Assembly: GCF_032818155.1 (NCBI RefSeq)
Contig: NZ_CP102590.1
Coordinates: 248,001-312,000, forward strand
Direction: 5' to 3'
Origin: Niallia taxi
GTDB taxonomy: Bacteria > Bacillota > Bacilli > Bacillales > Cytobacillaceae
DNA: 64,000 nucleotides
In this document: piece after piece, positions 1 to 64,000 of the stretch
How positions within the stretch are numbered: the first letter of the stretch is position 1
How the letters are laid out: every line of letters starts with the position of its first letter
Translations under genes and position numbers: made by a program
Notes under the pieces: model-generated
Database searches by the model: none
What the model was told of the DNA's origin: nothing
What the model saw: the letters and a program-made list of their open reading frames with translations, nothing else

Positions 1-1251
1 GACTGGAATATCTTTAAAGGTCTTGCGAAATCATTCACAGAAATGGCCCAAACGCAATTTGACGGACCTGAACTAGATGTTGTGACAGTACCGCTTAATC
101 ATGATGCACCGTCAGAAATAGTTCAGCCGTATGGATTGGTGAAGGATTGGAAAAAAGGCGAAATTGAGGCTGTTCCTGGTAAAACGATGCCTAACTTTGC
201 ACTTGTTGAACGGGATTATCGCCAAATCTATGACAAATTCATCTCATTAGGACCTAAAGCAGGCACGTATCCAACAGGCGCACATGGCGTTAACTACAAA
301 ACGACCGAACAGTATGAGGAATTAAAGCAATCATTAGGCGTATATGACGACGATACCATCAAAAATGGTTTACCGATCATTGCTAATGAAAAAAATGTTG
401 CGAACAGTATTTTAGCTTTATCAAGTGCAACAAACGGAGAGTTAGCGGTAAAAGCTTGGGAAACGATGGAAGAAAAAACAGGCATGCCATTAAAGGACAT
501 TGCTGTAAAGCGTCAAGGTGAAAAAATGACGTTTGAAAGTGTAACAGTGCAGCCGCGGGAAGTCATTCCAACACCAATTTTTACTGGCTCTAATAATGAT
601 GGTAAACGATATTCCCCTTTCACAACAAATATTGAAAGATTAGTACCATTTAGAACGCTGACGGGGCGTCAGCACTTCTATCTCGATCATGAATTGTTCT
701 TTGAGTACGGGGAGAACTTACCAGTTTATAAACCAACATTGCCGCAAATTGTCTTTGATGAAAAGGATAATATGGAGGTTGGTGAGAATAATCTCGTTCT
801 GCGCTTTATGACACCGCATGGTAAATGGAATATTCACAGTATGTATCAGGATAATCAGCATATGCTGACACTGTTCCGCGGTGGGCCAACCGTTTGGATA
901 AGCGATATGGATGCCAAAAATTCTGGTATTAAAGATAATGATTGGCTAGAGGTATTTAATCGAAATGGTGTAACAGTTGCTAGAGCAGTAGTCAGTCATC
1001 GTATGCCGCGGGGCTCCATGTTCATGTATCATGCCCAAGACCGCCATATCAATATGCCTGGCTCCAAACTGACTGGGAATCGTCCAGGAAGTCATAATGG
1101 CCCAACAAGAATACATGTAAAGCCTACGCAGATGGTAGGCGGTTATGCACAGCTAAGCTACGGCTTTAACTATTATGGTCCAATTGGCAATCAACGGGAT
1201 TTATATGTAATTGTCCGTAAGCTTGAGGAGGTTGACTGGCTTGAAGATTAA
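1..1251 (+). CDS. narG: Respiratory nitrate reductase alpha subunit, C-terminal part (5' truncated by window)
   Basis: The catalytic molybdopterin subunit of the membrane-bound NarGHI complex reduces nitrate to nitrite on the cytoplasmic side. Only about 416 C-terminal residues are present, of roughly 1,230 usual for the family. The frame is open from base 1, so the gene starts outside the window. The visible part carries the conserved NarG C-terminal stretch around RTLTGRQHFYLDHELF and the molybdopterin-dinucleotide-binding fold typical of DMSO-reductase family C-termini. Its stop overlaps the narH start by 11 bases, so translation is probably coupled. Identity is secure from sequence and from the following narHJI genes. 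The active-site region cannot be seen. Confidence 0.97.
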   Translation, partial: DWNIFKGLAKSFTEMAQTQFDGPELDVVTVPLNHDAPSEIVQPYGLVKDWKKGEIEAVPGKTMPNFALVERDYRQIYDKFISLGPKAGTYPTGAHGVNYKTTEQYEELKQSLGVYDDDTIKNGLPIIANEKNVANSILALSSATNGELAVKAWETMEEKTGMPLKDIAVKRQGEKMTFESVTVQPREVIPTPIFTGSNNDGKRYSPFTTNIERLVPFRTLTGRQHFYLDHELFFEYGENLPVYKPTLPQIVFDEKDNMEVGENNLVLRFMTPHGKWNIHSMYQDNQHMLTLFRGGPTVWISDMDAKNSGIKDNDWLEVFNRNGVTVARAVVSHRMPRGSMFMYHAQDRHINMPGSKLTGNRPGSHNGPTRIHVKPTQMVGGYAQLSYGFNYYGPIGNQRDLYVIVRKLEEVDWLED

Positions 1252-2803
1252 AGCACAAATCGCAATGGTTTTAAATTTAGATAAATGCATCGGCTGCCAT
1301 ACATGCAGTGTCACATGTAAAAACACATGGACAAATCGGCCTGGTGCTGAATATATGTGGTTCAATAATGTCGAAACAAAACCTGGTATTGGCTACCCAA
1401 AACGCTGGGAGGACCAAGAGTATTATAAGGGCGGCTGGGAATTAACTAAAAAAGGAAAGCTTCAGCTTAAGTCTGGTTCAAAAATAAACAAAATTGCAAC
1501 AGGAAAAATCTTTTACAATCCAGACATGCCTAAACTGGATGACTACTACGAGCCTTGGACCTATTCATACGATAATTTATTTTCACCAAAGGAACGTGCA
1601 CAGCAGCCTGTTGCACGTCCCCAATCCTTAATAAGCGGCAAGGAAATGGAGATTGAGTGGGGACCGAACTGGGAGGATGACTTAGCTGGTGCTCCCGAAA
1701 CAGCACCACTTGATCCAAATATCCAAAAAATCGAAGAAGAAATAAAAATGAATTTTGATACGGCGTTTATGACCTATTTGCCAAGACTTTGTGAGCATTG
1801 CTTAAATCCAGCCTGTGTTGCTTCCTGTCCAAGTGGTGCGATGTATAAACGGGATGAGGACGGCATTGTGCTTGTTAACCAAGAGGCTTGCCGAAGCTGG
1901 CGCTTTTGTATGTCAGGCTGTCCCTATAAAAAAGTATATTTCAACTGGAAAACAAATAAAGCGGAAAAATGCACATTTTGTTTCCCAAGAATTGAAAACG
2001 GCTTGCCGACAGTATGCTCTGAGACGTGTACAGGACGGATTCGCTATTTAGGTGTTTTGTTATATGATGCAGATCGTGTAGAAGCAGCAGCTTCAACGGA
2101 AAACGAACAAGATCTGTATAAAGCACAGCTTGATTTATTCCTTGATCCAAATGATCCGGAGATAATTAAGCAGGCAAAAAAAGACGGTGTGCCAGAATCA
2201 TTTATAGAAGCAGCACAAAATTCGCCAATCTATAAAATGGCGATTGAATATAAAATAGCGTTCCCGCTGCATCCAGAATATCGAACATTGCCAATGGTTT
2301 GGTATGTGCCGCCGCTTTCCCCAATTATGAGCTATTTTGAAGGCAGGGATTCTATTAAAAATCCAGATATGATTTTTCCGGCCATTGAAGAGATGCGAAT
2401 TCCTGTAAGCTATATCGCAAGTATGCTTACTGCAGGTGATACGGATGTGGTTATCCTTGCCTTACAGCGCATGGCAATGATGCGGCAATATATGCGTGCA
2501 GCATCCTCCAATAAAGAATTTGATCTAACTCGCTTAGAGCGTGTTGGTTTAACGGAAAAGACAACAAAGGAAATGTATCGTTTGCTTGCTATAGCGAAAT
2601 ACGAGGATCGATTTGTTATCCCTACCTCTCATAAAGAAGCCTATATGGATGCCTATAATGAACAGGGAACGTCTGGTTTTGACGCATGCAATGGCTGCTC
2701 TCTTGCTGGAAATGGAGTAGGCGCAAATAATAGTCCCGCAGTGAACACGGCAAACCAAAGCTCATATGAGAAGAATTTTTATGGAGGGATATGGCGTGAT
2801 TAA
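1241..2803 (+). CDS. narH: Respiratory nitrate reductase beta subunit (iron-sulfur)
   Basis: This electron-transfer subunit, about 520 aa, links the NarI haems to NarG. The N-terminus has Cys16, Cys19, Cys22 and Cys26 (KCIGCHTCSVTC). Further cysteine groups are CEHCLNPACVASC, a CRSWRFC..GC group with Trp at the position that marks the 3Fe-4S cluster in NarH proteins, and CTFC..VCSETC. The conserved HPEYRTLPMVWYVPP segment follows. I chose the TTG at 1241 because a GAGGAGGT ribosome binding site ends 8 bases upstream and the product then begins MKIKAQIAMV like other NarH proteins. A longer in-frame TTG start at 1211 lacks this. It overlaps narG and is followed by narJ with an 8-base overlap. 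Confidence 0.97.
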   Translation: MKIKAQIAMVLNLDKCIGCHTCSVTCKNTWTNRPGAEYMWFNNVETKPGIGYPKRWEDQEYYKGGWELTKKGKLQLKSGSKINKIATGKIFYNPDMPKLDDYYEPWTYSYDNLFSPKERAQQPVARPQSLISGKEMEIEWGPNWEDDLAGAPETAPLDPNIQKIEEEIKMNFDTAFMTYLPRLCEHCLNPACVASCPSGAMYKRDEDGIVLVNQEACRSWRFCMSGCPYKKVYFNWKTNKAEKCTFCFPRIENGLPTVCSETCTGRIRYLGVLLYDADRVEAAASTENEQDLYKAQLDLFLDPNDPEIIKQAKKDGVPESFIEAAQNSPIYKMAIEYKIAFPLHPEYRTLPMVWYVPPLSPIMSYFEGRDSIKNPDMIFPAIEEMRIPVSYIASMLTAGDTDVVILALQRMAMMRQYMRAASSNKEFDLTRLERVGLTEKTTKEMYRLLAIAKYEDRFVIPTSHKEAYMDAYNEQGTSGFDACNGCSLAGNGVGANNSPAVNTANQSSYEKNFYGGIWRD

Positions 2804-3377
2804 TCAGCACGAATTCGAACAAAAAAGACCAATAATGCAGGAACTAAGTGCTATGCTGCTTTATCCGCAAGGAAGTCCTATAAAGCAGCAGGACTTCCCA
2901 ATCCTTGAGTCATATGGTGACAGCAATAAAGAAGTGGCAGCAAATATCAATCGGTTTTTTGACTATTTTAGTGAATTAACCTTATTGCAGCAACAGGAGT
3001 ATTATGTTCAAACATTTGACTTTAATAAAAAAACACCGCTGCATATGACATTTGCAAAATATGAAGATGCAAAAGAAAGAGGCCAAATACTAGTTCAATT
3101 GAAAATGATGTATGCGATGAGTGGTCTGGAATTGAACTCGAAGGAGCTATCAGATCACTTGCCATTAATGCTCGAGTTTTTGGCAAATGGAGAGTGGATA
3201 CATGCTAATCGTCTTCAAAAATGGCAGCTGCTATTTGCGATAATGGAAGATGGAACCTATTTTCTTTATCAGGAATTAAAGAAACAAGAAAACCCATATC
3301 AGTATGTCATCCAAACTGTGCGAATTCTATTAAAATCATGTATGGAATTAGAGATGGAGGCGGAAAAAGTTGAATAG
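2796..3377 (+). CDS. narJ: Nitrate reductase assembly chaperone (delta subunit)
   Basis: NarJ is a cytoplasmic TorD-family chaperone that guides cofactor insertion into NarG and is not part of the final enzyme. The protein is about 193 aa, close to the usual 180-200, all helical and without membrane segments. The GTG at 2796 is favoured because GGAGGG lies 7 bases upstream. An ATG-initiated longer form at 2766 would run back into narH. It overlaps narH (stop at 2803) and narI (start 3370), as expected for a coupled narGHJI operon. Sequence conservation in NarJ is low, so the call rests partly on position. Confidence 0.93.
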   Translation: MINQHEFEQKRPIMQELSAMLLYPQGSPIKQQDFPILESYGDSNKEVAANINRFFDYFSELTLLQQQEYYVQTFDFNKKTPLHMTFAKYEDAKERGQILVQLKMMYAMSGLELNSKELSDHLPLMLEFLANGEWIHANRLQKWQLLFAIMEDGTYFLYQELKKQENPYQYVIQTVRILLKSCMELEMEAEKVE

Positions 3378-4059
3378 TGTTACACAGCTTTTTTGGACAA
3401 TTATTCCCTATATATTTATCATGATTTTTATTTTAGGTATGATTTTTCGCTATCGATATGATCAATTTTCGTGGACAGCTAAGTCAAGTGAATTACTAGA
3501 AAAGAAGAAATTAATGATTGGCAGCAGTTTATTTCATATCGGGATTATTTTCGTGTTTTTCGGTCATGTCGGTGGACTGCTTGTGCCAATCGAAATAACA
3601 GAAGCATTTGGTGTTAGCGATCATCTGTATCATACAATCGCAGTTTGGAGCGGTGGATTTTTCGGGTTCATAGCATATGTCGGAATCATCCTGTTAACAT
3701 GGAGAAGACTTTCAGATGTTCGGGTGCGATCCATTAGCACCTTTTCCGATATAGCTATTAATATAATTTTAATTATTGTCATGTCTCTTGGTATTTTCAG
3801 TACCTTTTTCGGCACAAGCAATCAACCGGATTTTAACTATCGTGAAACAGTATCCGTTTGGTTTCGTCAGTTATTTATTCTACAGCCAGACGGCAACCTG
3901 ATGAGTGGGGTTCCGCTGTTGTTTAAATTACATATCCTTTCAGCCTTTGCCTTGTTTGCTTTATTTCCCTTCAGCAGATTAGTACATGCATTTAGCCTGC
4001 CAATAGGATATATTAAAAGACGATATATAATTTACCAAAAAAATGTAGTGCGCAAGTAA
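3370..4059 (+). CDS. narI: Respiratory nitrate reductase gamma subunit (cytochrome b)
   Basis: This membrane anchor of about 229 aa oxidises menaquinol and passes electrons through two b haems to NarH. Five hydrophobic segments are visible. Histidines suited to haem ligation occur in FHIGIIFVFFGHVGG and in the last helix pair (KLHILSAF and SRLVHAFS). The start is TTG at 3370 with GGAGG 9 bases upstream, overlapping the narJ stop by 8 bases. It is the last structural gene of the nar set. A 34-base gap separates it from the nreA sensor gene, which suggests co-transcription. Confidence 0.96.
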   Translation: MNSVTQLFWTIIPYIFIMIFILGMIFRYRYDQFSWTAKSSELLEKKKLMIGSSLFHIGIIFVFFGHVGGLLVPIEITEAFGVSDHLYHTIAVWSGGFFGFIAYVGIILLTWRRLSDVRVRSISTFSDIAINIILIIVMSLGIFSTFFGTSNQPDFNYRETVSVWFRQLFILQPDGNLMSGVPLLFKLHILSAFALFALFPFSRLVHAFSLPIGYIKRRYIIYQKNVVRK

Positions 4060-4093
4060 ATCAAGAAGATGCCAGAAAAGGGAATGAGGACAA

Positions 4094-4546
4094 GTGACTC
4101 TTAGTTTAGAACAAAAAATCACAGATATACTAATTGAAATACGACTACAGCTTGAAGTAGATTTTGTTGGGTTAGCGATGGCAGCGGAAAACGCAGACGG
4201 AGAAATAGTTATTAAGTGGAAATACGTTTCTAATAATCGCAATAATCGCTATCAAAAAATTGTTCTGCAAGTAGGAAAAGGAATAGCCGGCATTGTATGG
4301 AAAACAGCTCGACCATATGTAGTGGAAGACGCAAAAAAAGATATCCAGGAAACGAAGGATTTTCCGTTAACCATAACAGAGCAATTGGTCAGTATGGCAG
4401 CTATTCCTCTTTTAAACGGGAATGAGGTTCAAGCTGTTTTATTAGGTGGATTTAGAAAAAAGAAAAAACTGAATCAAGAATTTATAGATCAATTGATTTC
4501 TCTTTGTACAGAAATAAACCCATTATTACTTGAAGTAAGGGGATGA
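4094..4546 (+). CDS. nreA: NreA-like GAF-domain nitrate sensor
   Basis: The protein is about 150 aa and made of one GAF domain. In Staphylococcus carnosus NreA binds nitrate and restrains the NreB kinase until nitrate is present. The GAF signature GKGIAGIVWKTARPYVVEDAKKD sits in the middle (described here as positions about 60-83) and AAIPLL near residue 100. It starts at GTG 4094 behind GGAATGAGGA. It is followed after 4 bases by nreB and sits directly behind narI, the arrangement expected for a nitrate-responsive input. Family assignment is from fold features and synteny. Nitrate binding is inferred. Confidence 0.85.
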   Translation: MTLSLEQKITDILIEIRLQLEVDFVGLAMAAENADGEIVIKWKYVSNNRNNRYQKIVLQVGKGIAGIVWKTARPYVVEDAKKDIQETKDFPLTITEQLVSMAAIPLLNGNEVQAVLLGGFRKKKKLNQEFIDQLISLCTEINPLLLEVRG

Positions 4547-4550
4547 AAAA

Positions 4551-5606
4551 ATGGGAGTTGCCATGTCTAAACAGAAATTAATCGAAGCTATGTTTCAAAA
4601 AATGAATGATGCGGTATTTTTTCTGAAGCGAAATGAAGTACTTTATATGAATCCAAAAGCAATGGAGCTTATCAGTAAATTCGAAGTGGATTTATTTAAT
4701 ATGCCGTCAATATGCCATGTTTGTAATGGGATGACGAATGAAAAAGGCTATCAAACCTGCTCAAGCTGCTTTATAGAAGGCGACAAGAATCTAGAATCCT
4801 TTCAATTATTTTTAGCGAAAAAAAACGATACAAATTCAGGTGATATTCCATTTAGCGGCAGCTACTTTCTATTGGATGAGCTTGAGGAAGTTAATGTGTT
4901 AGTATTAAGAAATTTAACGAATCAACAAGAAACAGAAAAGCTTCAGTATCAGAAGTCATTAACAGAATATGTGATTCATGCGTCAGAGGAAGAGCGAAAA
5001 CGACTTTCAAGAGAACTGCATGATGGTTTAGCACAAGAAATATACAGTGCGCTCATTCAATTACAGTCAATGCGTTATACACCAGATTTCGATAAAGTAA
5101 AGGAAACAGCAAGTAAAGTGGAAACCATTATTGTTAAATCCCTTAACTCCATCAAATCAATGGCAATAGACTTACGTCCAGCCGCATTAGATGATATGGG
5201 ACTTTATGCTGCACTTAAATCTTATTGTAAAAGATATGAAGAAACATTCGGGATGGAGGTAGAGTTATATAGTAATATTCAATCCGAACGTTTTGATGGC
5301 AATATCGAAACAATGGTCTACCGAGTATGCACAGAAGCACTTATAAATGCAGCGAAATATGCCGATGTTGAGCAGGTTGTTGTGTACCTATTGGCTGGTA
5401 AAAAGCAGCTTCGTGTAGAAGTTATGGACGAAGGGGTAGGCTTTGATTTGCATAATATCCATGTTAAGGGCTCAGGCCTTGGCCTTCGTAATATGGAGGA
5501 GAGAATTTCTCTACTTGGGGGAAAGGTTTCTATCGAGACATCCATTGGCATCGGAACAAAGGTTTTAGCTGTTATTCCATTAGAACAGGAGGATAACAAT
5601 GATTAA
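4551..5606 (+). CDS. nreB: Oxygen-sensing histidine kinase NreB
   Basis: This is a soluble sensor kinase of about 351 aa. The N-terminal PAS-like part carries four cysteines in a CxxC-x11-CxxC pattern (Cys55, Cys58, Cys70, Cys73). This is the set that holds the oxygen-labile 4Fe-4S cluster in staphylococcal NreB. A HisKA_3 dimerisation domain follows with EERKRLSRELHDG and phospho-acceptor His157. The C-terminal HATPase has the G boxes DEGVGFD and GSGLGLRNM. The ATG at 4551 has AAGGGGA 7 bases upstream. A second ATG at 4563 is possible. It overlaps nreC by 8 bases. No transmembrane segment is present, as in NreB. Confidence 0.93.
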   Translation: MGVAMSKQKLIEAMFQKMNDAVFFLKRNEVLYMNPKAMELISKFEVDLFNMPSICHVCNGMTNEKGYQTCSSCFIEGDKNLESFQLFLAKKNDTNSGDIPFSGSYFLLDELEEVNVLVLRNLTNQQETEKLQYQKSLTEYVIHASEEERKRLSRELHDGLAQEIYSALIQLQSMRYTPDFDKVKETASKVETIIVKSLNSIKSMAIDLRPAALDDMGLYAALKSYCKRYEETFGMEVELYSNIQSERFDGNIETMVYRVCTEALINAAKYADVEQVVVYLLAGKKQLRVEVMDEGVGFDLHNIHVKGSGLGLRNMEERISLLGGKVSIETSIGIGTKVLAVIPLEQEDNND

Positions 5607-6252
5607 TGTGTTGATTGCAGATGATCATGCCATTGTAAGAAGCGGTCTGTCATTTTTAATTGAGGCACAAGAGGATATGCAAGTGGTAGGGACTGCTGCT
5701 GATGGTCTTGAAGCTTCTTATTTAGTAGAAAGACTGCAGCCAAATGTAGTTTTAATGGATTTAAGCATGCCTCCTGGAGAGAATGGCCTTTCGGCAACTA
5801 AAAAAATTAAAAAAGCTTTTCCACATATTAATATATTAATACTAACGATGCATGATGATGAGGAGTATCTGTATCATGCATTTAAATCAGGCGCAACAGG
5901 CTATATTTTAAAGAATGCCAAGGATGATGAGCTGCTGAATGCGATTCGCTCTGTCAAAAATGGAGGGAGATATATTCATTCAAAGGTATCAACAAAAATG
6001 GTGCGTGAGCATATTGAGAGTCCTTTGCAAGAGCCTGAATTCGTGGATTCTTATTTTTTATTATCCAATCGTGAGCAGGAGGTCCTTCCATTAGTTGCAC
6101 TGGGATATGGCAATAAAGAAATTGCTGACAAATTATTCATTTCTGTTAAAACAGTGGAAGCACATAAAGCAAATATGATGAGTAAATTAGGGTTAACAAC
6201 AAGACCGGAGCTTGTTCAATATGCCATTAAGAAAAATTTAATAGATTTATAA
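5599..6252 (+). CDS. nreC: NarL/LuxR-type response regulator NreC
   Basis: The protein is about 217 aa. The N-terminal receiver domain has acidic pair Asp8-Asp9, phospho-acceptor Asp54 (VVLMDLSMP) and a conserved Lys in ILKNAKDDE. The C-terminal LuxR helix-turn-helix runs from SNREQEVLPLVALG to VEAHKANMMSKLG. It overlaps the 3' end of nreB, so the two are a translationally coupled sensor-regulator pair. In staphylococci NreC-phosphate activates narG, nir and narT promoters under anoxia. The same role is inferred here, where narGHJI lies immediately upstream. Confidence 0.94.
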   Translation: MINVLIADDHAIVRSGLSFLIEAQEDMQVVGTAADGLEASYLVERLQPNVVLMDLSMPPGENGLSATKKIKKAFPHINILILTMHDDEEYLYHAFKSGATGYILKNAKDDELLNAIRSVKNGGRYIHSKVSTKMVREHIESPLQEPEFVDSYFLLSNREQEVLPLVALGYGNKEIADKLFISVKTVEAHKANMMSKLGLTTRPELVQYAIKKNLIDL

Positions 6253-6296
6253 GGTAAGCCCAGTATATATCTTTGTATATGATTGGATGATGTTAA

Positions 6297-7559
6297 ATGA
6301 AGCTAACTCGAAAACCGCTACAAGTTAACAGCGTAATAGAGAAATTATGGGAATACCGCCAACCTGGTAAAACAGAGCTTGTGTCCATTGAAAATACTAC
6401 AGGACGCTTCCTTGGTGAAGCTATCATCGCAAAATCGGATGTACCAGCATTCGATAAATCACCGTATGATGGCTTTGCCATACGAGCCGAAGATACGATT
6501 CAAGCATCACAAGAGCATAGCATCGAGTTGGAAGTTATTGATCAAATAGGTGCAGGTACAATAACACAAAAAAAGGTTCAGCAATTTCAAGCGATACGTA
6601 TCATGACAGGTACGCAAATTCCGTTTGGCTGTGATGCAGTGATTATGATAGAGCTAGTTAAAGAGATAAGCAGAGACGGAAAGAGCTTTATACAGATTAA
6701 AAGAAGCATGAAAACAGGAGAAAATATTTCTTTTCAAGGTGAGGATATAAAGGCTGAAACTTTGTTAGTTAAAAAAGGAACAAAGATGAATCCTGGTATC
6801 CAATCATTGTTAGCCACATTTGGATACCACCAGGTGGCAGTCATGCAAAAACCCAAAATCGGTGTACTTGCTACAGGTGACGAGCTATTGGATGTAAATG
6901 AACCACTAGCTCCAGGTAGGATTCGCGATAGTAATAGCTATATGGTAATGGAACAAATCAAACGAAGCGGCGCTGAAGCCATCTACTATGGCAGGATTGC
7001 TGACAGCTTTGCAGCTACATATGCTGCCATAAACAAAGCAATAAGTGAAGTGGATATGCTCATAACAATCGGTGGAGTTTCGGTTGGTGACTTTGATTAT
7101 ATGCCAGAGGTCTACGAAGCACTTGGAGCAGAAATTCTTTGCAATAAAATGGCGATGCGGCCAGGAAGTGTCACAACAATAGCAAATTATGCGGGCAAAC
7201 TATTATATGGATTGTCTGGTAATCCATCCGCTTGTTATGTTGGCTTTGAGCTTTATACTCGGCCAATGATTCGTCATTTATTAGGAAGTGACAAACCATT
7301 TGCCAAAAAAGTAAAAGCCATTTTAGACACTGATTTTCCGAAAGTAAATCCTTTTACACGCTTTGTACGCAGCAAGCTTTATGCACACGAAACAAAAATT
7401 TATGTCTCACCAATTGGAATGGATAAGTCGAATATCATTTATTCATTAGCATTTGCCAACAGCTTACTGATCCTTCCAGGTGGTACAAGAGGCTATACAA
7501 AAGGGATGGAAGTGGAAGTTCTATTACTAGAGGATCAAGAAGGAAGTGAAGCATATTGA
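6297..7559 (+). CDS. moeA: Molybdopterin molybdenumtransferase
   Basis: MoeA inserts molybdate into adenylated molybdopterin, the last step of molybdenum cofactor synthesis needed by NarG. The protein is about 420 aa, usual length. Motifs include SDVPAFDKSPYDGFAIR near the N-terminus, TGTQIPFGCDAVI, TGDELL in the MoCF domain, GGVSVGDFD and GLSGNPSACYVGF. It starts at ATG 6297 with GGATGA 6 bases upstream. Its stop overlaps the mobB start, so the pair is coupled. It lies 44 bases after nreC, which puts cofactor synthesis next to the enzyme that uses it. Confidence 0.96.
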   Translation: MKLTRKPLQVNSVIEKLWEYRQPGKTELVSIENTTGRFLGEAIIAKSDVPAFDKSPYDGFAIRAEDTIQASQEHSIELEVIDQIGAGTITQKKVQQFQAIRIMTGTQIPFGCDAVIMIELVKEISRDGKSFIQIKRSMKTGENISFQGEDIKAETLLVKKGTKMNPGIQSLLATFGYHQVAVMQKPKIGVLATGDELLDVNEPLAPGRIRDSNSYMVMEQIKRSGAEAIYYGRIADSFAATYAAINKAISEVDMLITIGGVSVGDFDYMPEVYEALGAEILCNKMAMRPGSVTTIANYAGKLLYGLSGNPSACYVGFELYTRPMIRHLLGSDKPFAKKVKAILDTDFPKVNPFTRFVRSKLYAHETKIYVSPIGMDKSNIIYSLAFANSLLILPGGTRGYTKGMEVEVLLLEDQEGSEAY

Positions 7560-8035
7560 TTCTTCAATTTGTCGGCTTTCAAAACAGTGGTAAAACAACA
7601 GCGATGGAGTGGACTATTAAAACTTTAAGTGAAAAAGGATTTAAAGTCATTGCGATCAAGCATCATGGTCATGGTGGTCCTCCAAATTCACTTGTGAAAG
7701 ATTCCACAAAGTATCATGATGCAGGTGCGATTGCCAGTATAGTCGAAGGGGACGGTGTCCTTCATCTAGAGATGACACAACAACACTGGAATATAGAAAA
7801 GATGCAGTCACTGCTAGCCTTTTTGGATTATGATTTATTATTAATTGAAGGATATAAGCAGGAAGATTACCAAAAGGTTGTGTTTTCTTCATTAGGTGAA
7901 GACCGTGAGAAATGGAGATCTCTTGTCAATATTCAATTCACTATCCCATATTGTAAGAATCTAGAGGATAAACGGAAGCATGTGTGTAAGGTCATTGAAT
8001 GGTTAGAAGGGGAATTGGTTAACAAGGAAAAATAA
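7556..8035 (+). CDS. mobB: Molybdopterin-guanine dinucleotide biosynthesis adapter MobB
   Basis: MobB is a small P-loop GTPase-like protein, here about 159 aa, that assists MobA in forming the dinucleotide cofactor. A Walker A motif (GFQNSGKTT) lies at the very N-terminus, followed by the MobB segment VIAIKHHGHGG and by LLIEGYK. The start is TTG at 7556, overlapping the moeA stop by four bases, with AAGGAAG shortly upstream. It is probably transcribed with moeA. Confidence 0.93.
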   Translation: MILQFVGFQNSGKTTAMEWTIKTLSEKGFKVIAIKHHGHGGPPNSLVKDSTKYHDAGAIASIVEGDGVLHLEMTQQHWNIEKMQSLLAFLDYDLLLIEGYKQEDYQKVVFSSLGEDREKWRSLVNIQFTIPYCKNLEDKRKHVCKVIEWLEGELVNKEK

Positions 8036-8062
8036 CTTATCTTTTGGAGAGGAGGCTTTCGC

Positions 8063-8779
8063 ATGGTTTTGCCAAGAGAGCATGGGACGTGGATGATGTT
8101 TTTTCTTCCCTATCTGTTGGGAATGGTTTTATCTGGAGCAAATTGGCTGCATCTCTTCTTTATGATAGGCTGGTTTTTCGTTTTTCTAACCTCCACACCA
8201 TTATTAACGATTATTCGGAAACCACGCCATAAAAGGGAGATGCTGCCATGGGTATATAAGTATAGCGTTATCGCTATTATTTTTTTATTACCAATTCTAT
8301 GGCTGAAGCCTATTCTCCTATGGGGCGGAGCAGTATTATCATTATTGCTTGTTGTTTCTATTTATTTTATAAAAAAAAGGCAAGAGCGAAGCTTATGGAA
8401 TAATTTGAGCGGGATTCTTATCTTTTCATTTGGAGGAACTGCCGCCTATATAATTGGGCAAGGGTCACTAACGAAAGATGCCATTATGTTATTAATTATA
8501 ACCACGCTATATTTTATGAGCAGTGCCTTTTACGTAAAATCATTAATCAGAGAGCGGAAAAACACAGCCTTTAAAAGAAAATCTCATATTTTTCATGGCC
8601 TATTATTACTTATGCCTTTTTTAATAAGCGTGCCATTGTTAGTGATAACATATGTACCGAGTGTGTGCAAAGACTTTTTAACTCCTCGAAAAAAAGCTAT
8701 AAAGCCTATCATTATTGGAATTATTGAAATTATTAATGGGGTTGTATTTTTTATCATATGTTTATATGTACTAAAATAG
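8063..8779 (+). CDS. YwiC-like integral membrane protein
   Basis: The protein is about 238 aa with roughly seven hydrophobic segments. The N-terminal sequence VLPREHGTWMMFFLPYLLG is the signature of the YwiC-like family. In B. subtilis ywiC also sits beside the nar and molybdenum-cofactor genes. Function is not known. The start at 8063 has a strong GGAGAGGAGG site 7 bases upstream. It is the last gene of the + strand block and is followed at once by a terminator. The location suggests a link to anaerobic nitrate metabolism, but the protein shows no catalytic motif I can name. Confidence 0.82.
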   Translation: MVLPREHGTWMMFFLPYLLGMVLSGANWLHLFFMIGWFFVFLTSTPLLTIIRKPRHKREMLPWVYKYSVIAIIFLLPILWLKPILLWGGAVLSLLLVVSIYFIKKRQERSLWNNLSGILIFSFGGTAAYIIGQGSLTKDAIMLLIITTLYFMSSAFYVKSLIRERKNTAFKRKSHIFHGLLLLMPFLISVPLLVITYVPSVCKDFLTPRKKAIKPIIIGIIEIINGVVFFIICLYVLK

Positions 8780-8781
8780 GA

Positions 8782-8807
8782 AGAGAATCAGAAATGATTC
8801 TCTTTTT
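8782..8807 (+). terminator. Rho-independent terminator ending the nar-nre-moe block
   Basis: A perfect 9-bp stem, AGAGAATCA / TGATTCTCT, with a GAAA loop is followed by a short T run. It begins 2 bases after the stop of the YwiC-like gene. Confidence 0.9.
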
Positions 8808-8921
8808 AGTTTGTAGACATACTTTTTGGAAATGCTTTTTTGATCACCTCGATAGGGTACTAAGAAGCCGTGAGAATCCTAAACGCAGCTATATGATTTT
8901 TTCTAAGAGAGACTTTTATGA

Positions 8922-9503
8922 TTAAATAAACGTAGTATAATCCTCCTGAAAATTTATATTAATAAAATGCTGTTTGTCAAAGTCTTCTACAAACTTCACG
9001 TTTATTTGCTGCAAAAACCTTTGCATCGATAATTCCTTCTGGCTTAACGCCTGATAGATTTTCTTCTGGATTCTTTTGTTATAAACAGCAATGAGCGGCT
9101 GCTGTTTTTTGTTAATGACGGGTACTACTGCATCATACCCATCCTGGATGTGTGAGAGTAGCTTTTCGATTGTTTTAGTTGTAATGAATGGGCTATCTAT
9201 AGGTAAAACAACGAACCATTCAGCGTTTTGTATAGCCATTACAGAATAAATGCCTGCTAGTGGACCGTATCCTTTAAACACATCAGCATCCTCGATTACA
9301 ATTATATCTTTTAATGATTGAAAGCTGCTTTTAATTTCCGGGTGTGCAACAAGATAGTTAGAAGAGGTGAATGGATGCAATGCATCAATAGAGTATTGGT
9401 AAAAATACTTGCCTTCTCTACTAGCAAAGGCCTTTTGGCTGCCAAATCTTCTTGATTGCCCACCAGCTAAAATAATCCCTGTATATATATGATTTAATGG
9501 CAC
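8922..9503 (-). CDS. mobA: Molybdenum cofactor guanylyltransferase MobA
   Basis: MobA transfers GMP from GTP to molybdopterin. The product is about 193 aa with the nucleotidyltransferase signature ILAGGQSRRFGSQKAF at residues 11-26 and the metal-binding acidic region VVLPIDSPFI. The start is GTG at 9503, supported by a GGAGGG site 6 bases upstream. It is convergent with the nar-nre-moe-mobB block, so it is a separate transcription unit in the same functional neighbourhood. Confidence 0.94.
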   Translation of the reverse strand: MPLNHIYTGIILAGGQSRRFGSQKAFASREGKYFYQYSIDALHPFTSSNYLVAHPEIKSSFQSLKDIIVIEDADVFKGYGPLAGIYSVMAIQNAEWFVVLPIDSPFITTKTIEKLLSHIQDGYDAVVPVINKKQQPLIAVYNKRIQKKIYQALSQKELSMQRFLQQINVKFVEDFDKQHFININFQEDYTTFI

Positions 9504-9612
9504 AGGATTCCCTCCTTTACTTTTGTATTTATATGGTTAATTACCTTCTATTATATAGATAACTAGACTTGAATAAAATGCTTATAAAGGTAAGTGGTGC
9601 TTGCTTTTTCCA

Positions 9613-9654
9613 CAAAAAAAACACTTACCAAATTCAATGTGAACAAGGTAAGTG
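9613..9654 (-). terminator. Terminator downstream of the 397-aa membrane protein gene
   Basis: An 8-bp inverted repeat (CACTTACC at 9622-9629, GGTAAGTG at 9647-9654) is followed on the minus strand by a U-rich run (9613-9621 in plus coordinates). A third GGTAAGTG copy lies at 9589-9596. Confidence 0.8.
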
Positions 9655-9662
9655 CTTTTGTA

Positions 9663-10856
9663 TCATGATAATGTTTTAACGAGAATACTTGCAATAATAA
9701 CAGATGCTACCGTAACTGTTGTGAAACCTCCGATTAACATTGGCGGAGATAATTCATTTAACAGGCGGTTTTCTTCTTCTTCTGTTCTACCGACACTGCG
9801 GCTTACTTCCTGACAAAGGATATAATCAGCTGGGAAGCCAAACATCGCAGTAAGGGCAAGTGACATTCCTTTGTATGGATGCCATTTCACTAATTTTGAA
9901 ACGATATAGCCACCAACTAGAATGCCGATTTCACCAATAATGATAATCGTAACAACCTGTGGGATAAAGTGCAGGAATTGTGTAAGGCTTACTTTGCTCA
10001 TGGAAGCTATTACGATAAAAATCGTTCCTAATACTGCGATACTTGAAGCCTTCGCTTTATCCATGATGTTTTCATTATAGAAGTTAACCTTAGTACCTAA
10101 TACACCGATGAACAAACACCAGATTGTTCCGCTTATACCAGTTAGTTCACCAAGAACGGTACCAAGCGACGCACCAACAAATAATTTAAACAATAAAATA
10201 TTCGCTGTATTGAACTCATATTTCTTTCTTTTCTTCGGTTCGCTGGCAACGGCCGCTCCATGGAGAGGCACCTCTGCAGCAGCAGCAATATAAGCACTTG
10301 AATCCGTTTGATCCCATTTATTACGAAGAATCAATGCATACTTACGAAGTAACATGGATGCTACTGGCAGACCAAATAATTTATGTACTGCTAAAACGAG
10401 TGCTGGTATTGCAACTAAATACTCAAAGCCAGACCCATTTAATGCCTCAGAAGTAACAATAAATGCAACGATTCCACCGACTAACGGGCCTGTACCAGCA
10501 ACAGCTGTTTCATAGCCAAAGAGCATGGTGATGATAGGTAAGACGAATAATAAGGCAACGAGAGAACCACCTAAAGCGATAAGGACGGCACGATATTGTT
10601 TAGCCATTAAGGTAAGAGGTATCAGTGTACCTAAATGAACAACAAGTGGACCTGTCAGCAAAGTCCCCATAGCACTAAATGAAGATGTATCTACGATATC
10701 GGCAGGGAATATTCCTGTCCAAATAAAAATAAGAAATCCTAATATTGCAATAAGTAACATTGGTACACGTGCACGCGTTAAAATGGAAACAACTTCCCCA
10801 ATAGCTATTAATGCAAGAACTAACATAGCTGCATAAACCGGTTCATTAATAGTCAT
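9663..10856 (-). CDS. Polytopic membrane protein, putative transporter
   Basis: The protein is about 397 aa with around ten hydrophobic segments and a charged cytoplasmic loop near residue 205 (EPKKRKKYEF). Glycine-rich re-entrant-like stretches (GTLLTGPLVVHLG, GTGPLVGGIVAFIV) recall anion or glutamate symporters. I do not recognise the exact family and the substrate is unknown. The start at 10856 is favoured over an upstream ATG because AGGAGGAT lies 6 bases in front. It is divergent from an Lrp-type regulator, a common pairing for amino-acid or keto-acid transporters. That functional link is inference. Confidence 0.65.
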   Translation of the reverse strand: MTINEPVYAAMLVLALIAIGEVVSILTRARVPMLLIAILGFLIFIWTGIFPADIVDTSSFSAMGTLLTGPLVVHLGTLIPLTLMAKQYRAVLIALGGSLVALLFVLPIITMLFGYETAVAGTGPLVGGIVAFIVTSEALNGSGFEYLVAIPALVLAVHKLFGLPVASMLLRKYALILRNKWDQTDSSAYIAAAAEVPLHGAAVASEPKKRKKYEFNTANILLFKLFVGASLGTVLGELTGISGTIWCLFIGVLGTKVNFYNENIMDKAKASSIAVLGTIFIVIASMSKVSLTQFLHFIPQVVTIIIIGEIGILVGGYIVSKLVKWHPYKGMSLALTAMFGFPADYILCQEVSRSVGRTEEEENRLLNELSPPMLIGGFTTVTVASVIIASILVKTLS

Positions 10857-11228
10857 GTAGATCCTCCTAATATACAATGAATAAAAATACAAGATTAAAA
10901 ATTTTCAGACTAAAAAAAATATAAAAAAATTTCTCCTTTCTCTGCAGTAAATCTCGATGTTTTTAAAGTCAGATGTAAAAATGCAAAATTCTGACTTTTT
11001 TACAATGATGAATACTATGAATAATAATTAATATTTTTATTTATATCACATCTTGTTACGAAATGTAAGTGTTTGAGGATAATTTCTTTAATTATTTAAC
11101 TAAATAAAAATAGTATTATTGCAAAATGAAATACATATTCTTTTTTATTTACTATTAAATATCAATATGGTTAAATACAGTCAACAATGCTTTTCTTATA
11201 TTGATAGAAAGCATACGAAAGAGAGGTC
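10857..11228. other. AT-rich divergent intergenic region
   Basis: About 370 bases separate the putative transporter (-) from the Lrp regulator (+). The stretch is very AT-rich with many A/T runs, as expected for divergent promoters and Lrp binding. I could not define a convincing -35/-10 pair or a symmetric operator, and no ORF with a ribosome binding site is present. Confidence 0.5.
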
Positions 11229-11714
11229 ATGATTAGGTTGTCGTCAAGTTATAGTGTCCCCAATTTAGTACTAGATGAAATTGATAAAACGATCCTTTCC
11301 ATGCTGCATGAAAATAGTCGAGTTTCTTATACTGATATTGCAAAAGAAGTGGATTTGTCCAGAGTTGCAGTCCAAATGCGCATTAATAATTTAACAGAAA
11401 AAGGCGTCATTGAAAAATTCACAACTGTTATTAATCCGACAAAAATCGGTATTCATGTATCTGCGTTTTTTAATGTTGAGGTAGAACCTCAATATTTAGA
11501 GGAGGTAGCGGCAAAGCTTGCTGAAGAGCATTCTGTCACAAGCTTGTATCATATGACAGGGCCAAGTAAATTACATATGCACGGTATCTTTGAAGATAAT
11601 CATGAAATGGAAAAGTTTATGACAGAAAAAATGTATCCACTTCGAGGCGTTGTAAGTGTAGATTGCCAAATCCTTATTAAAAGATATAAAAGCAGAATGG
11701 GTATGAAGCTGTAA
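11229..11714 (+). CDS. Lrp/AsnC-family transcriptional regulator
   Basis: The protein is about 161 aa, normal for the family. An N-terminal winged helix-turn-helix ([24 protein letters not shown], residues about 14-37) precedes the AsnC/RAM ligand-binding domain, which ends [13 protein letters not shown]. The start is uncertain: ATG 11229 sits only 2 bases from GAGAGG, and in-frame TTG 11238 has better spacing. It is divergent from the 397-aa membrane protein and may control it in response to an amino acid. The target is inferred from position only. Confidence 0.88.
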
Positions 11715-11763
11715 TGACAATGAAATAAAGGCGAAAGAATGTAGTTATTCTTTCAACAGAACT

Positions 11764-11789
11764 CAGTTGTCAAAGGACAGCTGTTTTTT
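11764..11789 (+). terminator. Terminator after the Lrp-family gene
   Basis: An 8-bp stem, CAGTTGTC / GACAGCTG (one G-U pair), with loop AAAG is followed by six T residues. Confidence 0.88.
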
Positions 11790-11867
11790 GTATAGAAGGG
11801 GTCCTTATATAATAGGAAATAGGCTTAATTAAGCGACAAAATTGTCGATAAATAATAAGGATGATAA

Positions 11868-12065
11868 GACAATAACTCACATATTATAAGCCGTGATTTT
11901 GTTACAGGTAAAAAATTTCCTTTTTTTACGAAAAATCACGAGTTTATAATTGTAGGAGCCGAAGGAAAGCGTTACTATAAAAAGGTACAGAATATTATTA
12001 GAAAAGCCTTTAACAGACTATCCTCATCCACTGTTTTAAATGACTTGAAGGAACTGCTTAATTAG
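11868..12065 (+). pseudogene. Start-less coding-like remnant
   Basis: A 65-codon open frame between stops has no ATG, GTG or TTG codon. Its translation reads like a real protein C-terminus, with FIIVGAEGKRYYKKVQNIIRKAF (positions about 29-51) followed by a helical tail ending LNDLKELLN. No ribosome binding site precedes it. I do not recognise the family. It lies in the 400-base gap before the L,D-transpeptidase gene and is best read as the tail of a decayed gene. Confidence 0.4.
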
Positions 12066-12117
12066 TTATTTGAATTGGTTTTAAAGAATTTGCTTAAAAA
12101 GGTACGGAGGGTACAAT

Positions 12118-13569
12118 ATGGAGAATGGAGCACGTAATCTTATTGCAGATGACGAGAATAAAAGAGGAAACAGGTTCAACAAGAAGGGTAATTCGAAGCT
12201 TATTATTGGAATTGCCGCTGCCATTGTAGTAATAGCAATTATTTTAGGAGGATTTTTCTATTATCAAAGCACTCATTTTAATTCTCAAATAAAAATCAAC
12301 GGTATAAACATAGGCGGATTGACAGCTGACCAGGCATTAAAGAAATTAGGCTCAACTGAATACAAAAATGTCGTTTATATTGGAGAAGACAAAGTCTTTG
12401 ATGGTGAGGATACGAAAATAGAATATACAGATGATGACTTACCAAATATCAAAAAATTGTTAAAAAGCCAGCGGACATGGCTGCCTTCTTCCAAAGCAAA
12501 GGAATTTGAGTTGGAGCCAAGCACAGATGCTTCATCATTCGCGGAAATAAAGCATCAGCTCCAAGATGAGCTGACAGACAGAAATAAAAGCTTAACACCA
12601 CCAAAGGACGCACAAGCTGAGCTTAAAGATGGTAAAATTATCATTACAAAAAGTGAAGACGGCAAGCAATATGACATTGATGGACTTCTCAAGCAATATG
12701 AAAAACAGCAGTTTAAAAGTGAAATCCATTTGGAAGCTGCTTATATTACACCTATTAAAGAGGATAATCAAATTGTAAAACAAGAAGAGCAAAAACTACA
12801 AGAGCTTTTGGAACAAACAATTGATTACAAGGTACAGGATAAAACTTATGCTTTAAAAGGCAGTGATGTCATAAAAAATGCAACTATCACCAAGGATTTG
12901 AAAATTACTGTTGATCCAGGTGACATAGAAAATAAAGTAGCAGAAATAAATGACACTCAATCAACCTTAAATAAAAACTTTAGCTTTAAGACACATACAG
13001 GTTCAGTTATCCAAGTAAAAGGACAGGGATATGGATGGGCGCTAAATGAAGAACAAGAGGCTGCAAGTGTTCAAAAAGCCTTTGAAAATGGCGATAAATC
13101 CCTTTCTGCTTCTAATATTTACGGTAATGGCTGGACAAATGAAGGAATTGGTTATGAAACAACAGGCAACAACGGTATAGGCGATACGTATGCTGAAGTA
13201 TCCCTTGCAGAACAAAAAGCATGGATTTACAAAAACGGGAAATTAGTAGTAACAACAGATGTTGTAACAGGAAGACATAACACAAATGAAGATACACATC
13301 CAGGTGTATGGTATATCCTTTATAAACGAACACCATACACACTTAAAGGAACATCTGTTGGTCATGGCGGTGCATATGAGGTAGAAGTTGACTATTGGGC
13401 ACCATTTACAAACGATGGTCAAGGTTTCCACGATGCTAGCTGGAGAACAAACTGGGCAAGTGATGCCTATTTAACAGCAGGATCTGGTGGCTGTGTTAAT
13501 ACACCTGCAAACATAATGAAAAAAGTGTATGATAATCTTGACACATACGAACCCGTGATAGTTTATTAG
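12118..13569 (+). CDS. L,D-transpeptidase (YkuD) with peptidoglycan-binding domains
   Basis: The product, about 483 aa, crosslinks or anchors peptidoglycan by an L,D-transpeptidase reaction. A positively charged N-terminus is followed by one transmembrane helix (about residues 29-50), so the rest is extracytoplasmic. A long middle region resembles the repeated domain found before YkuD domains. The C-terminal catalytic domain starts near residue 358 and has the conserved His in GFHDASWR and the active-site motif SGGCVNTP with the nucleophilic Cys. It starts at ATG 12118 behind GGAGGG. It is a single gene with its own terminator downstream. Confidence 0.92.
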   Translation: MENGARNLIADDENKRGNRFNKKGNSKLIIGIAAAIVVIAIILGGFFYYQSTHFNSQIKINGINIGGLTADQALKKLGSTEYKNVVYIGEDKVFDGEDTKIEYTDDDLPNIKKLLKSQRTWLPSSKAKEFELEPSTDASSFAEIKHQLQDELTDRNKSLTPPKDAQAELKDGKIIITKSEDGKQYDIDGLLKQYEKQQFKSEIHLEAAYITPIKEDNQIVKQEEQKLQELLEQTIDYKVQDKTYALKGSDVIKNATITKDLKITVDPGDIENKVAEINDTQSTLNKNFSFKTHTGSVIQVKGQGYGWALNEEQEAASVQKAFENGDKSLSASNIYGNGWTNEGIGYETTGNNGIGDTYAEVSLAEQKAWIYKNGKLVVTTDVVTGRHNTNEDTHPGVWYILYKRTPYTLKGTSVGHGGAYEVEVDYWAPFTNDGQGFHDASWRTNWASDAYLTAGSGGCVNTPANIMKKVYDNLDTYEPVIVY

Positions 13570-13640
13570 TTTAAATGATGAGATTAGTAATTAGATAGAA
13601 TGGTTGCTTTGTAAGCATATATTTAAGGCAGCCATTTAAA

Positions 13641-13674
13641 AAGACAATTAAGCAATCTTAATTGTCTTTTTTTA
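13641..13674 (+). terminator. Terminator after the L,D-transpeptidase gene
   Basis: A perfect 12-bp stem, AAGACAATTAAG / CTTAATTGTCTT, with loop CAAT is followed by a T run. Confidence 0.92.
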
Positions 13675-13747
13675 TTACATCTGTTAAAAGCAATAAGTTC
13701 TTAATAACTATGAAAAGAGAGTAGAATAATCCTGCTCAATAGTATTA

Positions 13748-13773
13748 TTCGTATAATACTCATTTTACGAATA
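13748..13773. repeat. 26-bp palindromic element, copy 1
   Basis: The element has half-sites ATTCGTA (13747-13753) and TACGAAT (13766-13772). It matches copy 2 at 14311-14336 in inverted orientation at 23 of 26 positions, with only the central three bases differing. It could be a regulator binding site or the end of a decayed small element. Confidence 0.6.
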
Positions 13774-14310
13774 GTTGTTTTAGATTAAATTATTTTTAGA
13801 TTGAAGACAGCTTAGTTAACATAATAACGGGAATCACTAATATAAATGCACGTATCGCTGATTTTAAGCCAATTATATTCTGGAGCGATTTCCTAAAAAT
13901 TAATGGCTAATATGCATAAAATTTTCATATGTCGTAATTTGCCTAGTATTAACATGCATGTATTTTGGTTAATAAGTTAAAGATTTTATCTTAAAATCTA
14001 CAATAAATCATTTTTGTTAACAATAATCTTATGAAGGATTTATTATGGATCACCGTAATGAATGCTATTAAACAGGTTTGATCTATAAATAAAGTATAGA
14101 AATCAGAAATCAGTCACAATATCATTGAATAAATCTGTTTGAAAGCAGACTGCAATTGGTTCCCCTTCCCTTTTTTCCTGTTTGAATACGGATGCGTTTT
14201 AGCTGGAGTCATTGTCCGTAAAACCTTTAAATTAATCTGATTATCAAGATACCAAAGACCATTTTTCATTACACAAACCAACTTTACTATAATTAAATTA
14301 TGTAAACTAG

Positions 14311-14336
14311 TATTCGTAAAAATTGTATTATACGAA
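14311..14336. repeat. 26-bp palindromic element, copy 2 (inverted)
   Basis: This is the reverse-complement counterpart of 13748-13773, 538 bp away. It overlaps the left arm of the palindrome CGAACAATTGTTCG (14333-14346). Confidence 0.6.
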
Positions 14337-14346
14337 CAATTGTTCG
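14333..14346. promoter_or_regulatory. Perfect 14-bp palindrome, possible operator
   Basis: CGAACAATTGTTCG is an exact inverted repeat without spacer, typical in size of a dimeric repressor site. It is about 1.1 kb from the RpiR gene start and has no obvious promoter beside it, so the regulator is unknown. Confidence 0.4.
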
Positions 14347-14556
14347 GTTGTGTAAAAAAGGGCATTTTTTTGTTTGATAATAACATTTTCGTTTGCAAAT
14401 CGAAATCAAATTTTGAATCTAACGTTGATTTTAAGCCTTTTTCCAGGTGTTTTGACATCATATCACAGCAGCTACCTCTCTGCCATAAATCAGGATACAT
14501 TTAATAAGCGCTCCTACTCCAAGTAGAAACGCGAACAAAATGCGAACAGACGTAAT

Positions 14557-15480
14557 TTAGTACAATTGCTGTAAAACCTCTGCCCTTTTTAATTGGTTCA
14601 ATCGATTTTCTTGGTATTCCATTTGATACATTGCCGAAAAAAGGACATTTAATATGTAGTCAAATGCTATTTGCGAGGAATATGTAGCTATTTTTTCCAC
14701 TTCCTTCGTTTCTAAGCGAGGCACTGTGATGATTACATCAGCTAGATTACCAAGCTCACTTTCTGGTATAGAAGTTAGTAGCAGGATTGGTACCTTATGT
14801 TTTTTTATTAATTGTGCTGCATGTAAATCATTTATAGACTTTGCATCATAACTAATGAATAAGGCACAGTCCTCTGGCATAAGGTTTGCTGCGTTTAATG
14901 CCCATTCTTCCCGCTCCTTTGCAAGGACAGCATACTTGTTAATCTTCCAAAGCCTATTTTGAAAGCCCTCCGCTCGAATATGCGAATCACCTGCAGCAAA
15001 CAGAAAAATACGCTTGGCATGATATAAATGCTTTGTCATCTCCAGTAATGACTCTTCCTTTAACTGATGATATGTCTCTTTAATCGCTTGCTGCGACAAA
15101 TACATAATATCCTCACTTATATTCATAAGAGACGAGTCACCTTCAAATGGAATATCTGGATTTATTTCTTTATTTAAATCAGCTCTTTGTTCAATCGACT
15201 TTAAAAGCAGGATCTTAAACTCCTTAAAGCCTTTGATTCCCAGCTTTTGCACAAACCGAATGATCGATGCATTAGAGGTGTATGTTTTCCGAGCTAACTC
15301 TTGAATTGATATTTTTTCCATTAATGCTGTATTTTCTAGTATAAAATCAGCAATTGTTTTCTCTGTTGTCGTAAAATTTGTTTTGCTTTCAATCTGTCTT
15401 AACAACAAGCTTAAACGCTCCTTTACACCTGAACTATTGTTCCGGAAATCTCTCGAAAAATAAAAGAAATCCAGAACCAT
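14557..15480 (-). CDS. MurR/RpiR-family transcriptional regulator with SIS domain
   Basis: The protein is about 307 aa. The N-terminal HTH_6 region (FTTTEKTIADFILENTALMEKISIQELARKTYTSNASIIRF, about residues 35-75) is followed by a sugar-isomerase (SIS) ligand domain from about residue 130, where phosphosugars bind. An alternative GTG start 18 codons in is possible, since only a weak AGGTA precedes the first ATG. It is divergent from a Gfo/Idh/MocA oxidoreductase with 93 bases between them, so it probably controls that gene. The inducer is unknown. Confidence 0.9.
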   Translation of the reverse strand: MVLDFFYFSRDFRNNSSGVKERLSLLLRQIESKTNFTTTEKTIADFILENTALMEKISIQELARKTYTSNASIIRFVQKLGIKGFKEFKILLLKSIEQRADLNKEINPDIPFEGDSSLMNISEDIMYLSQQAIKETYHQLKEESLLEMTKHLYHAKRIFLFAAGDSHIRAEGFQNRLWKINKYAVLAKEREEWALNAANLMPEDCALFISYDAKSINDLHAAQLIKKHKVPILLLTSIPESELGNLADVIITVPRLETKEVEKIATYSSQIAFDYILNVLFSAMYQMEYQENRLNQLKRAEVLQQLY

Positions 15481-15573
15481 TTTACCTAAATAAGCGTTTC
15501 CATGATAGATAATAGTATTCTTCCTCTCCTGCCCCTATAATATAACTATCAAGAGTATTAAGGAGTGAAGATA

Positions 15574-16590
15574 ATGTTAACAATTGGCTATATTGGCAAT
15601 GGAAAAAGTACAAACCGTTATCATTTACCATTCGTTTTACAGCGCGATAATATTAAAGTAAAAACAATTTACCGTAGAAATGCCTCACGTGATGCTTGGG
15701 AGAAACATCCTGGTGTTAATTATACTACGAATTTGGATGAAATAATGAAGGATGAAGAAATTCAGTTAGTTGTTGTCAATACTTCGGTTGAGTCTCATTA
15801 TGAATATGCAAAAATGGCTTTAGATCATAATAAAAATGTTCTTGTAGAAAAGCCATTTATGCTGACAGCAAAAGAAGCGGAAGAAATTTATGCATATGCC
15901 AAAGAAAAAGGATTATTAGTGCAGTGTTATCAAAATCGCCGCTTCGATTCTGACTTTTTGACTGCTAAAAAGATTATGGAAAGTGGAAAATTAGGCGAGC
16001 TGCTTGAAGTAGAAATGCATTATGATTACTTCAGACCACAAACTCCAGAATCTACACACACATTTACGTACTATAATAGCTATTTATATGGACATGGCTG
16101 CCATACAATTGATCAAGTGATTTCGTATTTTGGCAAGCCAGATCATGTTCACTATGATGTTAGACAGCTGCTTGGCACTGGCCGTATGAATGATTATTTT
16201 GACTTAGATTTTTATTATGACAAGCTGAAGGTTTCCATTAAATCCAGCTTCTTCCGTTTAAAAGAGCGTCCAAGTTTCGTTCTTTACGGAAAAAAAGGTG
16301 TGTTTGTTAAACAAACGAAGGATCGCCAAGAGGAGCATTTAAAGCTGTTTTATATGCCTGACAATGAAGATTTCGGTATAGATTTACCAGAGCATTATGG
16401 CGTATTAACGTATTTAGACGAAGATGGCAACTATCATGAAGAAAAGGTTGTTTCCGAAGTCGGCGATTATGGCCGCGTCTATGATGGCATGTATCAGGCT
16501 ATTATTAATGGAGCAGACAAAATTATTAAAGATGAGCAAACCCTTCTAGCAATGGAAATTCTTGAAAAAGGAATTAGCTATTGTAAATAA
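15574..16590 (+). CDS. Gfo/Idh/MocA-family NAD(P)-dependent oxidoreductase (YhhX-like)
   Basis: The protein is about 338 aa. An N-terminal Rossmann domain (IGYIGNGKSTNRYHLPF) carries the EKPFML segment (Lys of the EKP motif, about residue 92), and a C-terminal alpha/beta domain follows. It most resembles E. coli YhhX (QNRRFDSDFLTAKK, HTIDQVISYFGKPDHV). The substrate is not known; relatives act on sugars or cyclitols. ATG 15574 is chosen because AAGGAGTG ends 6 bases upstream; an apparent upstream GTG lies inside that site. A regulator of the RpiR sugar-phosphate type is divergent. Confidence 0.88.
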   Translation: MLTIGYIGNGKSTNRYHLPFVLQRDNIKVKTIYRRNASRDAWEKHPGVNYTTNLDEIMKDEEIQLVVVNTSVESHYEYAKMALDHNKNVLVEKPFMLTAKEAEEIYAYAKEKGLLVQCYQNRRFDSDFLTAKKIMESGKLGELLEVEMHYDYFRPQTPESTHTFTYYNSYLYGHGCHTIDQVISYFGKPDHVHYDVRQLLGTGRMNDYFDLDFYYDKLKVSIKSSFFRLKERPSFVLYGKKGVFVKQTKDRQEEHLKLFYMPDNEDFGIDLPEHYGVLTYLDEDGNYHEEKVVSEVGDYGRVYDGMYQAIINGADKIIKDEQTLLAMEILEKGISYCK

Positions 16591-16592
16591 GC

Positions 16593-16635
16593 AGACAAAA
16601 AGACCTTCACAATGAATGTGTTGGTCTTTTTGTCT
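16593..16635. terminator. Bidirectional terminator between convergent genes
   Basis: A perfect 13-bp stem, AGACAAAAAGACC / GGTCTTTTTGTCT, separates the oxidoreductase and HAD genes. A and T runs on each side serve both strands. The right arm touches the stop codon of the HAD gene. Confidence 0.9.
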
Positions 16636-17471
16636 TATATAAGTCCGTATTTCTTAAAGCTATTATAAATCCCGTCTTCATCATGGCGATCTGTAATATC
16701 AGCTGCTGCTCTCTTCACTTCCTCATTAGCATTGCCCATGGCAATCCCATATTGAACAAATGAAAGCATTTCAATATCATTCAGCCCATCTCCAAATGCA
16801 AACGTATTTTCTTTGTTTATGTCTAAATGCTGAATGATCTTCTCAATTGCAGTTGCTTTATGTACCCCTAATAACGATATCTCCCCACTATTTTCACCGA
16901 AAAACGGTACTGTGCTTGGAATGACCGTAAACATTGTTGAAAATTGCTGGCTGATCTTCTCAATAGGATAATCAGATCCTAAAAAAGCTACCTTATTGAT
17001 ATCTTCTCTTACTATCTCATCTTCTTCTATTAAACTGTCATAAAAGGACTGCAGCCAATTCTGCAGCTCCTCTTTTGACTCTTGCTGTACTACTAGTAAA
17101 GAATCAATTATACCCCTTATTCGCTGCTTACAGCTTTTACTAGCAAATAATCCAGCATTGGATTCAAAAAAGAAGTCGATTTTCTGCTCATTAAAATAAT
17201 CGATTAATGTATGCAGGTCCTCCTTCACGATTACATCATGTGAAAATACAGTTCCATCTAGCTCGATATAACCACCTGCTGCTCCAACAATTCCATCAAA
17301 ACCAATATCTATTACTTCTGGAAACAAAATTGATTTAGATCTTCCTGTACATAAAAGAACTAAATGACCGTTTCTCCTAGCTGTTTGTATTGCTTGAATA
17401 GCTGAATAAGGAATTACCCCATTATCTGTTACAAGTGTTCCGTCTACATCCATAAAAATAATTTTTTGCAT
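16635..17471 (-). CDS. Cof-type HAD-IIB phosphatase
   Basis: The protein is about 278 aa. HAD motif I is FMDVDGTLV (residues 6-14, nucleophile Asp8), motif II is LLCTGRS and motif IV is FGDGLNDIEML. The substrate of Cof-type enzymes varies (sugar phosphates, FMN, pyridoxal phosphate) and cannot be read from the sequence. ATG 17471 is favoured over the upstream TTG at 17504 because the product then starts right before the HAD motif, with GGGTGTGG in front. It is a single gene, convergent with the oxidoreductase. Confidence 0.9.
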   Translation of the reverse strand: MQKIIFMDVDGTLVTDNGVIPYSAIQAIQTARRNGHLVLLCTGRSKSILFPEVIDIGFDGIVGAAGGYIELDGTVFSHDVIVKEDLHTLIDYFNEQKIDFFFESNAGLFASKSCKQRIRGIIDSLLVVQQESKEELQNWLQSFYDSLIEEDEIVREDINKVAFLGSDYPIEKISQQFSTMFTVIPSTVPFFGENSGEISLLGVHKATAIEKIIQHLDINKENTFAFGDGLNDIEMLSFVQYGIAMGNANEEVKRAAADITDRHDEDGIYNSFKKYGLI

Positions 17472-17724
17472 GTCCACACCCGCTTTAATTAAGTTTTTTA
17501 ACAAAGCTTACTACTAAAAATTATATCATCTATTCACACAGAAAAATTATCCATTTGAAAAAGAAAAGATCTTACAAATAGTATGATATGTAGAGGATAA
17601 AGTGCTATAATAAAAATGTAAGTACATATGTTCCCTATTGAAATACACGAGAGGTCGGAAGCTCCCCCTCCCTATCTATAAATTCAAACGAAAAGATTTT
17701 GTTATCCTGATAAGAGGTGTGATA

Positions 17725-18843
17725 ATGGCAATAACGAAACAACATGAAATGTATGAAAAGAGGCTCCAGGAATTGCTGAAGGAAATGCCTTATTATGTCG
17801 TTGAATATGTTGACGACAAATTGGATATTCGCTCCCCTCTCACTTTATTTAATTATGTTCGGGATTATAAGGAGTTTTTCTCATGGCTGCTCGCAGAGAA
17901 TATCGTGGCATGTCCAAATATAAAGGAAATACCTGTTACTGCATTAGGAGAATTACCGCTTGCTGACGTACAAAATTATTTTAAGTTTGCGGCAAGGAAA
18001 AAATACAAAATAACAGAAAAAGACGATATTACGAAAAAAATCAGTCCGAAAACGATTAATAGGCAAAAGTCGGCATTACGTTCTTTGTTTAATTATCTCA
18101 CTTTAGAAGCAGAGGTCGACGGCGGTGAACCGTATTTCCACCGTAATGTCATGAAAAAAATTCCGATAAAAAAAGTGTCCGAAACATTTAATGAACGAGC
18201 CAAGAAAATTACCGAAAAGATTTTTATTAATGACAATGATGTCGAGTTTTTGGACTATATTGAGAATCATTATGAAGAAACACTTACCACAACAGAGCTG
18301 CGCTACTATAAGCGTGATAAAGAACGGAATTACGCCATTCTTTCCTTATTTTTAGGAAGCGGAATACGTGTGAATGAATTGACCTCTCTGCGCTTGAAGG
18401 ATGTTGATATTACAGCTGGTGAAATCAGTGTCATTCGTAAAGGTGGCAAAAAGGATACAGTCTCTGTCACTCCCTCTTCGCTAAAGGATGTCATTAAATA
18501 TTTAGATGTAAGAGCAACGAAGTATAAGGCTGGCAGTGGTGAAAATGAGTATCTGTTTATTAAATTGTATAAAGGCAATCCAGAGCCGTTAACAAATAGA
18601 GCGGTTGAGGATATTGTCTATAAATATACAAAGTCGTTTGATAAGCGAATGTCGCCTCATAAATTGCGCCATACGTATGCTACGAACTTAGCAGAGCATA
18701 CTGGCGGTGATATACCCCTTATCATGAATCAATTAGGCCATACTCAATCAGACATTTCCCTCCTTTATATTAATACATCAAGAGAAAAAGCGAAGATGGC
18801 TGCAGAATTACTGGATAAAAGGCGGCAAAATAAAGATGATTAA
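17725..18843 (+). CDS. xerS: XerS-type tyrosine recombinase
   Basis: The protein is about 372 aa, close to streptococcal XerS (356). The N-terminal SAM-like DNA-binding domain begins MYEKRLQELLKEMPYYVVEYVDDKL. The catalytic domain contains the expected residues: Arg in GSGIRVNEL, Lys in RKGGKKD, the HKLRHT box, His in LGHT and Tyr in LLYINTS. XerS acts alone to resolve chromosome dimers in streptococci. In Bacillaceae the XerC/XerD pair (CodV/RipX) does this, so the role here may be different or accessory. ATG 17725 follows AGAGGTG by 5 bases. It has its own terminator. Confidence 0.88.
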   Translation: MAITKQHEMYEKRLQELLKEMPYYVVEYVDDKLDIRSPLTLFNYVRDYKEFFSWLLAENIVACPNIKEIPVTALGELPLADVQNYFKFAARKKYKITEKDDITKKISPKTINRQKSALRSLFNYLTLEAEVDGGEPYFHRNVMKKIPIKKVSETFNERAKKITEKIFINDNDVEFLDYIENHYEETLTTTELRYYKRDKERNYAILSLFLGSGIRVNELTSLRLKDVDITAGEISVIRKGGKKDTVSVTPSSLKDVIKYLDVRATKYKAGSGENEYLFIKLYKGNPEPLTNRAVEDIVYKYTKSFDKRMSPHKLRHTYATNLAEHTGGDIPLIMNQLGHTQSDISLLYINTSREKAKMAAELLDKRRQNKDD

Positions 18844-18847
18844 CGAG

Positions 18848-18882
18848 AAGGCACTTCGCCTAAATATGGAGTGCCTTTTTCC
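18848..18882 (+). terminator. Terminator after xerS
   Basis: An 8-bp stem, AAGGCACT / AGTGCCTT, is followed by a T run starting 4 bases after the stop codon. Confidence 0.88.
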
Positions 18883-18955
18883 TTTAGTTAAGAAGTAATC
18901 CCTTTTCTCAAATACACCATTAATGATAAATTACACTTTTATTAAAGGTAACACA

Positions 18956-20221
18956 TCATTTAATAATCGTTATCTCTCTCCTTAAGTAAGCCCAATTTTG
19001 TGGTGCAGGTAAATTAATTTGCCAAAATGTTGTACCTGCTAATTGATTTCTATCTATCAATTTATACTTTTCCATAAAGCTTCTTATATCCTCAAACCAG
19101 ACAATATGCTCCATCGTCCCAGTAAAGTATTGGTACCAGGGTGATTGTGCTACCGTATCATATTGGATTGTTACTCCTAATGAAATAGCATTATTTTGTG
19201 CTGCTAGAACAGACAAGCCTTTAGTAACATTTGTGGAAACTTCTTTGTCATAACCATATAAAGCCATCGCAATCAATAGCTTTTGTGGACTAACTAAACT
19301 TAGTGCATATGCCACGACCTGCTCGACAAATCCGATTGGCGAAACAGCATCCGGCGGACCGCCTGGATAACCGTAATCAAGTGTCATGACTGCCATTAGA
19401 TCGGCTGTATTACCTATAAAGGCATAATCATACCCGCCAACAATTCTATTTGTCGGCAGGTCAGCTGTTTTAGCATGCACATTAACTTGTAAAATCAATG
19501 TGCCTAACTGCTGTTTTAATGCCAGTATAAACGAATTAAATTCCTGCCGTCGTGCTGGCGGGACAAACTCTAAATCGAGACTGACTCCACCAAAACCACG
19601 AGTTGCTGCTAAATTAACAATACTTGCTACTAAGTTTTGCCGGTATGTGGCATTTTCTAATACAGCACCAGCTAAGGCTGCATCAAAGCCTGCAGAGGTA
19701 AAATTTCTGATCATTAATAATGGAATGGTATTTAATTGCTTGCATCTTGTTATAAGTGCTGTATCATCTGCTTGGACATAGGCATATCCCTGTGCAGTGA
19801 AACTATAGTTTGCGATTGCGATATAGGTCAGCTCATTTGCAAGTGCATTAATAGTCGCAAGATCTGTAACCGTATTGGAAGGCAGGATAAATCCTATTGT
19901 GCTTATGGAAAGTTTCGTTGCGGAAGGGATATTAAGCACTTGATCTATTTTTAATGTAGATAAATTAACACCAGGATTTGCGACAGTTATCGAGGAAATG
20001 GATGTGTTAAAGCTTTGTGCTATATTCCAAAGCGAATCTCCGCTTTTTACTTTATAGGAACGAACTGGTAGCGTATCATCTGGAATGTAGAGAGCAAGCC
20101 CTGGGACAATAGAAGCAGGTGTTAGTAAGCCATTTGTGGTGATAATGGTATTAATATCTATACTATAGCTTGCAGAAATAGACCATAGATTCTCCCCGCT
20201 CTCCACAACGTGAACAGTCAT
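18956..20221 (-). CDS. LysM-GH18 glycosidase, SleL/YaaH-like spore cortex enzyme
   Basis: The protein is about 421 aa. Two LysM repeats (residues 3-47 and 53-98; VVESGENLWSISASY and KVKSGDSLWNIAQSF) bind peptidoglycan. A GH18 catalytic barrel follows from about residue 105, with the active-site strand GGVSLDLEF supplying the catalytic Glu. SleL/YaaH proteins cut cortex N-acetylglucosaminyl bonds during germination and are spore-associated without a signal peptide, as here. The start at ATG 20221 has AGGGGG 9 bases upstream. The domain order matches SleL closely, but relatives such as YdhD and YvbX share it. Confidence 0.87.
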   Translation of the reverse strand: MTVHVVESGENLWSISASYSIDINTIITTNGLLTPASIVPGLALYIPDDTLPVRSYKVKSGDSLWNIAQSFNTSISSITVANPGVNLSTLKIDQVLNIPSATKLSISTIGFILPSNTVTDLATINALANELTYIAIANYSFTAQGYAYVQADDTALITRCKQLNTIPLLMIRNFTSAGFDAALAGAVLENATYRQNLVASIVNLAATRGFGGVSLDLEFVPPARRQEFNSFILALKQQLGTLILQVNVHAKTADLPTNRIVGGYDYAFIGNTADLMAVMTLDYGYPGGPPDAVSPIGFVEQVVAYALSLVSPQKLLIAMALYGYDKEVSTNVTKGLSVLAAQNNAISLGVTIQYDTVAQSPWYQYFTGTMEHIVWFEDIRSFMEKYKLIDRNQLAGTTFWQINLPAPQNWAYLRREITIIK

Positions 20222-20312
20222 TAAACATCACCCCCTAATTTATTTATATGGGGTAGTTTTAAGAATATACGGGTTTTATCATATGGTCTTCTTTCGGAAT
20301 ACACATAATAAA

Positions 20313-21023
20313 TTACAGCAAATGACTGTTTCCTTGCAGAAAAAAATGAGATTGCTCGTAATTGTAGGTAACCTTAGAAAAATCAAATGGTTGGCCATTT
20401 GTTAAATGAAATATACTTTCTGTACACAGTTTAGGGTCCCCGCTTTGTAAACCAAGCAAGCTTGCCTCTTCTTCCTGCAGTTTGCCGACTTGAAGATACA
20501 TATCAGAGAATCCTACCTTCAATCCTAAGCCTTCTGTAATGTAATGAAAAATTGATTCGGATATTATTTCTTTATTCAAATACGTGATAATGCCTTTATG
20601 ATAATAAGATTCCTCCAAACATAATGTTTGGCCATTGATATATCGAACCCTCTTCACGTAATAAACCTCATCAGTCTCCTGCAGATTCAAGCTTTGTGCA
20701 GCCTCTTGTGTCGGTTTTCTGACATCAAAATCAATGATTTGTGATGTTATTTGATAATCCTCTAGATCTTTTTTAAAGCCTTGATTAGAAAGGAGACTTA
20801 TATAGCCTTTTCTATGATGTCTTCTAACAAAAATTCCGCTTCCTCGCACTTGAAAGATAATGCCCTTTTTCTCAAGCAGCTCAAGCGATTTTGTAATTGT
20901 GCTCTTGCTGACCTCGTACTGGTTCATTAATGCTTCGATTACAGGTAGCTTATCTCCTTGCTGAAGCGAGTTTTCTTCAATGTATTTTTCGATTTCTGTT
21001 GCGATTTGCTGATACTTTAGCAT
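20313..21023 (-). CDS. GntR/HutC-family regulator of the adjacent beta-glucoside operon
   Basis: The protein is about 236 aa. The N-terminal winged helix (KLPVIEALMNQYEVSKSTITKSLELLEKKGI, residues about 24-54) is followed by a UTRA ligand domain. It is divergent from a beta-glucoside PTS and glucosidase operon, so the likely inducer is a phosphorylated beta-glucoside and the likely action repression. An A/T-rich palindrome overlaps the promoter of that operon. B. subtilis YydK is a plausible relative. Confidence 0.88.
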   Translation of the reverse strand: MLKYQQIATEIEKYIEENSLQQGDKLPVIEALMNQYEVSKSTITKSLELLEKKGIIFQVRGSGIFVRRHHRKGYISLLSNQGFKKDLEDYQITSQIIDFDVRKPTQEAAQSLNLQETDEVYYVKRVRYINGQTLCLEESYYHKGIITYLNKEIISESIFHYITEGLGLKVGFSDMYLQVGKLQEEEASLLGLQSGDPKLCTESIFHLTNGQPFDFSKVTYNYEQSHFFLQGNSHLL

Positions 21024-21122
21024 AATAGATACCCTCTTATTTAGTCACTTAAACAGGATTATAGCATAAATAAGCGAAAAACTCATTTTCTATTATTCAC
21101 GCATAAAATAATTTGTTGGTAC

Positions 21123-21153
21123 TTGATAAATTATACCGATACAATTATAATTT
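21123..21153 (+). promoter_or_regulatory. SigA-type promoter with overlapping palindrome for the bgl operon
   Basis: TTGATA (21123-21128), a 17-bp spacer and TATAAT (21146-21151) form a good vegetative promoter 34 bases before the PTS start codon. A perfect 8-bp inverted repeat, AAATTATA (21128-21135) / TATAATTT (21146-21153), spans the spacer and -10. It is a candidate site for the divergent GntR repressor. Confidence 0.65.
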
Positions 21154-21184
21154 AAGCGTATAAAGCATGAAGGAGGGGTACAAT

Positions 21185-24540
<3,356 letters not shown>

Positions 24541-24556
24541 AAAGCAATTAGAAAAA

Positions 24557-24590
24557 GAACCTGAATTAATACTGTTCAGGTTCCTTTTCT
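24557..24590 (+). terminator. Terminator after the first bgl operon
   Basis: A perfect 9-bp stem, GAACCTGAA / TTCAGGTTC, is followed by CTTTTCT. Confidence 0.85.
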
Positions 24591-24705
24591 GTTTACGCAG
24601 ATTTAATAGAAATTACCCACTTCCGTCATACAATGGACATATTCTCATCCTACAATATACTTATATCACCGGGCATCCATCTCACACACCAAGCATGCAT
24701 CGGAA

Positions 24706-24742
24706 TAAAAAGAAAACAGGAGAGGCTATTATTCCCCTCCTG
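24706..24742 (-). terminator. Terminator after phoU
   Basis: On the minus strand a 9-bp stem (24734-24742 with 24717-24725, one G-U pair) is followed by a U-rich run. It begins 7 bases after the phoU stop and ends the pst operon. Confidence 0.85.
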
Positions 24743-24748
24743 CTTTTA

Positions 24749-25408
24749 TTATGCATTTAAATCATAGCGCTTCCCTGTCACTAAATAAATGACATGCTCT
24801 GCAATATTAGTGGAGTGATCTGCCACTCTTTCAATATAGCGGCACACAAAGGCTAGCTGTGTAATTTGGTTTGTGTTGTTAGGATTTTGCTGAAGATAGC
24901 CCATCAATTCCTTCACAAGCATGCCATACATTTCATCCACCTTATCGTCATCCTCAGCACATTTCCTTGCCAAAGCTACATCCTCCTGCAGAAAAGACTG
25001 CAAGGAATCGCTCAGCATTTTCAATGCCATATCCATCATTTTGGGAATATCCACTATTTCCTTAATAAGCTTTTCATTGCCAATATGTAAGGTTGACTTG
25101 GCGATGTTCACTGCATTGTCAGCAATCCGTTCCACCTCAGAGGAAATTTTTAATGCAACAATAATTTTGCGCAAGTCCCTTGCCACAGGGGCTTCCATTG
25201 CAATGAGTGAAATAGCTTTATCATTGATATCGTTCTCTAACTCATCTATAGCATTATCACGGTCTATAATACCTTTCGCCTGTTCAAGATCCTGGTTAAT
25301 TAGCACTTGGATACTGTCTTGAATAGAGCTTTCCGTAAGACGAGCCATATCCATCAGCATATCCTTTAATTGGTTTAAGTTGCTGTCAAAATTTGATCTT
25401 ATATTCAT
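24749..25408 (-). CDS. phoU: Phosphate signalling protein PhoU
   Basis: PhoU, about 219 aa, is a cytoplasmic all-helical protein with two similar three-helix halves. It links the Pst transporter to PhoR/PhoP signalling and restrains uptake when phosphate is plentiful. Metal-binding acidic repeats of the family are visible (DNAIDELENDINDKAI and EDDDKVDEMYGMLVKEL). It is the last gene of pstSCABB-phoU, starting 17 bases after the preceding pstB. Confidence 0.95.
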   Translation of the reverse strand: MNIRSNFDSNLNQLKDMLMDMARLTESSIQDSIQVLINQDLEQAKGIIDRDNAIDELENDINDKAISLIAMEAPVARDLRKIIVALKISSEVERIADNAVNIAKSTLHIGNEKLIKEIVDIPKMMDMALKMLSDSLQSFLQEDVALARKCAEDDDKVDEMYGMLVKELMGYLQQNPNNTNQITQLAFVCRYIERVADHSTNIAEHVIYLVTGKRYDLNA

Positions 25409-25425
25409 GAGTTAACTCACTCCTC

Positions 25426-26199
25426 TTATCCGAATCTTCCTGAAATATAGCCCTCTGTTCGGTCATCGGCAGGGTTGGAGAAGATCTTGGCTGTTTTGTC
25501 AAGCTCAATAAGCTCACCCATTAGAAAGAAGGCTGTTTTGTCTGAAACGCGTGATGCCTGCTGCATATTATGTGTGACAATAACAATCGTGTACTTTTGT
25601 TTAAGCTCAAGGATTAATTCCTCAATCTTTAAGGTGGAAATCGGGTCAAGGGCGGAAGTTGGTTCGTCCATCAACAGCACGTCTGGCTTTGTCGCTAACG
25701 CTCTTGCGATACATAGTCTTTGCTGCTGTCCGCCAGACAAGCCGAGTGCAGGCGCTGTAAGTCTATCCTTCACTTCCTCCCATAAAGCTACATCCTTTAG
25801 CGAGCTTTCCACAATCTTATTTAGTTCATCCTTTTTCTTCATGCCGTGGATTCTTGGACCATAAGCAATATTATCAAAAATCGATTGCGGAAAAGGATTT
25901 CCTTTTTGGAAGACCATTCCTACCTTCTTCCTTATTTCAACTAGGTCTAGTCTTTCCCTTAAAATATTTTGACCGTCAAAATTAATTTGTCCCGCCATTT
26001 TTACATTTGGCACATAGTTAATCATCAGGTTCAGCGTTTTAATAAAAGTCGATTTCCCACAACCAGAGGGACCAATAATGGCAGTAACCTCTTTTTCGTT
26101 AATTGGAAAGTTGATGTTCTTTAATGCATGGTGGTCCCCATACCATAAGTTAAGATCTACACAATCAAATATCGCCTTCATACCAGTATTTGTAGACAA
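25426..26199 (-). CDS. pstB: Phosphate ABC transporter ATP-binding protein (second copy)
   Basis: An ABC ATPase of about 257 aa that powers high-affinity phosphate uptake. Walker A is GPSGCGKST, the signature is [15 protein letters not shown] and Walker B is [12 protein letters not shown]. It lies between the other pstB and phoU with 12- and 17-base gaps. Bacillus pst operons commonly have two tandem pstB genes, called pstBA and pstBB in B. subtilis. The two here are clearly paralogous but diverged. Confidence 0.95.
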
Positions 26200-26211
26200 A
26201 TCTTTTCCTCC

Positions 26212-26979
26212 TCACCCAAACCGTCCAGAGATATACTCTTCCGTTTTCTGATTGGAAGGCGCTGTGAAAATCTTTTCTGTTACATCGTATTCAATGAGAT
26301 CGCCAGAGAAAAAAAAGGCTGTTTTATCGGAAATACGAGAAGCCTGTGACATATTGTGAGTCACGATGATGATAGTATAATCATTCTTCAAATCCAGTAT
26401 CAATTCCTCCACTTTTGCGTTAGAAATTGGATCTAATGCAGAAGAAGGCTCATCAAGCAGCATAACAGTCGGTTTCATCGCAATTGTTCTAGCAATACAA
26501 AGCCTTTGCTGCTGTCCGCCGGAAAGAGATAAAGCAGATTTGTGGAGACGGTCCTTCACTTCCTCCCAAAGTGCTGCTTTTGTTAAGCTTTCCTCGACAA
26601 TTTGGTCAAGCTCTGCCTTCCTTCTTATTCTATTGTATTTTAAAGCGTGTGTAATATTATCATATATTGATTTTGGAAAGGGATTCGGCTTTTGAAAAAC
26701 CATGCCAATTTCCTTGCGCAATGCTACCACATTAATATCGTCTGATAATAAATTAATGCCTTCATAGAGAATTTCTCCCTCCGCTCTTGCACCAGGTATA
26801 AGGTCATTCATACGATTAACAGTTCGCAAAAATGTTGATTTTCCGCAGCCAGACGGTCCAATAAGAGCTGTAATCGAGTTTTTTTCCATTTGCATGGAAA
26901 TGCCATTAACTGCCCGCTTTTCCCCGTAAAAAAACTCCAAATTTTTTACATCTAAAATAGTTGTTGTCAACGTATTCAC
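26212..26979 (-). CDS. pstB: Phosphate ABC transporter ATP-binding protein (first copy)
   Basis: The ATPase is about 255 aa with Walker [10 protein letters not shown], signature [15 protein letters not shown] and Walker [13 protein letters not shown]. The start is uncertain. A longer frame runs back into pstA, but the homologous part begins near residue 20 of that frame. GTG 26979 and TTG 26970 are both just downstream of the pstA stop; TTG 26970 has GGTGA at good spacing. It is co-transcribed with the second pstB, 12 bases away. Confidence 0.93.
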
Positions 26980-26986
26980 CAGCCTT

Positions 26987-27874
26987 CTATTTCGTTGCCG
27001 TGATTTTTTTATGAATAAGTGTGCCAATCCATCTTGCTAGCAGATTAAAAATTAGGACCGCTAAAATTAATACAGCAGAAGCACCATTGGAAACCTGCTC
27101 TATATCAGGAATTAATCCTTGTGTATTAACAGACCAGATATGAACAGCAAGCGTTTCGGCAGGTCGGAAAATATTTAATGGTGATCTGTCAGAAAACGGG
27201 TTCCAATCAAGATAATTCAATCGTGGAGTAGACAGTCCTGCTGTAAATAACAGTGCTGCTGCTTCTCCAAAAACACGACCTGATGCTAATATTGCCCCTG
27301 TTAATATGGATGGAAAAGCACTTGGCAGGATTACTGTTTTAATGGTATGCCAATGAGTAATTCCTAAAGCAAGACTTCCTTCCTTCAGTTCTCTTGGAAC
27401 CGTTCTAATTGCATCCTCACTAACCCTAACTAGTACAGGTAGGTTAAATACAGTTAAGGCTAACGCTCCACCTAAAATCGTATAGCCCCAGCCAGTTAAA
27501 TTAACAAACATTAATAGCCCGAACATCCCAATAACAATCGATGGTAAGGAGGATAATACTTCAATACAGGAGCGAATAATGTCTGTCACTTTTCCTGGTC
27601 GTGCATATTCGGCCATAAAAATCCCGCCTCCAATACCAAGCGGAAGGGAAATAATCATCGTAATAACAAGAATATATAAGGAATTAAATAACTGATCTCG
27701 TACCCCGCCGCCTGCACGAACATTGCTTGAAGGGGATGTTAAGAAATCAAATGAAACGTACCGTAACCCATTAATAAGAATATATGCAAAAAGACCAACG
27801 AGAATGGATACAATCACAGCGGCAATGACTACCAATACGACAGTAGCAATACGGTCTGCTGTTTTACTGTTCAT
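26987..27874 (-). CDS. pstA: Phosphate ABC transporter permease PstA
   Basis: The protein is about 295 aa with six transmembrane segments. The coupling-helix motif ([29 protein letters not shown], about residues 185-213) contacts PstB. The start at ATG 27874 has AAGGAGG 8 bases upstream and overlaps the pstC stop as TAATG. A longer upstream frame is part of pstC. Confidence 0.95.
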
Positions 27875-28797
27875 TACATTTTCCTCCTTGACGATACATA
27901 GCGAATGAGGATGATAAAGATGAATGACATAATAAGGAGAATTAATCCCATAGACCAAAGCGTATTATTTTCCACACTGCCATATGTTGTATGGCCCATA
28001 TTCAAGGTGATGATTGTTGTTAATGTTGCGGCAGCATCAAGCAGGCTTGACGGTATCACCTTCACATTTCCGATAACCATTTGCACGGCTAACGCTTCTC
28101 CAAAAGCTCTTGCCATACCAAGAATGACTGCTGTTAACAGTGTTGGCAATGCTGCAGGGATAAGGACCTTGCGAATGGTCTGCCATCTTGTTGCACCTAA
28201 TGCATACGAGCCTTCACGGAGATTCTTTGGTAATGAGCTCATCGCATCTGTCGCAATACTCGTAATGGTTGGCAATATCATAATGGACAGGACGACTGTT
28301 CCAGCAAGCAAGCTAAACCCAAGTCCGCCAATATGATCGCGAATAAATGGTACAAGTACGGTTAAGCCAATAAATCCATACACGACAGATGGAATACCAA
28401 CAAGCAGCTCGATTACAGGCTGAATGACCTTTTTTCCCCAGGAAGGAGCTATTTCTGTCATAAAGATCGCTGCACCAATTCCAAGTGGGGCTGATACAAG
28501 TGCAGACAAAAACGTTACGGCAAAGGAACCAAAAATAAATGGCAGTACACCAAACTTTGGATTTGCTTTATCGGTCGGATTCCAATCCGTGCTTGTCAAA
28601 AATTCAGTTAAACTAATTCCGTTTTTAATAAATGATTGTAGTCCTTTCACACCTAGAAATATCGTAATGGAAATAGTGACGGCAATCATGATAATGGCAC
28701 ATAATGTTACCAATATTTTTCCACGAAACTCATTCCCAAGACCGGTTTTCCCTGATTTTAATAATCTTTGTTTTGCAGGAATCGTTTTTTCTTCCAT
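27874..28797 (-). CDS. pstC: Phosphate ABC transporter permease PstC
   Basis: The protein is about 307 aa with six transmembrane segments and the coupling motif EGSYALGATRWQTIRKVLIPAALPTLL (about residues 205-231). ATG 28797 is supported by AAAGGGGTGA about 8 bases upstream; a longer frame would include the intercistronic hairpin between pstS and pstC. It overlaps pstA by one base. Confidence 0.95.
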   Translation of the reverse strand: MEEKTIPAKQRLLKSGKTGLGNEFRGKILVTLCAIIMIAVTISITIFLGVKGLQSFIKNGISLTEFLTSTDWNPTDKANPKFGVLPFIFGSFAVTFLSALVSAPLGIGAAIFMTEIAPSWGKKVIQPVIELLVGIPSVVYGFIGLTVLVPFIRDHIGGLGFSLLAGTVVLSIMILPTITSIATDAMSSLPKNLREGSYALGATRWQTIRKVLIPAALPTLLTAVILGMARAFGEALAVQMVIGNVKVIPSSLLDAAATLTTIITLNMGHTTYGSVENNTLWSMGLILLIMSFIFIILIRYVSSRRKM

Positions 28798-28820
28798 GCC
28801 GAAAATCACCCCTTTACGGA

Positions 28821-28855
28821 AACAGGGTAAATGCTTTTCATGCATTTACCCTGTT
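28821..28855 (-). other. Intercistronic stem-loop between pstS and pstC
   Basis: A perfect 14-bp stem (28821-28834 with 28842-28855) with a 7-base loop lies 7 bases after the pstS stop. No U run follows on the minus strand, so it looks like a transcript-stabilising or attenuating hairpin and not a full terminator. This would fit the usual need for more PstS than membrane components. Confidence 0.75.
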
Positions 28856-28861
28856 CAATTT

Positions 28862-29752
28862 TTAAAGATTTTTTAGATTACCTTCAGCATCTCTTTCTAC
28901 CTTCATTTCCGTAACAGGCAAGTAGCCTTGTTCCTTGAGTAAAGTGCTTTGAATATCATCAGACATCACGTAATCAAGGAACGATTTTCCAAGTCCTGTT
29001 GCCTCACCCTTTGTGTAAGAATGCTGATATGCCCAAATAGGAAATTTACCTGCTTGCACATTTTCCTCTTTTGCCTCTACTCCATCAACAGACAATGCTT
29101 TTACGGAATCATCTGTAAAATATGAGAAAGCCAGATAACCGACAGCACCTTCTGTTTCTTTAAGGATTTTCTTGACCGTATTAGAGGAATCCTCTGTAAT
29201 TCCCTCAGCAGGTGTAGCACCATCTAATCCAAATTTATTAAAAACAGCACGAGTTCCTGAAGAGTCTGGGCGGTTCACAAGGACAATCTTTTGATCCTTG
29301 CCGCCAACGTCCTTCCAGTTCGTGATTTTACCAGTAAAAACTTTAATTAAGTCTTCTTTTGAAATATCGGTAATACCAACATTCGGATTAACTGCAGCAG
29401 CAATACCAACAACCGCTACTTTATGATCCACTAGCTTCGCTGCATCAATGCCTTCCTTTTCTTCTGCATACACATCAGAGTTTCCAATATCAACAGACCC
29501 TTCCGAAACTTGAGACAAGCCTGTACCAGAACCGCCTGCGTTTACTTGAATGTCCGCATTTGGATTCTCTGCCATAAATTCCTCCGCTGCAGCAGCAATT
29601 AACGGCTGCATGGCAGACGAACCAGAAACAACAAGAGAACCAGAAGTTCCATCATCACTATCTGTATTATTATTACCTCCACCACATCCAGTGGCAATAA
29701 CCATTAATGCCAACACCATTAAAACGTAGCCTAGTTGTTTTATACTTTTCAT
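28862..29752 (-). CDS. pstS: Phosphate-binding lipoprotein PstS
   Basis: The protein is about 296 aa. The N-terminus is a lipoprotein signal (hydrophobic run ending VIATGC, with lipid-bearing Cys at about residue 23) followed by a Gly/Asn/Asp-rich linker. Phosphate-binding loops of the family are visible: SGSSAMQPL near residue 44, GSGTGLSQV near 75 and RPDSSGTRAVF near 160. It is the first gene of the pst operon. PhoP control is expected from knowledge of the family, but I could not define a clear set of PhoP boxes upstream. Confidence 0.96.
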   Translation of the reverse strand: MKSIKQLGYVLMVLALMVIATGCGGGNNNTDSDDGTSGSLVVSGSSAMQPLIAAAAEEFMAENPNADIQVNAGGSGTGLSQVSEGSVDIGNSDVYAEEKEGIDAAKLVDHKVAVVGIAAAVNPNVGITDISKEDLIKVFTGKITNWKDVGGKDQKIVLVNRPDSSGTRAVFNKFGLDGATPAEGITEDSSNTVKKILKETEGAVGYLAFSYFTDDSVKALSVDGVEAKEENVQAGKFPIWAYQHSYTKGEATGLGKSFLDYVMSDDIQSTLLKEQGYLPVTEMKVERDAEGNLKNL

Positions 29753-30092
29753 GGTAATCCTCCTATGTAGACAAGATTTGATTTTTTACTAATGAATGCA
29801 CATGTAAAAAGAAAATTTCCACAAACTTAGTATGTGTTACAAAATAAGTAGTTATTATCTATATTCCTACTCATTTAATGCCAAATTTTAGGTATGCAGA
29901 GATTCGCCCTCAGACGAAATTAACTATTGCTTCACATACCTACGTTCATTTAATTTCCTTCTAGAGCGTTCTAGAAATGTCCTGGTTTATGCCATAATAA
30001 ACCACTTATTTTCAGCTTCCTACGAAGTCCAATTTGAACAAATGCTGTTTTTTTTTATATAAATAGGGCTTAAATGCTTCTCTTTTAAACTG
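29753..30092. other. Intergenic region between pstS (-) and a recombinase gene (+)
   Basis: The region must hold the pst promoter. Visible structures are TAGGTATG (29889-29896) / CATACCTA (29935-29942), an 8-bp inverted repeat with a 38-base loop, and TTCTAG-AGCGTT-CTAGAA (29959-29976), which also contains the direct repeat TTCTAGA. No ORF with a ribosome binding site is present. Confidence 0.5.
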
Positions 30093-30121
30093 ACTTCCGA
30101 TAATATATAGTTATCGGAAGT
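30093..30121. repeat. Perfect 11-7-11 inverted repeat resembling a tyrosine-recombinase core site
   Basis: ACTTCCGATAA (30093-30103), spacer TATATAG (30104-30110) and TTATCGGAAGT (30111-30121) form an exact inverted repeat. Two 11-bp arms around a 6-8 bp spacer is the layout of Xer/dif and Flp-type core sites. The left arm plus spacer resembles B. subtilis dif (ACTTCC then AATATATA). It ends 27 bases before the start codon of a tyrosine recombinase gene. It could instead be an operator or leader hairpin for that gene. Confidence 0.6.
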
Positions 30122-30148
30122 TAAGAAATGCAGTTAGGAGAGGAACAA

Positions 30149-31099
30149 ATGCTCGTTCCAGACAATAAAAGCACCCCCGCATTCAGCAAGCAGCAAATGG
30201 ACAAAATAAACTATTATATCTCCCACTCGAAAAGCAGCAATACGAAAAAGAGCTATTATGCGGATTGGAAGCATTTCACCGATTGGTGCACATTACATAA
30301 TGTTTCACCCATTCCAGCTGAGGTGGAAACGATTTGCTTCTACTTAACAGAGCTGGCAGAAACTCATCGGTTCTCGACATTAAGAAGACGTATTGCTTCT
30401 ATAAGTGAAGCACATAAAATGAGCATGCATGTCAGTCCGACAAAAAGCTTAGAAGTGATTGCGCTGATGGATGGAATACGCAGAGAAAAAGGATCACGAC
30501 AAAAGCCGAAGAAAGCATTGATGCTTCAAAATCTGCCTGATTTAATAAGTGAGATTGATACATCAACATTAGCAGGTGTTCGAGATAAAGCGATTATTCT
30601 GTTAGGCTTTGCCCTTGCAAGCAGACGGTCCGAGTTAGTGGCGATAAATGTTGATGATTTGGAGTTTCATGATTTTGGCATGGACGTTAGTGTACGGGAT
30701 ACGAAAACGAGAAATGATGATTTGATTAAAGGTGTTGTGTTTTCGAATAATGATTATTGCCCTGTGAAAGCAACAGAGGATTGGATCGAAACAGCCAAGC
30801 TTTTTAATGGAGCATTGTTCCGCTCGATTGATCGACACGGTAATATGAAGGGACGCCTTAGTGATAAGTCCATTTCTTTAATCATTAAGAAGTATGTTGC
30901 ATTAGCCGGCATGGATCCAAGACAATTTGGCGGTCACAGCCTGCGGAGCGGATTATCAACGAGTGCGGCGATGATGGGCATGACCGATATTGCGATTATG
31001 AAACAGACTGGTCATAAAACAAGAGAAATGGTTGATCGGTATGTGCAGGCAGGGCAAAGGTATCGGAATAATGCGAGTAGCGTTTTGCGGAATTTGTGA
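30149..31099 (+). CDS. Tyrosine recombinase/integrase
   Basis: The protein is about 316 aa. An N-terminal core-binding domain (YYISHSKSSNTKKSYYADWKHF...) precedes a catalytic domain with Arg in LASRRSEL, the variant box GGHSLRSG (His, Arg), His in TGHKT and Tyr in MVDRYVQ, so all key residues are present. It differs clearly from XerS in this window. ATG 30149 is chosen because TAGGAGAGG lies 5 bases upstream; an ATG at 30128 has no such site. No excisionase, phage genes or direct-repeat att pair accompany it. Its target is unknown, but the inverted repeat just upstream is a candidate. Confidence 0.87.
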   Translation: MLVPDNKSTPAFSKQQMDKINYYISHSKSSNTKKSYYADWKHFTDWCTLHNVSPIPAEVETICFYLTELAETHRFSTLRRRIASISEAHKMSMHVSPTKSLEVIALMDGIRREKGSRQKPKKALMLQNLPDLISEIDTSTLAGVRDKAIILLGFALASRRSELVAINVDDLEFHDFGMDVSVRDTKTRNDDLIKGVVFSNNDYCPVKATEDWIETAKLFNGALFRSIDRHGNMKGRLSDKSISLIIKKYVALAGMDPRQFGGHSLRSGLSTSAAMMGMTDIAIMKQTGHKTREMVDRYVQAGQRYRNNASSVLRNL

Positions 31100-31160
31100 G
31101 TGTAGATATTTGCTATATATAATGTAAGAAACTCGGTTTTTTTTTCGAGGTTTTTCATAA

Positions 31161-31196
31161 AAAAAGAGAAATGGATGGTGCTCCATTTCTCTTTTT
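31161..31196. terminator. Bidirectional terminator
   Basis: A perfect 15-bp stem (31161-31175 with 31182-31196), A-rich on the left and T-rich on the right, lies between the convergent recombinase and glucosidase genes. Confidence 0.9.
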
Positions 31197-31200
31197 TGTC

Positions 31201-35981
<4,781 letters not shown>

Positions 35982-36038
35982 ATTGAACGCTCCCTTTACT
36001 TTATGAAGTTTTTCTTTGCACATTTACTATAACAATTT

Positions 36039-36052
36039 AGTTAACGCTTTCA
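36039..36052 (-). promoter_or_regulatory. Candidate cre (CcpA) site of the second bgl operon
   Basis: On the minus strand TGAAAGCGTTAACT matches the cre consensus TGWAANCGNTNWCA at all but the last position. It lies between the divergent PTS and RpiR genes. Confidence 0.65.
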
Positions 36053-36102
36053 TTAAAATTTCGATTTTTGGAAACCGTTACATGATATAAGGAGATTAAA
36101 AA

Positions 36103-36915
36103 ATGGGGCAATTAATTTTACGATTACTTGTTGTGCTTAATAATGAGAAATTAGATTCTACCAACTATCATATTGCGATGACTTTGTTGAATCATTATCA
36201 TAATATAACCACTTTAAGCATTACAGAGGTTGCAAAGCTATGTAATGTCTCTAAGTCAACTGTATCTAAATTTGCGCGTTCAATTGGCTTTGATGACTAT
36301 TTTGATTTAAAGGACGCGGCAGTCTTTATTGAAAATCGCTTTCAAAATGATTTGAATTATGTCTCAAACATTCTTTCCTCCATTGAAAGGCTTGGAACAG
36401 AAAGCTATTTTGATGCCATTATCAAGGATATTGAAGCATACAAAAAGCAAATAGATTTAGATGCTATCAATCGATTAGCCAGTGACCTATTAAACTACGA
36501 AAACGTAGCTGCATTTGGATTACTATTCTCTGAATCAGCAGCAATTGATTTACAATATAAATTGGCATATAACGGAAAATTCATTGTGACATTCCAAAGT
36601 GATATAAAGCAGGAGGAGTATATTGAGCAAGCAAACGAGGATACGCTTATCATTATTTTCTCCAATTCAGGGAATTTCCTAGCGAAACAACAGCTGCGGG
36701 CAGGAACACCAAAAAAGAATGTGTTCAAGCATACAAAAGCAAAAATCGTGGCCGTCACATCTAATACAGAAGTGAGGGATTATCCGTTCGTCTCTGATGG
36801 TATATACTTTCCACATCAAACAGATATTCAGACACATGCGGTGCTGTATCAGATTATTATGGATATGCTTGTTAGTCGGTTTCGGTATTATCGTAAGTTG
36901 GGGCAGGTAGAATAG
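36103..36915 (+). CDS. MurR/RpiR-family regulator of the second bgl operon
   Basis: The protein is about 270 aa. A helix-turn-helix at about residues 38-60 (LSITEVAKLCNVSKSTVSKFARSIGF) is followed by a SIS-like domain from about residue 120, with NSGNFL near 190. It starts at ATG 36103 after AAGGAGATT. It is divergent from the PTS-GH1-GH1 operon, so a phosphorylated beta-glucoside is the likely effector. This type differs from the GntR regulator of the first bgl operon. Confidence 0.88.
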   Translation: MGQLILRLLVVLNNEKLDSTNYHIAMTLLNHYHNITTLSITEVAKLCNVSKSTVSKFARSIGFDDYFDLKDAAVFIENRFQNDLNYVSNILSSIERLGTESYFDAIIKDIEAYKKQIDLDAINRLASDLLNYENVAAFGLLFSESAAIDLQYKLAYNGKFIVTFQSDIKQEEYIEQANEDTLIIIFSNSGNFLAKQQLRAGTPKKNVFKHTKAKIVAVTSNTEVRDYPFVSDGIYFPHQTDIQTHAVLYQIIMDMLVSRFRYYRKLGQVE

Positions 36916-36924
36916 GGCAATTAG

Positions 36925-36958
36925 AAAACAATTAGCTAGCCATGTCTAATTGTTTTTT
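36925..36958 (+). terminator. Terminator after the RpiR gene
   Basis: An 11-bp stem, AAAACAATTAG / CTAATTGTTTT, is followed by a T run. Confidence 0.85.
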
Positions 36959-37174
36959 TGTATTTGGATTTGAAGTTGTTCCATTTTCCAAATGGCGCTA
37001 TTTTAATGGAAAGCATATATTATAGAAGGAATGCGGATTTGTTCTTGTAGATTATGGGAGTCAAAACGAAGGTAGTTAAAAGGAAACATGCTAACCAGTT
37101 TTCGTGGATTAATTGCGTTACAAGGCACAACGCAACCAGGAGCAATGCTTCATGCTCCTGTTCTTCATCATGCC

Positions 37175-37906
37175 TTAAATCGGATTTGTTGGTTCAGAAT
37201 AAAACTCAACTAAATCACCTCTCGCCATTCCCTTTGTATATTCTATAATTTTACCTGAAAGATCATGGGTTGTACCCTCTGTTAATAAGCATGGACTTTC
37301 ACTTTTGATATTCAGTAATTGGCTTTCCTTCTGGTCTGAAAAGGAAATTCGCATCCGCTGTTTTTGCTTTACTAATGTTATGTCGTATTGGTCTCTTAAC
37401 ACTTGATATAAGGAAACATTCTCTTCCATATGCTTTTCAATCCCAGAACAAAACTTATAGGGAAGTACACTGAGTTCAATGACAACTGGTGTTCCATCAA
37501 CAATTCTTAGTCTTTGCAAGCAAAAGATTTCTTCCCCTTGTGAAATCTCTAATGTTTTTGCCATAAATTCATTGGCTTTCTCTCTTTTCATATAAATCGT
37601 TTTTGTAGAGGGTTTCAGCCCTTTATCCAGCATCCCTTTTGTGAAGCTGTTTACAGAAATAAAGTTATATTGAATCCTTTTGTTGGTAATAAATGTGCCG
37701 ACTCTTTCTCTGCGCTCAACAAAGCCCTCCTTTTCCAAAACGGAAATAGCATGTCTTGCGGTCATTCTGCTGATTTTGTGAATTTCCGCCAATTCCCGCT
37801 CTGACGGAAGTTTGTCACCATGCTTTAATGTTCCGTTACTGATTTCTTCGATTATTTTTGTTTTTATTTGCTGATAATATGGAATGTCTTCCTCTATCTC
37901 TTTCAT
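37175..37906 (-). CDS. GntR/HutC-family regulator (FrlR-like) of the putative Amadori regulon
   Basis: The protein is about 243 aa. A winged helix-turn-helix (KLPSERELAEIHKISRMTARHAISVLEKEGF, about residues 32-62) is followed by a UTRA domain ending GMARGDLVEFYSE. ATG 37906 is supported by GAGGAG. It lies 106 bases behind a FrlD-like kinase gene on the same strand and is the only regulator in the cluster. It is therefore the best candidate to bind the four TGGTATATACCA palindromes, a symmetry suited to HutC-type dimers. The effector would be a phosphorylated substrate, by analogy with FrlR; this is inferred. Confidence 0.85.
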   Translation of the reverse strand: MKEIEEDIPYYQQIKTKIIEEISNGTLKHGDKLPSERELAEIHKISRMTARHAISVLEKEGFVERRERVGTFITNKRIQYNFISVNSFTKGMLDKGLKPSTKTIYMKREKANEFMAKTLEISQGEEIFCLQRLRIVDGTPVVIELSVLPYKFCSGIEKHMEENVSLYQVLRDQYDITLVKQKQRMRISFSDQKESQLLNIKSESPCLLTEGTTHDLSGKIIEYTKGMARGDLVEFYSEPTNPI

Positions 37907-38012
37907 TAAGCAACTCCTCACATTTACCCATTTCTAGGAAACTCCTTATTATAATGATACTCTTATTCTATCAAAGAAAAAAAGAAGCTTTAAATAAAAA
38001 GCCCCAAAATGT

Positions 38013-38846
38013 CTATACATTCACAGATAAATCTTTTTTTAAGCCATATCCAAAAGCACCATAGCTTTCACAAACCTTTGCAGCAGCCGTGGCTGCAAGC
38101 TGCATTGCTTCTTGAGCATTACGAGATGGATGAAATTGTGTTAAAAACATGGCAATAAACGAATCCCCGGCTCCAAGCGTATCAATCACATTGGCATTGA
38201 TAATTGGCTGTTCAAATATATGACCATCAGCAAGTAATAATGACCCTTCATCTCCTCTAGTTATGCCAACAAATGGAGTTCCCAATTCATTCACATGGTG
38301 CATGAACGCGATACACTCTGATTTGGTGAGATCACTACCAGAGAAAAAGGCATATTGAATATACGGGCAAATTGTTTGGATATATTCATCTTCGCGGCGT
38401 GATGAAAAATCAAACGAGATTGGCACCATATCGGCCAAAACAGGCAGCTCTGTTTCAATACGGCTATAGACGCTTGTATGCATTAAGTCGTGTGATGCAA
38501 TGAAATCCAGGTCTGCTTCCGTGAAGTTCAATTTAACAAGAGATTGGACACCACCCTTATTAGAGCTAACGAAAACGCGGTCACCATCGTCATTTAACGC
38601 AACGACAGATTCCCAGTTTGGTCCATATGCTTTTCTAATTCTTGAGACATCGATATTTTCTGAAACAAGACTTTTTAATACATGGTCACCTGCCGTATCA
38701 TCACCTAATATTCCAATGTAGGAACTTTTTGTGACACCATTTCTTTTCGCTAAAACAGCCACATTTAATGCATTGCCGCCAGGGTAAATCTCACCTCGAT
38801 CTTTATAAAAATCAACCACGTTATCGCCAACACCAATTAACTTCAT
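38013..38846 (-). CDS. PfkB-family sugar kinase, FrlD-like (copy 1)
   Basis: The kinase is about 277 aa. The N-terminus LIGVGDNVVDFYKDRGEIYPGGNALNVAV has the short GDN-VD and GGNALNVAV pattern of fructosamine kinase FrlD, and the C-terminus has the PfkB anion-hole motif DTLGAGDSFIA with catalytic Asp. FrlD phosphorylates fructoselysine at C6. ATG 38846 follows GGTGGTGGA. It lies downstream of an amino-acid-type ABC transporter, suggesting phosphorylation of the imported compound. A second FrlD-like kinase is encoded 3.5 kb upstream. Confidence 0.85.
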   Translation of the reverse strand: MKLIGVGDNVVDFYKDRGEIYPGGNALNVAVLAKRNGVTKSSYIGILGDDTAGDHVLKSLVSENIDVSRIRKAYGPNWESVVALNDDGDRVFVSSNKGGVQSLVKLNFTEADLDFIASHDLMHTSVYSRIETELPVLADMVPISFDFSSRREDEYIQTICPYIQYAFFSGSDLTKSECIAFMHHVNELGTPFVGITRGDEGSLLLADGHIFEQPIINANVIDTLGAGDSFIAMFLTQFHPSRNAQEAMQLAATAAAKVCESYGAFGYGLKKDLSVNV

Positions 38847-38881
38847 TCTATCCACCACCAATTTAGTCTTTAAAAGTAACA

Positions 38882-38900
38882 CCCCTTCGATACGAAGGGG
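38882..38900 (-). other. Intercistronic hairpin between transporter ATPase and kinase genes
   Basis: CCCCTTCG-ATA-CGAAGGGG is a perfect 8-bp GC-rich stem with a 3-base loop, 11 bases past the ATPase stop. On the minus strand it is followed only by GTTACTTTT, so it may be a partial terminator that lowers kinase and regulator expression or a transcript-stabilising element. Confidence 0.6.
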
Positions 38901-38911
38901 ATTTTTTGCAC

Positions 38912-39679
38912 CTATACGGCATTTCTAGTTAGAGTATTTAAAAATTTATGGATGCGTTCATTTTTATTACTGGAATGGAAGAAGTGCTGCGGTGGCGCAT
39001 CTTGAACAATCACCCCTTGGTCGATAAACACAATTCTGTCGCCAACCTCACGAGCAAAGCCCATTTCGTGCGTAACCACCACCATTGTCATACCTTCTAA
39101 TGCCAGGTTCTTCATGACAACAAGCACTTCCCCCACAAGCTCAGGATCTAATGCAGAAGTAGGCTCATCAAACAGGAGCATCTTCGGCTTCATCGCCAAA
39201 GCTCTGGCAATCGCAATCCGTTGCTGCTGTCCACCTGAAAGGGAGTGTGGATAGGCATCCTGTTTATCCGACAGTCCTACTTTTTCCAGCAGTACCTTTG
39301 CTTCTTCAATAGCTGCTTCCTTTTTCATTTTTCTGACATGGATTGGTCCTTCAATAATATTTTCAAGCACTGTTTTATGTGCGAATAAATGAAAGCCTTG
39401 AAAGACCATGCCAATTTCTGTGCGGAATCTACTAAGTTCCTTTTCAGAGTATGGATGCTTTTTTACTTTGCTCTCTTTAAATAAAATCGAGTTACCTTCT
39501 AAAAGAATATCTCCGCCAGAAGGATATTCAAGCGCATTAATCATCCGGAGAAGCGTGCTTTTGCCGCTGCCGCTTGGGCCAATTATTACGACAACCTCGC
39601 CTTTATTTACAGATAAATCGACCTCTTTGATTACCTCTTTTCCAGAGAAGGACTTTTTAATGCTGGCTAGCTGTAACAT
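38912..39679 (-). CDS. Polar amino-acid-type ABC transporter ATP-binding protein
   Basis: The ATPase is about 255 aa with Walker [10 protein letters not shown], signature [15 protein letters not shown], Walker [12 protein letters not shown] and the His switch [10 protein letters not shown] typical of the HisP/GlnQ group. It overlaps the permease gene by 23 bases. In B. subtilis the fructosamine importer is a sugar-type ABC system, so an amino-acid-type system here is a different solution, closer in type to the SocA-type importer for deoxyfructosyl glutamine in Agrobacterium. Confidence 0.93.
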
Positions 39680-40331
39680 TCCGTTTTCCTCCCCGCTTTT
39701 CTAAATAATTAACGGCGATTGCAAGTGGATAATGCAGAATCCAGTAAATAATCGCTACAAGTGTAAAAATCAGCATATTCTGATAGGTCGAGGCAGCAAG
39801 CAAATTCCCTTGATGCATCACTTCAGTTACTGTAATAACAGCAGCTAAGGACGAATTTTTGATTAAGATAATCGCTGAGTTGCCGATAGCAGGAAGAACA
39901 TTACTGAATGCCTGGGGAAGTATAATCCTCTGCATCGCCTTTGAATAGTCCATGCCAACTGCCTTCGCAGCTTCCATTTGACCCGTTGGTACAGCTTTGA
40001 TTCCAGCGCGGAAGGTTTCCGCTAAATAACCGCCCTCATTAAAGGAAAGCGCAATAATTGCAGACTGAAACGCTGTCAGTGTTATGCCAAAGGAAGGAAA
40101 AACAAAGTAAACGTACATCATCTGAACTAGTAAGGGAGTGCCTCTAACGATGCTGATATAAATACTACATATCCTATTAATCACTTTATTTTTCGATAAT
40201 CTGCCCAATGCAACGATCAAACCCAGTATTAAGGATAGGATGAGCGAAAGAATCGTTAATTCAATCGTAATAACAGTTCCTTGCAGCAAGCTTGGCATAA
40301 AATCAACAATATTTTCCCAAATCGCATTCAT
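39657..40331 (-). CDS. Polar amino-acid-type ABC transporter permease
   Basis: The protein is about 224 aa with five or six membrane segments and the HisM/GlnP coupling sequence [26 protein letters not shown] (about residues 119-144). One permease gene means a likely homodimer. It lies 14 bases after the binding-protein gene and overlaps the ATPase gene. Confidence 0.93.
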
Positions 40332-40345
40332 TTATGAACCCCCTC

Positions 40346-41149
40346 TCATTCATTAAAGTCCCAATCTACTCCCCATTTTTCATAAATTTCCTTAAACGTG
40401 CCATCCTCTTTTGCTGCTGTAATTGCTTCATTCAATTTATCTACTAAATCTGTGTTATCCTTGGCAATACCGATGCCAATCTCGCCAGCAAGGGAAGGAG
40501 CATAATCCTCTACTACACGGAATTTAGCATCAGGATTTTTGCTTTTTAAATAAGTGAATGTTGGTGAATCAGCAATTGCTGCATCTAGACGTTTGTTTTG
40601 AATATCCTTTAATAAATCAGCATTAGTTTCATATGTTTTAATATTTAAATCAAGTGAACCATTATTTTCTTCGAGCATGTCTTTATAGGATGTACCGATT
40701 TGCACTCCAACTGTTTTCCCTTTTAAATCTTCAAGAGATGTCGTTTTCGTGTCACCTTCTTGAACAATTAATCCTTCTCCGTAACCAAAGACAGGCTCTG
40801 TAAAGTTAATAACCTTTTTTCTCTCCTCTGTAATATACATACCATCTACAATCACATCTGCTTTGTCAGATTGAAGGGATGGAATAAGAGAATCCCATTC
40901 TGCCGTTTGCATTTCTACTTTAAGTTCAGCTCTTTTTGCCAAGTCATTAATGATGTCATACATAAAGCCTTCATATTTACTAGTTTTTGGGTCAATAATC
41001 CCGAATGGTGCCCCACCGGCTGTAGTAATTACGCGAATCGTATCATCACTGTCAGATCCTTGGCCAGATGTAGATGAGTTAGAATTACCACAAGCAGATA
41101 AAGCGATTAAAAGCATACAAAGCAAACCAATGAATAGACCTTTTTTCAT
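40346..41149 (-). CDS. Polar amino-acid-type ABC transporter substrate-binding lipoprotein
   Basis: The protein is about 267 aa. A lipoprotein signal ends LIALSAC (Cys20), followed by a Ser/Gly/Asp-rich linker. The SBP_bac_3 domain shows GGAPFGIIDPKTSKYEGFMYDI (about residues 45-66), ERKKVINFTEPV and the GVQIGTSY loop. It is the first gene of the transporter-kinase operon. The substrate is inferred as a fructosyl-amino acid from neighbours; a free amino acid is the alternative. Confidence 0.92.
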   Translation of the reverse strand: MKKGLFIGLLCMLLIALSACGNSNSSTSGQGSDSDDTIRVITTAGGAPFGIIDPKTSKYEGFMYDIINDLAKRAELKVEMQTAEWDSLIPSLQSDKADVIVDGMYITEERKKVINFTEPVFGYGEGLIVQEGDTKTTSLEDLKGKTVGVQIGTSYKDMLEENNGSLDLNIKTYETNADLLKDIQNKRLDAAIADSPTFTYLKSKNPDAKFRVVEDYAPSLAGEIGIGIAKDNTDLVDKLNEAITAAKEDGTFKEIYEKWGVDWDFNE

Positions 41150-41202
41150 TTTTATTCCCCCATGTTGGTTTATTGTAAGATACTCCGAATTCTCCCATTT
41201 AA

Positions 41203-41216
41203 GGTAAGCGCTATCA
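41203..41216 (-). promoter_or_regulatory. Candidate cre (CcpA) site of the transporter operon
   Basis: On the minus strand TGATAGCGCTTACC has a symmetric AGCGCT core and two departures from the cre consensus. It lies 54 bases upstream of the binding-protein start, downstream of the promoter, a position where CcpA blocks transcription. Confidence 0.55.
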
Positions 41217-41315
41217 TTATTTTTTAGAAGATTAATAAAGTTTCTCCTTCCTTCTTCTTGTCAACTCACCCTTTCTTTATTTATCTGAATTTTTAGTTTT
41301 TGTTGAATTTATCAT

Positions 41316-41345
41316 ATCATAGAATTTCTTCTTGGTATATACCAA
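41316..41345 (-). promoter_or_regulatory. Promoter overlapped by palindromic operator TTGGTATATACCAA
   Basis: The exact palindrome TTGGTATATACCAA lies at 41332-41345. Read on the minus strand, its first six bases (TTGGTA, 41340-41345) can serve as a -35 with TATGAT (41316-41321) as -10 at 18-bp spacing. Repressor binding would cover the promoter of the ABC transporter-kinase operon. Three further copies of TGGTATATACCA lie upstream of the FrlB-like gene. Confidence 0.75.
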
Positions 41346-41370
41346 AAGATGATTTTCTATGTCAGATATT

Positions 41371-42249
41371 CTACCAATTTACATGAAAATTTCCGTTAAC
41401 CTTCTGTGTTGGCAAGGATATGACAAACGCATCTGAATCGATATTTTTCACCACTCGCAATAATTCCGTCCATTCACCATTAACAATTACACAAAGCAAT
41501 ACGGAACGATCGGTATGACTGTAAACCCCCATTGCCCTCCATGAAGTGACGCCCCTACTTAGCGTCTTATTTAATTGCGTGGAAACAGCTTCACCTTGAT
41601 TTGTAATAATCATGATCGTGTTTCTTTGCGCAATATGTAAAATCGCATCATATGTTTTTGTACCCACAAAAAACGATAGAATTGTAAACATGGCTGCTTC
41701 TAAATCAAAGAGATATGCTGAGACGACAACGATACTAGCACTGAAAATGAGACCGAAATTACCAATGGAGATATTGTAATATTTCGCTACAACACGAGAA
41801 AGAATGTCAAGACCGCCCACTGAACCACCAAGCCTGAGAATTAAGGCCGCTCCTATTCCCGATATCATTGCTCCGAATATGCCATTTAGCAGCATATTAT
41901 TCGTCCATACTGCCTGAATGGCAATCCATTCGAGAAAGACAGAGGAAATGATAACAGATAAAATGGTATAAAGGATAAATTTCTTGCCAATATGAATGTA
42001 GCCAAGAACGAGCAAAGGTATATTGAAAAGCAAATACTGAATTCCAATCGGCCAGCCGAATAGATGATAAAATATGACACAAACACCACCAAGTCCTCCA
42101 GCCAAAAGCTCAGCAGGTGCTAAAAATTGATTAGTACCTAAGGCGAATAAAAAGCAGCCTGCCGTTAATCCTGCCATATCAAAAGCGATGCGAGATTTTT
42201 TGCCAAGTCGTAAATTGTGCTGAAGCTTTAGTGAATATCCTTTTTCCAT
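41371..42249 (-). CDS. YitT-family membrane protein (DUF161/DUF2179)
   Basis: The protein is about 292 aa. Five or six N-terminal membrane segments contain the family pattern GTNQFLAPAELLAGGLGG and RLGGSVGGLDILS. A cytoplasmic DUF2179 domain occupies the last 90 residues (TLSRGVTSWRAMGVY). Molecular function is not established; YitT proteins are suspected transporters. It lies 137 bases after the second kinase on the same strand and just upstream of the operator of the transporter operon, with only a weak ribosome binding site. It may be an efflux or transport part of the same regulon. Confidence 0.85.
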   Translation of the reverse strand: MEKGYSLKLQHNLRLGKKSRIAFDMAGLTAGCFLFALGTNQFLAPAELLAGGLGGVCVIFYHLFGWPIGIQYLLFNIPLLVLGYIHIGKKFILYTILSVIISSVFLEWIAIQAVWTNNMLLNGIFGAMISGIGAALILRLGGSVGGLDILSRVVAKYYNISIGNFGLIFSASIVVVSAYLFDLEAAMFTILSFFVGTKTYDAILHIAQRNTIMIITNQGEAVSTQLNKTLSRGVTSWRAMGVYSHTDRSVLLCVIVNGEWTELLRVVKNIDSDAFVISLPTQKVNGNFHVNW

Positions 42250-42386
42250 CTTACTAACCGAGTATATTTCTATTTATTTTTTGCAAATGCTTTAGGCTAA
42301 TATATGATTTTGGATAATAACTAGTCATAGCCAATTTTAAAACAGGCTGGGACAGACATGTTTTCCTCATTCCTTCATCACTCCAT

Positions 42387-43169
42387 TTAATAAGGGTTAA
42401 ATACCTGTACAACCTTTGAAGCAATGTTTGCACCTGATTGTAAGCATTCCTGGATGTTTTTTCCTTTAACAAGACCATGTATATATCCTGCTATAAACGA
42501 ATCACCGGCGCCAACTGTGTTTACAACAGGAACACGGACAATATCCGCTTCGTAGAAACGGTTGCCATCATAAGCAATGCTGCCCTTTTCCCCTAATGTA
42601 ACAATAACCGTCCTTGGACCAAGCTGATGCACATCTTTCATGTATGCTTCAATATAAGCGTCTTTTTGTTGATAGGAGAAAAAGGCATAATCGACATTTG
42701 GCAAAATTGCCTTAACCTCTGCATTTTCAAGCTTCACGGTAAAATCATAAACAATTTGCACACCTGTTTGTTTTATTAGTGGAAGCTGATGATTTATTTT
42801 TCCCCAAAAGGATGTGTGTACGAGATCATGTTCAGCTATGAACTCCATATCATTCTGATTTAGCTGGAAGTTTTCAAGCACACCTTCAAAATACTTTGTA
42901 TGAATTCTTTCTGTGCCTTTTAAAGCCATCTTCGTGATAGCTGTATTGCCTTGTTTTTGCTTAAAAAAGGAGAGGTTGATGTTATGTTTTTTCAAAAAGC
43001 TAAGCATTTGCTCCCCATAATCATCATTACCTGTCACACTGACAAGGGAAACTGGCACAGACAATCTGCTTAAATGAACAGCAACATTGACAGAATTACC
43101 AGTCGGACAGCTGATGCCAAGCTCTTCATAATCATCGATACAGTTATCACCAACAGTTACGACCCGCAT
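42387..43169 (-). CDS. PfkB-family sugar kinase, FrlD-like (copy 2)
   Basis: The kinase is about 260 aa, the length of E. coli FrlD (261). Motifs are VVTVGDNCIDDYEELG at the N-terminus, TGNSVNVAVHLSR and NTVGAGDSFIAGYIHG with the catalytic Asp. ATG 43169 has a strong AGGAGGGAG site; upstream in-frame codons lie in yjbQ. It closes an operon of FrlB-like deglycase, amidohydrolase and YjbQ. It resembles E. coli FrlD more closely than copy 1 does, so the two kinases may act on different Amadori compounds. Confidence 0.87.
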   Translation of the reverse strand: MRVVTVGDNCIDDYEELGISCPTGNSVNVAVHLSRLSVPVSLVSVTGNDDYGEQMLSFLKKHNINLSFFKQKQGNTAITKMALKGTERIHTKYFEGVLENFQLNQNDMEFIAEHDLVHTSFWGKINHQLPLIKQTGVQIVYDFTVKLENAEVKAILPNVDYAFFSYQQKDAYIEAYMKDVHQLGPRTVIVTLGEKGSIAYDGNRFYEADIVRVPVVNTVGAGDSFIAGYIHGLVKGKNIQECLQSGANIASKVVQVFNPY

Positions 43170-43179
43170 GATCTCCCTC

Positions 43180-43611
43180 CTATTCTCCGAGAATATGGAC
43201 AACAAATTCCCGAAGCAATGGTCCGTCCATTTCCACAAAATAGATGGTTTGCCTTGAGCCTATCACCATTTCCCCGTCATGGAGCGGAAAAAAAGTATCT
43301 TTCCCAATTAGAGCAGATCTTAAGTGGGAATAGCCATTAACCGCCATTTGTCCATCTGAGTGCAGGAATCGTGCATGATGATAATCATTTACTCGTGGTG
43401 CAAGGCGCTCCAGCATCTCAAGCAGGTCCTTTTCAATATCAGGCAACCCTTCATTAACGGTAATGCCACTAGTTGTATGCTTTGTCATAATATGAACAGT
43501 GCCAATAGTTAATCCTGCTGTGGCAACAGCTTCTTTCACGGTGTCTGTAATATTAATGATTTCCAGATCATGTTTTGTTTGCAAGGAAATTGTTTTTACA
43601 ACTGATTTCAT
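43180..43611 (-). CDS. YjbQ family protein (UPF0047)
   Basis: The protein is about 143 aa, usual length. Family hallmarks are VHIMTKHTTSGITVNEG (about residues 39-55), the conserved HARFLHSDGQMAVNGYSHLRSAL with its histidines, and GSRQTIYFVEMDGP. E. coli YjbQ has weak thiamin phosphate synthase activity, but the physiological role is open. Its ATG overlaps the amidohydrolase stop (ATGA) with GGAGG inside that gene, so translation is coupled. Presence in a sugar-amine cluster is unusual. Confidence 0.9.
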   Translation of the reverse strand: MKSVVKTISLQTKHDLEIINITDTVKEAVATAGLTIGTVHIMTKHTTSGITVNEGLPDIEKDLLEMLERLAPRVNDYHHARFLHSDGQMAVNGYSHLRSALIGKDTFFPLHDGEMVIGSRQTIYFVEMDGPLLREFVVHILGE

Positions 43612-44477
43612 CCCTCGTTCCTCCGATCCAAATCCAGTAATACAGCAGCATTATCATGAAAAATATTCGCTTCAAGCTTAGGATTTAACTGCAAATCCTG
43701 TACAGCCCAAACAAGCCTTTTAGGATCAACTCTTGGTGCATTAGAGCCAAAAACAATCTGCTTGGCAAGGCTTCGCTTTATATTGTTTAGACCAATCTGC
43801 TGCTCAAGCACCTGTCTAACTGAATCAGATGGAGTACCACTGAAAAGGATAGATGTATCAAAATAAACATTTTTGTATTTAACTCCAAGCATAAAGGCTT
43901 CAGAAACCCATGGCCACGCAAATTGTGCAATGATAACCTTTAAGGCTGGAAAATCTTGAATGACTTTTTCGAGCATTAGCGGATGTGCCAATGCCGCTTG
44001 ACCTATTGGTGATAAGCTCATGCCACAGTGAAAAAAGATCGGTATGTCTAGTTCACAGCAAAGCTGATAGATTGGATAAGCATAATCTTTATTGTTTATA
44101 TCAAATTGCTGTAAGGAAGGATCTAATTTCAGTCCTTTTAGTCCATATTCCTTGATTGATTTTTCAAGCTCCACTACTGCATTAGGACTCTTGGGATCGA
44201 CGGAAGCGAAACCAATAAAGCGGGAGTTTTTTTCCATCAACCAGGAAATTTGTTCATTTGTGACGAGCTTACAGCCATGTGCAGTGGTGCAATCAATTGG
44301 CATTATAACCGCCTTTTCAATGCCCGCCGCATCAAGCTGATACATATGGGACGCAAGTGAGTGCGGTGAACTGTAAACACCATAAACATCCTTAACGTAT
44401 TTTTCGAGTGCTGGGTCTTGATCAACGATTTCCTTTATATGCAGCGGGTGCTGATGAATATCAATCAGAATAATCAC
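43608..44477 (-). CDS. Amidohydrolase-family metal-dependent hydrolase
   Basis: The TIM-barrel protein is about 289 aa, of the amidohydrolase-2 type. The N-terminal metal motif is IDIHQHPLHI, and IFFHCG (about residue 142) supplies a later ligand. LDPSLQQFD and GSNAPRVDPKRL mark the later strands; the usual Asp of the TD/SD motif is replaced by Asn (GSNAPR). The reaction cannot be told from sequence: hydrolysis, decarboxylation and lactone cleavage are all known. It may process the amine part or a lactone. The GTG start has AAAGG unusually close. It is coupled to yjbQ. Confidence 0.8.
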   Translation of the reverse strand: MIILIDIHQHPLHIKEIVDQDPALEKYVKDVYGVYSSPHSLASHMYQLDAAGIEKAVIMPIDCTTAHGCKLVTNEQISWLMEKNSRFIGFASVDPKSPNAVVELEKSIKEYGLKGLKLDPSLQQFDINNKDYAYPIYQLCCELDIPIFFHCGMSLSPIGQAALAHPLMLEKVIQDFPALKVIIAQFAWPWVSEAFMLGVKYKNVYFDTSILFSGTPSDSVRQVLEQQIGLNNIKRSLAKQIVFGSNAPRVDPKRLVWAVQDLQLNPKLEANIFHDNAAVLLDLDRRNEG

Positions 44478-44497
44478 TACCTTTCATTAGAATGGTG

Positions 44498-44532
44498 TGC
44501 TGAAGGAGTATGTTAAGAATACTCCTTCAGCA
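44498..44532 (-). other. Intercistronic stem-loop between FrlB-like and amidohydrolase genes
   Basis: A perfect 14-bp stem (44498-44511 with 44519-44532) with a 7-base loop begins 7 bases after the deglycase stop. No U run follows on the minus strand, so read-through with differential transcript stability is more likely than termination. Confidence 0.7.
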
Positions 44533-44539
44533 TTTGCTA

Positions 44540-45553
44540 TTAGTAAGCAAGTGTCCGGTAATATCTTCTCTTATCCAATGAATGACCGCGCTTATCCTCT
44601 AAATGAATACTCACACGTTGCAAAGCAGTTGCTAGGACGAGCGGTGCTAAATACTTTCTGAATTCTGTGCTGATACCCTCAAGAGCATAGTCTTTTGTAT
44701 CAAAGATCGTTAGCTTTTTCGTAAAGTCATTCGCAAAATTCTCAACACGATCCATTAATGGACGAGTCTCATCCTCTGATTTTAAAAGAATCATACTCAT
44801 ATTCTCATCAACAATCTCGATTGTGCCATGGAAAAACTCTGCAGCATGAATCGCCTTTGTCGGAATCCATTGCATTTCCTCCAGCACACACATGGAATAA
44901 GCATATGTTCTGCCCCATGCAGTGCCAGAGCCGACAAGCATATGATACGTTTCATCCTTATATTTATTGGCAAAATCCTCTGCCTTTTTATCACTGTCTT
45001 GTTTCACTTGTACTAATTGATCGGGTATTGCCTCTAATTGAGAGATAAATCTTTCATAGTCTTGAAACTCACCGTTGTTATGAATCAAGCGGAAAATAAC
45101 GATATACATTTGCAGATTAATAGAATCTGCCGCAAAATCATTTTCAGCATAGTTAGCAATTGGATAATCAACGATATTCGCTAAAGCAGTTCCCATTTCA
45201 CCAACTAAGCCAAGCGTTGTTGCTCCTCTTTGCTTACAGAATTCCGCTGCAGCAACTGTTTCTGCAGTTGTCCCTGATAACGATGACAAAATAACAAGCG
45301 AATCCTCGCCAAATTGCTTATGGTTTTGCAGCATAAACTCTGAAGCAATCTCCGCGTATGTTGGAATTGTTGAAATCGAATTTAGCATATAATCAAATGG
45401 ATACATAATCGCAATCGAACCGCCTGATCCAAGCAAAAAGATATTTTTAAATTTTTTCTTGGAGATTTCATCAACCTTTGCTTCAATTTCGCCTCTTAAT
45501 CCAACTGCCCCTATTGTGACTTTTAAATAGTTTTCCTGATTAAATTTTAACAA
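44540..45553 (-). CDS. SIS-domain protein, FrlB-like fructosamine-6-phosphate deglycase
   Basis: The protein is about 337 aa. Two SIS domains are visible: GSGGSIAIMYPF near residue 43 and SSLSGTTAETVAAAEF near 91 in the first, GSGTAWGRTYAYSMCVLEEMQW near 205 in the second. The EFFHGTIEIV segment corresponds to the region holding the catalytic His of FraB/FrlB enzymes. The C-terminal DKRRYYRTLAY matches the FrlB ending. FrlB cleaves fructoselysine-6-phosphate to glucose-6-phosphate and lysine. The TTG start has AAGGAGTG about 8 bases upstream. It is the first gene of its operon, with palindromic operators in front. Confidence 0.85.
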   Translation of the reverse strand: MLKFNQENYLKVTIGAVGLRGEIEAKVDEISKKKFKNIFLLGSGGSIAIMYPFDYMLNSISTIPTYAEIASEFMLQNHKQFGEDSLVILSSLSGTTAETVAAAEFCKQRGATTLGLVGEMGTALANIVDYPIANYAENDFAADSINLQMYIVIFRLIHNNGEFQDYERFISQLEAIPDQLVQVKQDSDKKAEDFANKYKDETYHMLVGSGTAWGRTYAYSMCVLEEMQWIPTKAIHAAEFFHGTIEIVDENMSMILLKSEDETRPLMDRVENFANDFTKKLTIFDTKDYALEGISTEFRKYLAPLVLATALQRVSIHLEDKRGHSLDKRRYYRTLAY

Positions 45554-45583
45554 TGGTAATCACTCCTTATCTGATTGTATTTC

Positions 45584-45595
45584 TGGTATATACCA
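45584..45595 (-). promoter_or_regulatory. Operator palindrome TGGTATATACCA, FrlB-like operon, proximal
   Basis: This exact 12-bp palindrome begins 30 bases before the deglycase start codon, between promoter and ribosome binding site, where a bound repressor would block elongation. Confidence 0.75.
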
Positions 45596-45792
45596 AAAAT
45601 AAGAAAATAGTTTTGTGTTGTTGCAGATAATAATGGTACGGGATAAATCATAGGAACCTGCTTTGATGGCTGTAACGGAAGAAGTTAAAAACTCTTGTTG
45701 AAAAGTTTCGTAATGTGGTAAGGTGCTAGTTTGTTCCCTATGTATCAGTATTTCTTTAAATAACACATAGATGACGTGAATTCTTTATATAC

Positions 45793-45804
45793 TGGTATAT
45801 ACCA
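45793..45804 (-). promoter_or_regulatory. Operator palindrome TGGTATATACCA, upstream pair, first copy
   Basis: This exact copy lies 26 bp (centre to centre) from the next copy at 45819 and about 209 bp from the proximal operator. That spacing would allow looping between sites. The promoter itself could not be fixed. Confidence 0.75.
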
Positions 45805-45818
45805 AATCATTGTTGATA

Positions 45819-45830
45819 TGGTATATACCA
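45819..45830 (-). promoter_or_regulatory. Operator palindrome TGGTATATACCA, upstream pair, second copy
   Basis: This exact copy forms a tandem pair with 45793-45804. The intervening leader (45596-45792) has no convincing gene. Confidence 0.75.
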
Positions 45831-45906
45831 AGATTTACTTTGATATTAACACAGTCTGTTATTTTGTACAATATTCTAAATTATATTTATTTTTCGACAA
45901 ATTTCC

Positions 45907-47319
45907 TCAACTATTAAAGATTCGATATAACCGCTCTACTGCTTCGACAATCTTGTCTTCCTCCACATTGGCAAAGCCTAATACCAGCTTAATCCCTTTC
46001 TCCTTCGTACAGATGTCCTTTAACAAGAAACGTTTCATACTATAAATCTCAAGCTTTTCTTTCACGGCTCTTTCCTCTATTTCCTGATAGCTTTTTTCTG
46101 AATGAACATGAGCAAGAAAATGCAAGCCTGCAGGGACAGCGTCTACTTCGATTTTATGAGAAAACCTTTTATCAAGCTCTGTGATTAACCGCTTTCTGCG
46201 CGACTCATAGTGGTGGTTCATCTTCTTGACATGTTTTGCATAATTCCCACTTTCTATAAAATAATGCAAGGTGTAAAGCATTAATGAATTACTGTACTGG
46301 ATGAAATTAGTGTAATATTGCCGATATTTTCTTAACAATTCAGGAGGTAAAACCATATAGCTGATCCGCATTCCAGGCAGCACTGTTTTTGAAAAGGTAC
46401 CCATGTAAATAACGCGTTGATTTCGATCTAAGCTCTGTAAGGAAGGAATATTATCTGTCTCATATTTAAATTCACTGTCATAGTCATCCTCCACAATATA
46501 TCTATCATCCCCTTTTGCTGCCCAGTTCAACAGCTCGATTCTTCTTGAAATCGGCATGATTTTACCTGTAGGAAATTGATGGGACGGTGTCACAAATACA
46601 ATATTGGCATTTGTAGCTTCTACATCTGCCAGTTTGATTCCTTGGTCATCTAAGGATATCGGCTCAACAGCAAAATTCATTTTTTTTAGCAGCTCGTAAA
46701 AGCGGGCATACCCTGGATTTTCTAATGCGATGACAGAATTATGGTTCATACATTCCATCAATTGATCAACCAATAATTGTGTACCTGCTCCAATCACGAT
46801 TTGTTCTGGTTCACAATTAACACCACGTGAAATAGCAATCATGCGACTAATTGTTTCCCTCACTTCATATGGTCCCTGGCTGTAAGTCATTTCGGATAGC
46901 TCTCTTGTATAGGACTTAATCGCTTTTTCCTGACACTTCAGCCATTCCTTAAATGGAAAATAGGAAATATCAGAAGTCATATGTGAAAGGGACAGCCACC
47001 CATCTCGACGTACTGGTTTTTCTCTTAAGTCTTCAGGCAGTTTATCTGTACCCCCGCTTTCTTGTTGTACAAATTCTGTTATGTTTTCTACAAAATAGCC
47101 TTTTCGTTCCTGTGTGTAAATATAGCCTTCTGCCAACAGCTGTTCATAGCCAATCTTTACTGAATTAATACTAACATCCAAGCCTTCCGCTAATGCTCTT
47201 TTCGATGGCAATTTTTCATGGGCCTTCAGTTTACCATTGAGTATATTGTCTTTAATTCCTGCGTAAATTTGCTGGTAAATAAAATTGGTATCTCGTTGTT
47301 TATCAATTAATAGGAACAT
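45907..47319 (-). CDS. gabR: MocR-type regulator GabR
   Basis: The protein is about 470 aa. A GntR winged helix (KLPSKRALAEGLDVSINSVKIGYEQLLAEGY, about residues 37-67) is fused to a fold-type I aminotransferase-like domain with FVTPSHQFPTGKIMP and the PLP-lysine region GTFSKTVLPGMRISY. In B. subtilis GabR binds PLP and GABA to activate gabTD and represses itself. It is divergent from gabT with 106 bases between, the same arrangement. It starts at ATG 47319 with GGAGGAGAG just upstream. Confidence 0.93.
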   Translation of the reverse strand: MFLLIDKQRDTNFIYQQIYAGIKDNILNGKLKAHEKLPSKRALAEGLDVSINSVKIGYEQLLAEGYIYTQERKGYFVENITEFVQQESGGTDKLPEDLREKPVRRDGWLSLSHMTSDISYFPFKEWLKCQEKAIKSYTRELSEMTYSQGPYEVRETISRMIAISRGVNCEPEQIVIGAGTQLLVDQLMECMNHNSVIALENPGYARFYELLKKMNFAVEPISLDDQGIKLADVEATNANIVFVTPSHQFPTGKIMPISRRIELLNWAAKGDDRYIVEDDYDSEFKYETDNIPSLQSLDRNQRVIYMGTFSKTVLPGMRISYMVLPPELLRKYRQYYTNFIQYSNSLMLYTLHYFIESGNYAKHVKKMNHHYESRRKRLITELDKRFSHKIEVDAVPAGLHFLAHVHSEKSYQEIEERAVKEKLEIYSMKRFLLKDICTKEKGIKLVLGFANVEEDKIVEAVERLYRIFNS

Positions 47320-47330
47320 ACTCTCCTCCC

Positions 47331-47344
47331 ATCTGGTACCAGAT
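47331..47344. promoter_or_regulatory. Candidate GabR operator palindrome
   Basis: ATCTGGTACCAGAT is a perfect 14-bp palindrome 11 bases before the gabR start codon. A partial TTTGGTGC lies 14 bases beyond it toward gabT. B. subtilis GabR binds repeated ATACCA-like half-sites, so the match is suggestive only. Confidence 0.5.
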
Positions 47345-47425
47345 TTTTTTCAGATTTGGTGCTTTTTATTATATCAGATTATTGCCATAATTCTCTCATA
47401 ATCTATCGACAAGGGAGAGACTAAG

Positions 47426-48727
47426 ATGCCAACCTCTTATTCACTAACAGCACAATTACAGGAAAAAAGAGCTAAATACGTGCCGAAGGGTGTCAGTAAC
47501 GGCAATTTAAATTTTGTCAAAGATGCCAAAGGAGCAACGGTAACAGATATTGATAATAGAGAATGGATTGATTTTGCCGGTGCAATCGGAACATTAAACG
47601 TCGGCCACAGTCACCCGAAAGTAACGGCTGCTGTTAAAAACCAGGTAGAAAAGTTTTTGCATCCTGGCTTTAACGTCATGATGTACGAGGGCTATATTAA
47701 TCTTGCAGAAAAACTATGCCAAATTACTCCTGGAGATTTTGAAAAACAAGCGATTTTCTTTAACTCTGGAGCAGAAGCGGTTGAAAATGCGATTAAAATT
47801 GCGCGCCGCTATACGAATAGACCTGCAGTCGTTTCGTTTGTCCGAGGGTATCACGGCCGCACTAATTTAACTATGGGCATGACAAGTAAGGTGAAGCCAT
47901 ATAAGTTCGGGTTTGGTCCCTTCGCTCCCGAAATCTATCAAGCTCCTTTTCCATATTTGTATCATAAACCAGCTGGAATGACAGACGAGGAATATGTAGA
48001 CCAGGTTATTCAAGACTTTGAGGATTTCTTTATCGCAACAGTTGCACCAGAAATGGTCGCTTGTATTGTGATGGAACCAGTACAAGGTGAAGGCGGGTTT
48101 GTTATCCCTCCAAAGAAATTTGTCCAAGCAGTGAAGCAATTCTGTGAGTCACATGGAATTGTATTTGTGGCAGATGAAATTCAAACTGGCTTTGGCCGTA
48201 CTGGCAAATTATTTGCAATCGAGCATTTTGATGTGACTCCTGACTTAATCACTGTATCCAAATCACTAGCCGCTGGTCTGCCGTTAAGCGGTGTTGTCGG
48301 TAAAACAGACATATTAAATGTTGCGGATCCTGGCGAGCTTGGTGGCACATATGCAGGCAGTCCTGTTGCATGTGCGGCAGCATTAGCAGTTATTGATATT
48401 GTAGCAGAAGAAAATTTGGTAGCAAAAGCAGAAATCATCGGGCAAACCATCGAAGCGAAATTGCAGACGCTTCGTACAAGACATGACTTTATCGGCGATA
48501 TCCGCCGCTTAGGAGCAATGGTTGCTTGTGAGATTGTAGAGGGTCAGGGAAACAAAAAGCCAAACAAAATAAAAACAGCACAAATTACAAAATTTGCAAA
48601 TGAAAATGGATTACTACTCCTTTCAGCAGGCCTTAAAAGTAATGTCATTCGCTTCTTAGCTCCACTTGTTATTACAGATGAAGAGCTGGAAACGGGATTA
48701 GCAATTCTTGAAAAAGCTTTTGAATAA
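47426..48727 (+). CDS. gabT: 4-aminobutyrate aminotransferase
   Basis: GabT, about 433 aa, moves the amino group of GABA to 2-oxoglutarate, forming succinate semialdehyde and glutamate. Class III aminotransferase motifs are FFNSGAEAVENAIKIAR (about residues 111-127), FVADEIQTGFGRTG and the PLP-lysine in TVSKSLAAGLPLSG. It starts at ATG 47426 behind AAGGGAGAG. gabD follows after 13 bases and gabR is divergent, which supports GABA over other class III substrates. Confidence 0.95.
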   Translation: MPTSYSLTAQLQEKRAKYVPKGVSNGNLNFVKDAKGATVTDIDNREWIDFAGAIGTLNVGHSHPKVTAAVKNQVEKFLHPGFNVMMYEGYINLAEKLCQITPGDFEKQAIFFNSGAEAVENAIKIARRYTNRPAVVSFVRGYHGRTNLTMGMTSKVKPYKFGFGPFAPEIYQAPFPYLYHKPAGMTDEEYVDQVIQDFEDFFIATVAPEMVACIVMEPVQGEGGFVIPPKKFVQAVKQFCESHGIVFVADEIQTGFGRTGKLFAIEHFDVTPDLITVSKSLAAGLPLSGVVGKTDILNVADPGELGGTYAGSPVACAAALAVIDIVAEENLVAKAEIIGQTIEAKLQTLRTRHDFIGDIRRLGAMVACEIVEGQGNKKPNKIKTAQITKFANENGLLLLSAGLKSNVIRFLAPLVITDEELETGLAILEKAFE

Positions 48728-48740
48728 GGGTGGGATATAG

Positions 48741-50132
48741 ATGACCAATATATTAGAAGTAAAAAATCCGGCGACAGGTCAAGTTATTCAAGCGATTCCT
48801 ATTAATACAAAGGAGGAAATTAAACAAGCCATTAAAAACGGCCATAAAAGCTTTAAAAAATGGGCAGGAATCCATGCTCATGAGCGCTCCCGTTTGCTGA
48901 AAAATTGGGCGCAAATCATACAAGCACATAAAGCAGACATCGCTGAAGTTATGACATTAGAAAACGGCAAGCCTTTGGCAGAATCACTCGGAGAAGTCGA
49001 TTATGCGACAAGCTATATTGACTGGTATGCAGAGGAAGCAAAACGCATTTACGGAAGAACGGTGCCTGCAACCTCTGAAACAAAAAGGATTGTTGTAACA
49101 AAACAGCCAATCGGCTTAGTTGCTGCCATAACACCATGGAATTTTCCTGCGGCGATGATGACGAGAAAAGCAGCACCAGCATTGGCTGCAGGCTGTCCGT
49201 TTATTGTCAAACCAGCTCCTGAGACACCATTAACAACGATGAGGCTGATCGAGCTTGCACACGAAGCTGGTATTCCTGTTGATGTCATTCAATATGTAAA
49301 TGGTGATGGACCTGATATTGGCGAATTGTTTACTAGCAGTGAGTATATTCGTAAAATTACGTTTACAGGGTCGACACCTGTTGGGAAGCAGCTAATGAAA
49401 AACAGTGCAGATACTGTCAAACATATGACGATGGAATTAGGCGGTCATGCCCCACTCATCGTTGCAGAGGATGCAGATCTCGAATTTGCTGTGCAGCAAA
49501 CAATGCTGACAAAATTCCGCAATGCCGGCCAAACATGCGTTTGTGCGAACAGAATTATTGTTCATGAAAGTATTGCCGAGGTTTTCTCAACAAAGCTTGC
49601 AGAAGCAGTCAATAAATTAAAGGTTGGTAATGGCCTTGATGAAGCTACACAGATAGGACCAATCATTAACGAAAAAGGCTATAACAAAATAGTCAAGCAA
49701 ATCAATGATGCCCTTGCTAAAGGCGCAGTCGCTCTTGCAGGAAATCATTATACCGCAAATACAGAATACGGTTATTACTTTGTTCACCCAACTGTTTTAA
49801 CAAACGTAACCCTTGATATGACCATTATGCAGGAGGAAACATTTGGACCAGTTGCGCCAATTATTACGTTTAAGAATTTAAAGGAAGCGGTCGAAATCGC
49901 GAATGGCACACCATATGGTTTAGCTGCTTACTTCTTTACAAATAACTATAAAACAGGCATCTATTTGAGCGAAAATCTCGATTTTGGGATTGTTGGCTGG
50001 AATGATGGTGCACCATCTGGAGCTCATATTCCGTTTGGAGGCATGAAGGAAAGCGGGATTGGCCGTGAAGGCGGCTTGGAAGGAATGGAACCATATTTAG
50101 AGACAAAGTATTTATCCATTGGCAATCTGTAA
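48741..50132 (+). CDS. gabD: Succinate-semialdehyde dehydrogenase
   Basis: GabD, about 463 aa, oxidises succinate semialdehyde to succinate and completes GABA breakdown. Aldehyde dehydrogenase motifs are [20 protein letters not shown], the catalytic Glu in MELGGHAP and the catalytic Cys in [11 protein letters not shown]; the paired cysteines CVC are typical of succinate-semialdehyde enzymes. It lies directly behind gabT and is followed by a strong terminator. Confidence 0.95.
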
Positions 50133-50140
50133 GTAATTAT

Positions 50141-50182
50141 GATAAAAGGCTTGAGCTATCGGATAGCTCAAGCCTTTTTATC
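50141..50182. terminator. Bidirectional terminator after gabD
   Basis: A near-perfect 20-bp stem (50141-50160 with 50162-50182, one bulged base) and T/A runs on both sides lie between convergent gabD and the racemase gene. Confidence 0.92.
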
Positions 50183-50186
50183 ATTT

Positions 50187-51311
50187 TTATACAGCTACAC
50201 TCTCGTTAACTACCACTTTCTTCTCAACCGTAAATTGATCAAGTGCTTGATCATCTATATCATAGCCAATACCTGCTTGTTGTGGCACATCCACAAATGT
50301 GCCGTTTAGCTCGATTTCTGGTTTAATGATATCTTGGTTGTAATAGCGGGAGGATGCTGCAATATCATTTGGCAATGTGAAGCCTGATAGTGTAGCAACT
50401 GCGACGTTATGTGCACGCGCGATACCTGAATCTACCATGCCGCCACACCATACTGGAATTCCGTGGCTCTCACAAAGTGCTTGGATTTTTTTCGCTTCTG
50501 TTAAACCGCCGACACGGCCTACTTTAATGTTGATGATGCCACAGCTTCCTAGTTCAATTGCTTTGCGTGCATCCTCGACTGTATTGATGCTTTCATCAAG
50601 ACAAATTATTGTGTTGATTTGGGCTTGCAGTGTTGCATGGTCTACAATGTCGTCATGATCAAGTGGCTGTTCGATCATGATTAAATCTAATTTATCCAGC
50701 TCCTTGAATACTTCGATATCATCTAATGTGTAAGCAGAGTTAGCATCTGCCATTAGCATTATGTCGCTGAATTGCTCGCGGACAGCTTTCATGATTTCAA
50801 CATCTTTACCTGGTTTGATTTTGATTTTAACTCGTCTGTAGCCTTCATCTAAATAGCCTTGCACAATCTTAACCATTGTGGCTGCGTCCTTTTGAATACC
50901 AATGCTGACGCCTGTTTCTACTTGTGTTTTCGTTCCGCCAAGAAGCTGGTAAACAGGCTTGTTTTCGATTTTTGCATACAAATCCCAAAGTGCACAGTTA
51001 ATTGATGATTTTGCTAGGTTGTTTTTACGGATATGCTCGAAGATTGTGCTTGTTTCGTCAGGATGAGCAATATCGCCTGCTTTAAGCAATAATGGAATTA
51101 AGCAATCCTGTAATGCTGCCCAACAGCCGTTTACGAACTCTTCATTGTATAATGGGTATTCAAATGCAGAACACTCCCCGTAACCAACTTTCCCTTCGCC
51201 ATGAATCTCAACAATGATGCATTTTTTTGCCGTCATTGCCGCAAAGCTTGTTTCAAATGGTGCTTTCAATGGAATATCAACTTTTCTGAGAACAATTTTA
51301 TCAATTTTCAT
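50187..51311 (-). CDS. Enolase-superfamily N-acylamino acid racemase / dipeptide epimerase
   Basis: The protein is about 374 aa. Muconate-lactonizing subgroup residues are present: KIKIK (catalytic Lys pair, about residue 160), metal ligands in MADANSAY, EQPL and CLDES, and the second catalytic Lys in NIKVGRVGG. The family mixes o-succinylbenzoate synthase (MenC), N-succinylamino acid racemase and dipeptide epimerase. Co-location with an M20 peptidase, a transporter and a GntR regulator, away from men genes, favours a racemase or epimerase. ATG 51311 has AAGGAGTG 7 bases upstream. Confidence 0.82.
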   Translation of the reverse strand: MKIDKIVLRKVDIPLKAPFETSFAAMTAKKCIIVEIHGEGKVGYGECSAFEYPLYNEEFVNGCWAALQDCLIPLLLKAGDIAHPDETSTIFEHIRKNNLAKSSINCALWDLYAKIENKPVYQLLGGTKTQVETGVSIGIQKDAATMVKIVQGYLDEGYRRVKIKIKPGKDVEIMKAVREQFSDIMLMADANSAYTLDDIEVFKELDKLDLIMIEQPLDHDDIVDHATLQAQINTIICLDESINTVEDARKAIELGSCGIINIKVGRVGGLTEAKKIQALCESHGIPVWCGGMVDSGIARAHNVAVATLSGFTLPNDIAASSRYYNQDIIKPEIELNGTFVDVPQQAGIGYDIDDQALDQFTVEKKVVVNESVAV

Positions 51312-51324
51312 GGTCAAACACTCC

Positions 51325-51972
51325 TTAAGATTGTTTTTTCAAATATTCTTTTAAATTTGTTAATACACGGTTGTTGTGAGTCAGCAGGATGTCCTGCAGC
51401 TCTTCAAACTTAGCTTGTTGTATCAAATCAAGCATCTTCTCATGCTCCGTTATAGAGAGATGGATGCGATTTTCAAATGTGAAGTTGAGGTTTTGGAACA
51501 TTAATAAAGGATATTTTAATTTCAAGTAGAACTCCTTCAGCACATCACTATTCGTTAAACAAATCATGTGATAATGAAAGTTAAAATTCATCAGTGTATA
51601 GTCTACTTGATTTTTCACTGTTTTCATTTGCTTCAATTCATCTTGGAGTGAATTGAACGAATAATCAGATATATCATTTTGGTTTAAGCGGCGAATTGCC
51701 ATTTGTTCGATATTGTTTCTTATTTCGAAAATATCGTACACATCCTGCGCCGAGAATTCCTTAACAAAGCTGCCTTTTCGCGGCACCTTCACAGCAATTC
51801 CCTCCTGCTCCAACCGGTACAGTGCTTCTCTTACAGGTGAACGGCTGACAGAGAATTTCTCCGCATAATCACTTTCTCGAATCCGACTGCCCTGTGGTAA
51901 TTCACCATTTATGATTTGATTGACCATATAATGAAAGATCTCATTGGGCAATTGTTGGGTTTGCAGTAACAT
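51325..51972 (-). CDS. GntR/FCD-family regulator of the racemase-peptidase operon
   Basis: The protein is about 215 aa. A winged helix (RIRESDYAEKFSVSRSPVREALYRLEQEGI, about residues 30-59) is followed by an all-helical FCD ligand domain. ATG 51972 is preferred over an upstream ATG because AGGAAG precedes it. It overlaps the MFS gene and precedes the racemase by 13 bases, so it is inside the operon it probably controls. FCD regulators favour TTGT...ACAA symmetry, matching the ATTGTCGACAAT palindrome at the operon head. Confidence 0.88.
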   Translation of the reverse strand: MLLQTQQLPNEIFHYMVNQIINGELPQGSRIRESDYAEKFSVSRSPVREALYRLEQEGIAVKVPRKGSFVKEFSAQDVYDIFEIRNNIEQMAIRRLNQNDISDYSFNSLQDELKQMKTVKNQVDYTLMNFNFHYHMICLTNSDVLKEFYLKLKYPLLMFQNLNFTFENRIHLSITEHEKMLDLIQQAKFEELQDILLTHNNRVLTNLKEYLKKQS

Positions 51973-53185
51973 CCTCTTCTTCCTTTCTTTTTGGTACAGC
52001 ACGTAAAGTTAATGAAACGATAAAGGAGAGAGCCACAGCAGCAATCAAGAATATAAACGCTGCATTGTATGAACCATTAAATAAATCAATCAAGAATCCA
52101 ATCGCAAGTGGTGCAACAAAGCCGGCAATTTGTCCGCCGAAATTAACAATCCCAGAAGCGGAGCCGAACTTATCTGGTAAAATGAAGCTCGCTAATAACG
52201 CAAAGATTGATCCAAATGCAATTGATTTAAAGAAATAAACTAGTATTTGGAAAATGATTACGGAAGTTAATGTTTTTGATGAGTACATTCCGTAAATAAG
52301 TACTGCAGTTAAGATAGAGACAATACTTAGCAAGTATTTTTCTTTTTGCTGGAAGAACTTCATCATCAGCCATCCGCTCAAGGCTGCCCCAAGTCCTGCG
52401 GCAATGAATGGGAGCGGCACAAGAATCGAGATTGCTTTTAAGTCAACACCACGGACATTTAATAAATAAGTTGGCATCCATGAATCTAACCCCTTATTTA
52501 CAATACTTACACCGAAACAAATGATGACTAATTGCCAAATGATTGTGCTTTTTAATAGCTCTTTATAGCTGATAGAGTTTTTCGTTTTTGCTTGGGCTGC
52601 AGCTGTAGTTTGCTTCATTGGACGAAGCCAGAAGTAGTAGAAAACAGCGAAAACGATACCGATAACACCAATAATATAAAACGTGCTTCTCCAGCCAACA
52701 GCTAAAATTAGCGGTGCAATGACCAATGGTGCAATGGCACTGCCGACATAGTTAGAAGACAGCATACCTGTAACAGCTTTTGGTCGCTGAGACTGTGGGA
52801 ATACTTCAGAAACAGCCTTCAAGCTAGCTGTTGGATAAGCACCTTCACCAATACCGAAAAGTATACGGATAAACAATAAGGACACTAATGACCAAGCCAT
52901 ACCAGTCATCGCTGTGAAGACCGACCATAAGAGGATCGCAATAAGTGCGACAATATTGGAGCCGAACCTATCTGCTAGCCATCCACCTGGTATTTGCATT
53001 AGGGCATAACTGAAGAAGAAAACACTGACAACTAAACCAAGCTGTGTTGCATCAAGGCTGAATTCAGCCCCTATGTACGTTAAAGCAAGCGAAATGGCAG
53101 CCCTGTCGATATAACAGATACAATAGCCAATGTACACCAATGTAAATACAAAATATTTAGATCGAACTCCCTTTAACGTACTCAT
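51941..53185 (-). CDS. MFS transporter, anion:cation symporter type
   Basis: The protein is about 414 aa with 12 membrane segments. The N-terminal YIGYCICYIDRAAISLALTYI and the loop GGWLADRFGSN are typical of the ACS family that carries organic acids such as galactonate and glucarate. It overlaps the M20 peptidase gene at its start by 29 bases and the GntR gene at its end. The substrate is inferred to be an N-acyl amino acid or small peptide-like acid used by the neighbouring enzymes. Confidence 0.88.
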   Translation of the reverse strand: MSTLKGVRSKYFVFTLVYIGYCICYIDRAAISLALTYIGAEFSLDATQLGLVVSVFFFSYALMQIPGGWLADRFGSNIVALIAILLWSVFTAMTGMAWSLVSLLFIRILFGIGEGAYPTASLKAVSEVFPQSQRPKAVTGMLSSNYVGSAIAPLVIAPLILAVGWRSTFYIIGVIGIVFAVFYYFWLRPMKQTTAAAQAKTKNSISYKELLKSTIIWQLVIICFGVSIVNKGLDSWMPTYLLNVRGVDLKAISILVPLPFIAAGLGAALSGWLMMKFFQQKEKYLLSIVSILTAVLIYGMYSSKTLTSVIIFQILVYFFKSIAFGSIFALLASFILPDKFGSASGIVNFGGQIAGFVAPLAIGFLIDLFNGSYNAAFIFLIAAVALSFIVSLTLRAVPKRKEEEDVTANPTIAQ

Positions 53186-54551
53186 CTTCCTTCACTCCGC
53201 CCTCTATAATTTTAGAAATTTCCGAGATAATATGATAAGTAGATTTAATACCACTTTCAAAATTAACAAGCTTAAGATTTTCATTCGGCGCATGATTCGC
53301 TTGATCAAAGTTAGCATAAGGAACAATAAGAACTGGAACATTTAAAATATCTGTCCACACATAGTTTGGCAATGTTCCCGGCATAACCGGCTCTAAAATA
53401 GGGTCTGTGCCGAAGCCTTGTTTAAGTGCTGCCAATACTGGCTTAACAAAAATGGAATCAATGTTTGTACTAGACGGAGGAGTGGAAACCATTTTTATAA
53501 CAGAAACGCCTTCAATTGGTTCAATCATTTTTTCGATATTTTGATAGATTTCATCAGGGTTTTGCTTGCCGACAAGACGCATGTCTAATTTCAGCAATGC
53601 TTTTGATGGAATAACCGTTTTTGCGCCTGCATCAACATAACCACTGTTAATACCTGAGATATTTAGGGTTGGTTCATACATTAATTTTGTGAAGTATTCT
53701 TCTTGGGAGAGTGTCAGGTTAGGTAGCCCGATCTTAGCTGCTAATGTTTCATTATCATATGGAATCTGATTTAATATCGCTTTTTCTTGCTCATTTGGTG
53801 CTTGTACGCCTTTATAGAAGTCTTTAATTGCCACCTTGCCATCATTACCCTGCATTTGTGACAATAATTCCACTATCTTCCAAGCAGGATTTTTAATAAT
53901 ATTGCCAGTGTTTCCAGAATGATTATCCTGGCTTGCAGAAACTGCCTCAAGCTCTATATATAACATTCCGCGAACACCAAGACGAAGCACAGGTGCGCCG
54001 CTTTCATGACACGAGCCGTCGATGGAAATCGCTAAATCTGATTTTAATAAATCATCCTTATGCTGTTCGACAAAGCTTCCAAGGTTTGCACTGCCTTGCT
54101 CTTCCTCTCCTTCAAACACAAATTTCACATGAAAAGGAAGCTGTTTATGTATTTCTAAATAAGCCTTTATCCCAAGCAATTGCGCCATTAGCTGCCCTTT
54201 ATTATCACCAACACCACGGCCATACAAGCGGCCATCTCTTACGTTTGGCTCAAATGGCGGGCTAACCCATGCATCAACAGGATCTGGTGCCATCACATCG
54301 TAATGACCATACAATAAGACAGTAAAATCCTGCTGTCCTTTTATTTCCCCAAACACAATCGGGTGACCAGCAGTTTGAATGACCTGCGTTTTAGCTTGAA
54401 TGCTTTCTAGTAGCGCAGATACCTTTTCTACCGTTTCCTGCATCCCTTCACCGCTGGAGCTTATACTCTTTTGTTTAACAAGTGCGATAAGTTCATCTAT
54501 ATTCTTCGTTCTGTTCGAATCAACAAATTCTTGAATATTAGTAGCTGCCAC
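53157..54551 (-). CDS. M20-family metallopeptidase (dipeptidase/deacylase)
   Basis: The cytoplasmic di-zinc hydrolase is about 464 aa. Metal ligands lie in LLYGHYDVM, GRGVGDNKGQ (bridging Asp), FEGEEEQGS (catalytic Glu pair) and SIDGSC, with a late His in FDQANHAPNE. GTG 54551 is chosen because AAGGAGG lies 7 bases upstream; a longer ATG form would cover the ATTGTCGACAAT operator. Together with the racemase it could convert D-configured or epimerised N-acyl amino acids or dipeptides into free L-amino acids. Confidence 0.9.
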   Translation of the reverse strand: MAATNIQEFVDSNRTKNIDELIALVKQKSISSSGEGMQETVEKVSALLESIQAKTQVIQTAGHPIVFGEIKGQQDFTVLLYGHYDVMAPDPVDAWVSPPFEPNVRDGRLYGRGVGDNKGQLMAQLLGIKAYLEIHKQLPFHVKFVFEGEEEQGSANLGSFVEQHKDDLLKSDLAISIDGSCHESGAPVLRLGVRGMLYIELEAVSASQDNHSGNTGNIIKNPAWKIVELLSQMQGNDGKVAIKDFYKGVQAPNEQEKAILNQIPYDNETLAAKIGLPNLTLSQEEYFTKLMYEPTLNISGINSGYVDAGAKTVIPSKALLKLDMRLVGKQNPDEIYQNIEKMIEPIEGVSVIKMVSTPPSSTNIDSIFVKPVLAALKQGFGTDPILEPVMPGTLPNYVWTDILNVPVLIVPYANFDQANHAPNENLKLVNFESGIKSTYHIISEISKIIEGGVKEDEYVKGSSI

Positions 54552-54576
54552 ACTAAAACCTCCTTCACCATTGTCG

Positions 54577-54588
54577 ATTGTCGACAAT
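54577..54588 (-). promoter_or_regulatory. Operator palindrome ATTGTCGACAAT
   Basis: This perfect 12-bp palindrome lies 25 bases upstream of the M20 start codon, with an extra half-site TTGTCGA at 54571-54577. It is a candidate site for the FCD-type GntR regulator encoded in the same operon. Confidence 0.65.
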
Positions 54589-55244
54589 TTCTAATCAATA
54601 AGTTACTACCTTGAATACAAGAAGTCAATATATTTTCAGAAAATTATCTATATTAGATTTATTTGGATATGATGCTTTTTTGAGATAAGATGGTTGATTT
54701 ATTATTGTGGGATAGAAACTATGAAACTTATGATTGGTATATAAGAAAAGGTGGAATATTGGTTTCCTCCCTTTATGTGTGGCAAAATTGGTTTTTCTTT
54801 ATTGCTTATTTTTTAAATTAATTTTGCATTTATTTGGATACGTAAAATTTATTATTCGTTAGTTAATCCATGCTCTTCGTTTCTTATTTCGACTTGTTTA
54901 TCTGTGCGAATTGGTATCCTATCTAATTGCTGTAATGTTTTCCAAATCATCAGAATAAACAGCTTAAGTCCCGTTTGGTCAATGTCTTAACATATAACTT
55001 TACCTCATTTCTTAAAAGCATTCCTTCCAGTTGAAAACCTACTTCTCCTCATCATCACATATTCTTACTATATATGACTGTGCAACTCATATAACCCTAA
55101 TTTTATAACATACCTTAGTTTAATTTTCATAAAAAAACAGCTTTAAAATGTTACTAAAAAAGCACCTACTTCCGAATTAATGGGAGTAAAATCGTTGCCC
55201 TTTCCGTGAAAAGTAAATATAGCGTTTGAGTCATAATCTATAAA
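54589..55244. other. AT-rich region between the racemase-peptidase and malonate operons
   Basis: The first part should hold the promoter of the M20-MFS-GntR-racemase operon, but I could not fix one. A decayed mdcG-like fragment lies at 54852-54986 (listed separately). I saw nothing else that could be supported. Confidence 0.5.
54852..54986 (-). pseudogene. Decayed fragment of a second mdcG
   Basis: A 44-codon minus-strand frame contains LQQLDRIPIRTDKQVEIRN, which aligns with LEKLDSLQIRADIQIETNN of the intact mdcG 0.6 kb away (about 41% identity over 22 residues, more counting similar residues). At DNA level the parallel is also visible in plus-strand CTATCTAATT and GTTTCT stretches. The rest of the gene is missing and no ribosome binding site is present. 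It probably results from an old duplication followed by loss. Confidence 0.55.
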
Positions 55245-55293
55245 AATAAAATAGACTGCCCGCAAACCTAAATTACAATAAGTTTGTAGACAG
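55245..55293 (-). terminator. Terminator of the malonate decarboxylase operon
   Basis: On the minus strand a 12-bp stem (55282-55293 with 55256-55267, two G-U pairs and one mismatch) is followed by a long U-rich run. It lies 60 bases after the mdcG stop. Confidence 0.75.
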
Positions 55294-55352
55294 CTTAAAG
55301 AGAAAAGTATTTCCCCACTTACTTATAATTAGTTTCTATTAGACCTCCTCTA

Positions 55353-55967
55353 TTACCAAGGGTTATAAACTAATTCAGGTCCTTTTTGGGTGCGTAAAAT
55401 CAATGAGTCTGTTCGTTTATTTATCCATTCTCGCAGTAAAAATGCGCCATTATTTGTTTCTATTTGGATATCTGCGCGGATTTGTAAGCTATCTAATTTC
55501 TCCAGTACCTCTATTGCCTCGTTTTTATTAATCGGATGTGGTGCATATACGACGATATCAAGGTCGCTTGTGGCTTTTAATGCTGGGTATCCAGTTGCTA
55601 TTTCGAAGCCTGCACTGCCTGTTGGACCCCATTGCCAGTCACCCATGATTTCTGCCACTTTATCGATGCTTTTTAAAACAGGCAGTTCTCGTCTTTGTGC
55701 GTCAAGTAAATTCCAGCTTTTTTGTTGTGCCAGCATGTATGGAGTGATAATCTCTTCGATTCCGTTGCGATGTAATATTGCTGCTTGCCGCTGATTACGT
55801 TGCTCGCCTCGGATACCTACAGGAATGAAATCATTTGTTTGTTCTGCTCGGCGCACGACAACGAATGGGGCACTCCTTAATGAGGCAGTGACCCATTCGT
55901 TGTCTTCCTTCCATTCCAGCAGTGATAGATCAGAGACTTTTATTAAGTCATGTGGCTGAATTACCAT
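55353..55967 (-). CDS. mdcG: Phosphoribosyl-dephospho-CoA transferase (holo-ACP synthase of malonate decarboxylase)
   Basis: MdcG, about 204 aa, attaches the 2'-(5''-triphosphoribosyl)-3'-dephospho-CoA prosthetic group to the acyl carrier subunit MdcC. The nucleotidyltransferase acidic pair is seen in ATSDLDIVVYAP (about residues 131-142). The N-terminal HDLIKVSDL and RSAPFVVVRRAE stretches fit the family. It is the last gene of the operon, overlapping the fused decarboxylase gene by 7 bases. Confidence 0.92.
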   Translation of the reverse strand: MVIQPHDLIKVSDLSLLEWKEDNEWVTASLRSAPFVVVRRAEQTNDFIPVGIRGEQRNQRQAAILHRNGIEEIITPYMLAQQKSWNLLDAQRRELPVLKSIDKVAEIMGDWQWGPTGSAGFEIATGYPALKATSDLDIVVYAPHPINKNEAIEVLEKLDSLQIRADIQIETNNGAFLLREWINKRTDSLILRTQKGPELVYNPW

Positions 55968-57634
55968 TGCTGTCTCAGCATTTTACGGACCTTCAGTGTT
56001 GCAGCACGTCCACCGTTTATTGCTTCGTCTGTTTGCAGACGGAAGCTTAAATCAGTCGCTGCATCATTTGTACTCGCAATTGCCTCATGCAATGTTTGTT
56101 CTACTGTTTTTAAATCATGTTCTGTCGGTGAATCGGCGTTAATATTGGTAAGTAATTTATACAGCGGTCCTAATGAATGATAGCTGTGAACATCATACGC
56201 CATAGACGGCACTGACTTTGTTGCTTTTTCCAGCTGTTCGATCGTGCGCTTTGTTATTCTCGCTGCTGACGCTTTTGACATTGCTTGAATGTTAATTTTG
56301 TCATCGTCTAATGCGATAAGACGGTTCGACTGCAAGCCATGTGCTAAAAAGGCCCCGGAAATGGCATTGCCGCAAATTAGCCCGATAACTGGGTGACCCT
56401 TTTGTCTTGCTGTTGCATACGCATCTGCACTTGCGGCAAGTGCTAAGCTGATGCCAACCAGTTCCTCTTTATAGCCATATGCCTGGCTTGGCACATCAAT
56501 TACGGCGATAATTGGGCGTTTGACTTCTTTATCAGCATCTTGACTTATAACATCGCGTACTATTTGTGCTGCAGTCCAGCCTTCAAGCAGTCCTACTTCC
56601 CCATTGCGAGCTCGAGGAAAATGATTATTCGCATCTGGAACAATCGCAATATAGCGAGCTGATTGACCATTTTTGATTACATCGGCCGCTAATACAGATG
56701 GTGTTGCACCTGTCGGATGAGTGATGCCAGTCAGTTCAGAGAACCATTTATAGCCTCTTGATTGTGAAATGTCTGCATTCCCGTCTTCCGCCATTGGTAC
56801 GGCCTGCTTTTCCGCTTGATGCTGTTTAAAGTAATCTGCATACTTTTCAGGATTCCATTCTGCAGAAGAATCGATTCCTTTAAGTAATGAAAGATGGAAG
56901 TCAACCTGTTCTGTTTTGGCAGGTCTTTTGCCTTTAGATAGCGCCACCTTAATTGCCTCAGCTATCGACTCCATGTCATCTTCTACTACTTGATCAAGCA
57001 GCCCCGTTCTAACGCGTTGTTTTGCACCAATTGTATTCCAAATCAATGCCTTGTCACTTGAATCAAATTCCAAAACACCAGCCTCTTGCTCAATTACCTC
57101 TGGTCCATTCAGTCCTAAGCGGGCTTTGTTTGTGGCAAGCAATGTTGTGCAAAGTTCAGCGACAATCGACATGCCACCGAATGCACCGACTCGACCTGGA
57201 ACCAAACCAACTACAGGGACATAATGACGTAATGCAACAATTTGATTCGCAATTTCGGAAATTGATAATAGCCCATAATTCGCTTCCTGAAGGCGCACAC
57301 CGCCAGTATCAAATAAGATAATCGGATAAACAGCATTGCCTTGTTTATTATCTTCCAAAGCCAGTTCAAGTGCTCCAGCAATTTTCGCACCGCTGACCTC
57401 GCCAATACCGCCACCTTGAAACGAACCTTCTAATGAAATAATGACAACATTTTTCTGATTGATTTGTCCGCGCGCAATTATAACACCATCATCGCTTTGT
57501 GGAACGATTCCTTGTGGCTCTAGGTGCGGTGACTGCATTTTATCAAGAGGTCCCAGCAATTCACGGTAAGTGTCTTTATCCAATAACGCTTTTGCCCGCT
57601 CACGTCCATTCAATTCTACTAAACTATTCCTCAA
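55961..57634 (-). CDS. mdcD/mdcE: Malonate decarboxylase beta-gamma fusion (carboxyltransferase-type decarboxylase)
   Basis: The protein, about 557 aa, decarboxylates malonyl-S-ACP to acetyl-S-ACP. The first half (to about residue 275) matches MdcD, with VIISLEGSFQGGGIGEVSGAKIAGALELAL and RVGAFGGMSIVAE. The second half matches MdcE, with GEVGLLEGWTAAQIVRD, AVIDVPSQAYGYKEE and GNAISGAFLAHG. In Klebsiella and Pseudomonas these are two polypeptides; here one continuous frame covers both. The TTG start has GGAGGTG 7 bases upstream and overlaps mdcC by 11 bases. Confidence 0.93.
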   Translation of the reverse strand: MRNSLVELNGRERAKALLDKDTYRELLGPLDKMQSPHLEPQGIVPQSDDGVIIARGQINQKNVVIISLEGSFQGGGIGEVSGAKIAGALELALEDNKQGNAVYPIILFDTGGVRLQEANYGLLSISEIANQIVALRHYVPVVGLVPGRVGAFGGMSIVAELCTTLLATNKARLGLNGPEVIEQEAGVLEFDSSDKALIWNTIGAKQRVRTGLLDQVVEDDMESIAEAIKVALSKGKRPAKTEQVDFHLSLLKGIDSSAEWNPEKYADYFKQHQAEKQAVPMAEDGNADISQSRGYKWFSELTGITHPTGATPSVLAADVIKNGQSARYIAIVPDANNHFPRARNGEVGLLEGWTAAQIVRDVISQDADKEVKRPIIAVIDVPSQAYGYKEELVGISLALAASADAYATARQKGHPVIGLICGNAISGAFLAHGLQSNRLIALDDDKINIQAMSKASAARITKRTIEQLEKATKSVPSMAYDVHSYHSLGPLYKLLTNINADSPTEHDLKTVEQTLHEAIASTNDAATDLSFRLQTDEAINGGRAATLKVRKMLRQQW

Positions 57635-57923
57635 TTCTGAGCACCTCCAATGCTTGGGTAAGCCTTAATTGGACCACACCTGGTGTTGCACCAAAATCAT
57701 GTATTGTAATATTTGCGGTGATAGGATAGCGATTGAAAAAACGTTCCAATACATTTCCCCATACCTCGCCAAAGCCATCACTGCCTGTAAGTACACTAAC
57801 TTCCGTTGTCGTTCCCTCAACCGGCTCGATAATAATTTCCAAATCTCCTGACCCGACAACACCAATATGTGTGGCGGACTGAATCGGTTTAGAAGTTTCA
57901 AATTGAAACTGTAGTTTTTCCAT
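57624..57923 (-). CDS. mdcC: Malonate decarboxylase acyl carrier protein (delta subunit)
   Basis: MdcC, about 99 aa, carries the dephospho-CoA-derived prosthetic group on a serine in the N-terminal GVVGSGDLEI motif (about residue 25). The region HDFGATPGVVQLRLTQALE near the C-terminus is conserved. It starts at ATG 57923 with GGAGGTG 8 bases upstream. It lies between mdcB and the fused mdcDE. Confidence 0.95.
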   Translation of the reverse strand: MEKLQFQFETSKPIQSATHIGVVGSGDLEIIIEPVEGTTTEVSVLTGSDGFGEVWGNVLERFFNRYPITANITIHDFGATPGVVQLRLTQALEVLRIEE

Positions 57924-57941
57924 TCATGAACACCTCCGTAA

Positions 57942-58760
57942 TTAACTGACTAAAAATATTGTCGCTGCTAATAAATCAGCGCTTCCTCCTGGTGAAAGCC
58001 GTTTGGATTTGCAGTAGGCAGATAAGCATTGAAAAATGTCTCTGCCCAGTTCTGTCGCAAATCCCCCATTTTCTAAAAACTCGTGTGCCATGCTTTTTAT
58101 TTCTACTAAATTCGCCCAGTCTCCACGGTGCAAAATACATGTATCGTCAACCGTTGCCATTAAGGATAAGAGGGCATCAATTCGGGCAGCATCCTCCGTC
58201 TTCCCTAGAGTACGGGCATTTATCAATGCAGGCAATGATGCATGACGAATATGAGGAAAACCAAGCTGTGCTTCTTCCTCCGCACCCATAACAGGATACT
58301 TCTTTTTTACGGCCTGTCCGTGGGTTTTGCTTATTGGTCTGTAGCGATCTTGATAGGATGCAATTCTTCCTGCTGTTTCTAATATCTTTATAGGGTTTTG
58401 CTCCTCTGGATTCGTTGCCTTTGCACTAACCAATAACCCTAATGCCCAAATAGCACCTTTATGTGTATTAACTCCATTTGTAGCGGAAAGCATCGTCTGC
58501 TCCCCTTGCCTTCCAATTGCAGCTATTTTCTCACGCAGCTCTTGATTGACAGGATGGAGATAGGAAACAGAAGCAATTTCTCTGAATGTCTCTTCTAATG
58601 CATATGCTGATGTCAGCATGAGTTCAAGAGACATATCAGCATGTGAGCCACTATTGTCTGCATCAACTAAACCTGGCTTAGGTGTCAGCATCGCTTCATC
58701 AATTAACGCTTTTACCGCTTTTGCAGCCAATGCCTCCTCAAGAGTTGCAGCAAATAGCAT
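57942..58760 (-). CDS. mdcB: Triphosphoribosyl-dephospho-CoA synthase
   Basis: MdcB, about 272 aa, makes the prosthetic group precursor from dephospho-CoA and ATP. Family motifs are MLTPKPGLVDADNSGSHADM (about residues 24-43), GVNTHKGAIWALGLL and SPGGSADLLAATIFL at the C-terminus. ATG 58760 overlaps the mdcA stop (TAATG) with GGAG upstream; a longer frame from 58811 would lie inside mdcA. Confidence 0.94.
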   Translation of the reverse strand: MLFAATLEEALAAKAVKALIDEAMLTPKPGLVDADNSGSHADMSLELMLTSAYALEETFREIASVSYLHPVNQELREKIAAIGRQGEQTMLSATNGVNTHKGAIWALGLLVSAKATNPEEQNPIKILETAGRIASYQDRYRPISKTHGQAVKKKYPVMGAEEEAQLGFPHIRHASLPALINARTLGKTEDAARIDALLSLMATVDDTCILHRGDWANLVEIKSMAHEFLENGGFATELGRDIFQCLSAYCKSKRLSPGGSADLLAATIFLVS

Positions 58761-60394
58761 TAAGACCAGCTCCGGAATTTCGCAGGTGGCTCGTAAAGGC
58801 CCTCTGACCATTCTACTAGGTCACTAACAGACTGTGCGGCAAGCAGGGAGCGTTTAGCTTGCTGTCTGGCAATGCCAAGATCCTCTGGATAGGCGACAAT
58901 GCCTTGGTCTCTAAGACTTTTAACGTCCTTTTCTATGCTTTCCATACCTAACGGTGTAACACCGGCGATTGCAGCAAGGGCTTTTTTCCGTTCTTCTAAG
59001 CTATCAGACTTATAAAGATAAGCGATGCCTTCTTCTGTAATTACATGTGTCACATCATCGCCGTAAATCATCGTTGGTGTAACCGCAAGTCCTGATTGTG
59101 TTTTTACTTGTATCGCATCTAAAGACTCAACAAACACCGGCTTTTTATTTGCACCAAATGTTTCAACCATTTGCACAACAAGCTTTCGGCCTTTCGCAAG
59201 CTCATGCGGTTTTTCAATCATATCAAGCCATGCTGGTGTTGCATGACGGCGTCCGCGTGGATCATGCCCCATATTTGGTGCACCGCCAAAACCTGCTAAC
59301 CGTCCTGCAGTTACAGTTGAAGAGTTTGCTTGAGCGTCCATTTGCAGTGTGGAACCGATAAACATATCAACCGCAAATTGGCCCGCTACTTGACATAATG
59401 CACGATTGGAGCGCATCGAGCCGTCTTTACCGACGAAAAAGATATCTGGTCTTGCCGCAATATACTTCTCCATGCCGACTTCACTGCCGAAGCTGTGAAT
59501 ACTCTCGACCCAGCCGCTTTCAATTGCCGGTATTAAGGTTGGGTGAGGATTTAATGCCCAGTTTCTAGCAATCTTTCCTTTTAAGCCAAGCTGTTCCCCG
59601 TATGTTGGCAGCAATAGCTCGATAGCTGCTGTATTAAAGCCAATTCCATGATTTAAGGATTGCACCTGATGCTTTCCATACACCCCTTTAATGGCCATCA
59701 TCCCCATCAACACTTGTAATTCGGTGATGTTTTGCGGATCACGTGTAAACAATGCTTCAATAGCATATGGCTTATCAGCTTTCACCACTACATCGACCCA
59801 TGAACCTGGTATATCAACACGAGGCAATTCATCAACAATGTCATTTACCTGCACAATGACAATTCCGTCTTTAAAAGCAGCCGCTTCTACAATCGTCGGT
59901 GTCTCTTCGGTGTTATTGCCTGTATACAAATTTCCGTCTCGATCCGCTTTATCTGCCGCAACTAACACGACATCTGGAATTAAATCGATAAACAATCGTC
60001 CAAATAACTCTAAGTATGTATGTATATCGCCTAGCTTCAACGTGCCATCCTCAATCATTTGCGCAACACGCAGACTTTGCGAACCAGAATAGGAAAAATC
60101 AATTTTTGAGGCAATTCCATAGTCAAATATATCTAAATGTTCAGGCATTGAAATGCTCGACATAATCATATGCAGATCATTTACCTTCGAAGGATCCACT
60201 TCTAATAGTTTTTTAGAGAGGAAGGATGCTTGCTTTTGATTATCCCCTTCTAACACTACCTTCGAGCCTGGTTCAATCAGCAGCTCCATTAATTCCACAA
60301 TCCGCGATGTGTCTACAAATTTTCCGTTCAGCAAGCGGCTTGCTTTTTCTAATTTCGCTCGTTTTTTATCACGCTTTTGCGTCCATTTATTCAC
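58760..60394 (-). CDS. mdcA: Malonate decarboxylase alpha subunit (acetyl-S-ACP:malonate ACP transferase)
   Basis: MdcA, about 544 aa, exchanges acetyl for malonyl on the carrier protein, keeping the cycle going without biotin or CoA. Conserved stretches include VVLEGDNQKQASFLSKKL (about residues 47-64), NHGIGFNTAAIELLLPTYGE and GAPNMGHDPRGRRHATPAW. GTG 60394 is favoured: AAGGAG lies 8 bases upstream and the codon overlaps the mdcH stop (GTGA). An ATG six codons earlier lacks such a site. Confidence 0.95.
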   Translation of the reverse strand: MNKWTQKRDKKRAKLEKASRLLNGKFVDTSRIVELMELLIEPGSKVVLEGDNQKQASFLSKKLLEVDPSKVNDLHMIMSSISMPEHLDIFDYGIASKIDFSYSGSQSLRVAQMIEDGTLKLGDIHTYLELFGRLFIDLIPDVVLVAADKADRDGNLYTGNNTEETPTIVEAAAFKDGIVIVQVNDIVDELPRVDIPGSWVDVVVKADKPYAIEALFTRDPQNITELQVLMGMMAIKGVYGKHQVQSLNHGIGFNTAAIELLLPTYGEQLGLKGKIARNWALNPHPTLIPAIESGWVESIHSFGSEVGMEKYIAARPDIFFVGKDGSMRSNRALCQVAGQFAVDMFIGSTLQMDAQANSSTVTAGRLAGFGGAPNMGHDPRGRRHATPAWLDMIEKPHELAKGRKLVVQMVETFGANKKPVFVESLDAIQVKTQSGLAVTPTMIYGDDVTHVITEEGIAYLYKSDSLEERKKALAAIAGVTPLGMESIEKDVKSLRDQGIVAYPEDLGIARQQAKRSLLAAQSVSDLVEWSEGLYEPPAKFRSWS

Positions 60395-61302
60395 TCTGCT
60401 TGCTCCTTCCATTTATTAAGTAAGTATCTTGCTGCTTCAAGACCGACCTCACCAACAGTGATTTGCTTTGTTGTTCCATGTGCTTGCTTAACAAGGTTTG
60501 TTAAAACATTACCAGGCGGCATTTCTACAAAAGTATCCGCACCTGACTCTACACATATCTCAGCCATATCATGCCAGCGCACAGGATACGCAACATTCAA
60601 AGCCAAGTCTTCAGCAATTTTGTCTTTTTGTCTTAAAATCCTTCCAGTGTGATTTGCTAAATAAGGAATTTTCGGATTATTTAAGGTAAACGTTCCTACT
60701 AACTTCAGCAGCTCTTGTGAAACATCAGCCATTAATGGGCAGTGTGATGGGATTGCTACTTTAAGCATTGTTGTTTTTCTGGCGCCGAGCTTTTGGGCAT
60801 GTTGGAAAGCTGTATGAATACCTTCAACTGATCCAGACACAGCAATTTGCTGTTCTGCGTTAATATTGGACAGATACACCGGCAATGCTTCTGTATGGGA
60901 AAGCTCAACTGCCTTTTTCACCTCACGCTCTGTAAGACCGCTGATAACACCCATTCCATAACCGTCTGGATATGCTTCCTCAGTCAGCTTCGCCCGCTGA
61001 TACACTAGTTTAATAGCATCGTCAAAAGTCAATACACCCGCAATAACAGCCGCCGCAAATGCACCAATCGAATGCCCTGCCACAAACTGGGGCTGAATTC
61101 CCTGCTTCATTAACTCTCTTGCTGCCGCTACTCCTTTCACAAACAAAGCTAACTGCACCCAGAAAGTCGATTGAAAAGCGTACTCATCATCTCTTAAAGT
61201 AATTCCAATATTCTCTTTGACTTGATTCACATAGTCTGGCACATCACTCAGCATTCCAGGAATTTGTGCACCTTGCCCTGGAAAGGTAAAGGCAATTTTC
61301 AT
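60391..61302 (-). CDS. mdcH: Malonyl-CoA:ACP transacylase of malonate decarboxylase
   Basis: MdcH, about 303 aa, primes the decarboxylase by loading malonyl onto the new carrier protein. FabD-type motifs are FTFPGQGAQIPGML at the N-terminus, the nucleophile Ser in AGHSIGAFAAA (about residue 85) and the catalytic His in AIPSHCPLM. ATG 61302 follows AGGAGCG. It is the first gene of this operon, so the order is H-A-B-C-D/E-G, unlike mdcABCDEGH in Klebsiella and Pseudomonas. FabD of fatty acid synthesis is excluded by context. Confidence 0.93.
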   Translation of the reverse strand: MKIAFTFPGQGAQIPGMLSDVPDYVNQVKENIGITLRDDEYAFQSTFWVQLALFVKGVAAARELMKQGIQPQFVAGHSIGAFAAAVIAGVLTFDDAIKLVYQRAKLTEEAYPDGYGMGVISGLTEREVKKAVELSHTEALPVYLSNINAEQQIAVSGSVEGIHTAFQHAQKLGARKTTMLKVAIPSHCPLMADVSQELLKLVGTFTLNNPKIPYLANHTGRILRQKDKIAEDLALNVAYPVRWHDMAEICVESGADTFVEMPPGNVLTNLVKQAHGTTKQITVGEVGLEAARYLLNKWKEQAE

Positions 61303-61394
61303 GCTTTTCGCTCCTAAAGGTTTATACAATTCTTTACAAACTTTATTTTAATGTGTTTCAATAAAAAATAAAAATATATTTTCGGCACCGATTA

Positions 61395-61410
61395 ATAACC
61401 AAATGGTTAT
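61395..61410. promoter_or_regulatory. Candidate LysR-regulator binding site
   Basis: ATAACC-AAAT-GGTTAT is a perfect 6-bp inverted repeat (T-N-A symmetry as in LysR boxes) between the divergent mdcH and lysR genes. It lies directly in front of the lysR ribosome binding site, suited to autorepression. Confidence 0.5.
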
Positions 61411-61425
61411 AAGGAGAGTTTCGAT

Positions 61426-62301
61426 ATGGATTTACTGCAGTTAAGATACTTCCAAGTAACAGCAAAGCATGAAAATATCACACATGCTGCCAATGAACTA
61501 TTAATATCACAGCCTGCCCTCAGTAAAATGATTCGCAAGCTTGAGACAGAATTGGATATAAAGCTGTTTGATCGGAAAGGCAAAAACATCTTTCTCAATA
61601 CAGCTGGCGAAAAGTTTTTAAAGTGGGTAAATCTATCACTCTACGCCCTAGAACAGGGCGTTTCAGAAATGAAAGACATTAAAAACGGGCAAATGGATAC
61701 GATTACCCTTTATGTAACAGTCGGTTCGATGCTGCTGCCAAAGCTTCTCCAGCAGTTTCGGACTAAGTTTCCAAAAACGCGCTTTAATTTGACACAGCAC
61801 ACGAATAAAAGTATTAGCTACAATTTTGCGATTACCTCAGAACCATTGGAAGGTAATGAGCACATCGTCTTACTGGAGGAAGAAATATTACTTGGTGTTC
61901 CTATCTCTCATCCGCTAAGCCATTTAGACTCCATATCTCTCAAGGACTTGGAGAAAGAGAAATTCATCAGCTTAACGAGTGGCAAACCATTGCGGCACAC
62001 AACTAATAAACTATTCGAACAAGTACATTATGAGCCAGATATTATTTTCGAAAGTGATGATCCAGCTACAGTACGAGGACTGATTCAAGAAGGACTTGGA
62101 ATATCCTTCATCCCATCTATTCTTTGGAAAAATGTCAGGCAGGATCCCCTTAAGCTGCTGCATATTAGCGAACCAGAATGCAAACGGACGATTTATTTAT
62201 GCTATCCAAGCGGGCATTCGTTTACAAATGTAGAGAAATCATTGTTCGATTTTCTCGTTGGTTTTTTTGAAGAACAGATTAGTGAATCACAAGGTCATTG
62301 A
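61426..62301 (+). CDS. LysR-family regulator of malonate decarboxylase (MdcR/MdcY-like)
   Basis: The protein is about 291 aa. The N-terminal LysR helix-turn-helix is MDLLQLRYFQVTAKHENITHAANELLISQPALSKMIRKLE (residues 1-40), followed by a periplasmic-binding-like effector domain. It is divergent from the mdc operon with 123 bases between, the classic LysR layout, and malonate is the likely inducer. The start has AAGGAG about 9 bases upstream. Malonate induction is inferred from position. Confidence 0.88.
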   Translation: MDLLQLRYFQVTAKHENITHAANELLISQPALSKMIRKLETELDIKLFDRKGKNIFLNTAGEKFLKWVNLSLYALEQGVSEMKDIKNGQMDTITLYVTVGSMLLPKLLQQFRTKFPKTRFNLTQHTNKSISYNFAITSEPLEGNEHIVLLEEEILLGVPISHPLSHLDSISLKDLEKEKFISLTSGKPLRHTTNKLFEQVHYEPDIIFESDDPATVRGLIQEGLGISFIPSILWKNVRQDPLKLLHISEPECKRTIYLCYPSGHSFTNVEKSLFDFLVGFFEEQISESQGH

Positions 62302-62327
62302 AGCTTTTAATCTTCAATGGCTTTTAT
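62296..62327 (+). terminator. Terminator after the LysR gene
   Basis: A perfect 8-bp stem, CATTGAAG / CTTCAATG, is followed by GCTTTTATT. The left arm overlaps the stop codon. Confidence 0.8.
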
Positions 62328-62452
62328 TATGTTGAAATATGTTGATATTTATCTGTTAACTTACAAGGAAATGCTTAATCTTGTCAAATATTATCAGAAT
62401 TTTTATACAAGTAATTGTTGTTTCCTTATTTTCACAGTGTTAACATTATTTT

Positions 62453-62466
62453 TGTAAGCGATTACA
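62453..62466 (+). promoter_or_regulatory. Perfect-palindrome cre-like site before the aldehyde dehydrogenase
   Basis: TGTAAGCGATTACA fits the cre consensus TGWAANCGNTNWCA and is symmetric except for the centre. It lies 20 bases before the ATG, so CcpA would act as a roadblock. Confidence 0.7.
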
Positions 62467-62485
62467 AACAATGAGGAGGAGTTAC

Positions 62486-63970
62486 ATGACTCAATTATCT
62501 GGATTGCTAAAAGAAAAGGTAGAAAGATTCCTTAACGGCCAGAAAAAACTATTTATTAACGGTGAATTTGTTGAAAGCACCTCACAAAAAACCTTCGATA
62601 CATACAACCCGGCAACAGGAGAGGTGTTAGCAACTGTTTTCGAAGCAGGCCCAGAAGACATTGACCGTGCTGTCAAAGCAGCCCGCAAAGCATTCGATGA
62701 AGGCCCATGGTCCAAAATAAGCGCATCTGAAAGAAGCCGCCTCATGTATAAACTCGCAGATTTAATGGAAGAAAACAGTGCCGAGCTAGCACAGCTCGAA
62801 ACATTAGATAACGGCAAACCAATCCGCGAAACAACAAATGCCGATATCCCACTGGCAGTCGAGCATATGCGCTACTACGCAGGCTGGTCCACAAAAATCG
62901 TCGGCCAAACAATCCCAGTCAGCGGACCATTCCTAAACTACACACGCCATGAGGCAGTCGGAGTCGTCGGCCAAATCATTCCATGGAACTTCCCGCTTCT
63001 AATGGCAATGTGGAAGCTCGGCGCTGCACTAGCAACAGGCTGTACCGTCGTCCTAAAGCCAGCCGAACAAACACCACTGTCAGCCCTTTACCTCGCAGAA
63101 TTATTCCAACAAGCAGGTTTCCCAGAAGGAGTCGTCAACATCGTCCCAGGCTTTGGCGAAACAGCTGGCCAGCCGCTAGTAGATCACCCATTAGTAGATA
63201 AAATCGCCTTCACCGGATCGACTGAAATCGGTAAATTAATTATGGCAAATGCCTCAAAAACATTGAAACGAGTTACATTGGAGCTTGGAGGAAAATCACC
63301 GAACATCATCCTGCCAGATGCAGATTTATCAAAGGCAATACCAGGTGCACTTAACGGCGTGATGTTTAACCAAGGACAGGTTTGCTGTGCCGGCTCCCGT
63401 GTGTTTATCCAGAAGAAGCATTTTGATAATGTCGTTGCTGATATGGCATCACATGCAAAAAATATTCAACAAGGTGCAGGTATTCATGCAGATACAGAAA
63501 TTGGCCCGTTAGTTTCTGTTGAACAGCAGAATCGAGTACTTGGCTATATTGAAAAAGGCCTAAACGAAGGTGCACAGCTTGTAGTCGGCGGTACTAAGCC
63601 ACAAGAACAGGGCTACTTCGTTTCCCCTACGATATTCGCTGATGTACGCGATGAAATGACAATTGCGAAGGAAGAAATCTTCGGCCCAGTTATTTCAGCA
63701 ATGCCTTATGATGATTTAGATGAATTGATTAGCCGTGCTAACAGCAGTGAGTATGGCTTAGCAGCAGGAGTATGGACGCAGAATGTTGGCAAAGCCCATT
63801 ATATTGCGAGCAAGCTCCGTGCCGGAACTGTTTGGGTGAATTGTTATAATACGTTTGATGCTGCTTCACCGTTTGGTGGATATAAGCAATCTGGAATTGG
63901 GCGTGAGATGGGCTCTTATGCGTTGGAGAATTATACGGAGGTTAAGAGTGTTTGGGTTGGTTTGGAGTAG
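62486..63970 (+). CDS. NAD-dependent aldehyde dehydrogenase, DhaS-like
   Basis: The protein is about 494 aa, the length of B. subtilis DhaS (495). Motifs are IPWNFPLLMAMWKLGAALATG (about residues 158-178), the NAD-binding GSTEIG, catalytic Glu in LELGGKSPN and catalytic Cys in GQVCCAGSR. ATG 62486 is chosen because GAGGAGGAG precedes it; an ATG at 62471 lacks a site. The substrate is unknown (acetaldehyde or other aliphatic aldehydes in relatives). Codon choice in the first half (to about 63220) is markedly richer in C-ending codons than in the second half. Confidence 0.92.
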   Translation: MTQLSGLLKEKVERFLNGQKKLFINGEFVESTSQKTFDTYNPATGEVLATVFEAGPEDIDRAVKAARKAFDEGPWSKISASERSRLMYKLADLMEENSAELAQLETLDNGKPIRETTNADIPLAVEHMRYYAGWSTKIVGQTIPVSGPFLNYTRHEAVGVVGQIIPWNFPLLMAMWKLGAALATGCTVVLKPAEQTPLSALYLAELFQQAGFPEGVVNIVPGFGETAGQPLVDHPLVDKIAFTGSTEIGKLIMANASKTLKRVTLELGGKSPNIILPDADLSKAIPGALNGVMFNQGQVCCAGSRVFIQKKHFDNVVADMASHAKNIQQGAGIHADTEIGPLVSVEQQNRVLGYIEKGLNEGAQLVVGGTKPQEQGYFVSPTIFADVRDEMTIAKEEIFGPVISAMPYDDLDELISRANSSEYGLAAGVWTQNVGKAHYIASKLRAGTVWVNCYNTFDAASPFGGYKQSGIGREMGSYALENYTEVKSVWVGLE

Positions 63971-64000
63971 GGTGTAATAATTTAAATGATTAGAAGGTGC

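Follow-up and report, generated by a model that had tools for sequence, protein, structure and literature searches.

Amadori compounds occur commonly in heated foods, in decaying plants, and in soil. Among the described catabolic systems most similar to the locus considered here, a ten-gene cluster from a Niallia taxi genome, the frlBONMD-frlP genes of B. subtilis share with it a FrlD-type kinase, a SIS deglycase, ABC import, and a GntR-family regulator, but include a sugar-type importer (FrlONM/FrlP), a single kinase, and a SIS protein from a different clade, and, as described in the available portion of PMC12632257, lack the amidohydrolase-fold protein (hereafter AHyd), YjbQ, and an epimerase. 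The E. coli frlABCDR system is similar in its relative of the second Niallia kinase (FrlD and KinB), in the GntR-family FrlR, and in having an epimerase, FrlC, resembled by genes in relatives of the Niallia cluster; it differs in using the FrlA transporter instead of an ABC importer, a single kinase, and a FrlB 22% identical to the Niallia SIS protein. In Intestinimonas AF211, likened here by description, an ABC transporter, a kinase, and a deglycase for fructoselysine lie in one cluster, for which the available part of PMC4697335 names neither a second kinase nor the ABC type. The Niallia SIS protein falls with GfrF of Salmonella gfrABCDEF (fructoselysine/glucoselysine), but in that system a mannose-family PTS both transports and phosphorylates, without a kinase or ABC importer as far as the accessible text of PMC12675984 goes, while the Niallia cluster has an ABC importer and no such PTS. 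Salmonella fra (fructose-asparagine) also pairs a kinase with a SIS deglycase; its asparaginase recurs in two loci related to ours (L134 and L136) but is absent from the Niallia cluster, whose SIS protein belongs to the GfrF and not the FraB clade. Finally, Enterococcus faecium DO plasmid 2 (L100) carries AHyd, YjbQ, a FrlD-type kinase, and a SIS gene together, as in Niallia, but with a FrlA-type permease, a kinase outside the KinB clade described below, and an AHyd frame truncated at its N-terminus.

Within the 64,000-nucleotide stretch of N. taxi DNA that was analyzed (the window), all ten genes are on the minus strand, at 37175–45553, and encode a polar-amino-acid ABC importer, two FrlD-type kinases, a SIS deglycase, a GntR/UTRA regulator, AHyd, YjbQ, and YitT. 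Every gene named in a preliminary description of this DNA was found on that strand, and profile searches of the window proteins agreed, with matches to GntR plus UTRA, PfkB (twice), ABC ATPase, one permease, family 3 solute-binding protein, YitT plus DUF2179, UPF0047, Amidohydro_2, and SIS. We consider it probable that the cluster is an inducible catabolic pathway for an N-fructosyl amino acid, i.e., an Amadori compound, together with a KinB–AHyd–YjbQ unit that may, conjecturally, serve a related sugar-amine. This reading draws on gene content, family placement, palindromes, and module recurrence, all taken from sequence, with the core reactions and the regulator effector assigned by family. 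In the core, the importer would take up the N-fructosyl amino acid and KinA would add a phosphate to C6 of its sugar, after which the SIS deglycase, of GfrF type, would yield glucose 6-phosphate and the free amino acid.

The predicted fructosamine-6-phosphate deglycase (337 aa; 44540–45553, minus strand) was placed inside the GfrF clade of the deglycase group (99/99), apart from E. coli and B. subtilis FrlB and from FraB, in a tree for which the tool warned of long branches at the root and which omitted L023 and L025, the second copy of the SIS gene in L021 and in L022, and most other SIS matches. SIS phylogeny had been named beforehand as a possible refutation of the Amadori reading, which came through with this placement; a non-deglycase identity (GlmS or NagB-like) was ruled out by the same grouping with GfrF. 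The nearest solved relative is 2A3N (39% identity), which we take to be GfrF. Residues E226 and H242, whose equivalents are presumably catalytic in SIS deglycases, align with the EMQW/FFHG motifs of 2A3N, 3EUA, 3FKJ, and 9OU6, the last of which we assume to be FraB. EMQW is present in 31 of the 37 alignment rows and FFHG in 29 of 37, and neither pattern was found in E. coli FrlB; residue numbers for FraB were not found in the literature searched. With NF008481, the equivalog model of E. coli FrlB, the SIS protein scored 77.8 bits, far under the cut-off of 430. In two operons that encode a close relative of the SIS protein (L069 and L103), it occurs together with proteins resembling FrlA and FrlC, an E. 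coli-type FrlD, and FrlR.

Both kinases fall in FrlD groups, in line with the FrlD-like character proposed in the preliminary description, and have an intact GAGD catalytic motif. KinA, a predicted Bacillus-FrlD-type fructosamine 6-kinase (277 aa; 38013–38846, minus strand; open reading frame from 38882), shares 55% identity with Bacillus FrlD proteins and grouped with them in a first kinase tree (91/97), a grouping not resolved in the second; the KinA protein search listed 120 of 1852 homologues. KinB, a PfkB kinase (260 aa; 42387–43169, minus strand; open reading frame from 43238), lies on the E. coli FrlD branch in both trees, the second of which left out three long-branched sequences (L017_A, L019_A, and L022_A). 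The internal ATGs at 38846 and 43169, judged by eye, are the likely starts. KinB passed the fructoselysine 6-kinase equivalog NF007321 (313.2 bits, cut-off 247), and KinA remained under it at 190.2 bits, although this was still its top family. The kinase phylogeny that the preliminary description had suggested as a check, along with the SIS tree, supports the core of its Amadori regulon; the deglycase it had called FrlB-like is retained as a deglycase, of GfrF instead of FrlB type.

The importer comprises a family 3 solute-binding lipoprotein of the polar amino acid type (PF00497; 40346–41149), a permease (TIGR01726, 108 bits, cut-off 42; 39657–40331), and a TcyN/GlnQ-type ATPase assigned by profile scores (38912–39679), all on the minus strand. 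The permease gene is the only one, which corrects the preliminary description, and the HisJ/HisM/HisP affinity suggested there holds at the level of an amino-acid-type ABC system, with cystine and glutamine models outscoring HisP/HisM for ATPase and permease. The top model for the binding protein was the lysine/arginine/ornithine subfamily, with a score below its cut-off. In an alignment without the L136 (out of frame) and L134 (partial) rows, its Arg and Asp align with those of E. coli GlnH/ArgT/HisJ, with a Glu at the Asp position in L133. The preliminary interpretation changes on importers as well: among the related loci examined, 10 also have one of the amino-acid type, and Intestinimonas already has a modelled ABC importer of fructoselysine (PMC4697335, in the part available). 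The YitT-family membrane protein (PF02588 and PF10035; 41371–42249, minus strand) is retained in L009–L012 and L024, the L012 copy being cut by the locus end.

The regulator (243 aa from an ATG at 37906; 37175–37906, minus strand) matched both PF00392 and PF07702, as expected for the HutC type assigned to it. Operators of the HutC/UTRA family are TGGT-N4-ACCA-like. The exact palindrome TGGTATATACCA occurs four times in the window as putative operators, at 45819–45830, at 45793–45804, immediately upstream of the SIS gene at 45584–45595, and upstream of the importer genes at 41333–41344; the right edge given in the preliminary description, 45830, coincides with the outer end of the outermost copy. 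Allowing ≤2 mismatches, eight matches to TGGTATATACCA were detected in the window compared to 2.58 ± 1.64 in shuffles (0 of 100 reached eight), and when the 5.29 Mb genome was scanned with the 13-mer TTGGTATATACCA at ≤1 mismatch, the exact 12-mer appeared only at the four sites of the cluster. The palindrome was conserved in all eight loci whose regulator is at least 52% identical to that of the window and was not found in the other large loci counted, barring L140, where the site is identical with the one counted in L010. In L012, it also precedes a detached AHyd–YjbQ–KinB block. With its GntR DNA-binding domain, UTRA domain, and conserved palindrome, the protein belongs to the HutC/UTRA class and is predicted to bind these sites, and, judged from their sequence and positions, the four palindromes unite the cluster as one putative regulon. 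The GntR/UTRA protein would repress at the four sites until relieved by the phosphorylated Amadori compound; a FrlR operator sequence was not found in the portions of the B. subtilis literature searched. Two hairpins were also identified: a terminator-like one 3′ of KinA (37984–38005, minus strand; eight pairs then a T-run in a pattern scan), and one of 15 pairs between the SIS and AHyd genes (44497–44533; scored by pattern scan on the plus strand only), possibly an attenuator or mRNA processing site.

The combination of kinase, amidohydrolase, and YjbQ had been presented as one not met before. A one-off combination was ruled out by its recurrence in other loci. Any scheme for the chemistry of the module is conjectural, as is its substrate. 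The AHyd (43608–44477, minus strand) and YjbQ (UPF0047; TIGR00149, 102.5 bits, cut-off 67.75; 43180–43611, minus strand) genes are adjacent in all 15 module loci, i.e., the window and 14 others, and KinB adjoins them in 12 of the 15 (the window and 11). The 12 module KinBs form a separate clade (100/99 in the second tree, 100/100 in the first), and 14 module YjbQs (window plus 13) are set apart from 18 other YjbQs at 92/89, below the strict mark, in a tree without L148, whose cut yielded no sequence. Paired distance matrices of the module proteins correlated at r = 0.95, 0.76, and 0.78, values that still include shared species history. Ten of the 15 loci entered this comparison (all but L009, L100, L101, L135, and L178), or nine where YjbQ was involved, since the L134 copy is split. 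In an order-wide sample searched with AHyd, one genome of 397, the window's own, matched at E ≤ 1e-40, and in a phylum-wide sample 26 of 398 matched at E ≤ 1e-20, of which three, again counting the window's own, reached E ≤ 6e-50, both samples being even and N. taxi, although bound to match, appearing in neither match list. One sample held 28 other AHyd places; YjbQ was absent from five of the seven gene contexts read around these weaker relatives, as it was beside the weak Arthrobacter match L138. Among plasmids, matching records numbered 584 for SIS, 286 for AHyd, and 416 for KinB, with three contexts read; Agrobacterium and rhizobial FrlD-like matches are present among them.

AHyd has the Amidohydro_2 fold according to PF04909, a structure model (pLDDT 95.3), and fold matches, the nearest being 3IRS and ACMSD/resorcylate-decarboxylase/LigJ enzymes, but lacks the full set of metal and catalytic residues. 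Amidohydro_2 enzymes usually have Asp at β-8 and His at β-6. In AHyd these positions are Asn246 and Gln185, with Asn shared by 43 and Gln by 12 (window included) of 45 alignment rows, i.e., the window and 44 of the 120 homologues listed out of 834, which argues against an ordinary metal-activated hydrolysis. Solved structures include nine distinct sequences of the YjbQ family, and no functional name is attached to any of these. Its function is stated as unknown in the available part of PMC7954711; the titles and abstract openings listed in our literature search tied neither YjbQ nor an amidohydrolase to Amadori catabolism, and in PMC5270733, which mentions amidohydrolases most often, the accessible text deals with purines and oxamate.

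In N. taxi and Neobacillus, two to three FrlC-like 3-epimerase genes occupy the position of a deletion scar in the window (42250–42386, minus strand), whose flanks align to L009 at 13103–13191 (98.9%) and 14757–14878 (85%), with ~1.57 kb of L009 missing between them and ~39 bases unaligned. A search for the epimerases elsewhere in the genome returned only a 25% match (E = 3.6e-9), and relocation was rejected. By these alignments, the window's strain has lost both epimerase genes, and the module may consequently be handicapped there.

The family signals diverge with respect to substrate, KinA pointing to α-glycated amino acids, which B. subtilis FrlD/FrlB prefer (PMC12632257, in the part available), and SIS and KinB to fructoselysine. 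On the amine side, the asparaginases of L134 and L136, an aspartase in L109, a GABA transaminase encoded within the operon of L014, and a C4-dicarboxylate transporter in L178 point to fructosyl amino acids. The glucosyl-amine and opine-like alternatives put forward in the preliminary description would still be candidates. Next to the cluster, GabT and GabD (GABA transaminase and succinate-semialdehyde dehydrogenase; 47426–50132, plus strand) scored 747.6 bits against PRK06918 (cut-off 676) and 639.5 against TIGR01780 (slightly under 646), respectively; N. taxi likewise has the pair beside its cluster, fragments are present in L010, and the two enzymes may use the released amine. GABA as this amine is attractive but not settled, because lysine-derived 5-aminovalerate would also suit GabT.

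The module could represent, with somewhat less than even probability, a further and hitherto undescribed enzymatic route in Amadori catabolism, in which KinB–AHyd–YjbQ, usually with FrlC-like epimerases, would handle a related sugar-amine beyond the reach of the core: KinB would phosphorylate it, and AHyd without the β-8 Asp and the YjbQ paralogue would convert the phosphorylated product. It is somewhat doubtful that a single regulator instead controls two Amadori routes running in parallel, with KinA and SIS acting on α-glycated compounds, KinB, SIS, and FrlC-like epimerases on ε-fructoselysine or its epimers, and AHyd and YjbQ clearing side products. The Bacillus-type (α) KinA and E. coli-type (ε) KinB, with specificities per the available part of PMC12632257, and the FrlC-like genes in 11 of the 14 other module loci speak for such a division; however, KinB belongs to a module-only clade outside the FrlA-linked FrlDs (second tree), and accompanies AHyd–YjbQ in L137 and L102, where the stretches read contain no SIS gene. 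A module serving an unrelated sugar, with only the regulator in common with the Amadori core, appears unlikely: it would suit L137, where the module stands alone, and the Domibacillus genome of L024, which has the core and neither an AHyd nor a YjbQ match, but not the position of KinB within the FrlD branch, the FrlB/GfrF/FraB-type SIS gene in the locus or genome of 13 of the 14 other module loci, or the shared palindrome retained in L012. In L101, AHyd–YjbQ adjoin apparent glycyl-radical genes (by eye), which would also suit an unrelated sugar. This locus has AHyd–YjbQ without a kinase, and the sole SIS match in its genome is GlmS-sized, both of which speak against the pathway proposed above. 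An opening of cyclised Amadori compounds (lactone or lactam, cf. chrysopine-like opines) by AHyd and YjbQ for kinase and deglycase is improbable given the β-8 Asn and β-6 Gln, and decarboxylases score slightly above by fold.

The routes described in the literature, to the extent of the sources available, use one kinase (or PTS) and one deglycase per compound, and a recurring extra three-gene unit implies an undescribed step or substrate. The module also offers a testable handle on YjbQ, a widespread protein. If the second-branch reading is true, it would assign UPF0047 a definite role in physiology and add a way of deglycation that does not rely solely on the SIS enzyme.

The window sits inside C2, a contig of 1.44 Mb in a genome of 5.29 Mb. 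The minus strand carries, in order, a GfrF-type SIS-domain deglycase (SIS), an Amidohydro_2-fold protein (AHyd), the UPF0047 protein YjbQ, a FrlD-type kinase related to E. coli FrlD (KinB), a scar discussed below, a YitT-family membrane protein, a solute-binding lipoprotein (SBP), a permease, an ATPase, a Bacillus FrlD-like kinase (KinA), and a GntR/UTRA regulator. Pfam and NCBIfam together assign every gene, AHyd by Pfam alone, with zero NCBIfam matches in the profile search of the cluster proteins. The SIS protein matches its counterpart in Niallia taxi at 98% identity, which makes the source a Niallia or something closely related. A by-eye reading of the sequence placed the likelier starts at internal ATGs for KinA (38846), KinB (43169), and GntR (37906). 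The gene-cluster finding as such is sound. The YitT-family gene (window 41371-42249) is retained in five related loci (L009-L012, L024), and a 15-pair hairpin between SIS and AHyd (window 44497-44533) received a terminator-like score for the plus strand alone.

An exact palindrome, TGGTATATACCA, occurs four times in the window, three times ahead of the SIS gene and once ahead of the SBP gene; when the whole genome was scanned for the 13-mer allowing one mismatch, only these four hits contained the exact 12-mer. Across 41 loci longer than 9 kb, the palindrome was present in L009, L010, L011, L012, L013, L015, L024, and L104, as well as in L140, whose single site is one already in L010. Leaving L140 aside, exactly these eight loci encode a regulator at least 52% identical to the window's GntR, while in the same search the remaining loci had relatives of at most 35% identity or none. 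Domibacillus robiginosus (L012), whose AHyd-YjbQ-KinB block stands apart from the importer block, has a palindrome copy ahead of the former as well. On this sequence evidence, the palindrome-marked cluster is a predicted single regulon. In the accessible parts of the cited papers, the related regulator FrlR is described both as a repressor whose effect a phosphorylated Amadori compound probably lifts (PMC12632257) and as an activator (PMC7475707).

The importer, KinA, and SIS form the presumed catabolic core. KinA shares 55% identity with the FrlD proteins of Bacillus siamensis and B. atrophaeus, and grouped with them in a first tree (12 rows, branch supports 91/97); a second tree, which omitted three long rows and included two new ones, gave no resolved grouping for this part. 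The SIS protein is 39%, 35%, 27.5%, and 22% identical to 2A3N, 3EUA, 9OU6, and E. coli FrlB, respectively. We take the first three, whose database record names are generic, to be Salmonella GfrF, B. subtilis FrlB, and Salmonella FraB. In a 37-row tree, for which the tool warned of long branches meeting near the root, the SIS protein fell in a 25-row clade with 2A3N (99/99), separate from the other reference deglycases. Close SIS relatives occur in two operons, L069 (Priestia plasmid) and L103 (genome G036), and because both pair them with FrlC-, FrlA-, FrlD-, and FrlR-like genes, a fructoselysine-type substrate fits. The core is likely, judging from its genes, to be an Amadori pathway. According to the available passages, GfrF cleaves fructoselysine 6-phosphate (PMC12675984, where GfrE and GfrF are swapped in one figure legend), and the B. 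subtilis FrlD/FrlB pair favours alpha-glycated amino acids (PMC12632257).

The importer is of the amino-acid type, unlike the sugar-type importers of B. subtilis and, by eye, of L104. Its binding protein retains an Arg and an Asp aligning with those of E. coli GlnH, ArgT, and HisJ, residues that we understand to hold the alpha-amino acid head. Since such importers also lie beside FrlD/SIS genes in ten further loci (L009, L010, L011, L012, L024, L109, L133, L134, L135, and L136, the SIS gene of L134 being just outside the stretch read for this comparison), they represent a recurring solution. For Intestinimonas, the available text of PMC4697335 models an ABC transporter for fructoselysine, its type unstated.

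Related operons hold genes for particular amino acids, which suggests that separate operons are tuned to separate fructosyl amino acids. A Niallia operon, L109 (G003:C4:360000-379000), combines aspartate ammonia-lyase with an amino-acid importer, a KinA-type kinase, and a SIS gene, suggesting fructosyl-aspartate use; its FrlC-like gene looks broken. Other operons include a split asparaginase gene (L134), a type II asparaginase with an argininosuccinate-lyase-family protein (L136), or a C4-dicarboxylate transporter (L178). A second frl-type locus in the window's own genome, L139 (G000:C1:3305000-3323000), encodes SIS, a KinA-like kinase, a FrlR-like regulator, and an amino-acid-type binding protein next to P5C dehydrogenase and PutP, which both pass their cut-offs, and a proline dehydrogenase relative that does not; this suggests fructosyl-proline use. 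One candidate amine for the window's operon is GABA: GabT and GabD lie directly past MocR here and in N. taxi, and Paenibacillus P25 (L014) has a GABA transaminase inside the operon (TIGR00700, above cut-off). In Neobacillus (L010, 9227-9540), gabD and gabT fragments adjoin the SIS gene, a remnant of the window's synteny.

In N. taxi L009, two FrlC-like genes, 47% identical to each other and 28-31% to E. coli FrlC, lie between KinB and YitT. The window has 137 bases there (42250-42386), with flanks matching L009 at 98.9% and 85% and about 1.57 kb missing, and no other close copy of the missing genes was found anywhere in its genome. Because Neobacillus and D. robiginosus have three and two such FrlC-like genes, a deletion of two epimerase genes in this strain would be the simpler reading.

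KinB, AHyd, and YjbQ form a module extending beyond this cluster. Taking AHyd relatives that matched AHyd or P0161 at an E value near 1e-50 or lower, or that lay inside loci already compared, yielded 14 loci besides the window (L009, L010, L012, L014, L020, L100, L101, L102, L133, L134, L135, L136, L137, and L178), the weakest being L178 (36%) and L100 (39%, measured on a truncated frame); L009 almost duplicates the window. With the window counted, YjbQ adjoins AHyd in 15/15 loci and a KinB-type kinase directly adjoins the pair in 12/15; an FrlD-like kinase lies two genes away in L135 and L100, and L101 has no KinB-type or FrlD-like kinase. Of the 14 loci besides the window, 11 contain FrlC-like epimerase genes, whole or partial. 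All 12 KinBs that adjoin the pair fall in a single clade (100/99) neighbouring E. coli FrlD and the L069 and L103 kinases, and 14 module YjbQs are split from 17 others and E. coli YjbQ by a branch (92/89) left unstarred by the tool; the window's genome has one YjbQ of each kind. The distance matrices of KinB, AHyd, and YjbQ are correlated (r = 0.95, 0.76, and 0.78; permutation p ≤ 0.0004; 9-10 loci), to which shared species history could contribute. Weaker AHyd relatives count against a strict AHyd-YjbQ link: of 28 AHyd-match places outside the window, seven contexts were examined, and YjbQ was absent from five of them, all five with pyruvate-formate-lyase-like glycyl radical enzymes (by eye), as well as from L138, a weak Arthrobacter match.

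Several further arrangements were seen. Distant AHyd relatives in L105, L106, L107, L108, and L110 lie near pyruvate-formate-lyase-type glycyl radical enzymes and activases (by eye). L135 (G824:C1:2105000-2124000; Paenibacillus P25) brings together E. coli-like FrlB (59%) and FrlC (68%), AHyd, YjbQ, a pair of FrlD-type kinases, and a SIS protein of the GfrF clade; several of its frames are interrupted. In Fontibacillus (L013, 12005-15079), a SIS-kinase operon is followed by what look by eye like a transporter gene and a long amidohydrolase gene, and L100, the E. faecium cluster, has a similar long amidohydrolase next to it. FrlD-like kinases with ~32% identity to KinB are present on Agrobacterium and rhizobial plasmids and may have an opine-catabolic role.

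The window's operon is a variant of a known pathway type and unites a conserved module with a recurring type of importer and a deglycase of the GfrF type. No description of this module was found in the titles, abstracts, and passages searched, subscription papers being mostly outside reach, and it is the part of the finding that merits bench work.
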